The notes below the pieces were generated by a model that was given only the letters and a program-made list of their open reading frames with translations, searched no databases and was not told the DNA's origin. Made by a program: the position numbers and the translations under genes. Shown in pieces: positions 1-64,000 of a stretch of DNA of 64,000 nucleotides (position 1 is the first letter of the stretch; every line of letters begins with the position of its first letter). The DNA lies in contig NZ_CP044523.1 of the NCBI RefSeq assembly GCF_008831545.1, positions 2,356,001 through 2,420,000 on the forward strand, read 5' to 3'. Origin of the DNA: Halorussus halophilus (GTDB taxonomy: Archaea > Halobacteriota > Halobacteria > Halobacteriales > Haladaptataceae).

Positions 1-374
1 TAGGTCGGGGCCTGCTCGCCGTGGGTGAGGTGGATGAGGTTGATAATCGCGTACGCGATGATAGCGCCAGCCCCGATTCTGGCGAGAGCGGTCCCACCGA
101 ACAGCGGCTCGAACAGTGCAGCGAGCGCCGGTTCGGCGACGATACCGACCGCGATGCTCGACGCCGTAATACCGACTTGACAGGTCGTCAGATACAGTTC
201 GAGGTCCTGTGTCATCTCCCACGCGCGTTCGAGCTTCGAGTTGCCGTCCACGAACTCGTCTTCGGTGAACTGCCGAGCGCGCGTCAACGCGAACTCGATG
301 GCGACGAAGAAGCCGTTCGCGAGGATGAGCAGTACGCCAGCGACGAGGCGGAGACCGATTTCGCCTGAGTTCAT
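1..374 (-). CDS. CNNM/DUF21 (HlyC/CorC-type) membrane protein, N-terminal part
   Basis: The reading frame starts at ATG 374 on the minus strand and runs off the left edge, so only about 124 N-terminal residues are visible. It begins MNSGEIGLRLVAGVLLI and continues ANGFFVAIEFALTRAR, the typical first membrane segment of the DUF21 domain in CorC/CNNM proteins. Hydrophobic stretches follow, with a LTTCQVGIT segment and an HLTHGEQAPT segment, as in this family. Members are linked to Mg2+/Co2+ efflux or homeostasis and usually carry CBS and CorC_HlyC domains further on; those would lie outside the window. The family call is firm; the substrate is not known. Confidence 0.85.
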   Translation of the reverse strand, partial: MNSGEIGLRLVAGVLLILANGFFVAIEFALTRARQFTEDEFVDGNSKLERAWEMTQDLELYLTTCQVGITASSIAVGIVAEPALAALFEPLFGGTALARIGAGAIIAYAIINLIHLTHGEQAPT

Positions 375-503
375 CGGTTGTACGTCGCTGTTCACTCCCG
401 AGACTTTTGTAACCGTTGACTCTGTCCATCAGTATAAATAGTAAGTTGCTGTTTCGATAAAATATAGTCGCAAATTTCTCGTTCTGACACCACCCTGTGA
501 GTG

Positions 504-512
504 TCCTTTTAT
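504..512 (+). promoter_or_regulatory. TATA-like box of the Lrp/AsnC gene
   Basis: TCCTTTTAT lies 26-34 nt before the ATG at 538. That spacing fits a leaderless haloarchaeal transcript and favours 538 over the upstream in-frame ATG at 511, which would sit inside the box. Confidence 0.5.
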
Positions 513-537
513 GAGAGGCGACCGAACATCCGCTCGA

Positions 538-1011
538 ATGGCGAGCCGAGAACTGGACTCTCTCGACAAACGAATCCTCTATACACTGCAAAGAGACGCC
601 CGACGCACCTCCTCAAGCGACGTGGCGGCGGAACTCGACGTGTCGGCGAGTACCGTTCGGAACCGCATCCAACGACTCGAAGCGGATGGCGTCATCAGAG
701 GCTACCACGCCGACGTCGATTACGGAGCGACGGGCCACCAACTGTTCACGCTCATCGTCTGTACGGCACCGATTCCGAAGCGCGAGGAGTTAGCGGCGGC
801 AGCAGCCGAGATTCCCGGCGTCGTGGAGGTTCAAGAAGTGATGACTGGCGAAGCGAACGTCCTCGTGCGAGCTATCGGCGTGAACGGCGACGACCTCACC
901 CGAATCGGCGAGGAGTTGGACGAACTCGGTCTGCGAGTCTCGGATGAAGACTTGATACGAAACACGCATCGCCGTCCGTACTCCCGATTTCGGGAGGCTA
1001 CCGACGAGTGA
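538..1011 (+). CDS. Lrp/AsnC family transcriptional regulator
   Basis: A 157-residue protein with the family's order: an N-terminal winged helix-turn-helix (about residues 4-50; SRELDSLDKRILYTLQRDAR, then SDVAAELDVSASTVRNRIQ) and a C-terminal RAM/ligand-binding alpha-beta domain (about 65-145). Lrp/AsnC proteins form dimers or octamers and sense amino acids or other small molecules. The start at 538 is chosen because a TATA-like box overlaps the earlier ATG at 511. The gene stands alone and shows no obvious operon partner, so its targets cannot be read from context. A 24-bp tandem repeat begins right after its stop codon. Confidence 0.9.
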   Translation: MASRELDSLDKRILYTLQRDARRTSSSDVAAELDVSASTVRNRIQRLEADGVIRGYHADVDYGATGHQLFTLIVCTAPIPKREELAAAAAEIPGVVEVQEVMTGEANVLVRAIGVNGDDLTRIGEELDELGLRVSDEDLIRNTHRRPYSRFREATDE

Positions 1012-1012
1012 G

Positions 1013-1081
1013 GAAGACGAGAAACTGACGAGCGAAGAGGACGAGAAACTGACGAGCGAAGAGGACGAGAAACCGACGAGC
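1013..1081 (+). repeat. 24-bp tandem direct repeat, about 2.9 units
   Basis: Units at 1013-1033 (short by 3 nt), 1034-1057 and 1058-1081 follow GAAGAGGACGAGAAACTGAC plus GAGC; the last differs by one base. The array begins two bases after the Lrp stop. Read one frame over from Lrp, it encodes an acidic EDEKLTSE repeat that stays open to about 1110. The Lrp frame itself stops at 1009-1011. Confidence 0.9.
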
Positions 1082-1178
1082 GAGAGTGAAAAAGGGGAGT
1101 GCCGTTAGATAGTAGCCGCTGGAATCGGGCTGGAAACGGCGAGAACGTCGAAGACGGAAACTCGAACGCGGGAACTTC

Positions 1179-1451
1179 TCAAACGTTCAAACTCAGTCGG
1201 ACCGTGTCGCCGGACTCCAGGTTACTGCCGGTCGAGAGCGTCTCGGCCGTATCGACGGATTCTCGAATTGCGACCGTGTCCGAGCGGAGTCGGTGACCGT
1301 CCAGCACGCCAGCGCGGACCTGCGGGCCGTGCTTGTCTGCGAGTTTCTCCACCACGTCACCCACCGTCGCGTCCTCCGACACGCCGACACGGGCTTCCCG
1401 GGTGCCAGTTCGGGCGACGAGCGTCCCCGTGAGTTTGACTGTCACGTTCAT
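1179..1451 (-). CDS. ThiS/MoaD-fold (ubiquitin-like) small protein lacking a C-terminal GG
   Basis: A 90-residue protein beginning MNVTVKLTGTLVARTGT and ending SGDTVRLSLNV, with the beta-grasp pattern of the MoaD/ThiS family (VGDVVEKLADKHG helix, then beta strands). Bona fide sulfur carriers and archaeal SAMP modifiers end in Gly-Gly; this protein ends in Val, so it cannot be adenylated at a terminal glycine in the usual way. The start at 1451 is chosen over 1478 because a purine-rich GAGGGAGAG lies just before it. The gene is convergent with the Lrp gene and divergent from the aldolase gene. Its role is unknown; it could be a non-conjugating homologue. Confidence 0.7.
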   Translation of the reverse strand: MNVTVKLTGTLVARTGTREARVGVSEDATVGDVVEKLADKHGPQVRAGVLDGHRLRSDTVAIRESVDTAETLSTGSNLESGDTVRLSLNV

Positions 1452-1521
1452 ATCTCTCCCTCTAGTCGCCGGGCACAAAAAGTTTACTCACACTCGAAAA
1501 AGAACTGCCGAGACGGAACGG

Positions 1522-1528
1522 CTTAAGG
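1522..1528 (+). promoter_or_regulatory. TATA-like box of the aldolase gene
   Basis: CTTAAGG at 24-30 nt before ATG 1552 has the spacing expected for a leaderless haloarchaeal transcript and supports that start codon. Confidence 0.5.
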
Positions 1529-1551
1529 ACGCGGCCCGTGACCATTCGCAC

Positions 1552-2505
1552 ATGCACGACGAACGCGACGGACACAGCGCATCCGACGGCGGCCACGCGC
1601 CGAAACCGGGCGCGGACGACCCTCTCGGCATGCACGGCGTGGTACCGCCGACGATTACGGCGTTCGACGAAGACGAATCGGTCGATTACGAGGCGACGGC
1701 CGCCCACGCGCGCTACGTGGCCGAAGGCGGTGCCCACGGGGTCTTCCCGCTGGGAACCAACGGCGAGTTTCCCCTGCTGACGCCCGAGGAGCGCGAGGGC
1801 GTGGTCGAGGCAGTCGTGGAAGAAATCGACGGCGACGTGCCGGTCATCGCGGGCGTCGGCGCGCCGAGTACGCGCCAGACGGTCGCACACGCCGAGCACG
1901 CCGAGTCCGTCGGCGCGGACGGCGTCGTAGTCGTCACGCCGTACTACTTCCCGCTGGACCACGACGGGGCCGTGAACCACTACCAGCGAGTCGCCGACGC
2001 GGTCGATATTCCGGTCTACGTCTACCACATCCCGAGCAAGACCGGCAACTCGCTATCGTTGGAGACCGTGGACGCGCTCGCGGACATCGACAACCTCGCC
2101 GGACTCAAGGATTCGAGCAAGGACGTGCCGTGGCTCGGACAGGCGATAGATGCGAACCCGGAACTGACCTTCCTCGCGGGGTCAGACTCGCTACTGTTCC
2201 CCGGATTAGAAGTCGGCTGTACGGGCATGGTCAGCGCCGTCGCCAACGTCTTCCCGGAACTCGTCGTAGACCTCTACGAAGCGTACGACGAGGGCGACGA
2301 AGAGCGTGCCCGCGAGTTGCAGAGCGAGGTGTACGACGTGCGCGACGCCATCAAGCGCGGGCCGTACATGGCGGGCGTGAAGACCGCCCTGAGCATTCGA
2401 GACACCGGGTTCGACCCCGGTCCGCTCCGTAGTCCGCTCCGGAAGATGGACGACGAGGACCGCGCTGCGCTTGAAGCCGACCTCGAAGCACTCGGACTGC
2501 TGTAG
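1552..2505 (+). CDS. DapA/NAL-superfamily class I aldolase, probably a 2-keto-3-deoxy-sugar-acid aldolase
   Basis: A 317-residue TIM-barrel protein of the dihydrodipicolinate synthase/N-acetylneuraminate lyase superfamily. Seen: FPLGTNGEF near residue 65 (GTxGE substrate loop), the active-site Tyr158 in YHIPS, and the Schiff-base Lys186 in GLKDSSKD. About 26 polar residues precede the core at MHGVVPPTITAF, so translation could also begin at Met27. The next metabolic gene on the same strand (2920) is an enolase-superfamily sugar-acid dehydratase. That pairing points to cleavage of 2-keto-3-deoxy-gluconate, -galactonate or the phosphorylated form (KdgA-like) rather than lysine synthesis. This assignment is inferred from family and context. 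Confidence 0.8.
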   Translation: MHDERDGHSASDGGHAPKPGADDPLGMHGVVPPTITAFDEDESVDYEATAAHARYVAEGGAHGVFPLGTNGEFPLLTPEEREGVVEAVVEEIDGDVPVIAGVGAPSTRQTVAHAEHAESVGADGVVVVTPYYFPLDHDGAVNHYQRVADAVDIPVYVYHIPSKTGNSLSLETVDALADIDNLAGLKDSSKDVPWLGQAIDANPELTFLAGSDSLLFPGLEVGCTGMVSAVANVFPELVVDLYEAYDEGDEERARELQSEVYDVRDAIKRGPYMAGVKTALSIRDTGFDPGPLRSPLRKMDDEDRAALEADLEALGLL

Positions 2506-2654
2506 TCGTTTCAATAGCGACTGTTCACTTTTAATTTACACTGTCGAACTAACAGTAGATTTATTACCGTGTGAATTGTTAGCATACATTGTCGGCGGAC
2601 GAGTGACGAGCGTCACCCGAACGTGATGCTGACCGCCCACGGGAGGAAGAGAGT

Positions 2655-2870
2655 ATGAAAATACGTAGCCTACGGAGCGTTCGGTCTCAGCTGAGACCCA
2701 ACAAACGAGTCGTCCTCGGAAGCATGACGTGGTCCATCGGTGCGGTCGGCGCCTTGAATCCGGCCAGCGCACCAGCGGCCACACCGCTCGTGGCCGCGGG
2801 CGTCTACATCACGCTCGAACCGTCGTTCGCATCGAAGCTCACGTCTCGAATCACGGTGTCCCCGTCATAA
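2655..2870 (+). CDS. Small hypothetical membrane-associated protein
   Basis: A 71-residue frame preceded by a good Shine-Dalgarno-like GGGAGGA 7-13 nt upstream. The protein is basic at the N-terminus (MKIRSLRSVRSQLRPNKR) and then has one hydrophobic region from about residue 24 to 55, so it may insert in the membrane. It sits alone between the aldolase and the dehydratase genes on the same strand. I do not recognise a family. The ribosome-binding site and amino-acid makeup support it being real, but the case is not strong. Confidence 0.5.
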   Translation: MKIRSLRSVRSQLRPNKRVVLGSMTWSIGAVGALNPASAPAATPLVAAGVYITLEPSFASKLTSRITVSPS

Positions 2871-2919
2871 TTCGACGGATACCTCCACACTTTTACTACG
2901 TGGCGAGTTAGTCGCGTGC

Positions 2920-4158
2920 ATGGGACGAAACTACGAGTCGCTTCACGACCCGAACGCCGAGTACACGATGCGGGAACTCTCCTCGGGGACGATGGGCCTC
3001 GACAACGAGCGCAACGGCCCTCGCGACCTCGAAATCACCGACGTGCAGACGACGATGGTAGATGGCAACTTCCCGTGGACCCTCGTACGGGTGTACACTG
3101 ACGCTGGCGTCGTCGGCACTGGCGAGGCGTACTGGGGTGCGGGCGTCCCCGAACTCATCGAGCGGATGACGCCGTTCCTCGTCGGCGAAAACCCGCTGGA
3201 CATCGACCGTCTCTTCGAACATCTCGTCCAGAAAATGTCCGGCGAAGGCTCCATCGAGGGCGTGACTGTCACGGCCATCGCGGGCATCGAAATCGCGCTC
3301 CACGACCTCGCGGGGAAGGTCATGGACCTGCCCGCCTACCAACTGCTCGGCGGGAAGTACCGCGACAAAGTTCGCGTCTACTGTGACTGCCACACCGAGG
3401 AAGAAGCAGACCCCGAGGCCTGTGCGGACGAAGCCGAGCGCGTGGTCGAAGAACTAGGCTACGACGCGCTCAAATTCGACCTCGACGTGCCCTCCGGCTT
3501 CGAGAAGGACCGCGCGAACCGCCACCTCCGACCGGGCGAGATTCGCCACAAGGCCGAAATCGTCGAGAAGGTCACCGAGCGCGTGAAAGACCGCGCGGAC
3601 GTGGCGTTCGACTGCCACTGGACGTTCTCGGGTGGCTCTGCGAAGCGTCTCGCCGACGCCATCGAGGAGTACGACGTGTGGTGGCTCGAAGACCCCGTGC
3701 CGCCGGAGAACTTGGAGGTGCAAGAGGAGGTCACGAAGTCCACGCTCACGCCGATTACGGTCGGCGAGAACCGATACCGAGTCACCGAAGAACGTCGCCT
3801 CATCGAGAACCAAGCCGTGGACATCATCGCGCCCGACCTGCCGAAAGTCGGCGGCATGCGCGAGACCCGGAAAATCGCCGACGTTGCGAACCAGTACTAC
3901 GTCCCGGTCGCCATGCACAACGTCTCCTCACCGGTTGCGACGATGGCCAGCGCCCACGTCGGTGCGGCGATTCCGAACTCGCTGGCGGTGGAGTACCATA
4001 GCTACGAACTCGGCTGGTGGGCAGACCTCGTGGAAGAGGACGTCATCGAAGATGGCTACATCGAGATTCCGGAAAAGCCGGGTCTCGGCGTGACCCTCGA
4101 CATGGACGTGGTCGAGGAGAACATGGTCGAAGGCGAGACGTTGTTCGACGAGGCGTAG
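2920..4158 (+). CDS. Enolase-superfamily sugar-acid dehydratase (gluconate/galactonate/xylonate dehydratase-like)
   Basis: A 412-residue mandelate racemase/muconate lactonizing enzyme family member. The metal ligands of the family are visible: Asp231 (in FDCHW), Glu257 (LEDPVPPEN) and Glu283 (GENRYRV), plus His333 in AMHNVSSP as the likely catalytic base/acid. Such enzymes remove water from aldonic acids to give 2-keto-3-deoxy acids. The length and the N-terminus (NYESLHDPNAEYTMREL) look like haloarchaeal gluconate and xylonate dehydratases. It lies 400 bp after an aldolase of the matching downstream step. A TATA-like CTTTTACT lies about 28 nt before the ATG. The exact substrate cannot be decided from sequence. 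Confidence 0.85.
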   Translation: MGRNYESLHDPNAEYTMRELSSGTMGLDNERNGPRDLEITDVQTTMVDGNFPWTLVRVYTDAGVVGTGEAYWGAGVPELIERMTPFLVGENPLDIDRLFEHLVQKMSGEGSIEGVTVTAIAGIEIALHDLAGKVMDLPAYQLLGGKYRDKVRVYCDCHTEEEADPEACADEAERVVEELGYDALKFDLDVPSGFEKDRANRHLRPGEIRHKAEIVEKVTERVKDRADVAFDCHWTFSGGSAKRLADAIEEYDVWWLEDPVPPENLEVQEEVTKSTLTPITVGENRYRVTEERRLIENQAVDIIAPDLPKVGGMRETRKIADVANQYYVPVAMHNVSSPVATMASAHVGAAIPNSLAVEYHSYELGWWADLVEEDVIEDGYIEIPEKPGLGVTLDMDVVEENMVEGETLFDEA

Positions 4159-4245
4159 TCGGGGCGAATCGGCGAATCTTCGACTCCGTGAACTGATTTT
4201 TCGCTGCCGTACTTTTACCACGCTCGCCGTTGCAGGAGTGTCGTC

Positions 4246-4275
4246 TGCGAGTTCGCGGCGCGCCGCGAACTCGCA
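4246..4275. promoter_or_regulatory. 30-bp perfect palindrome upstream of MFS transporter
   Basis: The 15-bp half TGCGAGTTCGCGGCG is followed at once by its exact reverse complement, with no loop. It ends 13 nt before the ATG at 4289 and lies inside the predicted leader. It could be an operator for a dimeric regulator, or a strong RNA hairpin hiding the start region. There is no sign of a T-run expected of a terminator. Confidence 0.85.
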
Positions 4276-4288
4276 CGCTCGGGAAATC

Positions 4289-5548
4289 ATGACTACTGCC
4301 ACCCGCACACCCGACGCCGTCCCGTGGGGGTCCCGCACCGTCCGCGTCGTCTTGGCCAGCACCGCGCTCGCACCGCTCGGGGTGCCACTCATCGCGCCCG
4401 CGCTCCCCGTCGTCAGAGACACCTTTGGACTCACAGTCGCTCGCGTGAGTCTGCTGGTCTCGCTGTACTTCGTCACCGGCATCGTCCTCTCGCCGTTCAT
4501 CGGCCTGCTCGCGGACAGGGTGGGCCGCAGACGAGTGCTTGTCTCGTCGCTACTCATTTTCAGTCTCGCCGGGGGAGCGATGGCACTCGCGTCGAACTTC
4601 GGAACCGTCCTCGCCATCCGAATCGTGCAGGGCACTGCGGCGGCGGGCATCTTCATCACCACCGTGACGCTCATCGGGGACGCGTTCGAGGGCGTCCAGC
4701 GCAACGCAGTACTGGGAGTGAACACGGCAGTACTGGCGGCGGGGGCCGCGGTCTTCCCTCTCGTAGGCGGGTACCTCGTCACGTTCGGCTGGAACGTTCC
4801 GTTCTTCGCGTATCTCGCCGGACTACCGGTCGCGCTGTTCGCACACCTGCGTTTGGAGGAGTCGCGGACAGAACGGAATGGAGGGACTGTGAGTGGCGAA
4901 ACCGGAACGGGCGGCGCGGACAGAGCGACTCGCACGGGCGTCGCAGTTCGCGGGAGCCTCGGCTATCTCCAGCGAGTCCTCAGAACAGTCGCCACTCGGA
5001 GCGCAGTCGTCCCGTACGGCACGGCGTTCCTGACCGAACTGCTCGCGTTCGGCGCGGTGTTCACCATACTGCCGTTCCTCTTCGAAGGAACCTACGGCCT
5101 CTCGCCACTGTTCATCGGAGCCGTGATTACCGTGACCGAGGTGGTCTCCTCTCTCGTCGCCGCCGCGAACGGTCGCCTTGCTCGGCGATTCTCGGACGCG
5201 CAACTCATCACGTTCGGCTACGCCTGTTACGGCGTCGGGATGGTGCTGGCGTGGCTGACCACCGCCGTCCCGGTCATCGTCGCTGGCGTCGTGGTGTTCG
5301 GGGCCGGAATCGGGCTGACGATGCCCTCCGTCGATGCCCTACTGAGTGGTCTCGTCCGGCAGGAGTACCGCGCCGGTGCGTTCAGCCTCCGGAACAGCAC
5401 GACGTTTCTGGGGCGCGCGACCGGACCGATTCTCTTCGCGGGAGTCGCCACCCAGACGGGGTATCGGCCACTGTTGCTGGCGACAGGAGTCGTTGGCTTT
5501 CTCGGGGTAGTAGGGAGTCTAACACTGAGTCGGACGACAAACGACTGA
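4289..5548 (+). CDS. MFS transporter (drug/metabolite efflux type)
   Basis: A 419-residue polytopic membrane protein with about 12 hydrophobic segments. The MFS signature after TM2 is clear (GLLADRVGRRRVLV), and a LARRFSD loop appears at the equivalent place in the second half. The N-terminal half has APALPVVRDTFGL, typical of DHA1-like exporters. A hydrophilic loop near residues 190-225 separates the halves. The start at 4289 follows a 30-bp palindrome and replaces an earlier in-frame ATG at 4238 that would read through the palindrome. The substrate is unknown. Its stop is 9 bp from that of the convergent membrane-protein gene. Confidence 0.88.
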   Translation: MTTATRTPDAVPWGSRTVRVVLASTALAPLGVPLIAPALPVVRDTFGLTVARVSLLVSLYFVTGIVLSPFIGLLADRVGRRRVLVSSLLIFSLAGGAMALASNFGTVLAIRIVQGTAAAGIFITTVTLIGDAFEGVQRNAVLGVNTAVLAAGAAVFPLVGGYLVTFGWNVPFFAYLAGLPVALFAHLRLEESRTERNGGTVSGETGTGGADRATRTGVAVRGSLGYLQRVLRTVATRSAVVPYGTAFLTELLAFGAVFTILPFLFEGTYGLSPLFIGAVITVTEVVSSLVAAANGRLARRFSDAQLITFGYACYGVGMVLAWLTTAVPVIVAGVVVFGAGIGLTMPSVDALLSGLVRQEYRAGAFSLRNSTTFLGRATGPILFAGVATQTGYRPLLLATGVVGFLGVVGSLTLSRTTND

Positions 5549-5557
5549 GCGACCGCG

Positions 5558-6160
5558 TCAGCCCACCGTCGGGTCTACCCTCCGGCCGACCCATAACAGA
5601 CTCCCAATCAGTAGCACCACCGCGACTGGCAAGAGCCACTGAAAGGCAGTTAACAGCGTGCTGGAGGCCTGGATTCCGAAGATGACGAGGATAATCGGAC
5701 CACAGCAAGCGCTGCCAGACAGGAGTGCAGGGATTCCCGCCAGCAGTCCAGACGACGCTTCTGAAGCACTCAATCCGCACGCCTTCGGCTGTCGCCACGC
5801 GAGATACGTCACCGCCAAATTGAGACCGACGAGTACGGCGAGACCCATACCGAGCAGGGTGTTCAGCGAGACCAGATAGGTGCCGACGCCGAAGCTAACC
5901 TGCGCGACCGGTTCGAACGACAGCGGACCGAGCGACTGCTGGAAGAACCGACCCAGCGGGTCCGAGACGACGAGAATCCCCACGTCGCCGTCGCCGGGAG
6001 CGAGGTGGCCGACAGCGTAGAGGTACGCCAGCAGATACGCGAGCGCGACTCCGAGGAAGACAGCGAGTCCGTCGCGGCGGCGAAGCGTCGAGCGAACGGC
6101 GAAGCCAGTTCGGGAGACTGTCTCTCCGACGCCGACGCGGGTAGTCGTTTCAGTTGCCAT
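5558..6160 (-). CDS. Polytopic membrane protein with ACCGP motif, partner of DUF3179 protein
   Basis: A 200-residue protein with about five hydrophobic segments. The feature that stands out is a GLLAGIPALLSGSACCGP stretch near residue 145, a Cys-Cys pair at the mouth of a membrane helix, and a second Cys in KACGLSASEAS. Adjacent cysteines in a helix resemble metal- or thiol-handling membrane proteins such as MerT, but overall similarity is not enough to name it. The gene starts 13 nt after the stop of the DUF3179 lipoprotein gene on the same strand, so the two are probably co-transcribed. Start MATETT at 6160 is chosen because upstream codons overlap the preceding gene. Confidence 0.7.
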   Translation of the reverse strand: MATETTTRVGVGETVSRTGFAVRSTLRRRDGLAVFLGVALAYLLAYLYAVGHLAPGDGDVGILVVSDPLGRFFQQSLGPLSFEPVAQVSFGVGTYLVSLNTLLGMGLAVLVGLNLAVTYLAWRQPKACGLSASEASSGLLAGIPALLSGSACCGPIILVIFGIQASSTLLTAFQWLLPVAVVLLIGSLLWVGRRVDPTVG

Positions 6161-6173
6161 CAGTGGACCACCA

Positions 6174-7283
6174 CTATTTGACCACCGCCGTACTCGGATA
6201 GAAGCCAGACCACGCGAACCACATGGCGTCGAAGGCATAGAGAGATTCCAGCGGCAACTCCGCGGGCGCGTGAGTCTCGCCGTCGAGAGTCACCTCGCCG
6301 TCCTGCACCTCGACAGACGCCTCCGCTCCGTTCCGGTAGACGTAGCCAATGTCGAGTGCTGGGTCGTACACCGCGAGGTAGGAATTTCCCCCGAGTTTGG
6401 TCTGGAGAACGCCCTGCTCGCTGAGCGCCGACTTGTCGAACGCGACTCGGCCGTCCTCGGTTCGCGCGCCTAGCACGACGTGTTTGGCCGGGAAGCGGTC
6501 GTCCGTCGCCAGCGCGGGGAACAGCGTCGAGTCGCGGACGTAGTAGCCGCCGCGGTCGGGGACGTAGGAGCCGTAGGGGTCCTGCCCGTAGTTTCGGAGC
6601 GAGCCAGTCTCCTCGTTGAGGACCTTCGTGTCGGGGTGGGTCGCCTTCCAGTCGGCCCAGCGGGTCCAGACGAGGCGGAACTCTTGGAGCGACTGGCCTT
6701 CGAACTCGCCGGAGATTGCGGTGCCGAGAATCTGGGGCCACCGACTGTCGGTCTCGCGGTCGTACATCACGAGGTTGTTGTTGAGCAACTTCCCGGAGAC
6801 GCCGAAGGTCGTCTCGCCGCGCCGGAACCCCATCGCGGTGCCGGTCAGTGGGCAGTACGAGACGGTGACTGGTTCGCCGCCGACCACGTCGTTGGCGATT
6901 TCGTGCCAGACCAGAATCTTCTGTGGGTACGCCTTGACCTCGCCGTTGCGCACCAGTCCGAACACCACGTCGCGGTCGTCCAGTTCCGAGTCCGCTTCCG
7001 CTCGGGTCCAGAACTCAGGGTCGTCGATAGAGGGGATACCGTCCTTCGGTGGCCCGCCGGAGAGGACTTCATTCCGAAGTTTCTCGAACTCGTACTCTAC
7101 GGGGAGCGAGTCAGTAGCGAGTGGGAGACCACTGACTGGCGTGCCGCGAGCCGTCGTTCTCGTGGCTGTACTCTCCGCTGAGTCGTCTTGGCCGCCTGCG
7201 ACCGAACCGGGACTCCTGCCAGCACAACCGGCGAGCGAGACGCCCGCCGCCAGCAGGAGGCTCCGTCGAGTGATGGATTCCAT
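6174..7283 (-). CDS. DUF3179 domain Tat-exported lipoprotein
   Basis: A 369-residue protein. The N-terminus has a twin-arginine motif (TRRSLLLAAGVSLAGC) with a lipobox Cys near residue 20, so it is exported folded and lipid-anchored. The rest matches the DUF3179 family: EVKAYPQKILVWHEIANDVV and VTVSYCPLTGTAMGF with a conserved Cys, then LYGSYVPDRGG-like and MWFAW segments. The biochemical role of DUF3179 proteins is unknown; the conserved YCPLTGT suggests a metal or redox site. It is followed by a small membrane protein with a Cys pair. The start MESITRR at 7283 puts the Tat signal at the N-terminus; an upstream ATG would add 11 residues. Confidence 0.85.
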   Translation of the reverse strand: MESITRRSLLLAAGVSLAGCAGRSPGSVAGGQDDSAESTATRTTARGTPVSGLPLATDSLPVEYEFEKLRNEVLSGGPPKDGIPSIDDPEFWTRAEADSELDDRDVVFGLVRNGEVKAYPQKILVWHEIANDVVGGEPVTVSYCPLTGTAMGFRRGETTFGVSGKLLNNNLVMYDRETDSRWPQILGTAISGEFEGQSLQEFRLVWTRWADWKATHPDTKVLNEETGSLRNYGQDPYGSYVPDRGGYYVRDSTLFPALATDDRFPAKHVVLGARTEDGRVAFDKSALSEQGVLQTKLGGNSYLAVYDPALDIGYVYRNGAEASVEVQDGEVTLDGETHAPAELPLESLYAFDAMWFAWSGFYPSTAVVK

Positions 7284-7428
7284 GTCGCGGGGTAGGTCGT
7301 GTGAAAAGGTAGCCATTCTCTGGGTGTGCGCGGAAACTGCACAGGCGGCGCGTGATCGGCGACGTAAGTTGTATCGACGCCAACTATTTCGAAACTGCTA
7401 TGCCGGCTAATTTTGATTTTCGAGTTCC

Positions 7429-7890
7429 ATGCAACGCGAGGACATCACACCGAAAGCCATCTGCGTCGTGCGAGACCGCGGGTCGATTCTCGTCAACGAA
7501 GTACGGGACCCTAGCAGGGACGAAGTCGGCTATCGACCGCTCGGTGGCCACGTCGAGTTCGGCGAGTACACCGACGAGACTGTCGTGCGCGAGTTCCGCG
7601 AGGAGTTAGACGCCGAAGTGACGAATCTGCGACGACTGGGGGTCGTGGAAAATCAGTTCGAGTGGGACGGCGAGCCATTTCACGAACTGATTGCGGTCTA
7701 CGACGGAGTCTTCGAAGACGAGTCGCTGTACGACCAGGAGCGGATTGATGCGTACGAACCAGAGTTCGACGAGTCGTTCGAAGCGGTGTGGAAGCCGATT
7801 TCGGACTTCGAGGGAGAAGACGCGCCACCGCTGTTTCCGGAGGGATTGTTGGGGATGTTACGCGGGGGAACGCTGGTCGGGCGTCAGTAG
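7429..7890 (+). CDS. Nudix hydrolase
   Basis: A 153-residue protein with a full Nudix box: GGHVEFGEYTDETVVREF followed by REELDAEV, carrying the catalytic REExE-type glutamates that bind Mg2+. Nudix enzymes hydrolyse nucleoside diphosphates linked to another group. The box's last position is Asp rather than the usual Gly. The C-terminal half (ESFEAVWKPISDFEGEDAPPLFPEGL) resembles haloarchaeal Nudix proteins of unknown substrate. The gene is convergent with msrA, 9 bp apart. Confidence 0.88.
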   Translation: MQREDITPKAICVVRDRGSILVNEVRDPSRDEVGYRPLGGHVEFGEYTDETVVREFREELDAEVTNLRRLGVVENQFEWDGEPFHELIAVYDGVFEDESLYDQERIDAYEPEFDESFEAVWKPISDFEGEDAPPLFPEGLLGMLRGGTLVGRQ

Positions 7891-7899
7891 CGGGTGAGG

Positions 7900-8442
7900 T
7901 TACTGCTTGACCTTGTCTTTGAATTTCTCGCGCACCTTCTTGACCTTCGGTTCGGCTTGAATCGAGCAGTACTGGTCGGACGGATTCTTCTCGTAGTAGT
8001 CTTGGTGATACTCCTCGGCTTCGTAGAACTCTTCCAAGGGAGAGATTTCGGTCACGATTTCGTCCTCATCATACGCCCCCTCAGCTTCCAGTTCCGAAAT
8101 GAATCGCTCTACCGTCTGCTTCTGCTCGTCGTCGTGGTAGAACACTGCCGAGCGGTACTGGGTCCCCACGTCCGGCCCCTGCCGGTTCAGTTGCGTCGGG
8201 TCGTGGACCGTGAAGAAGACCTGCAGGAGGTCTTCGTAGCTCAGTTTTCCGGGGTCGTACTCGACTTGAATTACCTCCGCGTGGCCCGTGTCGCCCGAGC
8301 AGACCGCCTCGTAGGTTGGGTTCTCGACGTGGCCGCCTGCGTAGCCAGACGTGACCTCACTCACGCCGTCGAGTTCCTTGAACGCCGCTTCGGTACACCA
8401 GAAACAGCCACCGCCGAGGGTGGCGAGTTCGGACTCTGTCAT
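7900..8442 (-). CDS. msrA: Peptide-methionine (S)-S-oxide reductase MsrA
   Basis: A 180-residue protein of usual MsrA length. The catalytic motif GCFWCTEAAF holds the nucleophile Cys13, followed by the GYAGGHVENPTYEAVCSGDTGHAE block and HDPTQLNRQGPDVGTQYRSA, all hallmarks of the family. It repairs methionine-S-sulfoxide in oxidised proteins using thioredoxin-type reductants. The C-terminus ends in Lys-rich KVKKVREKFKDKVKQ, unusual for an acidic proteome. Start MTESELATLGGG at 8442 follows a GGGGGGAGG stretch; upstream frame has no family similarity. Confidence 0.95.
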   Translation of the reverse strand: MTESELATLGGGCFWCTEAAFKELDGVSEVTSGYAGGHVENPTYEAVCSGDTGHAEVIQVEYDPGKLSYEDLLQVFFTVHDPTQLNRQGPDVGTQYRSAVFYHDDEQKQTVERFISELEAEGAYDEDEIVTEISPLEEFYEAEEYHQDYYEKNPSDQYCSIQAEPKVKKVREKFKDKVKQ

Positions 8443-8562
8443 TGGGGGGAGGTAAGGCGCGCGAACAAATAGGGTTGCGGGAAGCGGTAGGGTCGCGGAA
8501 AGCGTTCGACTCGGGGGGTTGGCGCGAACCGATACCCACTTAGCACTCGCTCCGATAGGCGA

Positions 8563-9912
8563 GTGGTGGTGAACGAATCTGGTCTCTGCCTCTCGGGCAC
8601 GGTCGTCGCGGACTCTCAAACAGTCGTCCACGACGGGGCCGTCGCAGTCGAGGGGTCCGAAATAGTCGCAGTCGGGGCGCGCGAAGACGTTCTCGAACGC
8701 TATCCCGACTTCCCCGAACAGTCCTACGACGTGCTCGTTCCGGGCGTCGTCGGCGGTCACATCCACTCGGTGCAGAGTCTCGGCCGCGGTATCGCGGACG
8801 ACGCGGAACTGCTCGATTGGCTCTTCGACCACGTGTTGCCGATGGAAGCCTCGCTCTCCGCCGAGGAGATGCGAGCGGCCGCAGAGTTAGGGTATCTCGA
8901 AATGATAGAGAGTGGAACGACGACCTGCATCGACCACCTCTCGGTCTCCCACGCCGACGAGGCGTTCGAGGCCGCTGGCGAACTCGGTATCCGGGGCGTC
9001 CTCGGCAAAGTCATGATGGACAAGGATTCGCCGGATGGCTTGCAGGAAGACACCGAGGAAGCACTCGCAGAGACCGAGCGACTAGTCCAGAAGTACCACG
9101 GGAGTTTCGACGACCGGATTCGTTACGCAGTGACGCCGCGGTTCGCAGTCTCCTGCACGGAGGAGTGTCTGCGGGGCTCGCGCCGCATCGCCGACGAGTA
9201 CGACGGCGTTCGCATCCACACGCACGCCAGCGAGAACCAAGACGAGATAGCGACCGTGGAGGCCGAGACGGGCATGCGAAACGTCGAGTGGCTCCACGAA
9301 GTCGGCTTGACTGGTGAGGATGTCGTCCTCGCCCACTGCGTCTGGACCGACGAACGCGAGCGCGAGATTCTGGCCGAGACGGGCACGCACGTCACCTACT
9401 GCCCGTCCTCGAATATGAAACTCGCCAGCGGGGTGGCACCCATCGTGGACTACCTCGACCGCGGTATCAACGTCGCGCTGGGCAACGACGGACCGCCGTG
9501 CAACAACACGCTCGACCCATTCACCGAGATGCGCCAGGCGAGTCTCCTTCAGAAGGTCGAAGCGCTCGACCCCGAGACGGTTCCGGCGGAGGAGATTTTC
9601 GAGATGGCGACCGTCAACGGCGCACGGGCCGCCGGATTCGATAGGCTGGGTAAACTGAAGGAAGGGTGGCGTGCAGACGTGGTCGGACTCTCGACGGACG
9701 TGACCCGCGCGACGCCGATTCACGACGTACTCTCGCATCTCGTGTTCGCCGCGCGTGGCGACGACGTGGAGTTCACGATGGTAGACGGCGAGGTGCTTCA
9801 GCAGGAAGGCACAGTCACTGTCGCCGACGCCGAGGAGATTCGCTCCCGCGCCGCAGAGTTCGCCGAGCAGTACACCCCCGAGGACGCGCCAGTCGCCGGG
9901 TCGGCCGACTGA
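8563..9912 (+). CDS. Amidohydrolase (5'-deoxyadenosine/S-adenosylhomocysteine deaminase-like)
   Basis: A 449-residue metal-dependent hydrolase of the TRZ/ATZ branch. Metal ligands are seen in GHIHSVQSL (HxH), RIHTHASEN, VLAHCVW and LGNDGPPCNN. The family includes deaminases of 5'-deoxyadenosine, methylthioadenosine, S-adenosylhomocysteine and guanine; the RGIADD...LLDWLFDHVLPMEA segment favours the adenosine-derivative deaminases over hydantoin or pyrimidine hydrolases. The frame begins with three consecutive GTG codons at 8563-8571, so the exact start is uncertain by a few residues. It is divergent from msrA. Confidence 0.85.
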   Translation: MVVNESGLCLSGTVVADSQTVVHDGAVAVEGSEIVAVGAREDVLERYPDFPEQSYDVLVPGVVGGHIHSVQSLGRGIADDAELLDWLFDHVLPMEASLSAEEMRAAAELGYLEMIESGTTTCIDHLSVSHADEAFEAAGELGIRGVLGKVMMDKDSPDGLQEDTEEALAETERLVQKYHGSFDDRIRYAVTPRFAVSCTEECLRGSRRIADEYDGVRIHTHASENQDEIATVEAETGMRNVEWLHEVGLTGEDVVLAHCVWTDEREREILAETGTHVTYCPSSNMKLASGVAPIVDYLDRGINVALGNDGPPCNNTLDPFTEMRQASLLQKVEALDPETVPAEEIFEMATVNGARAAGFDRLGKLKEGWRADVVGLSTDVTRATPIHDVLSHLVFAARGDDVEFTMVDGEVLQQEGTVTVADAEEIRSRAAEFAEQYTPEDAPVAGSAD

Positions 9913-10200
9913 GCGTCCGAGAAGGCGACTTTCTCGAAACTTCTCAACACGCCACTTATCTTGTTCGGCACCAGTTTTATCCGTCCTCAGCGCCACGATA
10001 TTTATACGGGACCACGGAACACACTGTGCGTCCACCACACGCTGGCGACGAAATAGTAGTCCGAGTTCTCCGACCGGGAGAACTGTAACAGTACACCAGC
10101 GCGGAGTTCTGTGCCGCTGTCGTTCCCCCACTGCGTGGTAGTCACGTGACTCGCACCACATGGTTTCCCCACGTTCCGCAATCTCCCCACGTAGCCAGTC

Positions 10201-10620
10201 ATGTCAGAACATGAGTACACGAGCGAACTGAACCAGAGCGAGGCAGCCCGCCAGTCCGCTCTCATCGAACTGTCCGTCACTGCCGACTCGACCGAACGGT
10301 TACAGCGCGTGTTGCGGACTGTCGCCAGCGACCGACGGCGATACGTCCTCCGGTGTTTCACCCAGAAAGAGCGAGAAGTCCCGCTCGGCAAAGTAGCGAC
10401 GCGCGTCGCGGCGTTCGAAGAGAGCGAACCAACAGAGGTGGTCTCCAAACAGGCAATCGAGCGCGAACGGACGCGACTCCACCACGTAGACCTCCCGAAA
10501 CTGGACGACGCGGAGTTCCTCGACTACGACCCCCAGGCGAATCTCGTGACGCTCCCGGACGCGTCGTCCCGCGGTCCGCCGTACTTCCAAGAGTCACTCC
10601 GACTGAGCGAGGACGAGTAA
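10201..10620 (+). CDS. DUF7344-type winged-helix protein paired with HalOD1
   Basis: A 139-residue protein with a predicted winged helix (LQRVLRTVASDRRRYVLRCF near residues 37-56) and the segment RTRLHHVDLPKLDDAEFLDYD, typical of haloarchaeal DUF7344 domains that are thought to bind DNA or mediate contacts. It ends one base before the start of a HalOD1-domain gene, so the two form a tight operon. A clear TATA-like TTTATAC lies near 10000, about 200 nt upstream. Function is not established; a two-part regulatory output module is the likely role. Confidence 0.75.
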   Translation: MSEHEYTSELNQSEAARQSALIELSVTADSTERLQRVLRTVASDRRRYVLRCFTQKEREVPLGKVATRVAAFEESEPTEVVSKQAIERERTRLHHVDLPKLDDAEFLDYDPQANLVTLPDASSRGPPYFQESLRLSEDE

Positions 10621-10621
10621 G

Positions 10622-10882
10622 ATGTCAGGAAACATGTCTCCGAGCGCGACACCGCCCGAACGACGCGACGACCCACCGAGTACGGTCGTCGTCGAGACCG
10701 TCGCAGCGGCCGAGGGCGTAGATACCATCGACCTGCCGCCGCTGTACGAGTGGATCGACCCCGACGCACTCGACGAATTCGTCGCCGACGAGGCCGACGA
10801 CCCGCGCCGGGTCAGGTTCGACTACGCGGGCTACGAAGTCACCGTCGAAGGCGACGGCGCAGTGTCGGTCGAGAAAGTGTAG
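10622..10882 (+). CDS. HalOD1 output-domain protein
   Basis: An 86-residue acidic protein that is almost wholly a HalOD1 domain: VVVETVAAAEGVDTIDLPPL, YEWIDPDALDEFV and VRFDYAGYEVTVEGDG. HalOD1 is a haloarchaeal domain seen as stand-alone small proteins or attached to response regulators, and is assumed to be a signalling output. It starts 1 nt after the stop of the DUF7344-type gene. No enzymatic residues are evident. Confidence 0.85.
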   Translation: MSGNMSPSATPPERRDDPPSTVVVETVAAAEGVDTIDLPPLYEWIDPDALDEFVADEADDPRRVRFDYAGYEVTVEGDGAVSVEKV

Positions 10883-10896
10883 TGAAAGCTGAACGG

Positions 10897-11523
10897 TCAG
10901 CAGATCGGTCTCGGGTCGAGTCCCATCGCGTCGAGCGTCTCGGCGTAGTCGTCGTAAGCAACTTGAATCGTCTCCGTCGCAACTGCTTCTGCACGCTCCC
11001 AGTCGTCGCTGTCGCATCGCGCTGCCAGTAGTTCCACGCCAGCGTCGGCACCGTCTCTGGTCTCTTCGCGCAGTTCCCGGAAGAGGTTCGCCCGTCGTTC
11101 GTCGGCCTCGTTGACGAAGAAGTTGACCAGTTGTAGTTGCGTGCGATAGCCGACGAGCGCGCGGCCGACGAGTCCCGCGGCGCGAGCGACGGTGTCGTCC
11201 AGTCCTCGCAGGTAGTCGTGCATCGGGTCGGCCTCGCCGGACGGGTCGAAGTCCCCGAGTTCGCCGACAACGCGCTCGTAGTGGTCGCGCTCTTTCTCGG
11301 CGAGCGTGGAGAACGTCTCGCTCGCGGCCGAATCGGTCTCCGTGTCGGCCCACTCGGCGAACGTCTCGCTCGCGGTGTGTTCGCTCTCGGCGGCGGCCCG
11401 GAGGACCGTCTCGGCGTCGAGGTCGGCGTCGGTCAGCGCGACCAACACCTGCTGGGAGCCGAGTCGGTCTAGTTCGGTCGCGTTGGCCTCCGCGACGCCG
11501 TCCGAGAAGTTGTCGGGGTCCAT
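10897..11523 (-). CDS. Rubrerythrin-like / ferritin-like fold haloarchaeal protein
   Basis: A 208-residue, all-helical acidic protein starting MDPDNFSDGVAEANATELDRLGS. It carries helices with spaced Glu and His (AESEHTASETFAEWADTET; LAEKERDHYERVVGEL) resembling a ferritin-like four-helix bundle. Homologues in haloarchaea are variously labelled rubrerythrin family or, with little support, transcription antitermination protein. There are no rubredoxin cysteines. Start at 11523 is preferred because the upstream residues (MKQSVVVAAT) are not typical; a start at 11553 is possible. It is divergent from the rhodanese-MBL gene. Confidence 0.65.
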   Translation of the reverse strand: MDPDNFSDGVAEANATELDRLGSQQVLVALTDADLDAETVLRAAAESEHTASETFAEWADTETDSAASETFSTLAEKERDHYERVVGELGDFDPSGEADPMHDYLRGLDDTVARAAGLVGRALVGYRTQLQLVNFFVNEADERRANLFRELREETRDGADAGVELLAARCDSDDWERAEAVATETIQVAYDDYAETLDAMGLDPRPIC

Positions 11524-11599
11524 GGTCGCGGCTACGACCACGCTCTGCTTCAAAGTTGGTGCCGTGTCTATTTATCAGTCGGTCGCTTACGCCATCCTG

Positions 11600-12745
11600 A
11601 TGAATGACGACGACACCGCCTCGGTGTCGCCCGCGGCCCTCTACGAGCGCATCGAGGCCGACGAGCGGACGACCCTGCTGGACGTGCGCAACCGCGACGA
11701 GTTCGAGTCGTGGCGTATCGAGGGTCCCGACGCCGTACAGGTACCGTATTCGGAGTTCGTGGCCGCGAAGGCACGCGGCGAGGTGGACGACTTGCTCGCA
11801 GACCTCGACCTGCGGGAACCGGTCGTCACAGTCTGTCCCCGTGGCGAGGCCAGCGAGATGGTGGCCGAACTGCTCCGCGAACGTGGCGTCGAGGCCGAGA
11901 ATCTCGAAGGTGGGATGGAAGGCTGGGCACGACTGTACGTCACCGACGAGGTACCGGCGATGGGTGCGACGGTCACGCAGTACGACCGCCCGGCGACCGG
12001 TTGTCTCTCGTACCTCGTCGTGGCGGGCGACGAAGCCGCCGTCATCGACCCGCTGCGGGCGTTCGCAGACCGGTACGTCGCGGACGCCGAGAACGCTGGC
12101 GCGGAACTGAAGTACGCAATCGACACCCACGTTCACGCCGACCACCTCTCGGGTGTGCGAGCGGTCGCCGACGAATCGGGAGCCGAACCCGTCCTGCCAG
12201 CCGGTGCTCCCGACAGAGGACTCGCGTTCGACGCGACGTTGCTCGCCGACGAAGCGCGACTCGAAGTCGGCGAGAAGGAACTGACCGCGGTTCACGCGCC
12301 CGGTCATACGACCGAACTGACCGTTCTCAGGTTGGACGAGATACTGTTCTCGGGCGACGCGCTGTTCCTCGACAGTTTCGGACGACCAGATTTGCAGTCC
12401 GGCGACGAGGGAGCGCGCGACCTCGCTGCGACTACCTACGACACGCTTCGCGGCCGACTGCTCTCGCTCCCCGACGAGTCGCTCGTCGCGCCGGGCCACC
12501 GCACACCGACCGCCGAACCTGCGGAAGACGGCACCTACACCGCTCGACTCGCCGAAGTTCGCCAGAAGATTTCCCTGCCGGACGACCGCGAAGCGTTCGT
12601 CTCGCGAGTCGTCGAATCGCTTCCACCGCGGCCCGCCAACTTCGAAGCAATCGTCCCGACGAACCTCGGCACGCAGGACGTAGACGACGAGACGGCCTTC
12701 GAGTTGGAACTCGGGCCGAACAACTGCGCGGTGGCGGCGGAGTGA
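11600..12745 (+). CDS. Rhodanese-metallo-beta-lactamase fusion (persulfide dioxygenase-like)
   Basis: A 381-residue two-domain protein. Residues about 1-115 form a rhodanese domain with active-site Cys79 in VCPRGEAS. Residues about 125-381 form a metallo-beta-lactamase domain with THVHADH (first ligand His177), APGHTTELT, FSGDALFLDSFGRPDL and APGHRTPT, the ETHE1/persulfide dioxygenase pattern. Such enzymes oxidise glutathione- or coenzyme-linked persulfides to sulfite, with the rhodanese moving sulfane sulfur. In the better-known fusions the rhodanese is usually C-terminal; here it is N-terminal. Start ATG at 11600 is chosen because the upstream extension overlaps the divergent gene. Confidence 0.88.
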   Translation: MNDDDTASVSPAALYERIEADERTTLLDVRNRDEFESWRIEGPDAVQVPYSEFVAAKARGEVDDLLADLDLREPVVTVCPRGEASEMVAELLRERGVEAENLEGGMEGWARLYVTDEVPAMGATVTQYDRPATGCLSYLVVAGDEAAVIDPLRAFADRYVADAENAGAELKYAIDTHVHADHLSGVRAVADESGAEPVLPAGAPDRGLAFDATLLADEARLEVGEKELTAVHAPGHTTELTVLRLDEILFSGDALFLDSFGRPDLQSGDEGARDLAATTYDTLRGRLLSLPDESLVAPGHRTPTAEPAEDGTYTARLAEVRQKISLPDDREAFVSRVVESLPPRPANFEAIVPTNLGTQDVDDETAFELELGPNNCAVAAE

Positions 12746-12799
12746 AAGGAATCGGTCGTTTGCGAGTGATGTGCAGGTTTGTGTATCGCTGATTTCGTT

Positions 12800-12996
12800 A
12801 CTTCGAAAGCTCCCGCCCTACGAACCGCAGAAGTCGTCGTGACTACGACCGCTTCGAAAGCCCCCGCCGCTCGCGGTCGCTCAGCGACATATCCGAGGCT
12901 CTCCACACCACCCGCCTCGGATAGGGGTCGCCGAGACGACTACATCGAACGCGAGCGCGCGGCCCCTTTCAGTCCCACCCCGTTGGTTGGTTAGCA
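12800..12996 (-). repeat. Dispersed structured element family I, copy A
   Basis: Fills most of the 405-bp gap between the rhodanese-MBL gene and the flavin reductase gene. Read on the minus strand it has AACCAACC, GGGGTGGGACTGAAAGGGG, a first outer-stem arm, an inner hairpin (arms 12914-12922 and 12891-12899, 9 bp perfect), the second outer arm, then CGGGGGCTTTCGAAGCGGTC. The conserved tail CCGCAGAAGTCGTCGTGAC and a second GAAAGCTCCCG box extend it to about 12800. No reading frame within it looks coding. Confidence 0.85.
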
Positions 12997-13150
12997 GGGC
13001 GATTTTCGGTGGACGGTCGCACCGAGCGTTTTCGTAGGCAGTGGCACCGAGCGTTTCAGTGGTCGGTAGGAGACCAGTTCGGCCCTCCCTCCGACCACCG
13101 CCTGTTTCCGCGACCGGAACTCATTCCACACCACGGTCCTACCCACCCAT

Positions 13151-13744
13151 ATGGACGTAGACCCCGACGGAGTGCCGTCCCTCTACCGGACGCTCGCAGG
13201 CGCGGTCGTCCCCCGACCAATCGCGTGGGTGAGTACGACGAGTCAGGAAGGCGTGGACAATCTCGCGCCGTACAGTTTCTTCAACGTCGTCTCGTACGAC
13301 CCGCCGGTCGTGATGTTCGCGCCCGTGGATGACTCCAGCGACCCGGACGGGTTCAAAGACACGCCACGGAACGTCGAGGCGACCGAGGAGTTCGTCGTCA
13401 ACGTCGTCACCGAAGAACTCGCCGAGGCGATGAACGCGACGAGCGCGACGCTCCCCGCGGGCGAGAGCGAGTTCGACCACGCCGGACTCGAACGCGGTGA
13501 CTCGAAGGTCGTCGCTCCCCCGAGCGTGGCCGCCTCGCCTGTCAACTTCGAGTGTTCGCTGTACGAGATGGTCGATGTCGGCTCCTCCACGATGGTGTTG
13601 GGAGAGGTCGAGTGGGTCCAAATCGACGACGACGTGACGACCGACGGGAAGGTGGACGTGACGAAACTCGACGCAGTCGGCCGACTGTCAGGGAGTCTCT
13701 ACGCGACGACTCGCGAGCGATTCGCACTGGAGCGCCCAGAATGA
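13151..13744 (+). CDS. Flavin reductase family protein (FMN-binding split barrel)
   Basis: A 197-residue protein with the flavin-reductase-like fold: LYRTLAGAVVPRPIAWVSTT, VDNLAPYSFFNVVSYDPP and VMFAPVDDSS, the usual FMN-binding strands, plus FVVNVVTEELAEAMNATSA. Members bind FMN and reduce flavins or act as partners of monooxygenases. Its stop (TGA) overlaps the start of the next gene (ATGA at 13741), so translation is coupled with an AAC(3)-like acetyltransferase. That pairing does not by itself show a common pathway. Confidence 0.88.
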   Translation: MDVDPDGVPSLYRTLAGAVVPRPIAWVSTTSQEGVDNLAPYSFFNVVSYDPPVVMFAPVDDSSDPDGFKDTPRNVEATEEFVVNVVTEELAEAMNATSATLPAGESEFDHAGLERGDSKVVAPPSVAASPVNFECSLYEMVDVGSSTMVLGEVEWVQIDDDVTTDGKVDVTKLDAVGRLSGSLYATTRERFALERPE

Positions 13745-14556
13745 CCGAAGCGGACGCCATCGAGCAGACGGACGAACCGCTGACCGTCGAGCGACTAGTC
13801 TCGGACCTGCGTGACCTCGGCGTCGAGTCCGGTGATACGCTATTGGTCCACTCATCGTTGTCGTCGCTGGGGTGGGTCGCCGTCGGCCCGCCGACAGTCG
13901 TGGACGCGCTAATGGAAGCCGTCGGCGAGGACGGGACGCTCGTGATGCCGACTCACTCGACGCAGTACTCCGACCCGAGTGACTGGCAGAACCCACCGGT
14001 TCCCAGCGATTGGATTCCCGAGATTCGGTCGTCTGCACCACCCTACAGACCCGACGTCACGCCGACGCGCGGAATGGGCGCGATAGCAGAGTGTTTCCGA
14101 GCGTATCCGAGCGTCGTTCGGAGTCGTCACCCGCTCTACTCGTTCGCGGCGTGGGGCGACGACGCCGAAGCCGTCGTCGCCGACCACGGCTACGACAACG
14201 GACTCGGCGAGGAATCGCCGCTCGCACGAGTGTACGAACGCGACGGGGAGATTCTCATGCTCGGAACTGGCCACGACACGAACACGTCGCTCCACCTCGC
14301 GGAGCATCGAGGGGAGTACGACCAGACGTTCGTAACTGGTGGCGCACCCGTCATGGTAGATGACGACAGACAGTGGATTTCGTTCGAAGGATTGGACTAC
14401 GACAGCGAGGACTTCGCCGACGCCGGGGACGCCTTCGAACGCGACCGTGACGACGCGGTCGTTCGGGGGGAAGTCGGGTGTGCCGAAACTCGCCTGCTGT
14501 CTCAGCGTGAACTCGTAGACTACGGCGCGGAGTGGTTCGGAGAAAACAGGACGTAG
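13741..14556 (+). CDS. AAC(3)-family N-acetyltransferase
   Basis: A 271-residue member of the aminoglycoside 3-N-acetyltransferase family. Typical blocks are VESGDTLLVHSSLSSLGWV, a VGEDGTLVMPTHSTQYSDP loop, PTRGMGAIAECFRAYPSVV, RSRHPLYSFAAWG and LMLGTGHDTNTSLHLAEHR, which carry the active-site Glu, His and acetyl-CoA-binding residues. Many environmental members do not confer drug resistance, and archaeal ribosomes are not the usual target of these drugs, so the natural substrate is unknown. It overlaps the flavin reductase gene by 4 bp. Confidence 0.88.
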   Translation: MTEADAIEQTDEPLTVERLVSDLRDLGVESGDTLLVHSSLSSLGWVAVGPPTVVDALMEAVGEDGTLVMPTHSTQYSDPSDWQNPPVPSDWIPEIRSSAPPYRPDVTPTRGMGAIAECFRAYPSVVRSRHPLYSFAAWGDDAEAVVADHGYDNGLGEESPLARVYERDGEILMLGTGHDTNTSLHLAEHRGEYDQTFVTGGAPVMVDDDRQWISFEGLDYDSEDFADAGDAFERDRDDAVVRGEVGCAETRLLSQRELVDYGAEWFGENRT

Positions 14557-14562
14557 CGTCGT

Positions 14563-15072
14563 TCAGGCTTCGAGGACAGCGAGTCGTTCTTCGTACTCCT
14601 CTTTGCTGATTTCGCCGGTGGCGAACTTCTCGCGGAGCGCGTCGATTGCGGGGTCGGTGTCGCGGCCACCCGAGTCGCCGCCGTTCTCGCGAATGTCGTC
14701 TATCTCCTCTTTCAGCGTCTCGAACTCCTCCTGTTGCTTTCGCTTGAACATCACGGAGTTCTCGTCGTTCGCCGCGTCGAACGCGCCGCCGTCGCTCTCG
14801 GAGTAGCCGCTCTGACCGAACTGGATGTAGCCGTTGGTTACCCGGCCAGCGTCCTTGAACTGGATGCTCGTGATGCTCGAAATCGGAATCTCCTTGTTCC
14901 CTTTGCCCATGTGGCCGAGCTTCGCCAGCATCCCTTTGCGCTTGATGATGATTTTGCTCTGTTTGAGTTCGACCTGTCCGTTAGCTCCCTTTGCTTCGTG
15001 GACGAGGTCGGAGTTGCTCGCTTCTTCCTCGTCGTCGCTTGAACCAAACATGTCTGACACGTCAGAAAACAT
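14563..15072 (-). CDS. Bacterial-PH-like and SHOCT domain protein
   Basis: A 169-residue protein. The middle (about residues 25-90) looks like a PH-like beta domain (KIIIKRKGMLAKLG, then ISSITSIQFKDAG and GYIQFGQSG), as in DUF4429/bPH proteins. The C-terminus is a SHOCT motif: DPAIDALREKFATGEISKEE followed by YEERLAVLEA. SHOCT segments are short oligomerisation or anchoring motifs. A coiled-coil rich linker lies between. The start at 15072 follows an AT-rich stretch; Met8 (MFGSSDDEEE) is an alternative. Convergent with the acetyltransferase gene. Confidence 0.75.
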   Translation of the reverse strand: MFSDVSDMFGSSDDEEEASNSDLVHEAKGANGQVELKQSKIIIKRKGMLAKLGHMGKGNKEIPISSITSIQFKDAGRVTNGYIQFGQSGYSESDGGAFDAANDENSVMFKRKQQEEFETLKEEIDDIRENGGDSGGRDTDPAIDALREKFATGEISKEEYEERLAVLEA

Positions 15073-15147
15073 ATTATAAAAATGTGTCTTTGGATATAGT
15101 TCGGACGACAGCGGAAAACAAGCCTGCAAGGACGCCGAGTGACTTCG

Positions 15148-15477
15148 TCAGTCGTCCGCCGCGGCTGGTTCGCTCGTCGCTTCCACGTCGTCTTCGATGC
15201 TCGGGGGATACTTCCCGCGGTCGAGTTTCAGGTCGCTCTGGGGGCGCGCCATGCAGGTCAGGGCGTACTCTTCGGCCTCTTCCTCGGTCAGGCCGCGCGC
15301 GGCGGGTTGGGTGACTTCGCCTTCTACGATTTCCGCAGAGCAGGCCAGACACATGCCGACGCGACAGGAGTACTCCTGTGCGATGCCCTCCTCGATGCAC
15401 GCTTTGAGAATCGTCTCCTTGTCGGACACCTCGATAGACTCGTCGGTGCCGACGAATTCCACGGTGTAGTCGGTCAT
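15148..15477 (-). CDS. 2Fe-2S ferredoxin (plant/halophile type)
   Basis: A 109-residue protein with the [2Fe-2S] ligand pattern CxxxxCxxC ... C: YSCRVGMCLACSAEI and later LTCMARPQSDLKL. It is shorter than the classic 128-residue halobacterial ferredoxin and lacks that protein's acidic N-terminal insertion, so it is an accessory ferredoxin. It carries single electrons to an unknown partner. The C-terminal tail (EATSEPAAADD) is acidic and probably disordered. It stands alone, divergent from the lipid reductase gene 120 bp away. Confidence 0.92.
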   Translation of the reverse strand: MTDYTVEFVGTDESIEVSDKETILKACIEEGIAQEYSCRVGMCLACSAEIVEGEVTQPAARGLTEEEAEEYALTCMARPQSDLKLDRGKYPPSIEDDVEATSEPAAADD

Positions 15478-15599
15478 ACCGCGTCGTACGAAAGTTCCGT
15501 ACTTTATTCTTTATCCCCGCCGCGGTCGAGGAGTGTCGCTCTCGCGAGGACAAATCGGCTCATAAAGAGTTTTGCCCCCTCCGTCGCGTAGCCGAAGGC

Positions 15600-16970
15600 A
15601 TGGCTACACACGAGTACGACATCGTCGTCGTCGGGGCGGGCACGTCCGGCTGTTACGCCGCGGCGACCGCCGCCGACGCGGGCTACGATGTCGTCGTGGT
15701 CGAGCGCAAGACCGAGGAAGAGGCAGGTCACATCGCTTGTGGCGACGCGCTGAAGGGTGCCGATGCGTTCCCGGAGGCGATTCCGAAGTCCCAGATTCAG
15801 TCTGCGTTCACCAACACCGACGTGGACCACGGGCGGTTCGAGATTCCACAGGAGGACACCGTCCTCGAAATTCCGGTGCCGGGCGAACTCGCGGTCATCG
15901 ACCGCTGGGAGTACGGCCGGAAGATAATCGAGGGCGCGAAGCGAGCGGGCGCACAGTTCCACTACGACACCGTCGTCAAGGACGTGACCCAACGCCAAGA
16001 CGGACAGGTCACTGGCGTCCGGGGCAAGCGCGACGGGAGCGTCCAGCGGTACAACGCCGAACTCGTCGTGGACGCGGCGGGGTCGTTGTCGATTCTACAG
16101 GACAAGGCCGACTTCGACGGCACGACGTTCGACACGAACGTCTCTTACTCGCAGTTCTGTTCGGCGTACCGGGAAATCGTTCACGTGGACGAACCGGTCG
16201 AGTGGGACGACGCGCTCGTCTTCAAGCCGACCAAGCGCGCGGCGGGCTACCTCTGGTACTTCCCGCGCACCGACACCGAAATCAACGCCGGACTCGGCTT
16301 CCAGATGAACGAAGAACCGATGAAACTGGTCGAAGACCTGAAACAGGACCTCCGCGCTCGGCCCGAGTTCAAAGGTGCGCGCGTCGAGGACAAGTTGGGC
16401 GCGGCACTGCCGACCCGCCGCCCCTACGACTCGGCTATCGCGCCGGGCTTCATCTCGGTCGGAGACGCCGCGGGCCACGTCAACCCGACCACCGGCGGCG
16501 GCATCGCCGGTGCGGCCTACGCGGGCAAGTACGCCGCCGAAGCCGCGATGGACGCGATGGAAGACGGCGAGATGGGCGAGGCGAACCTCTGGAAGTACAA
16601 CGAGAACGTGATGGACCACTTCGGCGCGCGCTACGCCGGACTCGACGTCTACAACATCTTCTCGACCGCGGTGGACGTAGACGACCTGATGGGCCTGCTC
16701 GGTGCGCTCCCCGCGACGAAACTCGCGGAAGCACTCTACTCCGGCAGTGCGAACGTCGGGTGGTGGCTCAAGGTCCAGACGGCCATCAAGGCGGTCGGCC
16801 ACTGGGACCTCATCTACGACCTCTACCAGACGAAGAGCCTCGCGGACGACCTCATCGACCACTACGAGCAGTATCCGAGTCGCCCCGGCGGACTCGACGC
16901 GTGGCAGCACAAGCGCGACTCCATCATGGACGACATCTACGCGACGACTGGGGCGGACGCCAAATACTGA
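15600..16970 (+). CDS. Digeranylgeranylglycerophospholipid/geranylgeranyl reductase family flavoprotein
   Basis: A 456-residue FAD-dependent reductase. The N-terminal dinucleotide motif is VVVGAGTSGCYAAATAADAG, followed by the family's HIACGDALKG and later SVGDAAGHVNPTTGGGIAGA, which closes the FAD site. Archaeal members saturate the isoprenoid chains of ether lipids or of menaquinone/geranylgeranyl groups. The clear match to this family and its length support lipid metabolism, but which double bonds it reduces is not visible. Seven bases after its stop begins a family II repeat element whose first run of T may act as terminator. Confidence 0.88.
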   Translation: MATHEYDIVVVGAGTSGCYAAATAADAGYDVVVVERKTEEEAGHIACGDALKGADAFPEAIPKSQIQSAFTNTDVDHGRFEIPQEDTVLEIPVPGELAVIDRWEYGRKIIEGAKRAGAQFHYDTVVKDVTQRQDGQVTGVRGKRDGSVQRYNAELVVDAAGSLSILQDKADFDGTTFDTNVSYSQFCSAYREIVHVDEPVEWDDALVFKPTKRAAGYLWYFPRTDTEINAGLGFQMNEEPMKLVEDLKQDLRARPEFKGARVEDKLGAALPTRRPYDSAIAPGFISVGDAAGHVNPTTGGGIAGAAYAGKYAAEAAMDAMEDGEMGEANLWKYNENVMDHFGARYAGLDVYNIFSTAVDVDDLMGLLGALPATKLAEALYSGSANVGWWLKVQTAIKAVGHWDLIYDLYQTKSLADDLIDHYEQYPSRPGGLDAWQHKRDSIMDDIYATTGADAKY

Positions 16971-16977
16971 ATCGGCC

Positions 16978-17097
16978 TTTTTTCGACTCGGGTGCGCTGG
17001 GGGCCGAAGGCCCCCGCGCACCACTCGTCCAAAAAACGTCGATGAAAAAAGCCACGAGCGAATTCTGCGCGCTCAGCGCGCAGAATTCGCTCGTGTG
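16978..17097 (+). repeat. Dispersed two-hairpin element family II, copy 1
   Basis: Begins with T6 (16978-16983) right after the lipid reductase stop. Hairpin 1 spans 16991-17022 (GGTGCGC and GGGGGCC arms, GAA loop). The A-rich core AAAACGTCGATGAAAA is centred at 17040. Hairpin 2 is a 43-nt perfect inverted repeat, 17053-17095, with 21-bp arms and a single central base. Confidence 0.9.
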
Positions 17098-17230
17098 GAG
17101 TGCACTGGTGCGACTTTCCGCACCGCATGACCCAAACCGAGTCGAAATCGGGGAGTTGACGACGCCTCTAACGCTCGGTGCGATTTACCACCGAAAACGC
17201 CCGGTGAACCAACCATCAAAAGCTCCCCCA

Positions 17231-17365
17231 AACCAATCGATGGGCGGGACTGAAAGGGGCCGAGTGGTGGACGAAGCCCGGAGCCGCAAGCACCGCAGGC
17301 GAAGCCGAGGAGCGCAGAGTGTTCCGCGCGAGTCCACCACTCGGGGGCTTTCGAGGTGGTCAGAG
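17231..17365 (+). repeat. Dispersed structured element family I, copy B
   Basis: AAACCAATC then GGGCGGGACTGAAAGGGGCC at 17244-17261, an 11-bp perfect outer stem (GAGTGGTGGAC at 17262-17272 with 17332-17342), and TCGGGGGCTTTCGAGGTGGT at 17341-17360. The outer stem sequence is unrelated to the stems of other copies but still pairs perfectly. The 540-bp gap 16971-17512 holds only this and the family II copy. Confidence 0.85.
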
Positions 17366-17512
17366 TTCTGTCGATACTCTCAGTCCACGGCGAACGGTCC
17401 GTACAGTTCGAGGCAGTAACGCCAAACCCTGAACAACTGCAATCTAGTACCCCGAGACACACCTTTGATAGCACCCCACACACTCATCCTCTCTCGCGTC
17501 GTATCCCCACTG

Positions 17513-17953
17513 ATGCGCGAGATTCAGACCAAAATCGACATCGACGCCCCGCCGCGCGTGGTCTGGCAAACGCTGACCGACCTGCGGTCGTACTCGGAGT
17601 GGAACCCGCATATCGTGGAGGCCGAGGGCGACCATCTGGAGGGTTCGACGGTCGAGCTTCGAATCGAGCGAGCGGAGGCGAAACCCCGTTCGATGACAGT
17701 GACTGTCACCGACTGCGACAGATATCGACGGCTTCGGTGGGTCGGCCACGTCGTCCATCCGCGGTTGTTCGAGGGGAGACATACCTTCGAACTCGCACTG
17801 CTCAACGAGAACAAAACACGGCTGTACAACTCCGAAAAGGTGTCCGGGCTACTCGCGCCGTTCGTCGTCTCCGACGACACCGCGCGCGACTACGAAGCCA
17901 TGAACGAAGCACTCGCAGAGCGTGCCGAACGACGGGCGGCGGCAGCGACCTGA
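17513..17953 (+). CDS. SRPBCC (START/Bet v1-fold) domain protein
   Basis: A 146-residue protein starting MREIQTKIDIDAPPRVVWQT and continuing LRSYSEWNPHIVEAEG, the classic opening of the polyketide cyclase/SRPBCC superfamily, a hydrophobic ligand-binding cup. It ends EALAERAERRAAAAT, a charged helix. Function is unknown; members bind lipids or small hydrophobic molecules. The start at 17513 is the Met immediately before the conserved domain; an in-frame ATG 48 nt earlier would add an unlikely extension. Confidence 0.85.
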   Translation: MREIQTKIDIDAPPRVVWQTLTDLRSYSEWNPHIVEAEGDHLEGSTVELRIERAEAKPRSMTVTVTDCDRYRRLRWVGHVVHPRLFEGRHTFELALLNENKTRLYNSEKVSGLLAPFVVSDDTARDYEAMNEALAERAERRAAAAT

Positions 17954-18011
17954 GTGGCAGGCCGTTAGAACCGAACGTAGCTATTTCTGTCTTCGGCCCT
18001 AGAACTGCGTC

Positions 18012-19352
18012 ATGCAATCAGGCGCTAGCCGTCGGCAATTTCTCGGTGCCGTCGTGGGCGGGTCGATGGTGGGGCTGGCGGGATGTAGCCAATCTTCGAG
18101 TCAACCGACCGAAACAGGAGGAACGGTGACAGGGACTTCCGAGACGACGCAGGCAGGGGCCGCGCCCAACACTGTCGCGCTCGAAACGCTGGCGACTGGC
18201 TTCGACGCGCCGCTGGACGTGGAGTTCGCGCCCAACACCGACCGGAGATACGTCGCCGACCAAGGAGGTCGCGTCTTCGTCCACGACGACGATGGTCTAC
18301 GCGACCAGCCATTTCTGGACCTGCGCGAGACGGTCGTTTCAGGGAGCGAGACCGGACTCTTGGGCATCGCACTGCACCCCGACTTCGCCGAGAATCGACG
18401 CGTCTTCGTCCGGTACAGTGCCTCGCCACGGTCGGGGACGCCGAGCAACTACAGCCACACGTTCGTTCTGGCGGAGTTCGAAGCGAGCGAGGACGGCACG
18501 CGGGCGAAGCGCGACTCCGAGCGGACGGTGCTAACGATACCAGAACCGCAGGGCAACCACAACGCCGGGTCGCTCCTGTTCGGGCCGGACGGCTACCTCT
18601 ACGTCGGCGTCGGCGACGGCGGGTCCGGCGGCGACCAAGGCACGGGCCACGTAGACGACTGGTACGACCGAGTGAGCGGCGGCAACGGACAGGACGTGAC
18701 CGAGAATCTGTTGGGGAGTGTTCTCCGAATAGATGTAAACAATCGTGAGGACGGGAAGGGCTACGCCGTCCCCGAAGACAATCCGCTGGTCGGGAGCGAG
18801 GGGTTGGCCGAACACTATGCGTGGGGCTTTCGCAACCCGTGGCGGATGTCGTTCGACAACGGGGACTTCTTCGTCGCCGACGTGGGCCAGAGCGCCTACG
18901 AAGAGGTGAGTCTGGTCGAGCACGGCGGCAACTACGGGTGGAACGTCAAGGAAGGCACCAACTGCTACAGCGCGGACGAGTGTCCGAACTCCACCCCAAG
19001 TTCGGTCCGCGGCGGCGAACCACTGCGCGACCCCATCGTCGAGTACCCCCACGACGGTACCGCGGTCAGTGGTATCTCGGTCATTGGCGGCTACGTCTAC
19101 CGCGGGTCGGACCTCCCCGGCTTAGAAGGAACTTACGTCTTCGGCGACTACGCGGCAGGCGGGCGGTTGTTCACTGCAACCCGACCCGACGATGGCGACG
19201 GACTATGGAACACACGAGTCCTCGAAGTCGCTGACGGAGACGCCTCCAAAGTCCAGCGAATCCTCTCGTTCGGGCGCGACGCCTCGGGAGAACTGTACGT
19301 CCTCGGCACGGGGAACGACGGCGGCGGACTCCACCGAATCGTCCCCGCTTGA
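18012..19352 (+). CDS. PQQ-dependent aldose sugar dehydrogenase-like Tat lipoprotein
   Basis: A 446-residue exported protein. The N-terminus has a Tat motif (SRRQFLGAVVGG) and lipobox LAGC near residue 25. The rest is a six-bladed beta-propeller of the soluble glucose/aldose dehydrogenase family: GFDAPLDVEFAPN, ETGLLGIALHPDF, NHNAGSLLFGPDGYLYVGVG (with the catalytic His region), YAWGFRNPWRMSFD, VGQSAYEEVSLVEHGGNYGW, and a closing GELYVLGT. Bacterial members oxidise aldoses with PQQ on the outer face. Whether this archaeon has PQQ is not visible here, so activity is an inference. Confidence 0.85.
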   Translation: MQSGASRRQFLGAVVGGSMVGLAGCSQSSSQPTETGGTVTGTSETTQAGAAPNTVALETLATGFDAPLDVEFAPNTDRRYVADQGGRVFVHDDDGLRDQPFLDLRETVVSGSETGLLGIALHPDFAENRRVFVRYSASPRSGTPSNYSHTFVLAEFEASEDGTRAKRDSERTVLTIPEPQGNHNAGSLLFGPDGYLYVGVGDGGSGGDQGTGHVDDWYDRVSGGNGQDVTENLLGSVLRIDVNNREDGKGYAVPEDNPLVGSEGLAEHYAWGFRNPWRMSFDNGDFFVADVGQSAYEEVSLVEHGGNYGWNVKEGTNCYSADECPNSTPSSVRGGEPLRDPIVEYPHDGTAVSGISVIGGYVYRGSDLPGLEGTYVFGDYAAGGRLFTATRPDDGDGLWNTRVLEVADGDASKVQRILSFGRDASGELYVLGTGNDGGGLHRIVPA

Positions 19353-19359
19353 AAGGTAG

Positions 19360-19512
19360 TTAGGCGTCTTCGGCGCTCTCGCGCAGTTCTTCGACGTGAC
19401 TCTCGACGCGACTCAGCGCGGCGTCGGCATCGACGTAGCCCTTCTCGTACTCGCTGTACACGGTGTCCGTCTCGCGCAGGAACTGCTTCACGGCGTCTTC
19501 CAAATCGCTCAT
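19360..19512 (-). CDS. Small acidic helical hypothetical protein
   Basis: A 50-residue protein from ATG 19512: MSDLEDAVKQFLRETDTVYS, then a KGYVDADAALSRVESHVEEL helix. It is acidic, all-helical and likely a coiled coil. It is convergent with the sugar dehydrogenase gene, 7 bp apart. An upstream in-frame ATG adds 24 basic residues unlike the rest and is rejected. I do not recognise a named family; haloarchaea carry many such small proteins. Confidence 0.6.
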   Translation of the reverse strand: MSDLEDAVKQFLRETDTVYSEYEKGYVDADAALSRVESHVEELRESAEDA

Positions 19513-19616
19513 ACTGCCACGCAAGCGTCTCGGAGAGAAAGGTCTGATGGAGTTGTGGCCAGAGAAGCGAGATGAACAATCCACGTAGCTCGGCCAAACT
19601 TGTGTGTTCCAGCATC

Positions 19617-19746
19617 CGAAGACGCGAGAAATCTGGCCGCTCCGCGGTCAGATTTCTCTGCGTCCCTTTTTTTGATCCACATTTTTTGCGCGAGCGGTGC
19701 CGAAGCGCCGTAGGCGCGCTGGCACCCGAGCGTAAAAAAGTGGTTC
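19617..19746 (-). repeat. Dispersed two-hairpin element family II, copy 5
   Basis: On the minus strand it starts next to the PAC2 gene stop (19747) with T6, followed by a GGTGCC/GGCACC hairpin (about 19695-19728), an A-rich core (complement of 19668-19687, AAAAAATGTGGATCAAAAAA) and GAGAAATCTG...CAGATTTCTC (19626-19658). The core differs from other copies at three positions. Confidence 0.85.
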
Positions 19747-20493
19747 TTATTGGAACATCCGGAGCGGTTTCGCCTGCGAACTCTCGTCGTCTTCGGCTTC
19801 CTGCATGCGCTGGGCGAACTGCTGTTTCTGCTCGGTTATCTCTTCGGCGTGTTCCACGAGGTCGTTGGTGTCCACGTCGATGCCCGCGATGGGGCCGATG
19901 CCGTGTTCGATGAGGATGCGGGCGGCCTCCGGGTCGGGGAACTGCGGGTCGCTCTGGACGACCAATCCGACAGCGTCCAACTCGCGCTTGTTCGCTTCCG
20001 AGAGGAGCGCACCAGTCGGGCCGCTGACCGCGCCGCGCTCGCTGGGAACGCCGACATCGTGTTCGTCCAGCAACGCACCAGCAGTGCCCGTGGCGACGCC
20101 GGTCAACTCCGGAATCTGGTCGGCTTGCTTCTCTTCGGGGAGACCGCTCATGTAGATGGGCGTCGCGTCGTGCTCGGCCAACCACTCGGTGACGCAACTG
20201 GCGAAGTCCGACGCTGCAGAGGCCGAGACCGGAACGTCGCTCTGGAGCGCGAGCAGGTCGCGCTCTTCGTCCACGTAGAGTCGAACCGGAGCGAGTACAT
20301 CTCTGCTGTCTTCCTGATAGACGGAAAGGGGCGGGATACCCTCGCATTCGAGGCTGGCGTAGTAGGTCATGTCGAACGTCTCGACGAGGTGGTCGGTCGC
20401 CAGTTTGCCGACCAGTCCGATGCCCGGGAGTCCCTCCACCATCACAGGTTCGTCAAGTGTCACGCCCTCGGCGTGCACATTCACAGTTGCCAT
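19747..20493 (-). CDS. PAC2 family protein (proteasome assembly chaperone-like)
   Basis: A 248-residue protein with PAC2 hallmarks: VMVEGLPGIGLVGKLATDHL at the N-terminus, SLECEGIPPLSVYQ, and IYMSGLPEE / GVATGTAGALLDEHDVG. The C-terminal part (about 205-248) is a charged helix EHAEEITEQKQQFAQRMQEA. Eukaryotic PAC2 homologues help assemble 20S proteasomes; archaeal members are thought to have a related role but this is unproven. Start MATVNVHAEG at 20493. A family II repeat follows its stop. Confidence 0.88.
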   Translation of the reverse strand: MATVNVHAEGVTLDEPVMVEGLPGIGLVGKLATDHLVETFDMTYYASLECEGIPPLSVYQEDSRDVLAPVRLYVDEERDLLALQSDVPVSASAASDFASCVTEWLAEHDATPIYMSGLPEEKQADQIPELTGVATGTAGALLDEHDVGVPSERGAVSGPTGALLSEANKRELDAVGLVVQSDPQFPDPEAARILIEHGIGPIAGIDVDTNDLVEHAEEITEQKQQFAQRMQEAEDDESSQAKPLRMFQ

Positions 20494-20581
20494 ACTAACC
20501 GATAGTATCAGCGACCGCATAAAGGACGGGGACCGTCCACGGAAAGAGAGTGTCAGGTCGTGGTTCGAACGATTCGTCTGT

Positions 20582-20860
20582 TCACTCGTCCGACGTGTAC
20601 GCCAGTTCCAACCGTAACTTCGCTGTGCAGGAGAGGTCGCTCACGTCCACCTCCATCCAGTCGCGTTGGTCGCCCAAGTAGGCGTTACAGCGGCCCTTCT
20701 CGATGACGTTGTCGAGCGTCGCCGGAGAGCCACACTCCGGGCAGTCGAGGTAGTAGCCCGCCTCGGTTTCGTGCCACGCGTCCGGTTCGAGTTCCATGCG
20801 AGCGAACTCTTCGTTCGCGTTCTCTCCCTCGTCGTCTGCTTCTGCATCGTTTTCCCCCAT
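20582..20860 (-). CDS. Small zinc-ribbon-like acidic hypothetical protein
   Basis: A 92-residue protein, MGENDAEADDEGENANEEF at the start, then GYYLDCPECGSPATLDNVIE and a later RCNAYLGDQRDWMEVDVSDL with a further Cys. CPECG suggests half of a zinc ribbon; RC and SC later could supply the other ligands. The start at 20860 is a choice: Met22 (MELEPDAW) is equally possible, while the upstream extension (MARIVTLLLVVIRA) is hydrophobic and unlikely. Haloarchaea-specific as far as I can judge; function unknown. Confidence 0.65.
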   Translation of the reverse strand: MGENDAEADDEGENANEEFARMELEPDAWHETEAGYYLDCPECGSPATLDNVIEKGRCNAYLGDQRDWMEVDVSDLSCTAKLRLELAYTSDE

Positions 20861-20970
20861 AGCACGGATGACGACGAGGAGTAAGGTAACGATGCGGGCC
20901 ATTCGTCGTGGCCGACCCGACCGCTCGGCTTCCGAAACCCACAAACGCCGCCTGCTCGAACTGCCGGGCA

Positions 20971-21879
20971 ATGGAAGCACTGGAGCGGTACGAGCCGCTA
21001 ATCGAGGACTACGACGCCTTCCGCGAGGCGTGTCAGCGCCCGCTCCCGTCGGTCGTCCGGGTCAACACCATCAAGACGACCGTCGAGCGAGCGAAGCGGG
21101 CCTTAGAGGAACAGGACATCGGATGGGAAGACAGAGAGTGGAACGACACGGTGCTGAAACTCGACACCGACAGTCCCGGCACGACGTGGGCCTCCTTCCA
21201 CGGCTGGATTCACGGCCAAGAGGAGGTTTCGGCGATTCCAGCAGAAGTGCTCGCCCCCGAACCGGGCGAGCGCGTTTGGGACGCCTGTGCCGCGCCGGGG
21301 AGCAAGACAACGCAACTCGCCGCGCTGATGGACGACGAGGGACTGGTCGTGGCCAACGACAACAACCTCGGGCGTCTCTCGGCGCTCCGGTTCAACACCG
21401 AACGACTCGGCGTGACCAACGCCGCCGTGACCAACACCGACTCGCGGAACTTCTCGCTCAAGCCGTTCGACAGCGAACCGTTCGACAAGTCGCTCGTGGA
21501 CGTGCCCTGCTCCTGCGAGGGGACGATTCGGAAGAATCCAACTGCACTCGACGAGTGGTCACTGGGCCACGTCGAGAGCGTCGCGGGGATTCAGAAGGGC
21601 ATCCTCAAGCGCGCGATTCAGGCGACGAAGAAGGGCGGTACCGTCGTCTACTCGACCTGCACGTTCGCGCCCGAGGAGAACGAGGCCGTGCTCGACTTCG
21701 TGCTTGAGGAGGAAGACTGCCGGATGGTCGAGTTCGACATCGACCTCGAATCGCGTCCCGGAATCACAGACTGGGAGGGCGACTCCTACGACGAGAGCGT
21801 CGAGAAGGCCAAGCGGTTCTACCCGCACCTCAACGACACGGGTGGGTTCTTCACCGCGAAACTGGAGGTGGAAGGATGA
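20971..21879 (+). CDS. RsmB/NOP2-type RNA m5C methyltransferase
   Basis: A 302-residue S-adenosylmethionine-dependent RNA cytosine-5 methyltransferase. Motif I (DACAAPGSKTTQLAALM), motif IV with the first catalytic Cys (DVPCSCEGT, about residue 180) and motif VI with the second Cys (VYSTCTFAPEENE, about residue 228) are all present. An N-terminal RVNTIKTTVERAKRAL segment is the family's pre-domain. The target RNA (rRNA or tRNA) is not clear. It overlaps the next gene by 4 bp, and that gene encodes a small partner resembling the C-terminal RNA-binding part of NOL1/NOP2 proteins. Confidence 0.92.
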   Translation: MEALERYEPLIEDYDAFREACQRPLPSVVRVNTIKTTVERAKRALEEQDIGWEDREWNDTVLKLDTDSPGTTWASFHGWIHGQEEVSAIPAEVLAPEPGERVWDACAAPGSKTTQLAALMDDEGLVVANDNNLGRLSALRFNTERLGVTNAAVTNTDSRNFSLKPFDSEPFDKSLVDVPCSCEGTIRKNPTALDEWSLGHVESVAGIQKGILKRAIQATKKGGTVVYSTCTFAPEENEAVLDFVLEEEDCRMVEFDIDLESRPGITDWEGDSYDESVEKAKRFYPHLNDTGGFFTAKLEVEG

Positions 21880-22385
21880 GCCAAAAAACCAACAACGGCC
21901 AGCAGTTCGACCGACTGCCGGAGACGGAGGAAGACCGAGAAGTCGGGGAACGGGCGACGAGAGAGGAAGTAGTGGAATGGTGGGACGAGCGCTTCGAGAT
22001 TCCGCCCGAAACCTTCGAGGAGTTCACCTTCTGGGAGAAGGGCAAAGGCAAAATCTGGATTCTGCACGGGGAAGTCTCCTCGCCGATTCGCATCGAAGCA
22101 CTCGGTATGAAGTTCCTGCGGACGCGCCAGCGCCACTGGAAGCCGACGATGAACGCGGTCCAGCGGTTCGGCCGCGAGGCGAGCAAGAACGTCGTGGAAC
22201 TCGACCGCGAGCAGGCCCGTCGGTTCGCCCGCGGGGAAGACCAGGACCTCGACTGGGAGGGTGACTGGGGCTATCTGGTCGCCGCCCACGAACTCGCTGG
22301 GGAACTGGAACCGCTCGGTGTCGGCCTGTTCTTGCACGGAGAGTTGCAGAGTCCCGTCCCGAAGGGACGACAGCGAGACCTCTGA
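21876..22385 (+). CDS. NOL1/NOP2-associated small protein (PUA-like), DUF7122 type
   Basis: A 169-residue protein whose ATG overlaps the methyltransferase stop (ATGA). It has FTFWEKGKGKIWILHGEVSS, LGMKFLRTRQRHWKPTMNAV, and LVAAHELAGELEPLGVGLFL. This resembles the PUA-like tail found fused to NOL1/NOP2/fmu methyltransferases in other organisms. The tight coupling suggests it supplies RNA binding for the enzyme before it. The family is largely uncharacterised, so this role is inferred from context. Confidence 0.75.
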   Translation: MSQKTNNGQQFDRLPETEEDREVGERATREEVVEWWDERFEIPPETFEEFTFWEKGKGKIWILHGEVSSPIRIEALGMKFLRTRQRHWKPTMNAVQRFGREASKNVVELDREQARRFARGEDQDLDWEGDWGYLVAAHELAGELEPLGVGLFLHGELQSPVPKGRQRDL

Positions 22386-22448
22386 ACTGTCGGAACAACC
22401 AAACTACCGCATCCTCGATATTTTATACCCCGAGTTTGAAAGGGAGGT

Positions 22449-22982
22449 ATGAACCGCCGCGCGCTCCTCGCGACCGTGGTCTCTGGGACGATTGCAGGCT
22501 GTGGCGGGCGCTTGGTCGGACCGGACTTGGACGCCAACGCGATAGCGACCTACCTCCGCGATTACATCAACGAGGCCCGAACTGACCGCGGTGTCGGCTA
22601 TTTCGCCACGGCAGAGAAACTGACGAAAATCGCCCGTTACCACGCGGAAGACATGCTCGAAGACTCGTACTTCCACATGACTTCGCCCGACGGCGAATCA
22701 CTCCCGGACCGCTATCGGAAGTTCGACTTCTCGTGTGGCGGCGTCCCCAAAGAGTCGCGCGGACCGCGCGTCGGCAACGCCGTCCTGTTCAGGATTCGGT
22801 TCGAGTCCGAGTCGTACACGGAGCGAACGATAGCCCAGAAGTTGTTCGACCACCTGTTGAAGAGCAAGGAGAAGAAAGAACTCGCGTTCTGGGACTTCTG
22901 GGACTCCCAAGGCACTGGCGCGGCCGTCGGCACAGACCGAGCAGGTCGGACGCTGGTGTACGCTGCCCAGTACTACTGTTGA
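22449..22982 (+). CDS. CAP/SCP-domain lipoprotein
   Basis: A 177-residue protein with a lipobox (MNRRALLATVVSGTIAGC, Cys at about residue 18) and a Tat-like NRR. The rest matches the CAP (cysteine-rich secretory/pathogenesis-related 1) fold: YINEARTDRGVGYFATAEKL, ARYHAEDMLEDSYFHMTSPD. Prokaryotic CAP proteins are extracellular and of unsettled activity. A good Shine-Dalgarno GGGAGGT precedes ATG 22449 and a TATTTTATA box lies near 22417. Its last 10 bp overlap the convergent Bax1 gene. Confidence 0.85.
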   Translation: MNRRALLATVVSGTIAGCGGRLVGPDLDANAIATYLRDYINEARTDRGVGYFATAEKLTKIARYHAEDMLEDSYFHMTSPDGESLPDRYRKFDFSCGGVPKESRGPRVGNAVLFRIRFESESYTERTIAQKLFDHLLKSKEKKELAFWDFWDSQGTGAAVGTDRAGRTLVYAAQYYC

Positions 22983-24493
22983 GACTTCTCTCGGACGGTC
23001 CCACCACTCAGTCCGTCCCACTCGACCGCAAAACCTACTTCCGACAGCACTGCGCTGGCGTCTTCGACGCCGAACTCCGCAAGCAGCGACTCGACTTCCC
23101 CGAGCGCCATTCCCGCCTCGATTTCGTCTGCCAGTTCCGCGAGAACCGAAGGGCGAATCAGCGTTCGACCCACCAGTTCGTGGTCTGGGAACGCCTTCCC
23201 TTCGATTGCTTCCTCACCGACACCGTACTCGGCGGCGAGCGTTTCGAGAGAAACGGCGTCGGCATCGGGAGACAACTCTTCGGGTAAATCAGCCGCGCTC
23301 TCGGCGACCAACTCGTCTTCGTATCGCCGGAGGGCGTCGCGTACGTCCTTCAGTCGAATCGTCTTCGAGTAGGGAATCGCGCGGTGGTCGCGGGCCTCGA
23401 TGCGCTCGCCGACGCCCAGACTCTCGTCCACCGCGACGAGCAGTTCCACGTCCTCGACCTGTTCCAGTTGTCCCAACTTCTTCTTGACGTACTCTGGCGT
23501 CCAGAAGCCCATGACTTCGAAGAAGATGCGGAAGTCCACGTGCTGATAGTCGAACGCGAAGTCCGGAATCATCACTCGCGCACCAGTTTCGAGGGGTTCC
23601 GGTTCACGTACGAGGTCCCAGTCTAAGTCGAGCGAGTCGAATCGCGTGGCGAAGTCGGCCTCGACGCCGCTGTCGAACGTGACCCCCGCGACTGGTTCGA
23701 CGCCCGGCACGCCCACTGGGTCCGAGTCAGTCAGTGACAGTTCGCGGTCCGTGCCGTAGTCGTCGATGGTCGCAACGAGAGACCACGAGTCGGCTTTGGC
23801 GATAGTTCGAAGTAGGCGCGCGAAGCGAGTGCCGTAGCGTCGTGTCGAGCGAAAGAGCGAGTCAGGGCCTGTGACGACGACCTCTCTTCCGTCGTCCGTC
23901 TTGCGAATCTCGTACATCAGTCGGAGTCGCTTGACGGCCGAGACGAGCGCCTTGGGGTCAGAACTCCGGACGCGCAACTCGGTCGCGTCGAACAGCGCGG
24001 TCTGGGCCAGCGAGAGGTTGTACTGCGCGAGCAGTTCGTCGGGACTCCATCGCGGGTCGAACTCGGTCAGAATCTGGCGCTCGTCCAAGTCGGCGTACAG
24101 CGAGCCAGCAACTGCCTCGGCGTCAGTGTCTCCGCCTGTGAGTCGGTCGCTGGCGCGTTCGAGTGCCACCGTTCGTTCCTCCTCGGAGACGACGCCGACG
24201 GCTTCTGCTTCCGCGAACGCGACTCGACGGGCGCGTTCGGGGGCGACCGGGGCTTGGGTCTCGAAGACTGCCTCTCGTCTGAGCAACTTCGCGAAGCCCC
24301 GAACGAGTTTGAAGTCGTCCGCCTCGCCTTCGAGGTCCGAGAGCGCGCCGTCGAGCGTCGCCCGCGTCTCGCCGACGCTCCCCTGAAACGTCCCGAGGAC
24401 CCGCGCGGCCAGCGGCCGGTGTTCGCGCTCGGCGAACTGGGGGTGGAAGCCACCACCAGCGCGCGAGACCCGCAACAGGTCCTTCGTGAGCAT
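22973..24493 (-). CDS. Bax1-like (DUF790) nuclease, partner of XPB
   Basis: A 506-residue protein starting MLTKDLLRVSRAGGGFHPQF, the typical opening of the archaeal Bax1/DUF790 family. The central part has LFDATELRVRSSDP and LFRSTRRYGTRFARLL. In the C-terminal part, VMIPDFAFDYQ and DFRIFFEVMGFWTPEYVKKKL form the PD-(D/E)XK-like nuclease core. Bax1 binds XPB helicase and together they open and cut DNA bubbles in nucleotide excision repair. The XPB gene lies next on the same strand but is separated by an opposite-strand lipoprotein gene. Start 24493 chosen at the conserved MLTKDLL. Confidence 0.85.
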   Translation of the reverse strand: MLTKDLLRVSRAGGGFHPQFAEREHRPLAARVLGTFQGSVGETRATLDGALSDLEGEADDFKLVRGFAKLLRREAVFETQAPVAPERARRVAFAEAEAVGVVSEEERTVALERASDRLTGGDTDAEAVAGSLYADLDERQILTEFDPRWSPDELLAQYNLSLAQTALFDATELRVRSSDPKALVSAVKRLRLMYEIRKTDDGREVVVTGPDSLFRSTRRYGTRFARLLRTIAKADSWSLVATIDDYGTDRELSLTDSDPVGVPGVEPVAGVTFDSGVEADFATRFDSLDLDWDLVREPEPLETGARVMIPDFAFDYQHVDFRIFFEVMGFWTPEYVKKKLGQLEQVEDVELLVAVDESLGVGERIEARDHRAIPYSKTIRLKDVRDALRRYEDELVAESAADLPEELSPDADAVSLETLAAEYGVGEEAIEGKAFPDHELVGRTLIRPSVLAELADEIEAGMALGEVESLLAEFGVEDASAVLSEVGFAVEWDGLSGGTVREKSQQ

Positions 24494-24564
24494 ACCGACT
24501 ACTCGGGGAGGCTGGTACAAAAGCGGTCGGAAGCAGAAGACTCATTCCGCTGGACTGGGACGCG

Positions 24565-24969
24565 ATGGACATGCGCCGACGAGACACGTTACGCACGGCC
24601 GGGTCGGTCCTCGCAGTCGGAACGCTCCTCCCGCTCGCTGGCTGTTCCGGGAACGACGAGGAGAACGGAGCCTCCTCGCTCACGGTCAAGTCCTTCGACT
24701 ACGCGAAGGGCGATTCGGGGAACCTCGTCGTCCCCATCACCGTGAAGAACAGCGCCGACTCGAAGGCGAGCGGGACGCTCGACGTCGATGTGAAAGCGAG
24801 CAAGAAGACGAGCGAGAACGGGAGCGACAGCGGCGGAACTGTATCGAGTCGCAAATCGCTCGACGTCACCGTTCCTGGGGGCGAGACGAAGCAGTTCGAG
24901 GTGTCGTTCGGCTTCACGGTCGAGCAGTTCAAGCGAAAGGGCAGCCTCGATATCGACTTGCGGACCTGA
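24565..24969 (+). CDS. Tat lipoprotein with FxLYD/CARDB-like beta domain
   Basis: A 134-residue exported protein. Signal: MDMRRRDTLRTAGSVLAVG ending in lipobox LAGC at about residue 27. After a short acidic linker there is one beta-sandwich-like domain with GNLVVPITVKNSADSKASGT and PGGETKQFEVSFGFT, as in FxLYD/DUF-type extracellular domains. It lies between bax1 and xpb on the opposite strand. The function is unknown. Met3 (MRRRDT) is an equally good start. Confidence 0.75.
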   Translation: MDMRRRDTLRTAGSVLAVGTLLPLAGCSGNDEENGASSLTVKSFDYAKGDSGNLVVPITVKNSADSKASGTLDVDVKASKKTSENGSDSGGTVSSRKSLDVTVPGGETKQFEVSFGFTVEQFKRKGSLDIDLRT

Positions 24970-24992
24970 GAACAGGTATCGTCATCTCGTTC

Positions 24993-26378
24993 TCATCTCC
25001 TCCTGTCGGCGACTCGTTCTTCGGCCGTCTCGACGCTCACGACTTCGTAGAGCAGTGCGGCCCGGCCGTCTTTCTTAGGGCGGAGAATCCGCCCGAGTCG
25101 TTGGGTGAACTCACGTTCGCTTCCGCTTCCGGAGAGGACGACGGCGACGTTGGCGTCGGGCACGTCTACCCCCTCGTCCAAGACGTTCGAGGTGACGATT
25201 CGAGAGTAGTCGCCCTCGCGAAACGATTGGAGGATTTCCCGGCGCTCGGCCGCGCCGGTTTGGTGAGTGACTGCGGGAATCAGGAATCGCTCGGAGAGGC
25301 GATAGACGAGGTCGTTGTGCGCGGTGAAGACGATGACTCTGTCCTCGCGGTGGCGGGAGAGAATCGATTCGAGCGTCTCGACCTTCCCCTCGCTGTTCAT
25401 CATCACGTCGCGGGCGCGCTGTTTGGCGAGCAGTGCCTCGCGAGCGCGTGGGTCGTTGCCGGAGCGTTTGACGAGTTCTTGGTAGTCACTGCCGCTCTGC
25501 ATGTCGATGCCGGACTGGATAACGTAGTCGCGGAACACCTTCTGGTCTGCCTCGTACCGCTCGCGCTCTTCGTCGGTCAACTCGACTTCGACCCGCTTGA
25601 TGTCGTAGGGCGCGAGGTGGTCGCCCGCGAGTTCGTCGGGGGCGATTTCGTACACTTTCGACCCGACGAGGTCGCCGACGACTTCGTGGGCGTCGTCCGG
25701 TCGCTCAAAGGTCGCAGTCAGGCCCATCCGAGCGGGGGCCGCAAGCAATCGAGCGATTTGTCGGTAGCCCTCGCCGCCGAGGTGATGCACTTCGTCGAAA
25801 ATCACGAAGCCGAATCGGTCGCCCAACTCGTCTGCGCGGAGATATGCCGAGTCGTACGTCGAGACGGTGAGGGCTTCGACGCGTTGTTCGCCACCGCCGA
25901 GTTGCCCCACAGGCACGTCGAACTCCGCTTCGAGTTCCCTGCGCCACTGTTCCAGCAGGTCGATAGTGGGGACGACGACGAGCGTCGCGGTCTGCAACTT
26001 CTCGATGGCCTTCACGCCGATGACCGTCTTGCCGCTTCCAGTGGGGAGTTCGAGGACGCCCCATTGGGGTAGTGTATCGCGGTCCTCCCACGCATCGAGC
26101 GCGTCCTGCTGGTAGGACCGCAGTTCGTAGCCGGAGTAGAGGTCAGGGAGATTGGATGCGTCGAGAACGCGGTCCTCGTAATCGATGCCCGCCGCTTCGA
26201 GATGCTGACGAAGCGCGGCGTAGCGGAACGCGGGCGCTCTTCGGGTCTTCGAGCGTGGGTCTTCCTCGGTGTGGGGAAGGCCGAGGTCCGCGTCGGGTGG
26301 GTCAGTCTCGACTCGGATTGTCCCCTCCTCGAAGCGGAGCGTCACGTCGGCAGTAGACACGTTGGTCGTCCTCGGCAC
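24993..26378 (-). CDS. XPB-type DEAD/DEAH-box DNA helicase
   Basis: A 461-residue superfamily 2 helicase. Walker A LPTGSGKTVIG (about residues 110-120), motif II FDEVHHLGG (about 189), motif III GLTATFERPDD and motif VI FTQRLGRILRPKKDGRA are all present, plus the N-terminal damage-recognition-like segment ASNLPDLYSGYELRSYQQDA. XPB opens DNA in repair together with Bax1, which is encoded just downstream. The frame opens with GTG at 26378; a second GTG lies 18 nt in. No upstream ATG keeps the frame. Divergent from a DUF5519 gene 425 bp away. Confidence 0.93.
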   Translation of the reverse strand: MPRTTNVSTADVTLRFEEGTIRVETDPPDADLGLPHTEEDPRSKTRRAPAFRYAALRQHLEAAGIDYEDRVLDASNLPDLYSGYELRSYQQDALDAWEDRDTLPQWGVLELPTGSGKTVIGVKAIEKLQTATLVVVPTIDLLEQWRRELEAEFDVPVGQLGGGEQRVEALTVSTYDSAYLRADELGDRFGFVIFDEVHHLGGEGYRQIARLLAAPARMGLTATFERPDDAHEVVGDLVGSKVYEIAPDELAGDHLAPYDIKRVEVELTDEERERYEADQKVFRDYVIQSGIDMQSGSDYQELVKRSGNDPRAREALLAKQRARDVMMNSEGKVETLESILSRHREDRVIVFTAHNDLVYRLSERFLIPAVTHQTGAAERREILQSFREGDYSRIVTSNVLDEGVDVPDANVAVVLSGSGSEREFTQRLGRILRPKKDGRAALLYEVVSVETAEERVADRRR

Positions 26379-26508
26379 TCGCGGGGCTTAAACGAACCGC
26401 CACACGCCAGAACGCTCGGTCTCTCGACTGAGAGTATCGCTCGGGGACACCGGCCACCAGCAACGCTCGGTGACAAATACGACCGAAATCGGCCGGTGAC
26501 ACGAACAC

Positions 26509-26692
26509 CGGGTGGGACTGAAAGGGGTCGCCCGGTCGCGCCCGAAGGGCGTGGTCGTCTGGGCGGGCACTATTCGGCGTGCGGTTTGCGCCGAATATCC
26601 CGGCCAGCGACCGCGAGCGGGCGAGGGCTTTCGAAGTGGTCGAAGTCACGAAGGCTCTCGCGGTTCGTAGCGAGCGTCCGAGAACTTTCGAG
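26509..26692 (+). repeat. Dispersed structured element family I, copy C
   Basis: GGGTGGGACTGAAAGGGG at 26510-26527, an outer stem (CGCCCGGTCGCG / CGCGAGCGGGCG, one mismatch), an inner hairpin of 9 perfect bp (26571-26579 with 26589-26597), then GAGGGCTTTCGAAGTGGTC and the tail with a second CTTTCGAG at about 26685-26691. It occupies the gap between xpb and the DUF5519 gene (26379-26804), which has no other content. Confidence 0.85.
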
Positions 26693-26804
26693 ACAGTCCC
26701 AGTAACCCCAGAACCCGAAACCTACAGATACCTGATCTGAACGATGCTTGCCGAATCGGGCAGGTCGATTAAGGTCTTTCGCCGCGTACCAACCAGAGAC
26801 CACT

Positions 26805-27257
26805 ATGGGGGACCAAGAGCAACGGGAGGCGGCGAAGTACATCGACCAAATCATCGAGGAGGTAGCCGCGTGGCCCCACGTCAACACGGTCGAGCACCGC
26901 TTCGAGGGCCGCGAGTTTCAGTTGGGGCCGCGCGAGGTGGGTCACGTCCACCGCTGGGGCATCGTGGACGTGCCGTTTACGAAGCGACTGCACGACCAAC
27001 TCATCGAGGAAGGACACACTGGCGAGCATCACGTCGTGCCCGAATCGGGGTGGACGACCCACTACGTCGAAGGCGAAGAGGACGTCGCGCAGGCGATTTG
27101 GTTGCTTCGGTTGTCGTATCTCTACCACGTGAAGACGCTGAAGCAGACGCCAGCGGGGTCGGAGAAATTTGGAGACGTGGACGTGGACGAGGAGTTAGAG
27201 GCGTTGGAGATTAGCGACGAGTTACGGGCGGCGTTCGAGCGCCGTCCCGAACCGTAA
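26805..27257 (+). CDS. DUF5519-family (luciferase-like alpha/beta) protein
   Basis: A 150-residue protein: EEVAAWPHVNTVEHRFEGRE, REVGHVHRWGIVDVPFTKRL and SGWTTHYVEGEEDVAQAIWL. These match the short DUF5519 family, found in archaea and bacteria without known function; the HVHRWGIVDVPF block with conserved His is the most typical part. Start ATG 26805 precedes the conserved region directly; an upstream extension (MPNRAGRLRSF) is basic and unlikely. Confidence 0.8.
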   Translation: MGDQEQREAAKYIDQIIEEVAAWPHVNTVEHRFEGREFQLGPREVGHVHRWGIVDVPFTKRLHDQLIEEGHTGEHHVVPESGWTTHYVEGEEDVAQAIWLLRLSYLYHVKTLKQTPAGSEKFGDVDVDEELEALEISDELRAAFERRPEP

Positions 27258-27346
27258 CTCGAAGGCTCTACACGACTGTCGTGTCGGCTCGGTCCCGACT
27301 GACCGGCGTAGTATCTGACCCGACTCATCCGCCCGCTTTCTGAATC

Positions 27347-27354
27347 CTTAAACT
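27347..27354 (+). promoter_or_regulatory. TATA-like box of grpE
   Basis: CCTTAAAC lies 23-30 nt before the grpE ATG at 27377, the spacing of a leaderless transcript. Confidence 0.5.
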
Positions 27355-27376
27355 GCTCCGACACCACGTACCGGAC

Positions 27377-28003
27377 ATGACCGAGGAGGAAGTCACCGAG
27401 CAGGTTCCCGACGAGGAGTCCAAGCAAGAAGCGGAGGAGACCCCCGAACCGACTCTCTCCGAGCAGAGCGAGGCCCTCGTCGCGGAAGTCGCCGCCGCGG
27501 ACGACGAACTGGCCGCCGACCTCGAAGCACACCTCGCAGACCTCGAATCTGAGAAGGAAGAAGCGAAAGCAGAGGCTGAGGACTTCGAATCCCGTCTCAA
27601 GCGCAAGCAGGCGGACTTCCAGAACTACAAGAAGCGCGCGAAGAAGCGCCAAGAACAGATGGAAGCCCGCGCCACGGAGGACCTCGTGGAGCGACTACTG
27701 GACGTACGAGACAACCTGAAACGCGCCGTCGAGGACGACCACGAGAACGTCGAAAGTCTCAAAGAGGGCGTCGAGATGACGCTGAAAGAGTTGGACCGCG
27801 TGTTTGCGGACGAAGACGTGGCGGAAATCGACCCCGACCCCGGCGCGGAGACCGACCCACAACGTCACGAAGTGATGATGAAAATCGACAGCGAGCACCC
27901 CGAAGGGACGGTTGCAGACGTCTATCAGCCGGGCTACGAGATGGGCGAGAAAGTGCTTCGGCCCGCGCAAGTGACCGTGAGTGATTCGGACGACGATACG
28001 TAG
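27377..28003 (+). CDS. grpE: Nucleotide exchange factor GrpE
   Basis: A 208-residue very acidic protein. The long N-terminal coiled coil (about residues 50-100: LADLESEKEEAKAEAEDFES) is followed by the beta domain with FQNYKKRAKKRQEQMEARA, LERLLDVRDNLKRAVE and the GrpE signature ending in MMKIDSEHPEGTVADVYQPG, YEMGEKVLRPAQVTVS. GrpE releases ADP from DnaK. dnaK follows on the same strand after a 520-bp gap, and dnaJ after that, so the order is grpE-dnaK-dnaJ. Confidence 0.95.
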   Translation: MTEEEVTEQVPDEESKQEAEETPEPTLSEQSEALVAEVAAADDELAADLEAHLADLESEKEEAKAEAEDFESRLKRKQADFQNYKKRAKKRQEQMEARATEDLVERLLDVRDNLKRAVEDDHENVESLKEGVEMTLKELDRVFADEDVAEIDPDPGAETDPQRHEVMMKIDSEHPEGTVADVYQPGYEMGEKVLRPAQVTVSDSDDDT

Positions 28004-28040
28004 AGAACTATCTCTGAAATCGAGAGCTGACAACAACTTC

Positions 28041-28290
28041 TACTTCTGCGACTACCTCGAAAGTCCCGAACGCTCGTGATTACTCGGCAGACGCGGTTTG
28101 TCCGCGGCGATGCTGTGCGGTCTTCTAGGTATCGGGAGTAGCTAGCGTCACTGCGTTCGTCGTTACTACATCAAAGTCAGAGCAACTGCAGTTTCCTCGT
28201 AGAAAGCCCCCAGACGCTCACTAAGAACCGCAGAAGTCATAGTGACTGTGACCGCTTCGAAAGCCCCCGGGCGGTCGCGGTCCATTCTTT
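28041..28290 (-). repeat. Family I fragments and an ACCGCACAGC motif between grpE and dnaK
   Basis: The 520-bp grpE-dnaK gap holds: a partial family I tail at about 28041-28077 (CTCGAAAGTCCCG); the reverse of ACCGCACAGCATCGC at 28107-28125; and a truncated family I copy at 28195-28284, with two GAAAGCCCCC boxes and the conserved ACCGCAGAAGTCATAGTGAC between them but no GGGACTGAAAGGGG end. These look like remains of repeat insertions. A TATATAAG sits at 28398-28405. Confidence 0.7.
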
Positions 28291-28490
28291 GTCTCACGAA
28301 CCGATACCGTTCCTTCTCTGACCGGCCGAAACACGCCGCAAGAAACAATCCACGAGTGTGACATGACTTCCCACCGAGCAGTGGAATTGTGGTCGGATAT
28401 ATAAGTACCACATCGGTCGTCGTTAGATTTTTGTGAAATCGCAAGCGGGCGGTCGAATCCGTCGAGAGCGCGTGACGCGGTAACTAGCAA

Positions 28491-28499
28491 GGCTTAAAG
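28491..28499 (+). promoter_or_regulatory. TATA-like box of dnaK
   Basis: GGCTTAAAG lies 27-35 nt before ATG 28526, so dnaK has its own promoter in addition to any read-through from grpE. A second AT-rich box (28398-28405) lies farther upstream. Confidence 0.5.
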
Positions 28500-28525
28500 G
28501 CCACAAAACGCAACGTAACGACAAG

Positions 28526-30457
28526 ATGGCGACTAACAAGATTCTGGGTATCGACCTCGGTACCACGAACAGCGCGTTCGCGGTAATGGAAGGCGGCGAC
28601 CCCGAAATCATCGTCAACGGCGAAGGTGAACGAACGACACCCTCTGTCGTCTCGTTCTCCGACGACGGCGAGCGCCTGGTGGGCAAACCGGCGAAGAACC
28701 AAGCGGTCCAGAACCCAGAGCGCACGATTCAGTCTATCAAGCGCCACATGGGCGAGGACGGCTACACCGTCGAAATCGACGGGGAGGAGTACACCCCCGA
28801 GCAGATTTCGGCGATGATTCTCCAGAAGATCAAGCGCGACGCCGAGGAGTATCTCGGTGACGACGTGGAGAAGGCCGTGATTACTGTTCCGGCGTACTTC
28901 AACGACAAACAGCGCCAAGCGACCAAGGACGCTGGCGAAATCGCTGGCTTCGACGTCGAGCGCATCGTCAACGAACCGACCGCGGCGTCGATGGCGTACG
29001 GACTCGACGACGAGTCCGACCAGACGGTTCTCGTCTACGACCTCGGTGGCGGTACGTTCGACGTTTCTATCCTCGACCTCGGCGGCGGCGTCTACGAAGT
29101 CGTCGCGACGAACGGTGACAACGACCTCGGTGGCGACGACTGGGACGAGGCCATCATCGACTACCTCGCAGAGGAGTTCCAGAACGAACACGGCATCGAC
29201 CTGCGGGAGGACCGCCAGGCCCTTCAGCGACTCAAGGACGCCGCCGAAGAAGCGAAGATCGAACTCTCCTCGCGCAAGGAGACCGAAATCAACCTCCCGT
29301 TCATCACGGCGACCGATTCCGGCCCTGTTCACCTCGAAAACAGTCTGACTCGCGCGAAGTTCGAGAGTCTCACGTCTGACCTCGTCGAGCGCACGGTCGA
29401 ACCGACCGAGCAGGCGCTCTCCGACGCGGAAAAGGACAAGAGCGACATCGACGAAGTGATTCTCGTCGGCGGCTCGACGCGAATGCCCCAGGTCGGCGAG
29501 AAGGTCGAGGAGCTCACCGGCCAAGAGCCGAAGAAGAACGTCAACCCCGACGAGGCAGTCGGTCTCGGCGCGGCGATTCAGGGTGGCGTCCTCTCCGGCG
29601 ACGTGGACGACATCGTCCTGCTCGACGTGACGCCGCTCAGCCTCGGTATCGAGGTCAAGGGTGGCCTGTTCGAGCGACTCATCGACAAGAACACCACGAT
29701 TCCGACCGAGGAGAGCAAAATCTTCACCACGGCCGCGGCGAACCAGACTTCCGTGCAGGTTCGTGTCTTCCAAGGCGAGCGCGAAATCGCCGAGGAGAAC
29801 GAACTGCTCGGCGAGTTCCAGTTGACGGGTATCCCGCCCGCGCCCGCTGGCACGCCGCAAATCGAAGTTTCGTTCAACATCGACGAGAACGGCATCGTCA
29901 ACGTCTCCGCGGAGGACCAAGGCTCCGGTAACTCCGAAGAGATTACCATCGAAGGCGGCGCTGGCCTCTCGGACGACCAAATCGAGGAGATGCAGGAGGA
30001 GGCCGAGAAGCACGCCGAAGAGGACGAGCAGCGACGCGAGCGCATCGAGGCCCGCAACGAGGCCGAGAGCGCGGTCCAGCGCGCGAACACCCTGCTAGAA
30101 GAGAACGAGGAGGACATCGACGACGACCTCGAAGCCGACATCGAGGCTGCAATCGAGGACGTGCAGGAAGTGCTGGGCGACGAAGACGCCAGCACCGAAG
30201 AGCTTCAGGACGCCACCGAAAACCTGAGTACCGAGCTTCAGGAAATCGGCAAGCAGATGTACCAGCAGCAGGCCCAAGCCGGTGCAGGCGGTGCGGGCGC
30301 TGGTCCGGGCGGTGCAGGTGCGGGCGGCGCAGGTCCCGGCGGTATGGGAGGCATGGGCGGCCAAGGCCCCGGCGGCGCGGAAGGTCAGGGCCAAGGCGAG
30401 GAGTACGTCGATGCCGACTTCGAAGACGTAGACGACGAAGACGACAGCGACGAGTAG
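28526..30457 (+). CDS. dnaK: Molecular chaperone DnaK (Hsp70)
   Basis: A 643-residue Hsp70. The ATPase domain has [15 protein letters not shown] (residues 7-21), the phosphate-2 loop [15 protein letters not shown] and the adenosine motif [15 protein letters not shown]. The substrate-binding domain has [13 protein letters not shown] and [14 protein letters not shown]. The C-terminal lid is Glu-rich and is followed by a glycine-rich tail (about residues 585-625, GAGGAG and GGMGG repeats) and an acidic end. It folds and protects proteins with DnaJ and GrpE, both encoded here. Confidence 0.97.
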
Positions 30458-30517
30458 AAACCAGTAGCGACCCGCATTTCGGAGCGAGTCGCCAACGCAC
30501 CCTTCAAGTGACTCCGT

Positions 30518-30523
30518 CTTTTA
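30518..30523 (+). promoter_or_regulatory. AT-rich box upstream of dnaJ
   Basis: TTTTAT lies 15-20 nt before ATG 30538, somewhat close for a leaderless TATA box; GGTATAA follows at 30528. dnaJ is 80 bp from dnaK and may also be read from dnaK. Confidence 0.3.
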
Positions 30524-30537
30524 TCGAGGTATAACGA

Positions 30538-31716
30538 ATGAGCGAGGACTTCTACGAGGTACTCGGCGTTAGCAGGGACGCCGACGAAGACGAAATCAAG
30601 GACGCGTACCGCGAGAAGGCGACCGAATACCACCCGGACGTGAGTGACGACCCGAACGCCGAGGAGAAGTTCAAGCAGGTGAAGAAGGCAAAGGAGGTAC
30701 TGACCGACGACCAGAAACGCCAAGCCTACGACCAGATGGGCCACGACCGCTTCGAGCAGGCCGACAAGCGCGGTGGCTTCGATGGCGGCCCCGGCGGTGC
30801 TGGTGGTGCTGGCGGCATGGGCGGCGGCCCCTTCGGCGGCATGGGTGGCGGCGGCAACATGGGCGGTGGCATGGGCGACATCTTCGAGCAGTTCTTCGGC
30901 GGCGGTGGCGGCGGCCAGCGCGGCCGCAACCGCCCACAGAAGGGCCAAGACCTGCGCACGCGACTGGACATCACGCTCGAAGACGCCTTCGAGGGCGTCC
31001 AAAAGCAGGTGTCGGTCCGGCGACCCGAGACCTGCGAGGACTGCGACGGCGAAGGCCATCCGCCGGGCACCGATTCGAACACCTGCCCGGAGTGTAACGG
31101 ACAGGGACAGGTCACCCAGACCCAGCAGACTCCGCTCGGAAGAGTTCAACAAACGCAGACTTGTCGGCGCTGTGGCGGCGAGGGCGAGATATATGCGGAA
31201 ACCTGTTCGTCCTGCGGCGGCGACGGTACAGTCCAGCGCGAAGCGACCCTCTCCGTGGAAGTTCCGGCGGGCATCCGTGACGGACAGACGCTCCAGATGG
31301 AACGCGAGGGTGCGCCCGGAGCGAATGGTGGGCCGAACGGCGATCTCCTCATCGAGATTGCTGTCGAGGAGCATCCGGACTTCGAACGGCAGGGCGACGA
31401 CCTACACCACAACTACGCCATCTCGTTCCCGCAGGCGACGTTCGGCGACACCGTGGAAGTGCCGACGGTCGATGGCTCCGTCGAGATGGACGTGCCGAAG
31501 GGTACCCAGAGCGGCGAGACCTTCCGCCTGAAGGGCAAGGGGATGCCTCGACTCCGACGGCGCGGGCAGGGCGACCTCTACGTGCAAGTGCAGGTCGTCA
31601 CGCCGACGGAGATGAACGACGAACAACGAGAGGCGCTGGAGGCCTTTGCAGAGGCCGGTGGAGAAGATGTGAACGTCGAACAGGGCTTCTTCGAGAAGAT
31701 TCGGAATTCGATATAG
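30538..31716 (+). CDS. dnaJ: Chaperone protein DnaJ
   Basis: A 392-residue type I DnaJ. The J-domain has the HPD triad at residues 32-34 (YHPDVSDDPN). A Gly/Met-rich linker (about 80-125) is followed by four zinc-binding CxxCxGxG motifs (CEDCDGEG, CPECNGQG, CRRCGGEG, CSSCGGDG, about 162-230) and the C-terminal substrate-binding domain (VEVPAGIRDGQTLQMEREG). It delivers substrates to DnaK and stimulates its ATPase. Confidence 0.97.
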   Translation: MSEDFYEVLGVSRDADEDEIKDAYREKATEYHPDVSDDPNAEEKFKQVKKAKEVLTDDQKRQAYDQMGHDRFEQADKRGGFDGGPGGAGGAGGMGGGPFGGMGGGGNMGGGMGDIFEQFFGGGGGGQRGRNRPQKGQDLRTRLDITLEDAFEGVQKQVSVRRPETCEDCDGEGHPPGTDSNTCPECNGQGQVTQTQQTPLGRVQQTQTCRRCGGEGEIYAETCSSCGGDGTVQREATLSVEVPAGIRDGQTLQMEREGAPGANGGPNGDLLIEIAVEEHPDFERQGDDLHHNYAISFPQATFGDTVEVPTVDGSVEMDVPKGTQSGETFRLKGKGMPRLRRRGQGDLYVQVQVVTPTEMNDEQREALEAFAEAGGEDVNVEQGFFEKIRNSI

Positions 31717-31746
31717 ATTTTCGCTGTGTTTTCGGCGTCTCCTCGC

Positions 31747-31863
31747 TCAGTCGCGTAATTCGCTGTTGAAACCGTAGTCGCTGCCCATCCAGTATGCGCG
31801 GAAGACGACGTAACCGAGAGCGAGCGCGACGCCGACGGTGATGAACGTGGTCAGGAGTTCCAT
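31747..31863 (-). CDS. 38-residue single-pass membrane protein
   Basis: A very short frame beginning MELLTTFITVGVALALGYVV and ending SDYGFNSELRD. It has one clear transmembrane segment (about residues 4-22) and a short polar tail, so it looks like a small membrane protein. It is convergent with dnaJ, 30 bp beyond its stop. No ribosome-binding site is obvious, as expected for leaderless genes. I do not recognise a named family. Confidence 0.6.
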   Translation of the reverse strand: MELLTTFITVGVALALGYVVFRAYWMGSDYGFNSELRD

Positions 31864-31932
31864 GGTTTAGAATTCATCAGGCAGTTACATAACTGTGGTG
31901 ATAGTTCTGTGAGGGAAATTGCCGGCGAAGAC

Positions 31933-32103
31933 CTCTACTCACACGATGCCTATGAGAGACCGCACAGCACCGCTCCGCACCACGAGCGCCACGCCCTCCC
32001 CACCCGACTGCGTTTCTCAGGTCCGGAAACCGCGGTACGGCGCGGTTTCCGAGTTGCGATACTCATCCACCGTCAGAGCAAGCTCTGGTGAGCCTTGGCT
32101 CAC
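31933..32103 (+). repeat. ACCGCACAGC-type motif followed by short palindromes
   Basis: GATGCCTATGAGAGACCGCA, continuing CAGCACCGC, at about 31944-31972, then perfect inverted repeats at 32024-32051 (11-bp arms CGGAAACCGCG, 6-nt loop), 32074-32087 (CAGAGC arms) and 32088-32103 (GTGAGCC arms, TT loop). The gap 31864-32258 contains no gene I can support. Confidence 0.7.
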
Positions 32104-32258
32104 ATTCGTTCGCCAAGACCTCGCGCGAACGGTCGTGGCATCAACGCCGCGACTGAACACGCCGGTTCGTCGGTCAAAATTCAAGAAAGAGGTTCGGAGT
32201 CAAACTGGTACGAACCTTCAAATATCAGGCCGCGGCCAACTCTTTCCGAATGACCTAC

Positions 32259-33248
32259 TCAAAGAGTCTCTAAGACACCCAAAACTCGCTCCTCCGCTTC
32301 TCGGCCGGGGTCGTACTCCGCGCCGTCGCGGTCGCTCTCCAGATGCTCGACCACGGTGCGCTCCATCGCCTCGGCGAGCGGCGTCGAGTCCCAGCCAAGA
32401 TTGGCCAGTCTGTCCGTGTCGAGGACGTGCGGGTAGTCCCGGTAGAGGATGAAGTCGTCGGGAGAGAGGTCGGCGGCCGCGAGTTCGTTCCGCCCAGCGT
32501 GGACGATTTCGAGATCCGTGTCGAGTGCCTCCGCGATGAGTTCTAGCATCTCGTCTATCGTGACTAGTTGCCGGTCGCCGACGTTGTAGCACTCTCCGGG
32601 GGTGCCCTCCTCGGCGACGATACGGAGCGCGCTCGCCACGTCCTCGACGTACGCGCGGTGCCAGACGTTGTCGCCGTCGCCCGGCACGACGACGCGGTCG
32701 TAGCTTGCCACTCTCTCAATCCAGTAGTCCAGTCGCTCGGTGTAGTCGTGGGGGCCGTAGACGATGCAGGGCCGGACGCTGAACGCGTTGACGCCGCGTT
32801 CTGCGGCCTCGAAGATTGCGCGGTCGCCCTCCGCCTTCCGGTTGCCGTAGGAGTCGCCCGAGTCGTCCGTGGCTTGCTCGGCCGAACAGGGCCGCAGTTC
32901 GGTCTCGCCCTCCCGCTTGGGAATCTCCTCGTTGCCGTAGGCGTCGCCGCTGGAGATGTAGACGTACGCCTCGGCGTCCGAGAAAATCTCCGTCGCGGCC
33001 CGGACCTCGCGGGGTGCGTAGGCTACGCAGTCGAAGACGGCGTCCGGTTCGACTCGCTCCTTGGCTAGTTCAAGCGCCGTCTCGTTGGTCCTGTCGCCTT
33101 CGACGTGCGTGACGTGTTCATCGTCCGCGAAGGGATTGTCGTGGTTCCCCCGATTGAAGATGGTCACGTCGTAGTCGTGGTCCAGCAGGTCCGAGACGAG
33201 GTGGCGGCCGATGAATCGCGTGCCGCCGATGACGAGCGCAGTGTCCAT
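32259..33248 (-). CDS. NAD-dependent epimerase/dehydratase (extended SDR)
   Basis: A 329-residue extended short-chain dehydrogenase. The nucleotide motif is ALVIGGTRFIGRHLVSDLL (GGTxFIG instead of GGxGxxG), with VEGDRTNE after strand 3 and the catalytic YxxxK in SYGNRKAEGD. ISSGDAYGNEEIP precedes it. Such proteins act on nucleotide sugars or related metabolites; GGTRFIG members include RNA-binding CSP41-like and isomerase-like enzymes. The substrate is not known. Its nearest neighbours are unrelated. Confidence 0.87.
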   Translation of the reverse strand: MDTALVIGGTRFIGRHLVSDLLDHDYDVTIFNRGNHDNPFADDEHVTHVEGDRTNETALELAKERVEPDAVFDCVAYAPREVRAATEIFSDAEAYVYISSGDAYGNEEIPKREGETELRPCSAEQATDDSGDSYGNRKAEGDRAIFEAAERGVNAFSVRPCIVYGPHDYTERLDYWIERVASYDRVVVPGDGDNVWHRAYVEDVASALRIVAEEGTPGECYNVGDRQLVTIDEMLELIAEALDTDLEIVHAGRNELAAADLSPDDFILYRDYPHVLDTDRLANLGWDSTPLAEAMERTVVEHLESDRDGAEYDPGREAEERVLGVLETL

Positions 33249-33505
33249 ACCGGGACCACGAACGGTCGAGTCAAAACCGTGGCGACTCCGGAAGAGAATG
33301 AAAACTGCGTCAGCGAGTCCAACAGTTCGGCTTCCGGTGCGAAAACGCTACGGGAATCGGTCGGTGCTGACGGCCCGGTCGGAGTCGATACTGTCCGCGA
33401 AATCGACGCGGGCTACCGACCCTAAAACCGCCGTCGTAACCGCCTTAACATCTCTATAATAACGTCTCTCGACGGCCAACAGTCGAGCGGGTAGCGAACT
33501 GCACG

Positions 33506-33943
33506 ATGAACCCGAGCCAGCTACTCGAAGCCGAAAACTGGTCGGCACCGCTCGTCGGTGCCGTCTTAGTGGTCGTCCTCACGGTCGCCCTCTCGGCGAC
33601 CGTCGGTACCGCGCTGACCGGGATGGCGACTTCGTCGCCGTCCCCTCCGGCCCAAGCGACCGCAGATATCGACATCGGCGAAGAGAGTGTGACCGTCACG
33701 TGGACAGCCAACGTGGACGCCGAGCAACTCCGTGTCCAACTAGCTATCGGCGACCGTACGGCAATCGTGACGCTCAACGCGGTCGGTGACGCGGTCCGCG
33801 TCGATTCGACCGGTCTGACGACCCGCGGCTCTGCGAACGGCAGCTCCATCGCGCTCTCGGATGGCGAGCGCGTGGAGGTAACCGTCGTGGCTATCAACGG
33901 CGACCGCAAGGGAATCGTCGCAAACGACTCTGCGAGCGTCTGA
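33506..33943 (+). CDS. Type IV pilin-like exported protein
   Basis: A 145-residue protein with a single hydrophobic helix at residues 14-42 (APLVGAVLVVVLTVALSATV) after a short charged N-terminus, followed by a small beta-rich domain with ADIDIGEESVTVTWTANVDA. This layout matches haloarchaeal archaellin/pilin-like proteins, although the usual RAVSPVIG processing site is replaced by NWSAPLVG. It may be a minor pilin or simply a membrane-anchored protein. A TATAATAAC box lies near 33454. Stands alone. Confidence 0.65.
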   Translation: MNPSQLLEAENWSAPLVGAVLVVVLTVALSATVGTALTGMATSSPSPPAQATADIDIGEESVTVTWTANVDAEQLRVQLAIGDRTAIVTLNAVGDAVRVDSTGLTTRGSANGSSIALSDGERVEVTVVAINGDRKGIVANDSASV

Positions 33944-34113
33944 CCACGCTCGCCCACCCGCACCTCTCCGGATTTTTAACTGTCCAATTATACACCTTAG
34001 ACAGTCAAATATACAATCTATTGGAACAATATTCGGTAGTACGATTACTTTTTCGCCGTCGAACGGGAATTGGGTACAACGTTTATCACTAATAACGTCG
34101 AATACAGATACGT

Positions 34114-34878
34114 ATGGTTCCGAGCAACGCCGAGTCCGACGGCATCGAAATCCGCGAGGCGAAGACAGGGGACGTCGAGGGCATCCGGCGGGTCGCGGCA
34201 GACTCGCTCGGCGCGTCCTACGGCGACGTTCTCGACGACGACGTCATCGAGCACGCCGTCGAAGAGTGGTACGGCGACGAGACGGTCGAAGCGGAACTCG
34301 ACACCGACGGGATGCTCTACCTCGTCGCGGTCGCTGGCGGCGACCTCGTCGGCTTCTCCCAAAGTGCGGTACTCTCCGAAAATCCGGCGGGGAACATCCT
34401 CTGGATTCACGTCGCCCCGACTCACCGCGACCAAGGAATCGGCTCGACGCTCCTGAAACAGACCCAAGCCATGCTCTCGGACCGCGGCGTCGAGCGCGTC
34501 GCCGCCGAAGTGCTCGCGGGCAACGAGAGCGGCAACCGCTTCTACGAGGAACACGGCTTCGAGAAGACGACCGACCGCGAGACCGAAATTGCGGGCGAGA
34601 GCTACGTCGAGAACGTCTACGTCCAGCAGGGTGCCGAGCAGTTCGAAGTCCACGAAGTCGGCGACCGAACGCTGTACGTCAACTGGGCAGAGAGCGAGCG
34701 CGGCTCTGAAGCTCCGTTCTTCGCGGCGTACAGCGACGAAGACGGCGAGAATCTCTACGGCTGGTACTGCTCGAACTGCCAGAGCTTCGACAACGCGATG
34801 GACACGATGGAGCGACTGGAGTGCAACGACTGCGGGAATACGAAGAAGCCGGTGCGCTGGGACGCGGCGTATCTGTAG
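34114..34878 (+). CDS. GNAT acetyltransferase fused to a C-terminal DUF5816 domain
   Basis: A 254-residue two-part protein. Residues about 1-165 are a GNAT domain (IREAKTGDVEGIRRVAADSL; acetyl-CoA loop HRDQGIGSTLLKQTQAML; NRFYEEHGFEKTTDR). Residues about 175-254 are a small domain with YGWYCSNCQSFDNAMDTMER and CNDCGNTKKPVRWDAAYL, i.e. two CxxC pairs that likely bind zinc (DUF5816). The zinc domain may bind the protein or RNA substrate. Targets of the acetylation are unknown. The gene is convergent with gltB, 7 bp apart. Confidence 0.87.
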   Translation: MVPSNAESDGIEIREAKTGDVEGIRRVAADSLGASYGDVLDDDVIEHAVEEWYGDETVEAELDTDGMLYLVAVAGGDLVGFSQSAVLSENPAGNILWIHVAPTHRDQGIGSTLLKQTQAMLSDRGVERVAAEVLAGNESGNRFYEEHGFEKTTDRETEIAGESYVENVYVQQGAEQFEVHEVGDRTLYVNWAESERGSEAPFFAAYSDEDGENLYGWYCSNCQSFDNAMDTMERLECNDCGNTKKPVRWDAAYL

Positions 34879-34885
34879 TCTGCTC

Positions 34886-37800
34886 TCAGTCTGCACGACC
34901 CGGCACGGCCGTCACGTCTTCGCCTTCACGTCCACCCGCCCGCGGCGGCGGGGAGTTGCGCACGTCTTCGCGGCCTTCTTCGGTGACGGCGCGCTCGTAG
35001 GCTTCGGGCATCACCTTCACGAACTGCGAGAGCGCAGTCTCCCAGTCGTCGAGTAGTTCCTGTGCGCGTTCGCTCCCGGTATAGGCCGCGTGGTTCTCCA
35101 CGAGACGGCGCAGGACGTGCTCGTCGCGCTCGGAGAGGTCAGCTTCGAGGTTGACCATGCCGGTGTTGGCCTTGCCTGCAAAGTCGTCCTCCGAATCGAG
35201 GACATAGGCTACGCCACCGCTCATCCCGGCCGCGAAGTTCTTCCCGGTGTCGCCCAACACGGCGACGACGCCGCCGGTCATGTACTCACAGCCGTGGTCG
35301 CCGACGCCTTCCACGACGGCCTTCGTCCCGGAGTTGCGGACGCCGAAGCGTTCGCCCGCGCGACCGTTGACGTAGAGTTCGCCGTCGGTCGCACCGTACA
35401 GCGCGACGTTGCCGACCACGACGTTCTCGGTGGGGTCGTAGGCGGCGTCTGCGGGCGTCGAGACGGCGATGCGGCCGCCGGAGAGGCCCTTACCGAGGTA
35501 GTCGTTCGCGGCCCCGCGGAGGTGCATATCGACGCCCGATTGCAGGAACGCGCCGAAGCTCTGGCCCGCCGTGCCGTCGAAGCGACAAGAGACGGTGCCG
35601 TCCGGGAGCCCTTCGACGCCGTGGGCCTGCGAGATGCGGTTCGAGAGTATCGCGCCGACGCCGCGGTCCTCGTTGCTCAGTTCGCCTTCGAGGACGACCG
35701 GGTCACCGCGTTCGATTGCGTCTCCCCCAGAGGCGAGCAGTGTCCGGTCGAGGTGGTCGTCGATTTCGTGCGTCTGGGGTTCGGTCTTCGTCCGTGCGCC
35801 GGTGCCGGGGTCTGCCAACACCGCCGAGAGGTCGAGTCCGCGAGCCTTCGGGTGGTCGGTCTCCTGCTGTTGCAGGCACTCGACGTGGCCGACCATCTCC
35901 TCGACCGTCTCGAAGCCGAGTTCGGCCATGATTTCTCTGAACTCCTGGGCGATGAACGTCATGTAGTTGATGACGTGGTCGGGTTCGCCGGGGAACCGCT
36001 TGCGCAGGTCCTCGCGCTGGGTGGCGATGCCGACCGGACAGGTGTTCTCGTGACACTGGCGAGCCATCACGCACCCGCTGGTGACGAGGCTCCCGGTGCC
36101 GAAACTGTACTCCTCAGCGCCCAGCAGGGCGGCGATTGCCACGTCGCGGCCGGTCTTCATGCCGCCGTCTACGGTGACCTTGATGCGAGAGCGCAGGCCG
36201 GTCTGGCGGAGCATCTGGTTCGCTTCGGCGAGACCGAGTTCCCACGGCAGGCCAGCGTGCTTGATGGACGTTCGCGGACTCGCGCCCGTGCCGCCGGAGT
36301 GGCCGGAGATGTGGACCACGTCGGCGTTGGCCTTCGCCACGCCTGCCGCGATGGTGCCGATTCCGGCTTCCGAGACCAACTTGACGTTCACGTCGGCGTC
36401 CTCGTTGGCCGCCTTGAGGTCGTGAACCAACTGCTTGAGGTCCTCGATGCTGTAGATGTCGTGCTGGGGCGGCGGCGAGATGAGTCCGACTCCGGGCGTC
36501 GCGTGGCGGACGTGTGCAATCATCTCGTTGACCTTGTGGCCCGGCAGGTGGCCGCCCTCGCCGGGCTTGGAGCCTTGGGCCATCTTGATTTGCAGTTCGT
36601 CGGCGCTGGCGAGGTAGCCGCTGGTGACGCCGAAGCGCCCCGAGGCGACCTGCTTGATGTTGCACTCGCGCTCGGTGTCGAACCGCTCGGGCGGTTCGCC
36701 GCCCTCGCCGGTGTTGGACTTCGCGCCGAGGCGGTTCATCGCGATGGCGTTGTTCTCGTGTGCCTCCGGACTCAGCGACCCGAGGCTCATCGCCGCCGTC
36801 GAGAAGCGTTGCACGATGTCGCCGACAGGTTCGACTTCTTCGATGGGAATCGACTCGCGCTCGCTCGCGTCGAAGTCGAGCAGGCCGCGCAGGGTCTGGA
36901 GTTGTTCGTTCTGGTCGTTGATCTGCTCGGCGAACTCCTGATACTGGGCGTAGTCGCCCTCGCGAACTGACTTCTGGAGCGTGCCGACCGTCTGAGGGTT
37001 CCACTGGTGGAACCGGCCACCGGTTCGGTTCTCGAACTCGCCTTGGCGTTCTAACTCGCTGTCTTCGCTCTGGTCATCGTCGCCAGACCCGAATGCAGTC
37101 TCGTGACGCTCGCGCAGGTCGGCTTCGATTTCGGCGACGCCGATGCCCTCCGTGCGGTTCTCGGTGCCTTCGAAGTACTCGGCGACGAAGTCTGAATCGA
37201 GACCGACCGCCTCGAATATTTGTGCCCCGCGGTAGCTCTCGACGGTCGAGATGCCCATCTTCGACATGGTCTTCAGCAGGCCGTCTTCGAGGGCTTTGAC
37301 GTAGGCATCGATGGCCGCAGACTCGTCCATACCGTCCGGGCCAGCGACGATGTCGGCGATGGTCTCGTAGGCCAGCGAGGGGTTCACCGCGCCCGCACCG
37401 TAGCCGACGAGGCAGGCGAGGTGGTGGACCGTCCGGGGGTCGCCCGACTCCACGACGAGCCCGGCGTGCGTGCGGAGTCCCTCGCGGACGAGGTGGTGGT
37501 GGACCGCGCCGGTCGCGAGCAGACTCGGAATCGCCAGTCGCTCGGAGCTAATTCCCTCGTCCGAGAGGACGACGACTTCCGCGCCGGACTCGACTGCTTC
37601 CTGCGCTCGCTCGCGGACGCGCTCGACGGCGGTTTCGAGGTCGGTGGCTTCGGCGTCGTACGTGACGTCGATACTCTCGACGGGAAGTTCGCCGTCCTTG
37701 AGCGCCACCGTCTCGGCGTCGGTCAGCACGGGCGAATCGAGGACGAGTTGGCGGGCGTGCTCTGGCGACTCGGCCAGCAAGTTGCGCTGGCGACCGAGAC

Positions 37801-39424
37801 GCGTCTCCAGACTCGTCACGCACTCCTCGCGGAGGTAGTCGATGGGTGGGTTCGACACCTGCGCGAACAGTTGCTTGAAGTAGGAGAACAGCGGTCGGTT
37901 GAACTCCGACAGCACCGAGAGCGGCGTGTCGTCGCCCATCGACCCGACGGGGTCCTTGCCACCTTCTGCCATCGGTTCGAGCAGGTTGTCGAGTTCGTCG
38001 TGGGTGTAGCCGAACGCGGCTTGTCGGGCGCGCAGGTCGTCTCCCTTCTCGGCGGTCGAGTCGTCCTCGGCACTCAGTTCGACTTGCTCGTTCTCGACCC
38101 ACTCGCCGTACTTGTCGTCCGTGAGGTCCTCGAACACTTCTTCGTCGGGGACGACGCGACCTTCCTCGGGGTCTGCGAGGAACAGTTGGCCGGGTTCGAG
38201 ACGGCCGCGTTCGCGAACTTCGCTCTCGTCCAAGTCGAGCGCGCCGACTTCGCTGGCGAGGACGACTCTATCGTCGGTCGTCACGTCGTAGCGGCAGGGG
38301 CGTAGACCGTTTCTGTCCAGCACCGCGCCGACTCGCTCGCCGTCGGTCGCCGCGACGAGCGCGGGGCCGTCCCACGGTTCGACCAGCGAGGCGTGGTAGT
38401 CGTAGAACTCCCGGCGAGCGCCCGACATTCCCGCTTCGTTTCTCCACGCTTCGGGCACGAGCATCCGGAGGGCGTGGGGCAGGTCGCGGCCGCCCTGTTG
38501 GAGGAGTTCGACGGCGTTGTCCACGGCGGCCGTGTCGCTTCCGTCGGGGTCGGCGACGATGGGCGTCACCCGGTCGGCGTCGAAGTGCTCCGCTTCGAGG
38601 GCCGTCTCGCGGGCGCGCATCCAGTTGACGTTGCCTCGGACGGTGTTGAACTCGCCGTTGTGGACGACGTTGCGGTAGGGGTGTGCGAGGTGCCACGCGC
38701 CGAGCGTGTTGGTCGAGAAGCGAGCGTGGACCATCGAGAACACCGTCTCGACGCGCGAATCCGTGAGGTCCGGGTAGTAGCCAGCCAGTTGCTCGCCCTT
38801 TAGCAGTCCCTTGTAGACGACGGTCTGGCGGTCGAGCGAGCAGACGTAGAAGCGGTCGGCCCTGTCGCCGTGGTCGCGCTCCTCGACTGCCTGCTCGAGC
38901 GCGCGCCGAGCGACGTAGAGGCTGGTGTCGAACTCCTCGGTCGAAAGTGTTCCTTCGGGCTTGACGAACGCCTGCCAGACGGTCGGCTCCGAATCGAGTG
39001 CGGTCTGGCCGAGGTCGGCGTTGTCCGTCGGCACTTCGCGCCAGTGGAAGCAGTCGAGACCGTCGTCGGCGAGAACGGCTTCAGAGAGAGATTTCAGGTT
39101 CGCGCGAGCCTCGTCGTCGTGCGGCAGAAAGAACGTCCCGACGGCGTACTCGTCGGGGGCAGGCAGAGTCGGCACTTCGGAGGCGAAAAAGGCGTGGGGC
39201 TTCTGGATGAGGACGCCAGCACCGTCGCCAGTGTTCTCTTCGGCACCGGTCGTTCCGCGATGTTCGAGGTTGGCGAGCAGGTCGAGGCTGTCTGCGAGTA
39301 CGTCGTGGCTGCCTTCGTTTTCGAGGTCCATGACGACCCCGAGACCACAGTTCGACCGCTCGTCGGTGGGGTTTGCGAGCAGTCGTTGGTCCCCGGAGTC
39401 GGATGGCTCTGGATACTCGTGCAT
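34886..39424 (-). CDS. gltB: Glutamate synthase large subunit
   Basis: A 1512-residue enzyme of standard length. The class II glutamine amidotransferase domain starts at Cys26 (NCGLGVVMDLENEG), which becomes N-terminal after removal of a short pro-segment. The central and FMN-binding synthase domains follow, with VDGGMKTGRDVAIAALLGAE and a 3Fe-4S cluster motif CVMARQCHENTCPVGIATQ near residue 1117. The C-terminal beta-helix repeats (GGRIAVSTP, GATDGELYVNGRAGERFGVR, GGVVAVLGDTG) are present. It makes two glutamates from glutamine and 2-oxoglutarate. No small subunit gene is adjacent, so it may use ferredoxin or act alone, as in other haloarchaea. Confidence 0.96.
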   Translation of the reverse strand: MHEYPEPSDSGDQRLLANPTDERSNCGLGVVMDLENEGSHDVLADSLDLLANLEHRGTTGAEENTGDGAGVLIQKPHAFFASEVPTLPAPDEYAVGTFFLPHDDEARANLKSLSEAVLADDGLDCFHWREVPTDNADLGQTALDSEPTVWQAFVKPEGTLSTEEFDTSLYVARRALEQAVEERDHGDRADRFYVCSLDRQTVVYKGLLKGEQLAGYYPDLTDSRVETVFSMVHARFSTNTLGAWHLAHPYRNVVHNGEFNTVRGNVNWMRARETALEAEHFDADRVTPIVADPDGSDTAAVDNAVELLQQGGRDLPHALRMLVPEAWRNEAGMSGARREFYDYHASLVEPWDGPALVAATDGERVGAVLDRNGLRPCRYDVTTDDRVVLASEVGALDLDESEVRERGRLEPGQLFLADPEEGRVVPDEEVFEDLTDDKYGEWVENEQVELSAEDDSTAEKGDDLRARQAAFGYTHDELDNLLEPMAEGGKDPVGSMGDDTPLSVLSEFNRPLFSYFKQLFAQVSNPPIDYLREECVTSLETRLGRQRNLLAESPEHARQLVLDSPVLTDAETVALKDGELPVESIDVTYDAEATDLETAVERVRERAQEAVESGAEVVVLSDEGISSERLAIPSLLATGAVHHHLVREGLRTHAGLVVESGDPRTVHHLACLVGYGAGAVNPSLAYETIADIVAGPDGMDESAAIDAYVKALEDGLLKTMSKMGISTVESYRGAQIFEAVGLDSDFVAEYFEGTENRTEGIGVAEIEADLRERHETAFGSGDDDQSEDSELERQGEFENRTGGRFHQWNPQTVGTLQKSVREGDYAQYQEFAEQINDQNEQLQTLRGLLDFDASERESIPIEEVEPVGDIVQRFSTAAMSLGSLSPEAHENNAIAMNRLGAKSNTGEGGEPPERFDTERECNIKQVASGRFGVTSGYLASADELQIKMAQGSKPGEGGHLPGHKVNEMIAHVRHATPGVGLISPPPQHDIYSIEDLKQLVHDLKAANEDADVNVKLVSEAGIGTIAAGVAKANADVVHISGHSGGTGASPRTSIKHAGLPWELGLAEANQMLRQTGLRSRIKVTVDGGMKTGRDVAIAALLGAEEYSFGTGSLVTSGCVMARQCHENTCPVGIATQREDLRKRFPGEPDHVINYMTFIAQEFREIMAELGFETVEEMVGHVECLQQQETDHPKARGLDLSAVLADPGTGARTKTEPQTHEIDDHLDRTLLASGGDAIERGDPVVLEGELSNEDRGVGAILSNRISQAHGVEGLPDGTVSCRFDGTAGQSFGAFLQSGVDMHLRGAANDYLGKGLSGGRIAVSTPADAAYDPTENVVVGNVALYGATDGELYVNGRAGERFGVRNSGTKAVVEGVGDHGCEYMTGGVVAVLGDTGKNFAAGMSGGVAYVLDSEDDFAGKANTGMVNLEADLSERDEHVLRRLVENHAAYTGSERAQELLDDWETALSQFVKVMPEAYERAVTEEGREDVRNSPPPRAGGREGEDVTAVPGRAD

Positions 39425-39596
39425 GTGGACAACCTACTCGTTTTCCCTTAAGAGGATACCCCTGAATGTATTAGGACGTGTTAATCCCAAATAAGGGACC
39501 TAATATCCTATTGTAGCATACGAACGTTTCGCGGCGAAGTAGTCGATTCGCTGAGAAATTGTCAGAACGAACCTGCTACTAGCGAGTCAATGCCGA

Positions 39597-40853
39597 CTAC
39601 CAGCGAGTCAGTGCTTCCGCCCCGTGTGTCCGCGACAGCACGCCGAGGAAGGTGAAGATGCCGCTGAACGCGGCGAACGCACCGACGAAGAACACCCACT
39701 GCATTCCGGCGGTGTCCATCAGCAGGCCGCCGATCATCGGCGCGACGACGCTCCCGGGTCGCCAGACGAGTTCCCGGATGCCGAAACTCGACGCGACGCT
39801 CCCGTCGTCTGTCCCCTCGTCGGCGAACAGCGCCATGCTGGCGGGTTCGCGGATGCTGTCTGCGACTCCGAGCAGGCCGTTCAGCGCGACCAACGGAAGG
39901 AACGCCGCGGAGAGCGGCCCGAGGAAGGGATAGGTCCCTGGTAGGCCGAGGAAGTCGCCGATTGCGGGGGCGAACGGCACCGCAAGCGCGACCAGTCCGT
40001 AGAACCCGCCGCCGACGAAGACGAACAGCGAGCGTCCAGCGCGGTCGGACCAGCGACCGGTGTAGGGTTGACAGAGCATGTTCGTCAACTTCTCGGCTGT
40101 GAGGACGACGCTGACCGCGATTGGGGCATACGCGAGACCGCCCTGTGCTGCCTCGACGCCCGCGTAGAGTGGCACCCACGTCCGAACGAGCGTCACGGCG
40201 ACAGCGTACTGGGCGCGGAAACTTGTGAGCGTGAGGAGTCGTTCGTTGAACGCGAGGTCAGAGAAGGGGTTGCCTCGAATCGACGTGTCGTCGGCGTCGA
40301 GGAAGTACCAGACGCCGACCATGGCGGGCAGGAGAAGCGCGACGAGGACCGCGTAGACGGCGTCGAACCCATAGAGTTGATAGAGACCGCCCGCGCTCAG
40401 ACTACCTAGAATTCCGGCGGCGAAGCGCCACGCGTTGGCCTTGCCGATGTAGTTGGCGCGCTGGTCGGCAGGCGCGAGTTCGCCGACGAGAGCGAGCGAC
40501 ATCAACCCAGACCCGGTGATTGCGACGCCTTGCAGAGCACGAACGAGGATGAACTCCAGCGAGGAGTGGTCGGGCGAGGAGACGAACGCGAAGGCGACGT
40601 AGCTCAGAATGCCGAGGCCGAGACAGCCAGCGAGAACGAGTCGCTTGTCGCCGCGGTCGCCCGCCCACGCCAGCGGCACAGTTGCAACGGTCTGTGAGAG
40701 TGTGAACGCCGTCGTGAACAGTCCGACGACGAGACCGGTCGCGTCGAAGAGGTTGACGTAGGTCGGCAGCAGCGTCACGAGCGTGATGAAGCCGAACCCG
40801 GCGGCAAAGCGTGTCAGATACAGCGCGTAGAACTGCAGTTTCTCCTCGTTCAC
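39597..40853 (-). CDS. MFS transporter
   Basis: A 418-residue polytopic protein starting MNEEKLQFYALYLTRFAAGF, with about 12 hydrophobic segments. The loop after TM2 reads LAWAGDRGDKRLVLAGCLGL, the MFS signature, and a matching CQPYTGRWSDRAGRSLFVFV appears in the second half. The family is broad, so the substrate is unknown. Separated from gltB by 170 bp and transcribed in the same direction. Confidence 0.88.
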   Translation of the reverse strand: MNEEKLQFYALYLTRFAAGFGFITLVTLLPTYVNLFDATGLVVGLFTTAFTLSQTVATVPLAWAGDRGDKRLVLAGCLGLGILSYVAFAFVSSPDHSSLEFILVRALQGVAITGSGLMSLALVGELAPADQRANYIGKANAWRFAAGILGSLSAGGLYQLYGFDAVYAVLVALLLPAMVGVWYFLDADDTSIRGNPFSDLAFNERLLTLTSFRAQYAVAVTLVRTWVPLYAGVEAAQGGLAYAPIAVSVVLTAEKLTNMLCQPYTGRWSDRAGRSLFVFVGGGFYGLVALAVPFAPAIGDFLGLPGTYPFLGPLSAAFLPLVALNGLLGVADSIREPASMALFADEGTDDGSVASSFGIRELVWRPGSVVAPMIGGLLMDTAGMQWVFFVGAFAAFSGIFTFLGVLSRTHGAEALTRW

Positions 40854-40994
40854 ACCGAAGAGGGTGACTGTGACAGAAAAGCCGTTTCGGAAGCGGTAAG
40901 CGGATAGACCGTCGTTTTCGCGTGCTTCGACGCGAAGTTGACTTACCCAGTCTCCAACACAAGAGGTATTGCAGTTCGACTGACAGGCTTCGGC

Positions 40995-41417
40995 ATGGAC
41001 AGGTCGCGCCGCGCCCTCCTCCGTTCGATGGCGGTCCCGTTCTCACTCTCACTCGCCGGTTGCACGGACGAAACGCCCGAGGACGTAGAGAGCATCCGAG
41101 TCCAGAACTGGCACGCCGAGTCGCACACCGTCGCCCTCGTCGTCCGCGTCGATGGAGATCAGCGAGTGCGTCGGACGGTCGAAGTGTCGTCAGTCACGGA
41201 GCGGGAAGACGGTGCCACCGACCCCGGTGACGTGACCATCGAGAAGACGCTTCCCGGTCCCGGTCTGTTCGGCACGCGGCGCTACGAAGTGACGGTTCGA
41301 CTGGACGACCGGTCGCCGGAGACAGAGACGCACACGACCGGCGAAGGGTTCGACAGCATCGTCGTTCGAATCGGCGAGAACGAGTCGCTCGACGTGGTCT
41401 TCGAAGACGCTGTGTGA
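40995..41417 (+). CDS. Lipoprotein with small beta domain
   Basis: A 140-residue exported protein: MDRSRRALLRSMAVPFSLSL followed by lipobox AGC at about residue 23. The remainder is a small beta-sandwich-like domain (VALVVRVDGDQRVRRTVEVS; DSIVVRIGENESLDVVFED). Haloarchaeal genomes hold many such lipoproteins without known function. The start at 40995 is set by the signal peptide; earlier codons do not fit a signal. Confidence 0.75.
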   Translation: MDRSRRALLRSMAVPFSLSLAGCTDETPEDVESIRVQNWHAESHTVALVVRVDGDQRVRRTVEVSSVTEREDGATDPGDVTIEKTLPGPGLFGTRRYEVTVRLDDRSPETETHTTGEGFDSIVVRIGENESLDVVFEDAV

Positions 41418-41459
41418 TTTGCGTGCGAGTCGGTTGCCCCCGTCTCACTCGTTTTCGTC

Positions 41460-41819
41460 TCACTCGTTCCGGTCGAGCGTCGATGCGAAGAACAACTGGT
41501 CGAGTTCGCGCAGTTCGGCACCCTCGGTACAGACCGTCTCGAAGAGGAGTTGGTGTTCGCGATTCAACTCGACGAGTTCGTCGTCCTCGATGTCCGAGAG
41601 GTCCATGTCCGGTGGGTAGTCGTCGCTGGCCTCCATGTAGTAGTACAGCGTCGGGTCGTCTCCGCTGTCGTCGAGCCACGCCGCCTCGCTGAACATCCCC
41701 TCCAGTTCGAGTCCCCGCTCGAACAGGTCGGTCTCGTCGCTCAACGCCTCGAAGTACTCCCGGAGTCGCCCGACCTTCTCTGGGTCGATGGGCAACGCGT
41801 ACAGCATCGGTTCGACCAT
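41460..41819 (-). CDS. DUF6176-like small protein
   Basis: A 119-residue acidic protein: MVEPMLYALPIDPEKVGRLR, then GLELEGMFSEAAWLDDSGDD and YYYMEASDDYPPDMDLSDIE. It resembles the DUF6176 family (about 110 residues, often near metabolic genes) with a ferredoxin-like alpha/beta fold. Function unknown. Convergent with the lipoprotein gene and divergent from the aldo/keto reductase. Confidence 0.7.
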   Translation of the reverse strand: MVEPMLYALPIDPEKVGRLREYFEALSDETDLFERGLELEGMFSEAAWLDDSGDDPTLYYYMEASDDYPPDMDLSDIEDDELVELNREHQLLFETVCTEGAELRELDQLFFASTLDRNE

Positions 41820-41954
41820 ATCTAATTATTTATATTACATCTCATAAATGTGGTAGTTTGTCGTTTCGAGACGACGTTCGACGACGTTACGGTAGCACGC
41901 TACTTTTCCGCCGCCGTAATCGCTTTTGGTGCGCTCGCCGAACGTGTAGGTACT

Positions 41955-42782
41955 ATGGCTCAGACGGACACCGACGAGGAGTTCCGACTCGACGGAATGT
42001 CGCGACTCGGACTCGGCACGTGGCAGAACACCGACCCCGAACAGTGTGCGAACAGCGTTCGAACGGCGCTGGAGATGGGGTATCGCCACATCGACACCGC
42101 ACAAATCTACGACAACGAGGAGTACGTCGGCGAGGGACTCGCGGCGGCGGACGTCCCTCGTGACGACGTCTTCCTCGCCACGAAAATCTGGACGAGCAAC
42201 CTCAGTCACGACGACGTCATCGAGACGGCCAAAGAGAGCCTCGACCGACTCGGCGTCGAGTACGTAGACCTGCTGTACGTCCACTGGCCCGTCAACGAGT
42301 ACGACGCCGAAGACACGCTCCCAGCGTTCGACCAACTGCGCGACGAGGGGCTGATTCACAACGTCGGCGTCAGCAACTTCGAACCGGAACACGTCGATAC
42401 TGCGCGAGACGTACTGGACGCTCCCGTCTTCGCCAACCAGGTCGAGATGCACCCGTACCTCCAGCAAGACGAGTTACTCGGTCACTGCCGGGAACACGAC
42501 GTGAACGTCGTCGCGTACTCGCCGCTGGCCCGCGGGCGCGTGTTCGACGACCCGACGATTCGGGACGTCGCCGAGAAACACGACGCGAGTCCCGCGCAAG
42601 TGAGTCTTGCGTGGCTCCTCCAGCGGGACGGGGTGGCCGCGATTCCGAAGGCGACCGGCGAAGACCACATTCGGGACAACTACGGCGCGCTCGACGTTCG
42701 ATTGGACGAGGAGGACGTCGGGAAGATAGAGGGGTTAGGCGAGCACGCACGCGAGGTGGACCCGGACTTCGCGCCGTGGTGA
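41955..42782 (+). CDS. Aldo/keto reductase
   Basis: A 275-residue NADPH-dependent TIM-barrel reductase. Seen are GLGTWQN at the start, MGYRHIDTAQIYDNEEYVGE (catalytic Asp and Tyr), ATKIWTSNLSHDD (catalytic Lys), VDLLYVHWPVNEY (catalytic His), GVSNFEPEHV, VFANQVEMHPYLQQ and VAAIPKATGEDHI (NADP-binding). It reduces aldehydes or ketoacids; the substrate is not evident. Start ATG 41955 (MAQTDTDEEF). Its paralogue at 57225 is similar. A hairpin array separates it from the convergent kinase gene. Confidence 0.92.
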   Translation: MAQTDTDEEFRLDGMSRLGLGTWQNTDPEQCANSVRTALEMGYRHIDTAQIYDNEEYVGEGLAAADVPRDDVFLATKIWTSNLSHDDVIETAKESLDRLGVEYVDLLYVHWPVNEYDAEDTLPAFDQLRDEGLIHNVGVSNFEPEHVDTARDVLDAPVFANQVEMHPYLQQDELLGHCREHDVNVVAYSPLARGRVFDDPTIRDVAEKHDASPAQVSLAWLLQRDGVAAIPKATGEDHIRDNYGALDVRLDEEDVGKIEGLGEHAREVDPDFAPW

Positions 42783-42805
42783 GTTGAGCGAAGCGAAACG
42801 AACCT

Positions 42806-42912
42806 CGTCGAAGCTTGCTTCGACGGTGGTGAGCAATTCGTAGAATTGCGAACGTCGAAAGACGAACGAAGTGAGTCTTTCGGAAGTAGCGAGACTCCTT
42901 CGGAGTCTCGCT
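42806..42912. repeat. Array of four short palindromes between convergent genes
   Basis: Perfect hairpins at 42806-42825 (9-bp arms, TT loop), 42833-42849 (GCAATTC arms, GTA loop), 42856-42882 (CGAAAGAC arms, 11-nt loop) and 42888-42912 (AGCGAGACTCC arms, TTC loop). The last overlaps the kinase stop codon. The array could terminate transcription from both sides. Confidence 0.9.
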
Positions 42913-45278
42913 CACTCCCGAATCTCGAATCGCGCGCCACCCTTCTCGCTCTCGGTCAGTGCGACCGACCAGCCGTGGGCCTCCGCGATGTCCGAGACGA
43001 TGGCCAGACCGAAGCCGGTGCCGTCCGTGGCGGTGGTGTAGCCGTGGTCGAACACCTGCTCTCGTTCGTCCGGCGCGATGCCCGGTCCGTCGTCGGCGAC
43101 GTAGAAGCCTCCATCGTCGAGGGGGCCGACCGTAACCGTCACGTCGCCACCGCCGCGTTCGAAGGCGTCGTGAGACTCTGTCTCACGGGCTGTCGAACCA
43201 CGTTCGACAACGTTATCAGGCGAAGCCTGATTGCTCGTGGAGCTATGCTCCACGGCGTCGTGAGACTCGGTCTCACTGCCTGTCGAACCGTGTTCGACGC
43301 TGTTCCGAAACAGGTTCTCCAGCAACTGACGCAACCGACCCGGAGCCGCTTCGATACTCGTCTCGCCGTCGATTCGGAGCGTGGCGTCTGCCGTGTCTAC
43401 GGTGGCCCACGCGTCGGTAGCAATCGTCCGGAGTTCGAGCGGTTCGGTCTCCGTGACGGTGTCGCCCTGCCGCGTGAGGGTCAACACGTCCGCGACCAAC
43501 GCGTCCATCCGGTCGAGCGCGCGTTCGAGCGGTTCGACGTGAGGGTTGTCGTCTACGTCTTCGGCTAGCATCTCGAAGCGACCCTGTGCGACGTTCAGCG
43601 GATTGCGCAGGTCGTGTGAAATGACGCTCGCGAACTCGTCCAAGCGGTCGTTCTGGCGGGCGAGTTCGCGCTCGCGCTCTTTCTGGTCGGTGATGTCCGT
43701 ATAGACGCTGACGATTTCGGTGTCACCGTCCACCTCGATGGCGTCGGTGTGGAACAGGAAGTCCCGAACGTCGCCGTCGGTGCCGCGGCGGAGTTCGATG
43801 CCATCGACGCACTCGCCCTCGCGGACGCGCTCGTTGATGTCGTCTGCCTCCCGTTCTCTCTCCGGCGGGACGATAATGTCGTCCAGCGGTTCGCCGACGA
43901 GTTCGCTCGCGTCACGGCCGAACGTCTCCTCGAAGGCGGGGTTGGCCGCGCGAATGCGTGGCTCTTGAGTGTCGTCGTAGACGCAACTGACGACGGCGTT
44001 GGGCACGTTCTCGAACAGCGCGGCGAACCGGTCGCGCTCGGCCCGCAGTTCGCGCTCCGAGTCGATGCGCCGCAGTGCTTCCGTGAGGTGGGCCACGAGG
44101 AGTTCCGTCAGTTCGCGGTCCTCGTAGTCGAAACCATTCGGTTCCTCCGAAACCGCTTGGAAGACGCCGAACTCGCCGAGCGGGACCGTCAGTGCCGACC
44201 GGTACTGGCTCTCCGCGGCGTCGTGGTCTCCGTCGTCCACGTCGTGGACGAGGTTCGACTCGCCGCTGTGGAACACTGCTGCGACGATATTGTCGTCAGC
44301 GTCGAGAGTCGTCGTCTCGTAGTAGCCGTCGGTCGGAACGCCTTTCGAGACGGCCTTAGGGACGAGTTCGTCACCTTCGGCGGCATCGACCATGCAGAGG
44401 TCGAACGCCAAGATGTCCTCTGCCGCAGCGACTGCGAGGTCGTAAATCTCTTGCTCGGTCGTACACGACACCGCTCGCGCAGCGACGTCGTACAGCGACT
44501 CGATTTTTCCTTTGGTCTCCCGAAGTTCCGATTCCATCTGCTTGCGCTCGCTCACGTCGCGGCCGTAGACCGAGATGCCGTCTTCGGCGGGATAGGCCCT
44601 CGCTTCGACCCACCGCTCGGAATCGACCACGAGCGTCGATTCGACGGTCGTCGCCACCTGCTCTTCGAAGGCCCTCTCGTAGGCTTCGTGGAATTTCCCT
44701 TCATTGCCGTCTGGGAACGTCTCGCGGATGTCCGACCCGAGTAGCTCCTCGCGTGTTTGTCCGAACAACTCGGCGGCGCGCTCGTTGACGTACCGGAACC
44801 GCCAGTCGTCGTCCAGAGCGAAGAAGGCGTCCGTGACACGCTCGAAGAGACGACGCGTCTGCTCGCTCGCTTCGGCGGCCTCAATTTCGGCGCGGTGCTG
44901 GGCGACGGCGTTCTCGACGCGGTTGGCCAGCATCTCGTACTGCTCGGTGCCGGTGCTCTTCTGGAGGTAGTCGGTGACGCCGGCCGAGATGGCTTCGCTC
45001 GCTATCTCCTCGCTTCCTTTGCCGGTGAACAGGACGAACGGCAGGTCGGGGTCTAACTCCCGAACCTGTTCGAAAAACGCTAATCCGTTCATCTCGGGCA
45101 TGTCGTAGTCGCTGACGACGCAATCGACGCGCTCGTTGGCTAGCCGGTCCAGAGCCGTCGTGGGGTTCGTCTCGATAGTCGGCTCTAAGTTTTCGCCAAC
45201 CCGCCGTAGATACGTCGCCGTGAGGTCCGCGACTGCCTCGTCGTCGTCGACTAATAGCACGCGAATGCGGTCGCCCAT
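42912..45278 (-). CDS. Hybrid receiver-PAS-GAF-PAS sensor histidine kinase
   Basis: A 788-residue cytosolic kinase. In order: receiver domain (about 1-120; phospho-acceptor Asp57 in VSDYDMPEMNG), PAS (about 140-255), GAF (about 275-420; LCMVDAAEGDELVPKAV), PAS (about 430-545), HisKA with His near 555 (FASVISHDLRNPLNVAQGR), and HATPase with NLFRNSVEHG (N box), YVADDGPGI (G1) and GTGFGLAIV. The linker between N and G1 boxes is expanded by repeats (VEHGST, ETESHDA) and is encoded by an array of palindromes. Start MGDRIRVLLVDDD at 45278. The signal sensed is unknown. Confidence 0.92.
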   Translation of the reverse strand: MGDRIRVLLVDDDEAVADLTATYLRRVGENLEPTIETNPTTALDRLANERVDCVVSDYDMPEMNGLAFFEQVRELDPDLPFVLFTGKGSEEIASEAISAGVTDYLQKSTGTEQYEMLANRVENAVAQHRAEIEAAEASEQTRRLFERVTDAFFALDDDWRFRYVNERAAELFGQTREELLGSDIRETFPDGNEGKFHEAYERAFEEQVATTVESTLVVDSERWVEARAYPAEDGISVYGRDVSERKQMESELRETKGKIESLYDVAARAVSCTTEQEIYDLAVAAAEDILAFDLCMVDAAEGDELVPKAVSKGVPTDGYYETTTLDADDNIVAAVFHSGESNLVHDVDDGDHDAAESQYRSALTVPLGEFGVFQAVSEEPNGFDYEDRELTELLVAHLTEALRRIDSERELRAERDRFAALFENVPNAVVSCVYDDTQEPRIRAANPAFEETFGRDASELVGEPLDDIIVPPEREREADDINERVREGECVDGIELRRGTDGDVRDFLFHTDAIEVDGDTEIVSVYTDITDQKERERELARQNDRLDEFASVISHDLRNPLNVAQGRFEMLAEDVDDNPHVEPLERALDRMDALVADVLTLTRQGDTVTETEPLELRTIATDAWATVDTADATLRIDGETSIEAAPGRLRQLLENLFRNSVEHGSTGSETESHDAVEHSSTSNQASPDNVVERGSTARETESHDAFERGGGDVTVTVGPLDDGGFYVADDGPGIAPDEREQVFDHGYTTATDGTGFGLAIVSDIAEAHGWSVALTESEKGGARFEIRE
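43169..43298. repeat. In-frame array of six 3-nt-loop palindromes inside the kinase gene
   Basis: Perfect inverted repeats with exactly three unpaired bases: 43169-43187 (loop TCT), 43191-43209 (CAC), 43215-43231 (GAA), 43236-43254 (TAT), 43260-43276 (TCG), 43282-43298 (CGT). Arms are 7-8 bp. Starts are 21-24 bp apart. The array stays in frame and encodes the linker repeat of the ATPase domain. Confidence 0.9.
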
Positions 45279-45440
45279 TGCTGTCTTCCCGGATACATCA
45301 GTGGAGGCCTTATAAAGATTCGCGCTCAGCGCGCACGTCGTGGGAGACACCGATGCACTCCCCGAACCTACTTTGGGATGGTTGGTAGGGCCGAAGAACC
45401 CCGAAACTTCATATCCGGCGTCACGTATGAAATAGCGAAG

Positions 45441-46181
45441 ATGCACAGCAGAGCGAACACCGGATTCGTGGGGGCGATCCGGTACGACCTGGAACGCTTG
45501 CACGAGAGTTGGATGGAACTGTTCTTCCCGCGCCAACGCGGGGCGAGTAACACCGTCCTCGGGAAGTGGTCGCCGTCTTCGACCTCCGGACGCGTGGCGT
45601 ACAAAACGTGGAGCGCGGTCGGCACCTTCGTCGTTGCACTCCTCTACCCGCTGGCACTGTTCGGCTTCGCGGCCCGCTACTACACACGGAAGATAGACGG
45701 CACGGCGACCAGACTGGGCGTCGTCGGCGTCGTCCTCCTCTCGCTGCTCGTCTGGGGTGGGTTGACTGCGCTCGCTAGATTGCGATTCTCCGAGAGCGGC
45801 TTCATCGCGGTCGCCGCGGCAGGTGGTGTCGCCACAGTTGCGGCGGCACTGGCGTATCTCACCGGCAAGTACGGCGGCCGAGTCACGACCGTCGTCCTCG
45901 CGTATCCGTTCGCCATGACGGCTATCTTCCTGCCGCCCGTCGTCGCGGCGCTCTACTCGCCGACGCTCGGCGACGCAATTTTGCCCAAGAGCTACACGCT
46001 GGCCGTCTGGCTACTGGACAACGTGTTGGCCGTCGGGAACATCAACCAGTTCCTTCGCGACGAGTTCGCGCTGGAAGGGTTCGGCTACGTCGGGATGTGG
46101 TTCGGCATCGCGGTGCCTGCTGGCTGGCTACTGGGCTTCTTCGTCACGCTGGCGAACGTGGTGCGGCCCAAGAGCGAGTAG
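45441..46181 (+). CDS. Haloarchaeal polytopic membrane protein of unknown function
   Basis: A 246-residue protein with a soluble N-terminal part (MHSRANTGFVGAIRYDLERL, then HESWMELFFPRQRG), followed by about six transmembrane segments (TFVVALLYPLALFGFAARYY; GVVGVVLLSLLVWGGLTAL; and others). No enzyme motif is visible. It resembles a common haloarchaeal hypothetical family; role unknown. The start at 45441 is preferred because the upstream frame overlaps the kinase promoter region. Confidence 0.75.
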   Translation: MHSRANTGFVGAIRYDLERLHESWMELFFPRQRGASNTVLGKWSPSSTSGRVAYKTWSAVGTFVVALLYPLALFGFAARYYTRKIDGTATRLGVVGVVLLSLLVWGGLTALARLRFSESGFIAVAAAGGVATVAAALAYLTGKYGGRVTTVVLAYPFAMTAIFLPPVVAALYSPTLGDAILPKSYTLAVWLLDNVLAVGNINQFLRDEFALEGFGYVGMWFGIAVPAGWLLGFFVTLANVVRPKSE

Positions 46182-46247
46182 GTAGTTCATTTTCGGTTTG
46201 CTGGAATCGGAGCAATCCTTTTGCCGTCTTCGTCCTGACTGGCTCAC

Positions 46248-46436
46248 ATGGAGTTCGACACGACTACTACGGCAATCGCGTTCGTCGTACTGTTCGGCAT
46301 CCTCGCGGTTGGCACTTTCATGAGTCCGATGACGACTAGTACGGTGATGATGGTCCTCGGCGGACTGGCGGTGTTCGGAGTCGTCACGCTCGCACTGGGC
46401 GTCAAACACGGCGAGTACAGAGCGACCCACCGATAG
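46248..46436 (+). CDS. Small membrane protein with two transmembrane segments
   Basis: A 62-residue protein, MEFDTTTTAIAFVVLFGILA, with hydrophobic stretches at about residues 7-24 and 33-50 and a polar tail. The pattern matches small haloarchaeal membrane proteins (DUF7333-like). It lies 66 bp after the membrane-protein gene on the same strand and could be cotranscribed. Function unknown. Confidence 0.75.
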   Translation: MEFDTTTTAIAFVVLFGILAVGTFMSPMTTSTVMMVLGGLAVFGVVTLALGVKHGEYRATHR

Positions 46437-46526
46437 AATCACGCGCCGCTACTCGACCGAAGAAAGGAGCGAAAACGGGTTTTGGTCAGGCGGTGCGGAA
46501 ACACCAACTACTCTACCGCGAGCGCA

Positions 46527-46689
46527 GGCGAGGCGCGCTCTGCGCGCCTCGCCGGAGCGAGCGCGTCCGAGGAACCCCCGGAAGAGCGCGCTCCGCGCGC
46601 TCTGTCGGGGGTGACGACGTGATTTTCATCAACGTTTTGCCAGCGAGAAATCGCGCGGTTTGCGATTTCGAGCGCAGCAAAAGGTTGTC
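46527..46689 (-). repeat. Dispersed two-hairpin element family II, copy 4 (expanded)
   Basis: Follows the stop codon of the PAPS-reductase-like gene on the minus strand. It has a CGAAATCGC/GCGATTTC hairpin next to the gene, the core AAAACGTTGATGAAAAT (complement of 46620-46639), then two further GC hairpins (46575-46611, and 46527-46553 with 12-bp perfect arms GGCGAGGCGCGC). The hairpin order differs from the other copies. Confidence 0.75.
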
Positions 46690-47661
46690 TTACATGTAGC
46701 CTAGGTCTCGGAGTCGCTCCATCAGGTCTTCTTTGTCCTGTGCGCGGCCAGCGCGCTCGGTGGTGTCTTCGAGGTCCTGGAGCCACGCAGGCTCTTCGTC
46801 GGACTTCTCGGTGCTGACTTCGCTACCAAGCGAGCGGAAGCCTGCGAAGTACTTCGGACTGATTGGGATGTCGTCGTTCGTCAGGCCGTTCGGCAGGTCG
46901 TCGCCGGACTCGGGGACGTAGCCCTCGTCGGGGTAGTCTTCCACGGTGTCCGGCACGACGAAGTGCCAGAAGCAGTCCCAGACCGCGCGCTCGTCGAAGT
47001 GGAGAATCGGCTGAATGCGGTCGTGGGGCGGGTAGATGTCGGGGTCGTGGCGCGGGCTGAAGAACGTCTCGTCCGCGCGGGCGTCTTGCTCGTCCCAGCG
47101 GACGCCGGAGATGACGCCGTCGATGTCGTACTCTTCGAGGGCGTCGTTGAGCGCCACCGTCTTCAGCAGGTGGTTGCCGACGTAGGTGTCCAGCAGGAAC
47201 GGGAACGTGTCTTCCTCGTATTCGAGGAGGTTGCGCACGTGGTGCTGGTTGTGTTCGCTGAGTTCCGAGATTTCGATGTCGTCGCCCGGCGTCAGACCGT
47301 GTTCGTCCACGTACGCGCCGACGTCTTCGTTGCGCGCGTAGACCACGTCGAGGTCCCACTCCTCAGCCCACTTGTCAACGAAGTCGTGGATTTCGTCGAA
47401 GTGCTGGTAGTGGTCGATGAAGACCGCGGGCGGGATTTCGAGGTCGTACTTCTCGGCGACCTCTTTGATGAAGTAGAGGGTGAGCGTCGAGTCTTTCCCA
47501 CCGGTCCACATCACGGCCGGGTTTTCGTACTGTTCGAGACCCTCTTTGGTCACTTCGATGGCCTTCTCGATCTTGTGCTCCATCGAAGCGTAGTCCTCGG
47601 GGTCTTCTCCTTCGCCGTCGGTGTAGTCCACGTCTACGTAGTTCGGGAAGTCTTCCGGCAT
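46690..47661 (-). CDS. PAPS-reductase/ATP-sulfurylase-type PP-loop protein
   Basis: A 323-residue protein of the PP-loop adenine-nucleotide alpha-hydrolase family. The P-loop MWTGGKDSTLTLYFI sits near residue 52, with a helical lid and FIDHYQHFDEIHDFVDKWAE afterwards, as in PAPS reductases and CysD. GVISGVRWDEQDARADETFF and ILHFDERAVWDCFWHFVV are the typical closing blocks. It may activate sulfate, reduce a sulfur nucleotide or thiolate a substrate; no other sulfur gene lies near. The terminal GYM follows a disordered acidic stretch. Confidence 0.85.
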   Translation of the reverse strand: MPEDFPNYVDVDYTDGEGEDPEDYASMEHKIEKAIEVTKEGLEQYENPAVMWTGGKDSTLTLYFIKEVAEKYDLEIPPAVFIDHYQHFDEIHDFVDKWAEEWDLDVVYARNEDVGAYVDEHGLTPGDDIEISELSEHNQHHVRNLLEYEEDTFPFLLDTYVGNHLLKTVALNDALEEYDIDGVISGVRWDEQDARADETFFSPRHDPDIYPPHDRIQPILHFDERAVWDCFWHFVVPDTVEDYPDEGYVPESGDDLPNGLTNDDIPISPKYFAGFRSLGSEVSTEKSDEEPAWLQDLEDTTERAGRAQDKEDLMERLRDLGYM

Positions 47662-47900
47662 CGTACGTAATTAGATATAATTACCACGGTAAAGTGCTTT
47701 TCGGCTGTCCCGTGGTTCAGGCGGAGAAAACTGCCGTGAAGGGCCGCCCTACGGCGATTTACCACTGCAGATATTCAAAATACGTTATCTATCTGCATTA
47801 AGTTTGTGGCAGGATGACAGTAGTTACCGCTCGTCACTAGTATTTAAACGACGCTGGCGCGCGGAGAAATCGCAGGGTTCGGCACGCTCGGGCATGGGAC
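47662..47900. other. Upstream region without a gene
   Basis: The first part of the 483-bp gap between two minus-strand genes contains the promoter side of the PAPS-reductase-like gene and two TTTAAACG/AT-rich stretches, but no reading frame or structured repeat that I can support. Confidence 0.4.
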
Positions 47901-47904
47901 GCGC

Positions 47905-48000
47905 GGTGGCGGTCGCTCTGCGGTTGCGGTGCAGTCGCTGTGCGGTCGCTGTGCGGTTGCGTGCGGTTGCGGTGAACAGACCAGCGCAGATTGCGGTGCG
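47905..48000. repeat. TGCGGT-rich low-complexity stretch
   Basis: Many overlapping copies of TGCGGT/TGCGGTTGCGGT and TCGCTG in about 95 bp. It lies between the upstream region and the family II element. The complement is rich in ACCGCA, the same hexamer as the ACCGCACAGC motif at 31944 and 63908. Confidence 0.7.
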
Positions 48001-48025
48001 GAGAAGTCCAGCACGAACTACACGC

Positions 48026-48144
48026 GAGAAATCTGTGCGCGGCGCGCACAGATTTCTCTGAGTGACTTTTTCATCGACGTTTTTCAAGGAGTGGTGCGCG
48101 AGGGCCTTCGGCCCTCAGCGCACCCGACGCAGAAAAAGGTCGCG
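48026..48144 (-). repeat. Dispersed two-hairpin element family II, copy 2
   Basis: On the minus strand it begins right after the stop of the 48145 gene: T5, hairpin 1 (48093-48124, GGTGCGC/GAGGGCC arms), core AAAAACGTCGATGAAAAA (complement of 48067-48084) and hairpin 2 (48026-48058, 15-bp perfect arms GAGAAATCTGTGCGC). Hairpin 1 differs from copy 1 by two paired bases that keep pairing. Confidence 0.9.
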
Positions 48145-48726
48145 TTAGATAAACTCGTTGTCTCGCCAGTTGACACCGCTGGAGGAGGAACTGTTGGCGT
48201 TGGGACCCTCCACGACTTCGATGGTGGCGGGCCGGTCTTCTCCTTCCACGATGCGGGTCGCTTGCAGTTCGCCGTCAAGTTCGGCGATAGCGGTCAGCGT
48301 CCCCTTCTCCGCGAGGCGCGCAATGTCACAGAGGACGAGGAACATCGGGTACTGGAGCGCGGTGTTCTGGAGGACGGTCTCTCGGTCGCCCTTGAACGCC
48401 GCGACTTCGATGAGTTCGCCGAGCGGTTCGTCGCGCTCTTCTTCCTCTTCGCCGTCTTCACCCCAGCGCGGGCCGTTGCGCAGTTCCTCTTCTTCCTCGG
48501 TGAAGACGCGCGTCTCGGAGATGCTCGCCTTTAGTTGCGCCGTCGGCGTGTACTTGCTGATGCTCTCGTCGTCAGAGACCGCGCTGATGATGAGCGTGTT
48601 CTTGCGCCGGGTGATGTCTACGCTAGCGACCTCCGGTGGGAGGTCTGGATCCGCTTCAAAGTGGTCGTAAACGGTCTCTAGCGGCAGTTCGAGTGTCGAA
48701 TGAAGTCGATATACTTGCCCCGTCAT
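48145..48726 (-). CDS. Uncharacterised haloarchaeal protein with acidic insert
   Basis: A 193-residue protein, MTGQVYRLHSTLELPLETVY, then VDITRRKNTLIISAVSDDES, an acidic loop (GEDGEEEEERDEPLG) and IEVAAFKGDRETVLQNTALQ followed by a closing KGTLTAIAELDGELQATRIV. It matches an uncharacterised haloarchaeal family (DUF7110-like). The fold looks like a small alpha/beta domain. Start 48726 chosen at MTGQVYRLH; earlier codons are unlike the rest. Function unknown. Confidence 0.7.
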   Translation of the reverse strand: MTGQVYRLHSTLELPLETVYDHFEADPDLPPEVASVDITRRKNTLIISAVSDDESISKYTPTAQLKASISETRVFTEEEEELRNGPRWGEDGEEEEERDEPLGELIEVAAFKGDRETVLQNTALQYPMFLVLCDIARLAEKGTLTAIAELDGELQATRIVEGEDRPATIEVVEGPNANSSSSSGVNWRDNEFI

Positions 48727-48836
48727 TTGTGAGATATCTATGAGTTCCCGGCTGGCGGCGTGATACACCTGTATGTAGGAGGTCCGAACATATATGACCT
48801 ACTCTTTTAGTCCTCGTTGCGACGGTCGCAACAACG

Positions 48837-49178
48837 TCAGGCGTTCAACGTCTCTTCGAGTTCGCCTCGTTCGTCTAGTTCGTTCAGTACGTCGCTTCCG
48901 CCGACGAATTCGCCGTTCACGAACGTCTGGGGAATGGTCTCCCAACCGCTCTCTGCTTCCAATGCCGCTCGGTACTCAGGCAGTGCCTTCAGTACGTCTA
49001 CGGTCTCGTAGTCGTCGCGGTACTTCGTGACGAGTTCGAGCGCGCGCTGGGAGTAGCCACACTGCGGCATCAGTTCGTTGCCCTTCATGAACAGGACGAC
49101 GTCGTTCTCCGAGAGAACCGACTCGACTTTCGTTTCGGCCTCCTCCTCGGTCAGTTCGCTCTCGCGCTGGAAAGTCAT
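48837..49178 (-). CDS. Glutaredoxin-like protein
   Basis: A 113-residue thioredoxin-fold protein. The active-site region PQCGYSQRALELV has CGYS in place of CPxC, and IPQTFVNGEFVGGSDVLNEL matches the GSH-binding/cis-Pro region. The monothiol-like CGYS pattern is found in iron-sulfur-assembly glutaredoxins (CGFS type), so the role may be cluster handling rather than disulfide reduction. Haloarchaea lack glutathione but have gamma-glutamylcysteine. Start MTFQRESELT at 49178. Confidence 0.88.
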   Translation of the reverse strand: MTFQRESELTEEEAETKVESVLSENDVVLFMKGNELMPQCGYSQRALELVTKYRDDYETVDVLKALPEYRAALEAESGWETIPQTFVNGEFVGGSDVLNELDERGELEETLNA

Positions 49179-49221
49179 ACCCGACGATAGACGCCCACGG
49201 GGCAAAGAAGTTGCGTTGACT

Positions 49222-49331
49222 ATACTGTCGGCTGTAACCTCGTGAAGATCGTCGGGAGAATCTCCCTGTCTCGTGGGCGCAAGCACCGCCTATTGCGTAC
49301 CCCCACTTGACAGAACTACAGCCGACAGTAT
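49222..49331. repeat. 110-bp segment bounded by 15-bp perfect inverted repeats
   Basis: ATACTGTCGGCTGTA at 49222-49236 and its exact reverse complement at 49317-49331, 80 bp apart. The right copy overlaps the gfcR stop codon. The layout of a short segment with perfect terminal inverted repeats resembles a MITE or the remains of an IS. A long hairpin terminator is possible but the spacing is large. No clear target-site duplication. Confidence 0.75.
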
Positions 49332-49972
49332 TATTCGTCGTTGCCGACGCGAACGACGTTGATGAGCGAGTGGACCGGCACGCCCTCGACTTCTTCGACG
49401 CCCTGCTTGTCCACGAGGACACAGCACGCCACAGGGGTGCCACCCTCGTTGCGGATGGCTTCGACCGTCTCTTTCATCGTGGTGCCGCTGGTGATGGTGT
49501 CGTCCACGACGTAACACTCCCGGCCGCGAATCTGGGCGAAGTTGCGCGAGAAGGTGCCACCGAGGTCTTCGATGTCGCCCTCCTCCCACTGGTGCTTGCG
49601 GGGTGCGTAGGTGCCGAGGTCCGTATCGAGTTCGCGCGCGACGCTCGTGGCGAGGGGTGCGCCAGCCTTCTCGATGCCCATGGTCAGGTCTACTTCCTCG
49701 CCCTGTTTGGCGAGCAGGTCGGCCATCGCGGCCGCCGCGTGGTGGAGGCGCGTGCTGTCGCGGCCGAGCGCCGACCAATCGACGTGGATGTCGTGGGGAC
49801 CGCCCGTCTCGGCCGGTTCCGGCGTGGTCGTGGGTGCGCCCGACCCACTGCGTTCGACCAGCCAACTGGCGGTCTCGCGCGAAACGTTCAGTTCGTCCGC
49901 AATTTCGCCCTTCGATAGCCCTTGGTCGGCCAACTCTGCCGCGCTCTCGATGAGGTCGTCGATGTTCTTCAT
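49331..49972 (-). CDS. gfcR: Transcriptional regulator GfcR (PRTase-like)
   Basis: A 213-residue protein with an N-terminal helix-turn-helix (about residues 10-45; ADQGLSKGEIADELNVSRET) and a phosphoribosyltransferase-like domain whose PRPP loop reads CYVVDDTITSGTTMKET. In Haloferax the orthologue GfcR activates glucose and fructose catabolism genes, including gdh and other Entner-Doudoroff genes, and may bind a sugar-phosphate. The gene overlaps the glucose dehydrogenase stop (start 49972, gdh stop 49969), the same arrangement as in Haloferax. The regulator name rests on both family and synteny. Confidence 0.9.
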   Translation of the reverse strand: MKNIDDLIESAAELADQGLSKGEIADELNVSRETASWLVERSGSGAPTTTPEPAETGGPHDIHVDWSALGRDSTRLHHAAAAMADLLAKQGEEVDLTMGIEKAGAPLATSVARELDTDLGTYAPRKHQWEEGDIEDLGGTFSRNFAQIRGRECYVVDDTITSGTTMKETVEAIRNEGGTPVACCVLVDKQGVEEVEGVPVHSLINVVRVGNDE

Positions 49973-51036
49973 ATCTGATTGAATTGGACTGCCGTCTTTA
50001 TTGTCGTTTCGTCGTCGCGGAATGCTGCCTCGTAGTCGTCTAACTCGTAGACCCCGGTAACGAGGTCTTCGAGAAGCCACGAGGGAAGGTCGGCGAGCGT
50101 CTCGACTGCCGCCTCGAAGTGGTCCACACCCGAGTTGACGCTCCCGACGAGCGCCTTGTTGTTCATCACGAACTCCTTGTGCAACTTCCCGCCGTCGATT
50201 TCGAACTCCCACGGTTCCGGCACGCCGAGCAGGGCACCGACGCCGCCGGGTGCGAGGGCTTCGATTGTCTCGAAAGCGTGCTTCGCGTAGCCAGTCGCCT
50301 CGTAGACGAAGTCCATCGACTCGTGGGCGTCGGGAATCTGGTCTACGGGCGTCACGCGCGAGTCGATGTACGTCCCGCCGAGTTCCTCGATGATGTCGAT
50401 GGTCGGGTCCGGTCGGTCGCGCCGTCCGAGACAGTAGGTTCGCTCGTACCCTCGCTGGTCGAGCATCGCCAGCGTGAGCAAGCCGAGACTGCCGTTGCCG
50501 AGGACGAGTCCCGAGTCGGGATTCCACTCGAACGCCGACCGCGAGGCGTTGGCGTGTTCGATGGCCTTCTCCGAGATGCTGATGGGTTCGACCAGGAAGC
50601 CCCACTCCGCGAGTTCGTCGGGCACGGAGACCAGCGTCTCTGCGGGACTCGTGAAGTACTCGGCCATGAACCCGTGTGCGCCGTCGATACCACGCTCGAC
50701 GCACTCGTCCGGGGGTGCCATGTCGGCCTCGCCACGCTCGAAGTACTCGTTGGTGCCATCGTCCGGCGGGCGACGGACGGTCGGTGCGACGATATCGCCT
50801 GCTTCCAACGACGTGCCGTTGGCGTCTTCGACCACGCCGACCGCTTCGTGGCCGAGGACCAGATAGTCTTGGCCCGCTGGGAAACTGCCGTGGCTCCCCT
50901 CGATGACTTCGTGGTCTGTCCCATCGACGCCGACTCGAAGTGTCTTCACCAACACCTCCCCGCGCTCTGGTTCGGGGCGAGGCACGTCCGCGACCGTGGG
51001 GGCGTTCTCGCCGCGTCGGATGACGACTGCTTTCAT
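49969..51036 (-). CDS. gdh: Glucose 1-dehydrogenase (zinc, MDR family)
   Basis: A 355-residue medium-chain dehydrogenase. The metal-site residues known from Haloferax glucose dehydrogenase sit at identical positions here: Asp38 (VGVDGTDHEV), His63 and Glu64 (VLGHEAVGV) and Glu150 (LVEPISIS). The nucleotide motif GNGSLGLLTLAML is near residue 182. The enzyme oxidises glucose to gluconolactone with NADP, the first step of the semi-phosphorylative Entner-Doudoroff pathway. It is in one operon with gfcR, overlapping by 4 bp. Start ATG 51036 (MKAVVIRRG). Confidence 0.93.
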   Translation of the reverse strand: MKAVVIRRGENAPTVADVPRPEPERGEVLVKTLRVGVDGTDHEVIEGSHGSFPAGQDYLVLGHEAVGVVEDANGTSLEAGDIVAPTVRRPPDDGTNEYFERGEADMAPPDECVERGIDGAHGFMAEYFTSPAETLVSVPDELAEWGFLVEPISISEKAIEHANASRSAFEWNPDSGLVLGNGSLGLLTLAMLDQRGYERTYCLGRRDRPDPTIDIIEELGGTYIDSRVTPVDQIPDAHESMDFVYEATGYAKHAFETIEALAPGGVGALLGVPEPWEFEIDGGKLHKEFVMNNKALVGSVNSGVDHFEAAVETLADLPSWLLEDLVTGVYELDDYEAAFRDDETTIKTAVQFNQI

Positions 51037-51233
51037 AGACTCCCCTACGAACGGCGGAGATAAAAAGATTTATTCTCTACCGAGTAAACATCTCCGGTGA
51101 GGTGGGTCGGTCCCGCGTCTCGACACTCGTCTGACATCAACCTCGACCCACCCCGCAAGCGACCCCGGAATCGCAGCTTACTGCTCCTGTACTCGTGCGA
51201 CACGGACTTGTCCGCCTGAATCGTACCTATCGC

Positions 51234-51380
51234 ATGAACTCGAAATCCCTCAGGTCGAAACTCGACGTATTCGACGTACTTCGCCCGACGTGGCGGTGCC
51301 ACGACTGTGGAAAGACGTATCGACGGAACCGGCGAGTGTGCGGTCGGTGTCAGTGTACCGTCTTCGATAGAGTGCGGTAG
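51234..51380 (+). CDS. 48-residue zinc-ribbon protein
   Basis: A short frame, MNSKSLRSKLDVFDVLRPTW then RCHDCGKTYRRNRRVCGRCQ with a further Cys, giving a CxxC ... CxxC zinc ribbon. It is strongly basic, opposite to the proteome trend, so it likely binds nucleic acid. Haloarchaea encode many such mini zinc-finger proteins. Earlier Met codons upstream add 13 residues without similarity. Confidence is moderate because of its size. Confidence 0.6.
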   Translation: MNSKSLRSKLDVFDVLRPTWRCHDCGKTYRRNRRVCGRCQCTVFDRVR

Positions 51381-51401
51381 AATCGTGCCGTTTGAGTACC
51401 G

Positions 51402-51920
51402 CTACTTCCCGTTCGAGTCCGAATCGCTGACCTGCTGAATTCGGTCGATGCCGTCGATTTCCTCGACGACTTCTACCGCGGGGTCCGGCATGAGCTTCTG
51501 CCAATTGTCGCCCGAAATCATGCGGTCCCGGACTTCCGTGCCCTCTAGAACTTCGCGGTTGAACATCGGCGACTGACGAACCTCGACGCCCGCTTCCTCG
51601 AACAGTCGAATCACGAGTGGGTTGTTCGAGTAGGCCACGTCGAAGTCTGGACTCATGCTCTGGACGTGGCTCACCCAGACGGAGTTACGGTCCAAGTCCT
51701 CGATGGGGACCGCGTAGGTGACGAGGTCCGAATCCACCAGCGACTTGGTGATCATCATGATGCGTTCGCCCGCCGTGAACGGGTCGTGGCGAGTGTGGGA
51801 GTCCCCGGCACTCCCGATTCCGAGAACGAGTTCGTCCACTTCCTCGGAGATGCGCTCGACCACGCTGTGGTGGCCGTTGTGGTACGGCTGGAAGCGTCCG
51901 ATGTAGAACCCGCGAGTCAT
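51402..51920 (-). CDS. nadM: Nicotinamide-nucleotide adenylyltransferase
   Basis: A 172-residue archaeal NMNAT. The HIGH-like signature is GRFQPYHNGHHSVVERI near the N-terminus, followed by GIGSAGDSHTRHDPFTAGER, VYAVPIEDLDRNSVWVSHV and a closing EGTEVRDRMISGDNWQKLM loop (ISTSKI-type region). It joins NMN and ATP to NAD. The gene is divergent from lonB. Start ATG 51920 (MTRGFYIGRF). Confidence 0.93.
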   Translation of the reverse strand: MTRGFYIGRFQPYHNGHHSVVERISEEVDELVLGIGSAGDSHTRHDPFTAGERIMMITKSLVDSDLVTYAVPIEDLDRNSVWVSHVQSMSPDFDVAYSNNPLVIRLFEEAGVEVRQSPMFNREVLEGTEVRDRMISGDNWQKLMPDPAVEVVEEIDGIDRIQQVSDSDSNGK

Positions 51921-52042
51921 ACTGTACGTTGTACGGTCGCGTTTTATAAGGGTGGCGAGTCGGCCCGAATGCCCGAAACACGTTTTTCAGTCGCTCTTTC
52001 GGTGAGTCGGAGGTAACCGCCCCGCCCGAATCGAGGGAGAAA

Positions 52043-52050
52043 GTATATCA
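52043..52050 (+). promoter_or_regulatory. TATA-like box of lonB
   Basis: GTATATCA lies about 41-48 nt before the lonB ATG (52091), allowing a short leader. Confidence 0.4.
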
Positions 52051-52090
52051 GTTCTCCACCCCTCAATTCTGATACGTACAGGACGGTTCT

Positions 52091-54184
52091 ATGAGTAACG
52101 ATACCGATAACGACGCTCCACCGCCGGAGCAGACGCGTGAGCGCGAGCAACCGCGTGAGCAGAAGGAAGAGCAGGGGGGCTCGGACTTCGAGACCGAACA
52201 GGAAGGTTCGGACTTCGAGGAGGAGGAAGACGGTTCCGACTTCGAAGACCTCGGAAGCGACGTCGCTACCGACATCGCAGACGAGGACGTCGCAGAAGAC
52301 GACCTGCTCGGCGGCTTGGAGATCGAAACGACCGAAGAGATAGAGGTCCCCGACCGACTGGTGGACCAAGTCATCGGGCAGGACCACGCCCGAGACGTCG
52401 TTCAGAAGGCGGCCAAACAGCGCCGCCACGTGATGATGATCGGCTCTCCCGGGACCGGGAAGTCGATGCTGGCGAAAGCGATGAGCGAACTGCTCCCCAA
52501 GGAAGACCTCCAGGACGTACTCGTCTACCACAACCCCGACGACGGCAACGAACCGAAGGTTCGAACCGTCCCCGCGGGGAAGGGCGAGCAGATTATCGAC
52601 GCCCACAAAGAGGAAGCGCGCAAGCGCAACCAGATGCGTTCGTTCCTGATGTGGGTCATCATCGCCATCGTGGTTGGCTACTCGCTCCTTATCGCCACCC
52701 AACCGCTGCTCGGCATCCTCGCAGCGGGTGTCATCTACCTCGCGTTCCGCTACGGGTCGCGCGGGAGCGACGCGATGATTCCGAACCTGCTGGTCAACAC
52801 CGCCGACCAGACCACCGCGCCGTTCGAGGACGCGACCGGTGCCCACGCGGGTGCCCTGCTCGGCGACGTTCGCCACGACCCGTTCCAGTCCGGTGGGATG
52901 GAGACGCCCAGCCACGACCGCGTCGAACCCGGCGCGATTCACAAGGCCAACAAGGGCGTCCTCTTCGTGGACGAGATCAACACCCTCGACATCCGGTCCC
53001 AACAGAAGCTGATGACCGCGATTCAGGAGGGCGAGTTCTCGATTACGGGCCAGTCCGAGCGTTCCTCGGGCGCGATGGTCCAGACCGAACCCGTCCCCTG
53101 TGACTTCATCATGATTGCGGCGGGGAACATGGACGCGATGGAGAACATGCACCCCGCGCTCCGCAGTCGTATCAAGGGCTACGGGTACGAGGTGTACATG
53201 GACGACACCATCGAAGACACCCCCGAGATGCGCCGGAAGTACGCCCGGTTCATCGCCCAAGAGGTCGAGAAGGACGGGCGTCTCCCCCACTTCACGGAAG
53301 AGGCAATCGAGGAGGTCATCCTCGAAGCCCAGCGCCGCTCGGGCCGCAAAGACCACCTCACGCTCAAACTGCGTGACCTCGGTGGTCTCGTCCGCGTCGC
53401 AGGCGACATCGCACGCGCAGAGAACAAAGACCAGACCGAGCGCCACGACGTGCTCGAAGCCAAGCGCCGCAGTCGCTCCATCGAACAGCAGGTGGCAGAC
53501 GACTACATCGAGCGGCGCAAGGACTACGAGCTAACCGTCAACAAGGGCGAAGTCGTCGGCCGCGTCAACGGACTCGCCGTGATGGGCGAGGACTCCGGTA
53601 TCGTCCTCCCCGTGATGGCGGAGGTCACGCCCTCGCAGGGCCCCGGTCAGGTCATCGCCACTGGTCAACTGAAAGAGATGGCAGAGGAAGCAGTGCAGAA
53701 CGTCTCGGCCATCATCAAGAAGTTCAGCGACGAGGACATCTCCGAGAAGGACGTTCACATCCAGTTCGTCCAAGCGGGCCAGCAGGGCGTTGACGGCGAC
53801 TCCGCGTCGATTACGGTCGCGACGGCCGTCATCAGCGCGCTGGAAGACATCGCCGTCGAGCAGGACCTCGCCATGACCGGCTCGCTGTCGGTCCGCGGCG
53901 ACGTGCTGCCGGTCGGCGGTGTGACGCACAAAATCGAGGCCGCCGCGAAGGTCGGTCTCGACCGCGTCATCATCCCGGCGGCAAACGAAGACGACGTGAT
54001 GATCGAAGAGGAGTTCGAAGAACAGATCGAAATCATCCCAGTCAGCCACATCAGCGAAGTGCTGGAAGTGGCACTCGCGGGCGAACCCGAGAAAGACGGA
54101 CTCGTGGACCGCCTGAAGAATATCACCGGCTCTGCGCTCGAACGGCAGGTCGGCCGCGGGAGTGGCAGTCCGAGTCCGCAGTAA
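52091..54184 (+). CDS. lonB: Membrane-anchored ATP-dependent protease LonB
   Basis: A 697-residue archaeal Lon. The first about 80 residues are Asp/Glu/Ser-rich with repeats of GSDFE. The AAA+ domain has Walker A GSPGTGKSMLAKAM at residues 118-131 and a Walker B-like VLFVDEINTLD. Two transmembrane helices lie at about 182-222 (FLMWVIIAIVVGYSLLIATQ), inserted in the AAA+ part as is typical of LonB. The protease domain has catalytic Ser571 in GDSAS and Lys614 in GVTHKIEAA. In haloarchaea LonB is essential and controls phytoene synthase and membrane composition. Confidence 0.96.
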   Translation: MSNDTDNDAPPPEQTREREQPREQKEEQGGSDFETEQEGSDFEEEEDGSDFEDLGSDVATDIADEDVAEDDLLGGLEIETTEEIEVPDRLVDQVIGQDHARDVVQKAAKQRRHVMMIGSPGTGKSMLAKAMSELLPKEDLQDVLVYHNPDDGNEPKVRTVPAGKGEQIIDAHKEEARKRNQMRSFLMWVIIAIVVGYSLLIATQPLLGILAAGVIYLAFRYGSRGSDAMIPNLLVNTADQTTAPFEDATGAHAGALLGDVRHDPFQSGGMETPSHDRVEPGAIHKANKGVLFVDEINTLDIRSQQKLMTAIQEGEFSITGQSERSSGAMVQTEPVPCDFIMIAAGNMDAMENMHPALRSRIKGYGYEVYMDDTIEDTPEMRRKYARFIAQEVEKDGRLPHFTEEAIEEVILEAQRRSGRKDHLTLKLRDLGGLVRVAGDIARAENKDQTERHDVLEAKRRSRSIEQQVADDYIERRKDYELTVNKGEVVGRVNGLAVMGEDSGIVLPVMAEVTPSQGPGQVIATGQLKEMAEEAVQNVSAIIKKFSDEDISEKDVHIQFVQAGQQGVDGDSASITVATAVISALEDIAVEQDLAMTGSLSVRGDVLPVGGVTHKIEAAAKVGLDRVIIPAANEDDVMIEEEFEEQIEIIPVSHISEVLEVALAGEPEKDGLVDRLKNITGSALERQVGRGSGSPSPQ

Positions 54185-54277
54185 TCGGTCGAACTCGCTC
54201 TATTTTCGCTCCACTTCGCTTTCTTCCACCCGCCCCGAGTAGACATATTTTTCACAGGAGACGCCGTAGATTCTTCC

Positions 54278-54484
54278 ATGGCATCAGCCTCGAAGTCCCT
54301 GAAGAGCGGTGGTATCGCGTTCGTCGTCGCGAGCCTCGTCGCGTCGCTGTTTAGCAACAAGAAACTCGGTCTCACGATGGGTCTCATCACGGGTGGCTCA
54401 GTCGCCTTCACCATGTGGGTCACTGGCGACGACCTGGACGAACTCGCCGAGGAGTTCGCCGACGAGCAGGCAGTCGCCCAGTAA
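54278..54484 (+). CDS. Small membrane protein following lonB
   Basis: A 68-residue protein (MASASKSLKSGGIAFVVASL) with two hydrophobic segments (about 12-26 and 33-50) and an acidic tail (LDELAEEFADEQAVAQ). It is 94 bp after lonB on the same strand. It looks like a small helical membrane protein; function unknown. TATTTTTCA precedes the ATG by about 32 nt. Confidence 0.7.
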   Translation: MASASKSLKSGGIAFVVASLVASLFSNKKLGLTMGLITGGSVAFTMWVTGDDLDELAEEFADEQAVAQ

Positions 54485-54503
54485 TCAGTCACCCTCGCTT
54501 CTC

Positions 54504-55094
54504 TCAGAAGTCGCCGTCTTTCACGTACGGATAGCTCCAGAGTGTGACTTGCAGAACGACCGACTTGAACCACGCGTCGTACATCTTTTCGACGGTTTCG
54601 GCGTCGTGGTCGCTGTTCTCCAGAAACTGTCGAATCGTCGCCGTAATCGGGTAGACGAACGCCGTCATGTATCGGAAGTGAATTATCGGCACCGATTCGG
54701 CGTCGTCGGTCTGGTTCTTCTTCGTGCGGTGGTGTCGGAGCGCGATTTCCTGCTGATAGTTTAGCCAGTCTTCGTCGTACGGCGGGTCGCAGGTGTCTCG
54801 AATCCACTGGCCGAATCGCGCACGCACACGGTCAAGATACTCGTCGATAGGTTCGCCTTCGGGCGTGCTGAAGTACTCCAACAGGAAGTCGTGGTCGCCG
54901 ACGAACCCGTACCAGAGTTCCAGCACGTCGTCTATCTGGCCGTCGAGTACGTCGCCCGCCATTCGGAGGTGCTCTTCGTCCTCCTCGGACCACATCACCG
55001 TCTGTTTCAGTTTCTCGAACTCCGCCATGCTGAGTGGTGATTCGGCCACCGAGTCCTCGCCGTAGGTGTACCCCGAAATCTCGGTATCGCTCAT
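54504..55094 (-). CDS. Protoglobin-like heme protein
   Basis: A 196-residue all-helical protein, MSDTEISGYTYGEDSVAESP, with helix MAEFEKLKQTVMWSEEDEEH, LELWYGFVGDHDFLLEYFST, and the distal/proximal region EIALRHHRTKKNQ containing a candidate proximal His, then VPIIHFRYMTAFVYPITATI. This is the globin-coupled sensor/protoglobin fold without a signalling domain, about the usual size. Protoglobins bind O2, CO or NO. The start at 55094 is chosen because the upstream residues are not part of the fold. Confidence 0.85.
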   Translation of the reverse strand: MSDTEISGYTYGEDSVAESPLSMAEFEKLKQTVMWSEEDEEHLRMAGDVLDGQIDDVLELWYGFVGDHDFLLEYFSTPEGEPIDEYLDRVRARFGQWIRDTCDPPYDEDWLNYQQEIALRHHRTKKNQTDDAESVPIIHFRYMTAFVYPITATIRQFLENSDHDAETVEKMYDAWFKSVVLQVTLWSYPYVKDGDF

Positions 55095-55166
55095 GTTCTC
55101 ACCCGACAGAGCCACACCACGGGGATTGTTAACAATTATGTGCTGGCTCGAAGATGTCTCGATACC

Positions 55167-55478
55167 CTAATTGATTGCCATCTCACGCGTCTCGCCGAGC
55201 ATCGCACTGCTCAGTCCCAGCACGATTTTCCGGAGGAGAGAGAACTCGACCATGATAGCGACGACGCCAGCGGCGAAGTAGGCCGTCCGGAGGGTCCCCT
55301 CCATACCGAGGTTCGCGGCCCCCCAGAACAGTGCCGCGCCGGTGCCGACCAGTGGCGGAACGACGATACAGACCGAAAGGGCGACGTACGCGGTGACGAG
55401 AGCGAACTCTCGCAGATACGAGACCGTGCGGTCGTAGCACCGACGCGCGAGCGACCCTGATAGTTGTCCGTTTGACAC
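55167..55478 (-). CDS. Small membrane protein of unknown function
   Basis: A 103-residue protein with a polar start (MSNGQLSGSLARRCYDRTVS) and two or three hydrophobic segments (about 25-50, 53-76 and 78-95; FALVTAYVALSVCIVVPPLV). No family is recognised. It is divergent from the truncated acyl-CoA-synthetase-like gene and 70 bp from protoglobin. Confidence 0.6.
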   Translation of the reverse strand: MSNGQLSGSLARRCYDRTVSYLREFALVTAYVALSVCIVVPPLVGTGAALFWGAANLGMEGTLRTAYFAAGVVAIMVEFSLLRKIVLGLSSAMLGETREMAIN

Positions 55479-55559
55479 ACCACGACAGTACCGGCATTAC
55501 TGACATAATACTTCGGGAGAATCGGCGACCCTTTGACCATCGCAGGCAAATCGCCAGCC

Positions 55560-56270
55560 ATGGAGACGCTCGGGGACCTCGTAGCGCGAGAGCGACGAAG
55601 CGACGAAGTCGCAGTCGTGACCCACGACGGTCGGAGCTACGATTATCATCGATTCTGTACCACGACGTGGAAGACGGGAAACTTCTTCCGTAGATTAGGG
55701 GTGCACGAAGAGGCAACCGTCGCCGTCGCCGACGACCACGCACCCGAAGTCCTCTTCTCGTTCCTCGGTGCGGCGATGCTCAGCGCGGAGACCCAGTTCG
55801 GTCCCGAACGAGAGACAAATGCACGGGTCGTCGTCGCCCCAGTGGAATCAGCCGAATCGTACGACCTCCCCGCAGGTGGCCAGCGAGTCGCCTACGGTGG
55901 CCCGCCAGACGACCCGGCAGTCGCGCACTTCGAGCGCGACGTGTGGAGCGAGAATCCCACGTTTCCGGAGACGCCACTCGATTCTGAGACGGTCGCGCTC
56001 GTCGGCGACGAGCGTGAGTTCACACATGCTGAACTGCTGAGCGGTGCCAGAGAGATTGCGGACGAGTGGGACCTCGAATCGGACGAGCGAGTCGCGGTCC
56101 GCGACTCGCTCGCCAAGCCGGGAACGGTCGTTGCGGGCGTCCTCGCACCGCTGCTCGCTGGCGCGACAGTGCTGTTTCCGGGCGACGAGGAAACCGGTGA
56201 CTTCGCTGTTGGTACTGACACCGCACCCGAGCGCCGAACTATCCGAGCGAAAGACGTATTGAACGACTGA
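55560..56270 (+). CDS. Truncated acyl-CoA synthetase-like (AMP-binding N-terminal) protein
   Basis: A 236-residue acidic protein starting METLGDLVARERRSDEVAVV then YDYHRFCTTTWKTGNFFRRL, the opening of the ANL (acyl-CoA synthetase) fold. Only the N-terminal subdomain and a second GDEREFTHAELLSGAREIAD-like block are present; the AMP-binding P-loop (SSGTTGxPK) and the catalytic Lys region are absent. So it cannot be a normal adenylating enzyme. It could be a decayed gene or a regulatory/binding remnant retained in haloarchaea. It is upstream of the Cys-rich protein gene. Confidence 0.65.
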   Translation: METLGDLVARERRSDEVAVVTHDGRSYDYHRFCTTTWKTGNFFRRLGVHEEATVAVADDHAPEVLFSFLGAAMLSAETQFGPERETNARVVVAPVESAESYDLPAGGQRVAYGGPPDDPAVAHFERDVWSENPTFPETPLDSETVALVGDEREFTHAELLSGAREIADEWDLESDERVAVRDSLAKPGTVVAGVLAPLLAGATVLFPGDEETGDFAVGTDTAPERRTIRAKDVLND

Positions 56271-56333
56271 CTTCGACGGCAACGAGGCCGTGATTCGGTC
56301 GCCGTAGCACGCGGTGTGTTATCCAGCACCAAA

Positions 56334-56341
56334 TTTTATCC
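56334..56341 (+). promoter_or_regulatory. TATA-like box of the Cys-rich exported protein
   Basis: TTTTATCC is 26-33 nt before ATG 56367, consistent with leaderless transcription of a monocistronic unit. Confidence 0.5.
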
Positions 56342-56366
56342 GTTATTGACATTATAGTTACATCGT

Positions 56367-57128
56367 ATGCCGAACGAAAATACAGTCAGTCGCCGAAGCG
56401 TCCTTCGAACGACCGCCGCCGCTGGGGCCTCGTTCAGTTTCATGGGAACTACGACTGCAACCGACTCCAACGCACAAGTGGACGGCGTCGCTCGTGAAGT
56501 CGCGGAGTCGTCACACTCCGAGGCAGTCCAAAAATACGACCCCGAAACGATTACGAGCGACATCGACGGCGCGGTCCACGCAGAGTTAGCATCGCGGTAC
56601 GCGGATTCGTTTACCGTCGAGTCGGCACTCGACGACGGAACTGGACGAGTGCTGGAGACGTTGGCCGACCACGGCTATCTGGACAGTCCGACGCTCTCGG
56701 CGTTCGACCTCGAAACGACCTACGACGACGTTCTCGACCCGGCCGACGACCGGGTCGGCGTAGCGACGACCACTCTCGACCACGACGGTACCGAAACCGC
56801 CCACGTCATGGCGACGACCCGCTCGAACGGCTACGATATCGGCCTCTATCACCAACCGGAGACACAGAACACCTACGCGCTGGTCGATACCGACGACGGC
56901 CGACAGGTGGTCCACGACTTCGACGGGGACGTGGGCATCGAGGCAGACTGTTCGTCGAGCACCTACTGTAGCGACGAAGTCTGCTGTACGTGTCGATACT
57001 CTGAAGGAACTGCCGACTACAAGGTGAAAAAGCAAGAAGACTGCTGTCTGCTCCCCGATGGGACCTACGACTGTGACGTGACCGACTTAGACTGCGGCTG
57101 TAGTGTCGATCCGCCCTGCTGTGCGTAG
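56367..57128 (+). CDS. Tat-exported protein with 12-cysteine C-terminal peptide (halocin C8-precursor-like layout)
   Basis: A 253-residue protein. A Tat signal (VSRRSVLRTTAAAGASFSF, then a TTTATDSNA cleavage-like region) is followed by about 160 residues free of cysteine and rich in Asp, Glu and Thr. All 12 cysteines lie in the last 59 residues (195-253), with CC pairs and a CGC, ending in CCA. The same layout (Tat signal, cysteine-free middle domain, Cys-rich C-terminal peptide) is known for halocin C8, whose middle part is the immunity protein; that peptide has 10 Cys and a different sequence. So this could be an unreported microhalocin-type precursor, or a metal-binding exported protein. 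No transporter or processing gene is adjacent. Confidence 0.6.
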   Translation: MPNENTVSRRSVLRTTAAAGASFSFMGTTTATDSNAQVDGVAREVAESSHSEAVQKYDPETITSDIDGAVHAELASRYADSFTVESALDDGTGRVLETLADHGYLDSPTLSAFDLETTYDDVLDPADDRVGVATTTLDHDGTETAHVMATTRSNGYDIGLYHQPETQNTYALVDTDDGRQVVHDFDGDVGIEADCSSSTYCSDEVCCTCRYSEGTADYKVKKQEDCCLLPDGTYDCDVTDLDCGCSVDPPCCA

Positions 57129-57224
57129 CGAACACGACCGCTTCGTTTTCTCGAACTACTCGCAGATAGTACGTCGCGGCGACGGTCCATCGGGGACTTA
57201 GTAGCCTGACGCGTACGACAGCAC

Positions 57225-58007
57225 ATGGCCGAGAACTCGACGCTCGACTTCGAACCTCAAGTCGGACTGGGGACGATGGGTATCGACGACCCAGACAGCA
57301 TCGCCACGGCAATCGAACTGGGCTATCGCCACCTCGACACCGCCCAGATTTACGAGAACGAGCGCGTCGTCGGCGAAGGTATCGAACGCGCGGACGCACC
57401 GCGAGAAGACCTCTCGCTCGCGACCAAGGTGTGGGCTGACAATCTCGCGTACGACGACGTGCTGTCGAGTACTGAAGCGAGTCTCGACAAACTCGGCGTC
57501 GAGTATCTCGACCTGCTGTACGTCCACCGACCTATCGACACCTACGACCCCGAGGAGACGCTCGCGGCGTTCGACGAACTCTACGCCGACGGTCGGATTC
57601 GTGGCGTCGGGGTGAGCAACTTCTCGGTAGCGGAGGTTGCGGAGGCCCGCGAGATTCTCGACGCGCCGCTGCTCGCCAATCAAGTGGAGATGCACCCGTT
57701 CTACCGACAAGAGGAACTGCTGGCGGACGCCCGACGCCACGACTACGCGCTCGTCGCGTACTCGCCGCTGGCACAGGGGAAGGTGTTCGACCAGCCAGAA
57801 ATCCAGTCGGTCGCCGCGAAGTACGACGCCACGGCCGCACAGGTCAGTCTGGCGTGGTTGGCAGGGAAAGAGTCCGTCGTCCCGATTCCACGCTCTTCGA
57901 GCGAGACGCATCTCCAGCAGAATCTCGCGGCGCTCGACCTCTCGCTCGATGCCGAAGCGGTCGCCGAAATCGAAGCAATCGAGCGCGAGCAGAAACTGTT
58001 TGAGTGA
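57225..58007 (+). CDS. Aldo/keto reductase
   Basis: A 260-residue paralogue of the protein at 41955. Same catalytic blocks: LGYRHLDTAQIYENERVVGE, ATKVWADNLAYDD, LDLLYVHRPIDTY, GVSNFSVAEVAEA, LLANQVEMHPFYRQ and VVPIPRSSSETHL. The Trp of YVHWP in the paralogue is Arg here, which may change substrate choice. NADPH-dependent carbonyl reduction is expected. Start ATG 57225 (MAENSTLDFE). Stands alone. Confidence 0.92.
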   Translation: MAENSTLDFEPQVGLGTMGIDDPDSIATAIELGYRHLDTAQIYENERVVGEGIERADAPREDLSLATKVWADNLAYDDVLSSTEASLDKLGVEYLDLLYVHRPIDTYDPEETLAAFDELYADGRIRGVGVSNFSVAEVAEAREILDAPLLANQVEMHPFYRQEELLADARRHDYALVAYSPLAQGKVFDQPEIQSVAAKYDATAAQVSLAWLAGKESVVPIPRSSSETHLQQNLAALDLSLDAEAVAEIEAIEREQKLFE

Positions 58008-58070
58008 CAGTAATTCTACAGAATTGCCGTTCAGGAAACCGCTTTACGGCGGGGCTTCGACGGTCGAACC

Positions 58071-58601
58071 ATGCCCGGACCAGTCTACCGCGAGGGCGAC
58101 ACCCTCGCTCTCAGAACGGTCGAGCGCGAGGACGAGGAATTCGTCCAGCGCGCGCACAACGACCCGGCGGTACGCGTTCCCGTCGGTCTCAGCCACCCCG
58201 AAAACGGCACGCAGGTCGAGTCGTACTTCGAGGAGAAAGTCGAGAACGAAGCGTGCGTAAACTTCGTCGCATCCGTCGATGGCACACCCGTCGGGCAGGT
58301 CGTGGCGATGGACCTCGACCGAACGCGGCCCGAACTCTCCTACTGGCTACTCCCAGAGTTCCACGGCGAAGGGTACGCTACCGAAGCAGTTAGCCTGCTA
58401 ATCGAGTTCTGCTTCGAGACGTACGACGTTCGAGGGCTGTACGCGCAAGCCTACGCCTACAACGAGGCGTCGTGGAAACTGCTCGAACGACTCGGCTTCG
58501 AGCGCGAAGGTAGACTCCGCGAGGACCGTTTCGTCCGCGGGGAGCATCGTGACACCGTTCACTACGGACTGCTCCGCGAGGAGTGGGAGAGTGGAGAATA
58601 A
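58071..58601 (+). CDS. GNAT acetyltransferase (RimJ/RimL type), first of a tandem pair
   Basis: A 176-residue N-acetyltransferase starting MPGPVYREGDTLALRTVERE. The acetyl-CoA site is in the LLPEFHGEGYATEAVSLLIE block, and NEASWKLLERLGFEREGRLR is the typical end. Such enzymes acetylate protein N-termini or small amines. The stop (TAA 58599-58601) overlaps the next gene's ATG by one base, and that next gene is a close paralogue, so the two arose by tandem duplication. Confidence 0.9.
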   Translation: MPGPVYREGDTLALRTVEREDEEFVQRAHNDPAVRVPVGLSHPENGTQVESYFEEKVENEACVNFVASVDGTPVGQVVAMDLDRTRPELSYWLLPEFHGEGYATEAVSLLIEFCFETYDVRGLYAQAYAYNEASWKLLERLGFEREGRLREDRFVRGEHRDTVHYGLLREEWESGE

Positions 58602-59212
58602 TGTCCGGCGTCGTCTTCGAGCGCGGCGACCGAGTGACGCTCAGGACCATCGAGCGCGAGGACACCGAGTTCCTCCAGCGCGGCCGGAACCATCCGGAGG
58701 TCGCGGGGCCGCTCGGGATGCCGTTCCCCGAAAACGAGATCCAAATCGAAGAGAGCATCGAAGAGTGGATAGAGGGCGACGACAGCGTCAACCTGTTCGT
58801 CTGTCTCGATTCGGAAGATGCAGACGGGACGGAGGGCGACGGAGACACCAAGAGTGACGAGGACAACTCCGAAAGTGACGAGGACAGCACCGAAACGACG
58901 CCAATCGGCATGGTCAACGTCATGAAACTCCACTGGGACCGACCGCTGTTGTCCTACTGGCTCCTCCCCGACTATCAGGGCGAGGGCTACGCCACCGAAG
59001 CGATGACCGTCCTGCTCGATTACTTCTTCGACAGCCACTACAAGCGCGGCGTGCAGGCCCGCGTCTTCTCGCACAACGAACCGTCGCAAGCACTGCTGGA
59101 ACGGCTCGGCTTCGAGCAGGAAGCGGCGCTGCGTGACCATGTCTTCGTGGAGGGTGCGTACCGCGACGAGTTGGTCTTCGGACTGCTCCGCGAGGAGTGG
59201 ATCGGTGAGTAA
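58601..59212 (+). CDS. GNAT acetyltransferase (RimJ/RimL type), second of a tandem pair
   Basis: A 203-residue paralogue of the gene before it: FERGDRVTLRTIEREDTEFL, LLPDYQGEGYATEAMTVLLD and NEPSQALLERLGFEQEAALR. Between strands 3 and 4 it carries an extra acidic loop of about 30 residues (DSEDADGTEGDGDTKSDEDN ...) not present in the first copy. The start at 58601 is set by the overlap with the first gene and the shared N-terminus. Confidence 0.9.
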   Translation: MSGVVFERGDRVTLRTIEREDTEFLQRGRNHPEVAGPLGMPFPENEIQIEESIEEWIEGDDSVNLFVCLDSEDADGTEGDGDTKSDEDNSESDEDSTETTPIGMVNVMKLHWDRPLLSYWLLPDYQGEGYATEAMTVLLDYFFDSHYKRGVQARVFSHNEPSQALLERLGFEQEAALRDHVFVEGAYRDELVFGLLREEWIGE

Positions 59213-59243
59213 GAGATCGTATTTGAGTGATTGTGACGATTTT

Positions 59244-59428
59244 GCGGACCGCAGAATGGGCGATGATTGTAACCTCGTAGAAAGCCCCCGCACGCTCGCG
59301 GTCGCTGGCCGGGATATTCTGGCCTCTCCGCACAACCCGGCCAGAATAGGGCCCGCCCAGACCACCACGTCCTCCGGACGCGAGCGTGCGGCCCCTTTCA
59401 TACCCCACCCCGTAGATTGGTTAGCCGA
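59244..59428 (-). repeat. Dispersed structured element family I, copy D
   Basis: Read on the minus strand: CTAACCAATC, GGGGTATGAAAGGGG, outer stem with 12 perfect bp (59379-59390 with 59289-59300), inner stem with 10 perfect bp (59339-59348 with 59315-59324), then CGGGGGCTTTCTACGAG and the tail CCGCAGAAT-type sequence. It lies between the convergent acetyltransferase and acyl-CoA synthetase genes. Confidence 0.85.
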
Positions 59429-59451
59429 GCGTAATCGCTCGCTGTGTCGCC

Positions 59452-61461
59452 TTACTCCGCGTCTTCCAGCCTGTCCAGTGCCTCGGGGTTCTCGATGCTG
59501 CTCATGTCACCCAAATCTTCGCCCGTGTAGGTTGCCTCGATGGCGCGCCGGATGATTTTGCCCGACTGCGTTTTCGGGAACTCGTCTACGAACAGGATTT
59601 CGCGGGGTCTGAACGGTTTGCCGAGTTCGGCCCCAACCTGTTCGCGCAGTTCCTCGCGCAGGTCGTCGCTCACGTCGTAGTCGTCTTCGAGGATGACGTA
59701 GGCGACGACTGCTTGGCCGGTCGTGTCGTCCGGCACGCCGACGGCGGCGGCCTGATTCACTGCGGCGTGGTCGATGAGCGCACCTTCGACTTCGGCGGGG
59801 CCGACTTTGCGCCCTGCCACGTTGATGGCGTCGTCCGCGCGCCCGTGGAGGAACCAGAAACCGTCTTCGTCCTTCTGTGCCCAGTCGCCGTGGTCCCACA
59901 TCGGCGGGTCTCGGAAGGTAGACCAGTACTCCTCCAGGTAGCGTTCGTCGCCGCTCCAGAGACTCTTGGTCATCGACGGACAGGAGTCACGCGCGACGAG
60001 GAAGCCTCGTTCGTGCGTGTCGGCGATTGACTCGCCTTGGGAGTCCACGATGTCGATGTCCATGCCGAGTCCCGGCCCGCCGAGCGTACAGGGTTTGAGC
60101 GACTGAATCGGCAACGGCATGAGGAAACAGCCCATGATTTCCGTACCACCAGAAATGTTGATGATGGGTGCCTCGCTGTTGCCGACGTTCTCGTAGAACC
60201 AGTTCCACGACTCGGGGTCCCACGGTTCGCCGGTCGAACCGAGCAGGCGGAGCGTCGAGAGGTCGTGACCCTCCAGCCACTCGTCGCCGTATTTTCGCAG
60301 GGCGCGAATCGCCGTCGGCGAGATGCCGAACTGCGTCAGGCTATGGCGGTCTATCATTTCCCAGAAGCGGTCGGGTTCGGGGTGGTCAGGCGCGCCCTCG
60401 TACATGAAGATAGTCCCGCCGAAGGCGTGGTTGCCGATGAGCGTCCACGGTCCCATCATCCACCCGATGTCGCTGACCCAGAAGAAGCGGTCGCTCGGCT
60501 TCTGGTCGAAGCCGAAGTGAATCTCCTTGGCGGCCTGCATCAGCGCGCCGGAGTGGGTGTGGACGATGCCCTTCGGCTTGCCCGTCGTCCCCGAGGAGTA
60601 CAGCAGCATCGACTCCTCTCGGGAATCCATCGACTTCGTCTCGTACTCGTCCGATTGGCTCTCGACGGCGTCGTCCCACGACTCGTCTCGGTTGCGCCAC
60701 GTCAGCGACGCCTCGTCGCTGTGGATGTGGCCGAGTCGCTCGTAGACGATAGTGTGTTCGACGTGGCCCGCCTCGTCGATTGCCTCGTCGGCAGTGTCTT
60801 TCAGCAACACCTCGCTGCCGCGTCGATAGAAACCGTCTGCCGTGAAGAGGACCTCACACTCGGGGTCCTCGATTCGCGTGGCGGTCGCTTCGACGCCGAA
60901 CCCGGAGAAGATGGGGACCGCGATTGCGCCGACCTTGAACGCTCCGTAGAGAATCGAGACGACTTCCGGTACCATCGGCATGTAGAGCCCGACGGAGTCG
61001 CCCGCTTCGATGCCGCGCTCCTCCAGCGCGTTGGCGACCTTGTTGGACTGGCGGTGGAGTTCGTGGTAAGTGATTTCCCGGACTTCGCCGTCCTCGCCCT
61101 CCCAGATGGTGGCGACCTTGTTGCGGGTCTCGCTGTCCGGTGCGGCGTGGCGGTCCACGACGTTGTGTGCGATGTTCAACTCGCCCCCGTCGTACCACTT
61201 CGAGAACTGTGGTCCCTCGCTGTCGTCTCGGATGGTGTCGTAGTCCTCGTAGAAGTCGATGCCGAGGTAGTCCACGAGTTCGTCCCAGAACCACTCGACG
61301 CCCGACTCCTCGACGCCCGGCATCTCCGAGGTGGTCCGCTCGATGAGTTCGTCGTAGTCCTCGATACCGTGTTCCTGCATGAACTGGTAGACGTTGGTCG
61401 ATTCCACGAACTCCTGACTCGGTTCGTGGACGACCTCGTCCACGTCTTCGAGCGTGTCCAT
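59452..61461 (-). CDS. Acyl-CoA synthetase (acetyl/propionyl-CoA ligase type)
   Basis: A 669-residue AMP-forming ligase. The N-terminal extension (MDTLEDVDEVVHEPSQEFVE) is followed by the P-loop LLYSSGTTGKPKGIVHTHSG, INISGGTEIMGCF, GLGMDIDIVDSQGESI, the hinge region HGRADDAINVAGRKVGPAEV and the catalytic Lys context TQSGKIIRRAIEATY. It activates a short-chain or aryl acid; acetate is the most likely given the match to acetyl-CoA synthetase. Start 61461 at MDTLEDV; longer frames run through the family II repeat. Confidence 0.9.
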   Translation of the reverse strand: MDTLEDVDEVVHEPSQEFVESTNVYQFMQEHGIEDYDELIERTTSEMPGVEESGVEWFWDELVDYLGIDFYEDYDTIRDDSEGPQFSKWYDGGELNIAHNVVDRHAAPDSETRNKVATIWEGEDGEVREITYHELHRQSNKVANALEERGIEAGDSVGLYMPMVPEVVSILYGAFKVGAIAVPIFSGFGVEATATRIEDPECEVLFTADGFYRRGSEVLLKDTADEAIDEAGHVEHTIVYERLGHIHSDEASLTWRNRDESWDDAVESQSDEYETKSMDSREESMLLYSSGTTGKPKGIVHTHSGALMQAAKEIHFGFDQKPSDRFFWVSDIGWMMGPWTLIGNHAFGGTIFMYEGAPDHPEPDRFWEMIDRHSLTQFGISPTAIRALRKYGDEWLEGHDLSTLRLLGSTGEPWDPESWNWFYENVGNSEAPIINISGGTEIMGCFLMPLPIQSLKPCTLGGPGLGMDIDIVDSQGESIADTHERGFLVARDSCPSMTKSLWSGDERYLEEYWSTFRDPPMWDHGDWAQKDEDGFWFLHGRADDAINVAGRKVGPAEVEGALIDHAAVNQAAAVGVPDDTTGQAVVAYVILEDDYDVSDDLREELREQVGAELGKPFRPREILFVDEFPKTQSGKIIRRAIEATYTGEDLGDMSSIENPEALDRLEDAE

Positions 61462-61509
61462 ATACCGCAAAAATTGCGGGCCGATGCAAAGTAACTTTCT
61501 ACAACCACC

Positions 61510-61623
61510 TTTTTTCGAATCGGGTGGCAACGGCGCGTTCCGCGCCCCTTGCCACCACTCCGAGAAAAGTCTGGACCAAAAACCGACGTCGAGAAATCTG
61601 GCCGCGAGACGGCCAGATTTCTC
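61510..61623 (+). repeat. Dispersed two-hairpin element family II, copy 3
   Basis: T6 at 61510-61515, hairpin 1 at 61523-61556 (GGTGGCAA / TTGCCACC arms), a degenerate A-rich core GAAAAGTCTGGACCAAAAAC, and hairpin 2 at 61591-61623 (14-bp perfect arms GAGAAATCTGGCCG, 5-nt loop). Unlike the other four it lies upstream of a gene (the acyl-CoA synthetase) and points away from it. Confidence 0.85.
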
Positions 61624-61738
61624 GCGTCTACTTCGTGCGGGTACGACTTCCGCACCGCCACCGCATCCGCATGAGCCACACGCCTCCCCAACCGATTCCT
61701 TCATTCGCTCGCTGTCGCTCGCTCCTTCAGTCATCCAC

Positions 61739-61925
61739 CGGCAGACGAACCGCGTCTGCCGAGTTGCTCGAAAACCGAAGGTTTTCGGCATTGCAGGACC
61801 GGAGGTCCTGCAAGCTGTCAGACGTAGTCTGACAACATCACGAAAGGGCTTCGCCCTTTCGAACGACTTCGGTCACTGCGTTCACGAAGACCTCGCGCGA
61901 CGTGACGAGACACAAGGTCTCGTCA
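61739..61925. repeat. Array of six short palindromes
   Basis: Perfect hairpins at 61739-61761 (9-bp arms CGGCAGACG), 61769-61787 (CGAAAACC arms, GAA loop), 61792-61812 (TGCAGGACC, GGA loop), 61816-61834 (TGTCAGAC, GTA loop), 61841-61861 (CGAAAGGGC, TTC loop) and 61903-61925 (TGACGAGAC, 5-nt loop). From the second to the fifth the starts are 23-25 bp apart. With the family II copy it fills the 511-bp gap 61462-61972. Confidence 0.9.
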
Positions 61926-61972
61926 GCGCGCGCCGGTTCGTCAGTGAAGATACGCGAAATCGCGTTCGAGGG

Positions 61973-62809
61973 TCACTCTCGCGGCAGAAACCGTTCCAGC
62001 GCCTCCGCAAGTTCGTCCACGTCTTCGATGTCGGCCGCGTCGCGGCGAATGTCTCGCAGTCCGAACGCCGACCAGCCAGCACGACGTAAGATAACGGCGT
62101 CCTCGCGCACCGAGAACCCCTCGAAGTCGTCCCACGACTGGAGGTTCTTGTGGACTCGCTGGTCGGTGAGGAACCCGGCGTCGGTGACGGCGAAGGTCTT
62201 CGTCGTCGTCGCACCGAGCAGTCCACCTGAAATCGGAAGCAAGAGGTAGAGATCCTCTCCGAGTTCGAAGTCGGCGACGACCGAGGCGACCATCCCGGCG
62301 AGGCCGACGACCACGAACACGGCGATACTCCACATCACCAACCGCCGGTCACGCTTCGGCGCACTCGCCGTGAACCGGACGTACTCCTCGCTCCCGCTGA
62401 GCGTCGCCCTCGCGTAGCGGTTCTGCGCGGCTACTGCGAACCCCATGCCCGTAATCATGCCCGCTATCATCCCGGCCATCGAGACGCCGACGGCCGCGCC
62501 GCGGAGTCCGGCGGCGATGACGACGAACATCAGCACGCCGTAACCGAACGGCGCGACGACTGCGAGCCAAATCCACTTCGTGCGGCCGAGTCGAACCGCG
62601 ACCGACTCTTGGCGGGCTTGCCACCCGACGAATCCCGCGAAGACGATAACCGACCCCAAGAAGCTAAAGAAAAGCGTGGCAGGATTCTCGGAGACGCCGA
62701 CAGCCGCGAGAATCGTCACTGCTGGCGCGAGCACCGCGGCGGCGTAGACGCCCGCAATGAAGCCGAACACTGAGTCCGTCTCAGTTCCCGTCTCGTCGGA
62801 CTGCTTCAT
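61973..62809 (-). CDS. Membrane protein with C-terminal PH-like domain
   Basis: A 278-residue protein with about six hydrophobic segments in the first two thirds (SVFGFIAGVYAAAVLAPAVT and others) and a C-terminal soluble segment (KTFAVTDAGFLTDQRVHKNL, then FEGFSVREDAVILRRAGWSA) that looks like a bacterial PH-like domain. It ends with a charged helix (DIEDVDELAEALERFLPRE). Function unknown; PH-like domains in prokaryotic membrane proteins are often assembly or signalling modules. Its stop lies within 50 bp of the hairpin array. Confidence 0.75.
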   Translation of the reverse strand: MKQSDETGTETDSVFGFIAGVYAAAVLAPAVTILAAVGVSENPATLFFSFLGSVIVFAGFVGWQARQESVAVRLGRTKWIWLAVVAPFGYGVLMFVVIAAGLRGAAVGVSMAGMIAGMITGMGFAVAAQNRYARATLSGSEEYVRFTASAPKRDRRLVMWSIAVFVVVGLAGMVASVVADFELGEDLYLLLPISGGLLGATTTKTFAVTDAGFLTDQRVHKNLQSWDDFEGFSVREDAVILRRAGWSAFGLRDIRRDAADIEDVDELAEALERFLPRE

Positions 62810-62853
62810 TGTCCACTACTCTGATTTGTGCCCGAGAAAGTGTTTCGGTCGCG

Positions 62854-63771
62854 CTACTTTCCTGCGGCGCTCTCGCTACCGTCTCGACCCCACTCGACGC
62901 CCAATCCCTCGTGGACGACGAACTCCAGCGCGTTGACGAGGTAGTGAGCCACCACGACGACCAGCAGACTTTCCGTGACGATGAACACCGCCGCCAGCAC
63001 GAACCCGAGCAGGCCCGTCACTGCGATTCCGGCCGGTCCCTGCGCGCCGTGGCCGAGCGCGAACGCGAGTGTCGAGACGACCGCGAGCAACCACGGCGAG
63101 ACACCGAGACCAGCGGAGAACACGCCGACCAGTGCCGCGCGAAAGAGCAGTTCCTCGAAGGCCGCGATGATGGGCAGAACGACCGCGAGCAGGAGAACCC
63201 AGCCACCGACACTGTCTGGGGCCAGTTGCTCGCGCAGGTCCTCGGCGTACTCGATGCCCCACTCGTCGGCGACGTTCGCGCTCAGTTCGTTGGCGGCGTA
63301 GAGCGCCAGGCCTACGACGACACCGAGCGCGAGCGCTGGGAGGCCAGTACTCGCGGGAGTTCCGAATTCCACCCCGAACGCGACGGGCGGGATGTTGGCC
63401 AACCACGCTGCACCGAGCAGGACCGCGCCGAAGAAGCCCTGACTCACTGCGACGTTGACGAGCAGGGTCTTCGTGGAGTGGTCCGCAGACTCCGTTTGGG
63501 GCTGCTGGGCTTCAGCGCGCGACCGCTGGGTCTCCGTCTCGGCCTCGTTCTCGCCCCACGGATTCAACCGCGCGTGCTGTTCGAGTCGTGCCGCTCCGGT
63601 CGCCGGTAGTCCCTCGGCCTGCTCGTGAGCCTGGAGTGCCGTGGTGGTGTCCCCCGAAGGCTCCTCACTTGGTTCGACCAGCATCGCCTGCGACGCACGG
63701 GCCAACAGCATGAGCAACCCGAGGACCAACAGCGTGACGACAGCGAACGACCCGTACATCGGCGACGGCAT
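62854..63771 (-). CDS. CPBP family intramembrane metalloprotease
   Basis: A 305-residue protein. A first transmembrane segment (VVTLLVLGLLMLLARASQAM) is followed by a long acidic loop and then the CPBP domain with FEELLFRAALVG (catalytic Glu-Glu and Arg), STLAFALGHGAQG (His) and VVVVAHYLVNALEFVVHEGL (His, Asn). These residues form the metal site of the CAAX-protease/bacteriocin-processing family. In other organisms members process prenylated proteins, regulate anti-sigma factors, or protect against bacteriocins; here the role is unknown. Confidence 0.88.
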   Translation of the reverse strand: MPSPMYGSFAVVTLLVLGLLMLLARASQAMLVEPSEEPSGDTTTALQAHEQAEGLPATGAARLEQHARLNPWGENEAETETQRSRAEAQQPQTESADHSTKTLLVNVAVSQGFFGAVLLGAAWLANIPPVAFGVEFGTPASTGLPALALGVVVGLALYAANELSANVADEWGIEYAEDLREQLAPDSVGGWVLLLAVVLPIIAAFEELLFRAALVGVFSAGLGVSPWLLAVVSTLAFALGHGAQGPAGIAVTGLLGFVLAAVFIVTESLLVVVVAHYLVNALEFVVHEGLGVEWGRDGSESAAGK

Positions 63772-63889
63772 TACGATGTGGTTGGTGTTCGAGTGTGAAA
63801 AGTCGGTGGGGCGCGACGAGTAACGACTGCGGTTGACAGAATCGTTACGATGTGACTGCTAGCTGTTGGCGGTTACGAGAACAGCACTA

Positions 63890-64000
63890 TCGCCGATACC
63901 AATGAGAAACCGCACCGCACAGCACCGCGACCACCGTCGGACAAACCGCGTCCGACGAGGTCACACTCACTTCGTTCACGTGACTGCCACACACCTCCCC
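63890..64000 (+). repeat. ACCGCACAGC-type motif and palindrome at the window end
   Basis: GATACCAATGAGAAACCGCA, continuing CCGCACAGCACCGC, at about 63895-63928; the perfect hairpin GTCGGAC / GTCCGAC (loop AAACCGC, 63936-63956); and an imperfect GTCAC...GTGAC. The same motif starts the array at 31944 and occurs reversed at 28107. No gene is seen in 63772-64000. Confidence 0.7.

Follow-up and report, generated by a model that had tools for sequence, protein, structure and literature searches.

We analyzed a 64,000-nucleotide stretch of the Halorussus halophilus chromosome (NZ_CP044523.1:2356001-2420000; hereafter, the window), which contains on its minus strand a hybrid histidine kinase gene (42912..45278; likely ATG start at 45278, in a reading frame that is open to 45536). 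The encoded protein combines a response regulator (receiver) domain with PAS, GAF, PAS, HisKA, and HATPase_c domains. Directly past the N-box (NLFRNSVEHG) lies an array of three in-frame units of 15 amino acids (45 nt), each containing two hairpins, one on VEHGST and the other on the spacer. Unit 1 (VEHGSTGSETESHDA, 43254..43298, minus strand, as are the other two) includes hairpins at 43282-43298 (GTCGAAC-CGT-GTTCGAC) and 43260-43276 (GTGAGAC-TCG-GTCTCAC); unit 2 (VEHSSTSNQASPDNV, 43209..43253), at 43236-43254 (CGTGGAGC-TAT-GCTCCACG) and 43215-43231 (ATCAGGC-GAA-GCCTGAT); and unit 3 (VERGSTARETESHDA, 43164..43208), at 43191-43209 (TGTCGAAC-CAC-GTTCGACA) and 43169-43187 (CGTGAGAC-TCT-GTCTCACG). 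All six hairpins are perfect and have 3-nt loops (TCT, CAC, GAA, TAT, TCG, and CGT), and their starts follow one another at steps of 22, 24, 21, 24, and 22 bp. Units 1 and 3 share 89% identity, which marks the kinase array as the product of tandem duplication and contradicts the first-pass annotation, according to which the arrays were not simply duplicated in tandem. The unusual feature of this array is that diverged units remain palindromic: the arms of the unit 2 spacer (coding strand ATCAGGC-TTC-GCCTGAT) differ from those of the spacers in units 1 and 3 (GTGAGAC-..-GTCTCAC), with no mismatch in any of them.

The window also contains two intergenic arrays, neither of which is assigned to a strand. 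Array 1 (42806-42912), flanked by an aldo/keto reductase gene and the histidine kinase gene, consists of CGTCGAAGC-TT-GCTTCGACG (42806..42825), GCAATTC-GTA-GAATTGC (42833..42849; a GNA loop with a C-G closing pair), CGAAAGAC-GAACGAAGTGA-GTCTTTCG (42856..42882; an 11-nt loop), and AGCGAGACTCC-TTC-GGAGTCTCGCT (42888..42912), the last of which touches the kinase ORF at its stop-codon end. The loops in this array are 2, 3, 11, and 3 nt long, and the start steps are 27, 23, and 32. Array 2 (61739-61925), with an acetyl-CoA synthetase-like gene nearby, begins with a member of the dispersed GAC-AAACCGC-GTC hairpin family, which has variable arms (61739..61761), and continues with CGAAAACC-GAA-GGTTTTCG (61769..61787), TTGCAGGACC-GGA-GGTCCTGCAA (61791..61813), TGTCAGAC-GTA-GTCTGACA (61816..61834), CGAAAGGGC-TTC-GCCCTTTCG (61841..61861), and TGACGAGAC-ACAAG-GTCTCGTCA (61903..61925); its loops are 5, 3, 3, 3, 3, and 5 nt long, and its start steps are mostly 22-30. 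All the hairpins named in the first-pass annotation were found in the window. The single design and the 21-25 bp start spacing that it ascribed to all three arrays hold for the kinase (3-nt loops throughout, steps of 21-24), but the intergenic arrays are less uniform, with loops of 2-11 nt and wider steps (23-32 in array 1). The arms of successive hairpins in the window differ, unlike CRISPR arrays with their near-identical repeats and unique spacers.

These hairpins are genuine and far above chance. In the window, we identified 23 hairpins with 3-nt loops and arms of at least 7 bp, vs 6.4 in dinucleotide shuffles, a comparison that the first-pass annotation had proposed for the full genome. 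The genome-scale count covered 1.2 Mb of the same chromosome, out of a genome of about 4.45 Mb, and genes were called by ourselves with a simple codon-usage model, yielding 179 kb of intergenic and 1.02 Mb of coding DNA. In the intergenic portion, there were 51 loop-3 hairpins with arms of at least 8 bp, vs 2.6 in shuffles, and 36 with arms of at least 9 bp, vs 0.4; loops of 1, 2, 5, and 6 nt were enriched as well. The corresponding coding counts were 43 vs 28 and 11 vs 5.5, relative to shuffles that do not preserve codons. Given the strong intergenic and modest coding excess, the phenomenon is intergenic, and the kinase is a coding exception. Among ten more haloarchaeal genomes, for each of which 60-80 kb were covered, the loop-3 excess was present in about half and sparser than in this genome. 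The intergenic excess in other haloarchaea is partial and usually of lower density.

Several other palindromes were noticed along the way. Two in the window are long and perfect, one with 21-bp arms and a 1-nt loop (17053-17095) and the other with 15-bp arms and no loop (4246-4275). A dispersed palindrome, GAGAAATCTG-N-CAGATTTCTC, with a variable, GC-rich center that is itself mostly palindromic, occurs at window positions 19626-19658, 48026-48058, and 61590-61624, and at C1:2211950. The CCTCCCCAACCGA motif and its flanks (window 61685-61730) have about 26-29 intergenic occurrences in the 1.2 Mb examined.

Related arrays were found in kinases of many haloarchaeal genera. In a phylum-wide search, 41 of the 58 haloarchaeal sites were perfect palindromes by our own count, whereas outside the order, there were 8 matches among 124 genomes, none of them a perfect palindrome. 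As in protein-coding minisatellites, the units are arranged in frame and in tandem, at 45-, 48-, or 51-nt spacing, and their number ranges from 0 to 5 among orthologues. In one locus (L238, 1455-1539), the VEHGST-like position is occupied by VKRSFT (GTGAAGC-GAA-GCTTCAC), with paired amino-acid-changing substitutions and a GNA loop.

In the sequence encoding VEHGST (GTN GAR CAY GGN TCN AC), the amino acids themselves make the first two positions of the codons complementary, whereas the third positions are free and pair with other third positions, which provides for a clean test of nucleic-acid constraint. We listed 150 VEHGST sites from 195 haloarchaeal genomes, 117 of which contained a match. 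The third positions of Val and Ser were Watson-Crick paired in 84% of these sites (46% expected) and those of Glu and Gly in 78% (45% expected); the mutual information was 0.60 bits for Val3-Ser3 and 0.41 bits for Glu3-Gly3, compared to 0.01-0.10 for the non-pairing combinations. The two pairs vary independently of one another and thus do not reflect two inherited haplotypes. Where VEHG was followed by TCNAC, Glu3 and Gly3 were paired in 87% of the cases vs 46% expected (n = 38); where no TCN codon followed, the values were 33% and 31% (n = 98), that is, there was no covariation. Gene conversion among kinase paralogues lowers the independence of all these sites.

The spacers point in the same direction. 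They come in two designs, one with a 7-bp stem and a 3-nt loop in 45-nt units and the other with a 6-bp stem and a mostly conserved 10-nt loop (TCGCARRCTC) in 48-nt units. Perfect stems of at least 6 bp were present in 56 of the 94 units, all units being counted, vs 4.5 after base shuffling and 6.1 after synonymous resampling. The spacer peptides are unrelated (RPKAD, NQASPD, ETESHD, and PRSQAHED), yet palindromic at the DNA level. When 30 and 41 distinct units were aligned without gaps, 94.1% and 96.3% of the cells were paired, the latter value being slightly flattering because the 41 units were picked from 49, with a few out-of-register ones dropped. Two-sided changes numbered 69 and 92 in these alignments, vs 26 and 29 in shuffled ones (none of the 500 shuffles reached the observed values; sites and units are related by descent, so that shuffle frequencies are not probabilities, and p-values overstate independence), and in both, the pairing signal collapsed when the partners were slid. 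Both the VEHG-without-ST control and synonymous resampling ruled out codon usage and amino-acid constraint as explanations. It is therefore strongly supported that the palindrome is kept at the nucleic-acid level, independent of the amino acids. The claim of the first-pass annotation that palindromicity is preserved while the arm sequence changes is borne out by the synonymous covariation together with its control and by the orthologous arrays, and the alignments of units, akin to the between-strain alignment that it had suggested, did reveal arms changing in pairs.

Comparison of orthologues showed that tandem units have been gained and lost. In one genus (g51), the flanks of the same kinase are near-identical among the 14 species that were readable, and its arrays range from 0 to 5 units, the array-free forms being NAVEHAGSDVHV and NALDHGGRDVQV. 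The Haloferax gibbonsii gene is also array free (NSVEHAGDGV), whereas those of H. lucentense and H. alexandrinus contain two additional units, 90 nt in total, with four perfect hairpins; the arrays of the latter two species are identical and, hence, uninformative on arm change. The change itself is apparent in duplicated spacers of genome G284, ACCAGAC-TAC-GTCTGGT and ACCGGAC-TGT-GTCCGGT, which differ by a paired A-T to G-C substitution. A single array of genome G088 contains two cases of loop inversion with unchanged arms, namely, GTCGAGC-ATG-GCTCGAC beside GTCGAGC-CAT-GCTCGAC, which turns VEHGST into VEPCST in the protein, and GGGATCC-GGT-GGATCCC beside GGGATCC-ACC-GGATCCC. Across all kinase hairpins, loop inversions are not significantly enriched (3 vs 1.8 by permutation, p = 0.24). 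Of 50 cases of neighboring VEHGST hairpins, 26 show differences at both variable pairs, vs 15 expected (p = 0.0004), as if identical neighbors were lost or avoided. In the fixed N-box arm, GTG is more common in palindromic kinases (23 of 38) than in the others (23 of 98), which indicates that any arm copying does not simply proceed outward from the N-box.

The loops are informative as to which nucleic acid is folded. The closing pair is 5'C..G3' in 46 of the 51 intergenic loop-3 hairpins, and 28 of the 51 have GNA or TNC loops, compared to the expected 17%. GNA triloops with G-C pairs form exceptionally stable DNA mini-hairpins (PMC4686876); the nearest-neighbor DNA energies in the parameter set we used make no distinction among triloop sequences, so the claim of GNA stability rests on the literature. 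On the coding strand, 16 of the 51 spacer hairpins have GNA loops and 15 have TNC loops, and the intergenic GNA loops are divided between 9 in sense and 11 in antisense orientation. Mismatches in the arms include 15 G.T and 25 A.C combinations. With a transcript, only one strand should be represented, and selection on RNA should tolerate G.U, so both patterns speak against RNA; with GNA and TNC equally frequent and G.T no more common than A.C, the fold that matters appears to be that of DNA rather than that of mRNA.

We propose a scenario to which we assign an even chance, namely, that the units spread by repeat recombination and that short template switching, occurring at stable DNA mini-hairpins, restores the match between their arms. 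The repeat units would be short DNA hairpins, with 6-11 bp arms and loops that are either 3 nt long or longer and conserved, and these would be tolerated in intergenic DNA and in a variable loop of histidine kinases just past the N-box. Such units could multiply and spread through ordinary repeat recombination or gene conversion, as supported by the 45/48/51-nt tandem units, the array-free orthologues, and the dispersed copies. A DNA-level process would then copy one arm onto the other, and it is because of this copying that, under the proposal, the arms remain exact reverse complements. The most likely process of this kind would be short-range polymerase template switching (quasipalindrome correction), probably seeded by very stable C-GNA-G mini-hairpins that form in single-stranded DNA during replication or repair. 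Neighbors with identical arms would be lost by recombination, such that the survivors differ. The first-pass annotation had suggested a process that creates or preserves foldback structures; the symmetry of the loops, the pairing that is limited to Watson-Crick combinations, and the two inverted loops in one array are compatible with such a process, whereas the involvement of template switching in creating and repairing the arms is what we infer from these patterns. Because coding DNA outside the repeats has a modest hairpin excess, general template switching would have to be filtered by selection or to require local seeds.

In yeast coding genes, template switching homogenizes arms and inverts spacers (PMC8604942), and RNA stems have been proposed to arise and persist through it (PMC8794818). 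The haloarchaeal hairpins resemble these systems in that the arms are exact reverse complements, changing in pairs that include multi-base changes, and occur in coding DNA, and differ from them in forming tandem arrays with a preferred triloop in many genera, as known from sequence comparison. Spacer inversion, typical of template switching, is represented by the two inverted loops in one array, but its frequency over the whole set does not exceed the permutation expectation.

The main rival to template switching is selection for DNA structure, whereby a hairpin or cruciform would act at these sites, for example, by being bound or cleaved by a structure-specific protein. Pairing that is kept across haloarchaeal families despite sequence change, the prevalence of the C-G closing pair and of GNA/TNC loops among the intergenic triloops, and the regular spacing of the kinase units are all compatible with this possibility. 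We nevertheless consider it rather unlikely, given that close species carry orthologues of this kinase that lack the array and that the number of units and the sequence of the arms vary greatly, with no single protein-recognition sequence in common.

It is less plausible that a dispersed palindromic element, similar to REP, MITE, or Rickettsia palindromic elements, inserts ready-made hairpins into intergenic regions and, in frame, into kinases. The pieces of the intergenic arrays in the window are, in part, members of dispersed repeat families. A homologue of array 2 lies at C1:2209801, and there are many partial copies; the GAC-AAACCGC-GTC family, with a conserved loop and flanks, is represented by nine perfect intergenic copies with 8-bp arms; a 10-nt loop is conserved in units of the 48-nt type; and the contrast between the array-free H. 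gibbonsii gene and its counterparts that are 90 nt longer could reflect insertion. However, such an element would carry its own sequence, whereas the arms here differ in matched pairs. The nine GAC-AAACCGC-GTC copies include four arm sets, and comparison of array 2 with C1:2209801 reveals paired changes in hairpin 2 (CGAAAACC-GAA-GGTTTTCG vs CGAAAATC-GGA-GATTTTCG) and hairpin 5 (CGAAAGGGC-TTC-GCCCTTTCG vs CGAAAGAGC-TTC-GCTCTTTCG). Furthermore, the kinase inserts are tandem extensions of the N-box codons themselves. Thus, a dispersed element accounts for the spread of the hairpins but not for the matched arms. Rickettsia palindromic elements are mobile-like elements of about 100-150 nt with a family sequence that are found in frame in protein genes; the haloarchaeal palindromes share this in-frame location within protein genes but are short and tandem, with variable arms. 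REP/BIME elements are likewise short extragenic palindromes that are clustered and dispersed in the genome (PMC12306157, PMC3733652), but their sequence is conserved, whereas the haloarchaeal arms vary among copies in matched pairs, with only some loops and flanks conserved, and the units are located not only between genes but also within the kinase genes.

A role of the hairpins in mRNA, be it in termination, stability, or translational pausing, is improbable. The stems are strong, and the regions between convergent genes are somewhat enriched in intergenic hairpins, with 24% of the hairpins on 14% of the bases, but the loops show no sense preference, and there is no extra tolerance of G.T (G.U in RNA). 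The Rfam search produced no gathering match in the window and no credible match in the kinase loci. Bacterial-type (intrinsic) terminators were rejected as well, given that T runs of at least 4 are located near 15 of the 181 hairpins vs about 11 expected, with no clear T-tract excess. An ordinary low-complexity protein repeat with codon bias and without nucleic-acid constraint would fit the tandem duplication of the units and the amino-acid-dictated complementarity of the first two VEHGST codon positions but is highly improbable because covariation is confined to those third positions that pair and to the palindromic context, the spacer stems are not recovered by synonymous resampling, and intergenic DNA shows the same triloop design.

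A second protein family with coding hairpins is the haloarchaeal RNase P protein component 1 (PF01868). In its gene (L374, G000:C1:876378-876716; also L348, L359, L358, L364, and L347), there are stretches that are letter-identical across families, such as CAGATGAA and GTTACGGTGGAT, with near-invariant third positions (GAT 8/8, GAA 8/8, and GTT 8/8), whereas the first half of the gene averages 0.75. These stretches, which have no Rfam match, resemble an RNA element or a regulatory element within the coding sequence. In several Halorussus species (L369, L354, L357, L366, and L373), the linker of this gene contains extra in-frame hairpins with variable arms. The linker hairpin segment looks like an embedded element at the nucleotide level and may be unrelated to the kinase arrays.

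Archaeal REP sequences have been described previously (PMC12306157), and inverted repeats have been surveyed across the tree of life (PMC13155455). Perfect inverted repeats in protein-coding DNA are also known from the mitochondria of Nematomorpha (PMC6649704), but those palindromes are long (up to 284 bp) and located in conserved parts of proteins, whereas the haloarchaeal ones are 17-23 nt long, tandem, confined to a variable linker, and found in cellular archaea. Mini-hairpins of the d(GCGAAGC) type (PMC4686876) are known as a physical-chemistry and aptamer motif; their C-GNA-G triloop, read on either strand, characterizes over half of the intergenic loop-3 hairpins described here. The literature searched, in which few subscription papers were covered, contained no report of genomic arrays of such mini-hairpins and no prior report of the haloarchaeal hairpin arrays.

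When synonymous sites change in pairs, a functional RNA structure is usually considered proven; in the many haloarchaeal genera described here, such changes are found in protein-coding DNA that shows no sign of selection on RNA. The haloarchaeal arrays thus constitute a natural, countable system in which to ask if hairpins arise and persist through template switching, as has been asked for RNA genes (PMC8794818), in a group that includes the genetic model Haloferax volcanii. More tentatively, and with considerable doubt, haloarchaea might possess a DNA-level process, either dedicated or unusually active, by which short hairpins with C-GNA-G loops are written and maintained in both coding and non-coding DNA, in which case the protein sequence of the linker would be set by DNA folding rather than by protein selection. 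The hairpin arrays explain the otherwise puzzling VEHGST-type repeats of haloarchaeal sensor kinases.

Follow-up and report, generated by a model that had tools for sequence, protein, structure and literature searches.

What is the product of a haloarchaeal gene that places every one of its cysteines in a short C-terminal tail? The gene lies in a window of 64,000 nucleotides, part of the 4.45-Mb genome of Halorussus halophilus, and had been proposed in a first-pass annotation as a candidate new microhalocin-like precursor. The open reading frame reads as claimed there: a Tat signal is followed by a cysteine-free, acidic middle region and by 12 cysteines in the last 59 residues. The 253-residue product has no cysteine in residues 1–194 and 12 in residues 195–253, a clustering with a chance of 1e-8 under random placement; the motif RRSVLR occupies residues 9–14. 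The gene and its parts are:

56367..57128, plus strand: gene for a predicted Tat-exported protein of 253 aa with a C-terminal cysteine-rich tail (ATG start; homologues)
56367..56465, plus strand: Tat signal peptide (RRSVLR), residues 1 to about 33, with no lipobox cysteine
56550..56942, plus strand: middle domain, residues 62–192 (alignment A4; AlphaFold2), with the conserved motif LYxQPExxxxYAxV
56931..56948, plus strand: junction VGIEAD, directly before the first tail cysteine, a degenerate form of the family consensus V-[ST]-x-Q
56949..57125, plus strand: cysteine-rich tail, residues 195–253, 12 cysteines in the pattern C-x5-C-x4-CC-x-C ... CC-x8-C-x6-C-x-C ... CC

That the gene is real follows from homologues with an identical three-part layout in many genera. 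Within the Tat signal, R9, R10 and L13 are invariant in a 25-member alignment, and PF10518 matches it with E=0.0055, below the gathering score. A reading of the protein as an orphan, based on a scan of genome contigs with the protein alone that found no relative, was rejected because a whole-genome search in the taxonomic family did find relatives. That direct search gave matches in 16 of 28 genomes, nearly all of them combining a Tat signal, a middle of about 115–175 aa and a cysteine-rich C-terminus. Some genomes carry several copies, and the genome studied here alone holds at least three family members, so the gene is not the one-off that the word ‘new’ had implied. A profile of the middle only places the family in at least 36 of 292 haloarchaeal genomes and at least 20 of 77 genera, the figure of 36 being a lower bound since 14 candidates were scored per genome; it was used in place of a count of 198 of the 292 genomes from the full-length profile, which was inflated by the Tat signal. 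For pattern scans alignment A2 was too divergent, and the narrower A3 yielded only three named loci. No Pfam, NCBIfam, PHROG or PADLOC model fits the family, 24 members gave no match to the anti-phage defence and phage families of PADLOC and PHROGs, and no relatives were found in viral contigs or PLSDB plasmids. By these searches the family is haloarchaeal, unnamed and without a model in the libraries searched. In Halobacteriales archaeon SW_6_65_15, a degenerate middle that is broken at both its start and its end and lacks the cysteine tail sits upstream of an intact member (L079:154-759) and looks like gene decay beside a live paralogue. Elsewhere, members with differing tails stand in tandem arrays, three in a row at L109 and two in a row at L118 and L119, suggesting duplication and divergence of the tails.

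The layout recalls a system in which both halves of the precursor have proven roles, immunity for HalI and killing for HalC8. The halocin C8 precursor ProC8 (HalI and HalC8; loci L032 and L033) likewise joins a Tat signal, a cysteine-free middle and a cysteine-bearing C-terminus in one open reading frame, with an even number of cysteines, a similar length and haloarchaeal hosts. This layout, pointed out in the first-pass annotation for the single protein, defines the whole family. Sequence tells the two groups apart, as had also been proposed. TIGR04449, which occurs in 32 of the 292 genomes (31 of them above the cut-off of 24 bits), has no match by hmmscan in the window protein or in 25 members, and none in the genome studied; by this test the protein is not a member of the halocin C8 family (TIGR04449). 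Mature halocin C8 has 76 aa, is hydrophobic and contains 10 cysteines, whereas the tail described here has 59 aa, is hydrophilic and acidic and contains 12. In numbers, the window tail has a GRAVY of -0.33 and a charge of -8 (family means -0.40 and -5.7), against +0.95 and -2 for halocin C8 from L032 and an average GRAVY of +0.73 for TIGR04449 tails. What stands of the proposed microhalocin-like precursor is the halocin C8 layout; its coding in a self-contained accessory cassette (see below) is what a bacteriocin encoded by one gene would show. Kinship with halocin C8 by sequence is not supported. The halocins described so far are all hydrophobic, according to a 2024 review (PMC11509114).

The tails of the family are joined by a conserved core, C-x4-6-C-x3-5-C ... 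CC ... C-x5-7-C-x-C, and between paralogues they differ greatly in length and in cysteine number, which ranges from 3 to 22 across the family. Among 73 members in which the cysteines after the signal number from 4 to 22, the total is even in 67 (p about 2e-14), or in 55 of 58 when each tail cluster is counted once (p about 1e-13); three of the six members with odd numbers are close relatives of one another. In exported proteins an even number is best explained by pairing, which argues for disulfides and against metal sites. The two marks of a disulfide-bonded secreted domain, an export signal and even cysteine numbers at varying counts, are both present, and it is strongly supported that the tail cysteines would be paired in disulfides. 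The tail alone has no match in Pfam or NCBIfam, metal-binding families included. In one other haloarchaeal genus (g40), a subfamily has 3–5 cysteines, in some members an odd number (L077, L078, L151, L171), and is perhaps an uncross-linked or dimeric variant.

The middle domain was modelled on its own with AlphaFold2 (pLDDT 75.6, pTM 0.71), giving with fair confidence a predicted helix-loop-helix followed by an antiparallel beta meander, and the model strongly supports a fold of its own for this region. Foldseek returned no confident fold match for it (best E 0.33), and the best VIA match, to a Tim21 fusion, has Z 5.5 over 104 residues with an rmsd of 4.0 Å, where Z below 8 is uninformative. 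The full-length model was poor (pLDDT 53.5), so that its fold matches were discarded as meaningless. Comparison of the middle with HalI by hhalign gave a probability of 0.3% and a score of 13.9, against 9.1 ± 1.4 for a shuffled-column null whose maximum was 13.4 in 60 trials; the sole match to the HMM was a weak one, to L048. Tried in three ways, homology between the middle and HalI could not be demonstrated. For HalI, an N-terminal helix-loop-helix is reported to be required for immunity (Mei et al. 2008, as cited in PMC11509114). An N-terminal helix-loop-helix, predicted here and reported for HalI, may be common to both and is a lead, no proof of homology.

At the junction of middle and tail, V[ST]xQ occurs no more than 14 residues ahead of the first tail cysteine in 11 members out of 49 and 5 TIGR04449 (halocin C8-type) precursors out of 17, against a background elsewhere in those middles of 0 and 0.7%, respectively. 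The motif is thus present in part of both groups and might be where a maturation protease recognises the precursors of both.

The surroundings of the gene are informative on how it was acquired. The features concerned are:

54504-55115, minus strand: protoglobin upstream of the gene (PF11563, E=6e-34), ordinary
55533..56270, plus strand: left flank, TIGR03089-like AMP-binding protein, whose gene lies next to the right flank in eight further genomes
57225..58007, plus strand: right flank, aldo/keto reductase (PF00248 E=1.2e-54)

Eight further genomes of the genus have the flanks side by side, 49–109 bp apart, whereas here the distance is 958 bp and the interval holds only the gene and its promoter. 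The gene is therefore a single-gene insertion with its own promoter, and the data strongly support a cassette of one gene, sufficient in itself, which genomes gain and lose. No direct or inverted repeats of the transposon type were found flanking the insert. The closest homologues (L003 and L004, 36–43% identity) lie elsewhere, between genes named by eye as tbp and hisG. This interval is about 470–610 bp in eight other genomes and variable in the rest, and it is a second variable insertion site for the family. In Halorussus genomes (loci L082, L083, L256, L258 and L262) the tbp–hisG site is empty in about half; two genomes carry family genes there, and several carry small genes of other kinds. 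The neighbours identified in the window encode LonB, the protoglobin, the AMP-binding-like protein, the aldo/keto reductase, GNATs and an acyl-CoA synthetase. No neighbouring gene is common to loci of different genera, bar a possible link to tatC, which means that no dedicated immunity gene and no exporter accompany the gene; the same is true of halocin C8. As to tatC, members at L095 (G000:C1:3519000-3533000), L099, L081 and L102, from two subfamilies and two different haloarchaeal families, lie 0.5–3.2 kb from what by eye are tatCt or tatCo, possibly by chance, possibly through a link to the exporter.

The promoter could be read directly:

56319..56341, plus strand: promoter, with the element TTATCCAG (56319-56326) followed by a TATA-like AAATTTTATCC (TTTTATCC at 56334-56341)

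The centre of TTTTATCC is about 29 nt upstream of the ATG, the position that would be expected for a leaderless haloarchaeal transcript, and the promoter of its own that had been ascribed to the gene is borne out in this predicted form. The arrangement is like that of CTAGTTATCTAG..AAATTTAA upstream of the paralogue L002. Among close-relative members 14 of 27 have a CTAG, often in two copies, at -60..-30, compared with only 4 of 228 genes in the neighbourhood; for the family as a whole it is 18 of 70 members, against 1 of 32 halocin C8-type genes, whose promoter element differs. The window gene has a degenerate copy (CCAG, in TTATCCAG) at the matching position, which was left out of the 14 of 27. 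Several members (e.g. L002, L007, L008, L019 and L026) carry tandem CTAG (CTAGTTATCTAG, CTAGTATCCTAG) at a spacing of 8 bp just upstream of the TATA box, a candidate operator of a regulator. It is plausible that the genes of the family have a regulator in common.

Conservation of the tail in nine orthologue-like pairs roughly equals that of the middle, also with the cysteine columns excluded, and in the pairs for which dS could be estimated the dN of the tail is well below dS. The tail is under purifying selection. Its conservation together with the low dN/dS marks it as a selected, functional part. The diversifying selection on the tail that an arms race would lead one to expect was not seen in the orthologue-like pairs.

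Secreted precursors of antagonistic fragments are known from other haloarchaeal systems, compared here by description. Some halocin precursors are activated by proteases, and halolysin acts on halocin H4 (PMC12893001); this cleavage is the maturation model that we have borrowed. The fragment freed from HapP (HFX_0892) of Haloferax mediterranei is N-terminal and alpha-helical, and its description makes no mention of cysteine (PMC12893001), whereas in the family described here it is the C-terminal, cysteine-rich tail that would be freed. Archaeal lanthipeptides are likewise ribosomal, cysteine-containing and antagonistic peptides of haloarchaea, which require a lanthionine synthetase (PMC10105419), in contrast to the present locus, where none is found among the neighbours identified. 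Tat export and the even cysteine number point to disulfides rather than lanthionine.

The reading we favour, tentatively, is that the gene encodes an exported, disulfide-rich precursor from which a protease would free the tail to act on neighbours, the middle serving as a pro-domain. Judging by the well conserved signal, the precursor would be exported in folded form via Tat. An extracellular protease would then cut at the V[ST]xQ-like junction, as halolysin does with halocin H4; the analogy of halocins H4 and C8 and the common junction motif suggest cleavage at this point. The freed peptide would have about 59 residues and up to six disulfides, and the middle may aid its folding, hold it inactive or protect the producer. 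Once outside the cell it would act on neighbours, most probably as a means of competing with other haloarchaea, as the accessory single-gene distribution, the multiple paralogues and the layout suggest. Hydrophobic halocins are thought to insert into membranes, whereas the hydrophilic and acidic character of this tail points to binding of a surface target. We count in favour of the precursor the family-wide layout, the even cysteine numbers, a tail profile found only with the middle, selection on the tail, the empty site in eight genomes, the second variable site and the lack of a partner gene across genera, as well as the V[ST]xQ motif common to halocin C8-type precursors, the helix-loop-helix of the middle, the CTAG element in paralogues and the precedent of protease-activated halocins. 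Against it we count a hydrophilic tail where halocins are hydrophobic, the hhalign probability of 0.3% between middle and HalI, the degenerate form of the strict junction motif in the window protein, and the lack of diversifying selection.

The main rival is an intact, uncleaved two-domain secreted protein in which middle and tail would work jointly, for example in surface, adhesion or ligand-binding roles. In the 292 genomes the tail-alone profile matches only open reading frames of the family, and among the further matches inspected the middle always comes with a cysteine-rich tail, the three exceptions being a degenerate copy, a cut copy and a false match. This fits an uncleaved protein, as does the absence of strict V[ST]xQ from most members, but a precursor would be just as likely to have both parts in one gene. 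Tails that vary in size and carry anything from 3 to 22 cysteines over a conserved middle are less usual for a structural protein, as are single-gene insertions that come and go, and we consider an uncleaved protein unlikely. The co-regulated-looking paralogues with their common CTAG promoter element, the secreted variable tails and the lack of an immunity gene nearby would also suit the precursor of a signalling peptide, or a pheromone-like protein, sensed by kin and harmless to rivals. A linked receptor or transporter common to loci of different genera was not found, however, and the patchy presence in the taxonomic family fits signalling less well; we judge it improbable.

Two further alternatives concern the chemistry of the tail. 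Variable loops on a small, hydrophilic, disulfide-rich domain are a typical mark of protease inhibitors, and the tail might block extracellular serine proteases (halolysins), whether the producer's own or those of rivals. Halolysins are indeed active in the same medium (PMC12893001), but the tail matches no known inhibitor family or solved structure, and a role of this kind seems distinctly improbable. A metal-binding or redox domain, metallothionein-like or with an Fe–S site for instance, had been kept as an alternative in the first-pass annotation; in its favour are the cysteines, which make up 20% of a tail that has no other annotation. The predominance of even cysteine numbers despite their wide range argues against it, as do the lack of histidine and of a metal-binding family match and the oxidising medium outside the cell in which the tail would reside, and we regard it as very improbable.

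What does the precursor reading mean for haloarchaea? Few archaeal antimicrobial peptides are known at the level of sequence, yet most haloarchaea inhibit each other. Judged by its sequences, the family described here is large and unnamed, like the halocin C8 precursor in layout and outside that family, and its lone genes that come and go fit a repertoire of secreted weapons or signals. Should the tails prove inactive, the family would still represent a new secreted domain, rich in disulfides and exported via Tat; if they are active, sequence mining could yield hundreds of candidates at once. A bolder proposal, which we hold to be possible but rather doubtful, is that these genes form an unrecognised class of archaeal peptide weapons, with dozens of divergent, water-soluble disulfide mini-proteins per genus, each encoded by a single gene, exported folded by Tat, furnished with a protective or chaperone pro-domain in cis, and spreading alone into intergenic sites. 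If so, haloarchaea would possess an archaeal counterpart of venom-like disulfide-peptide repertoires.
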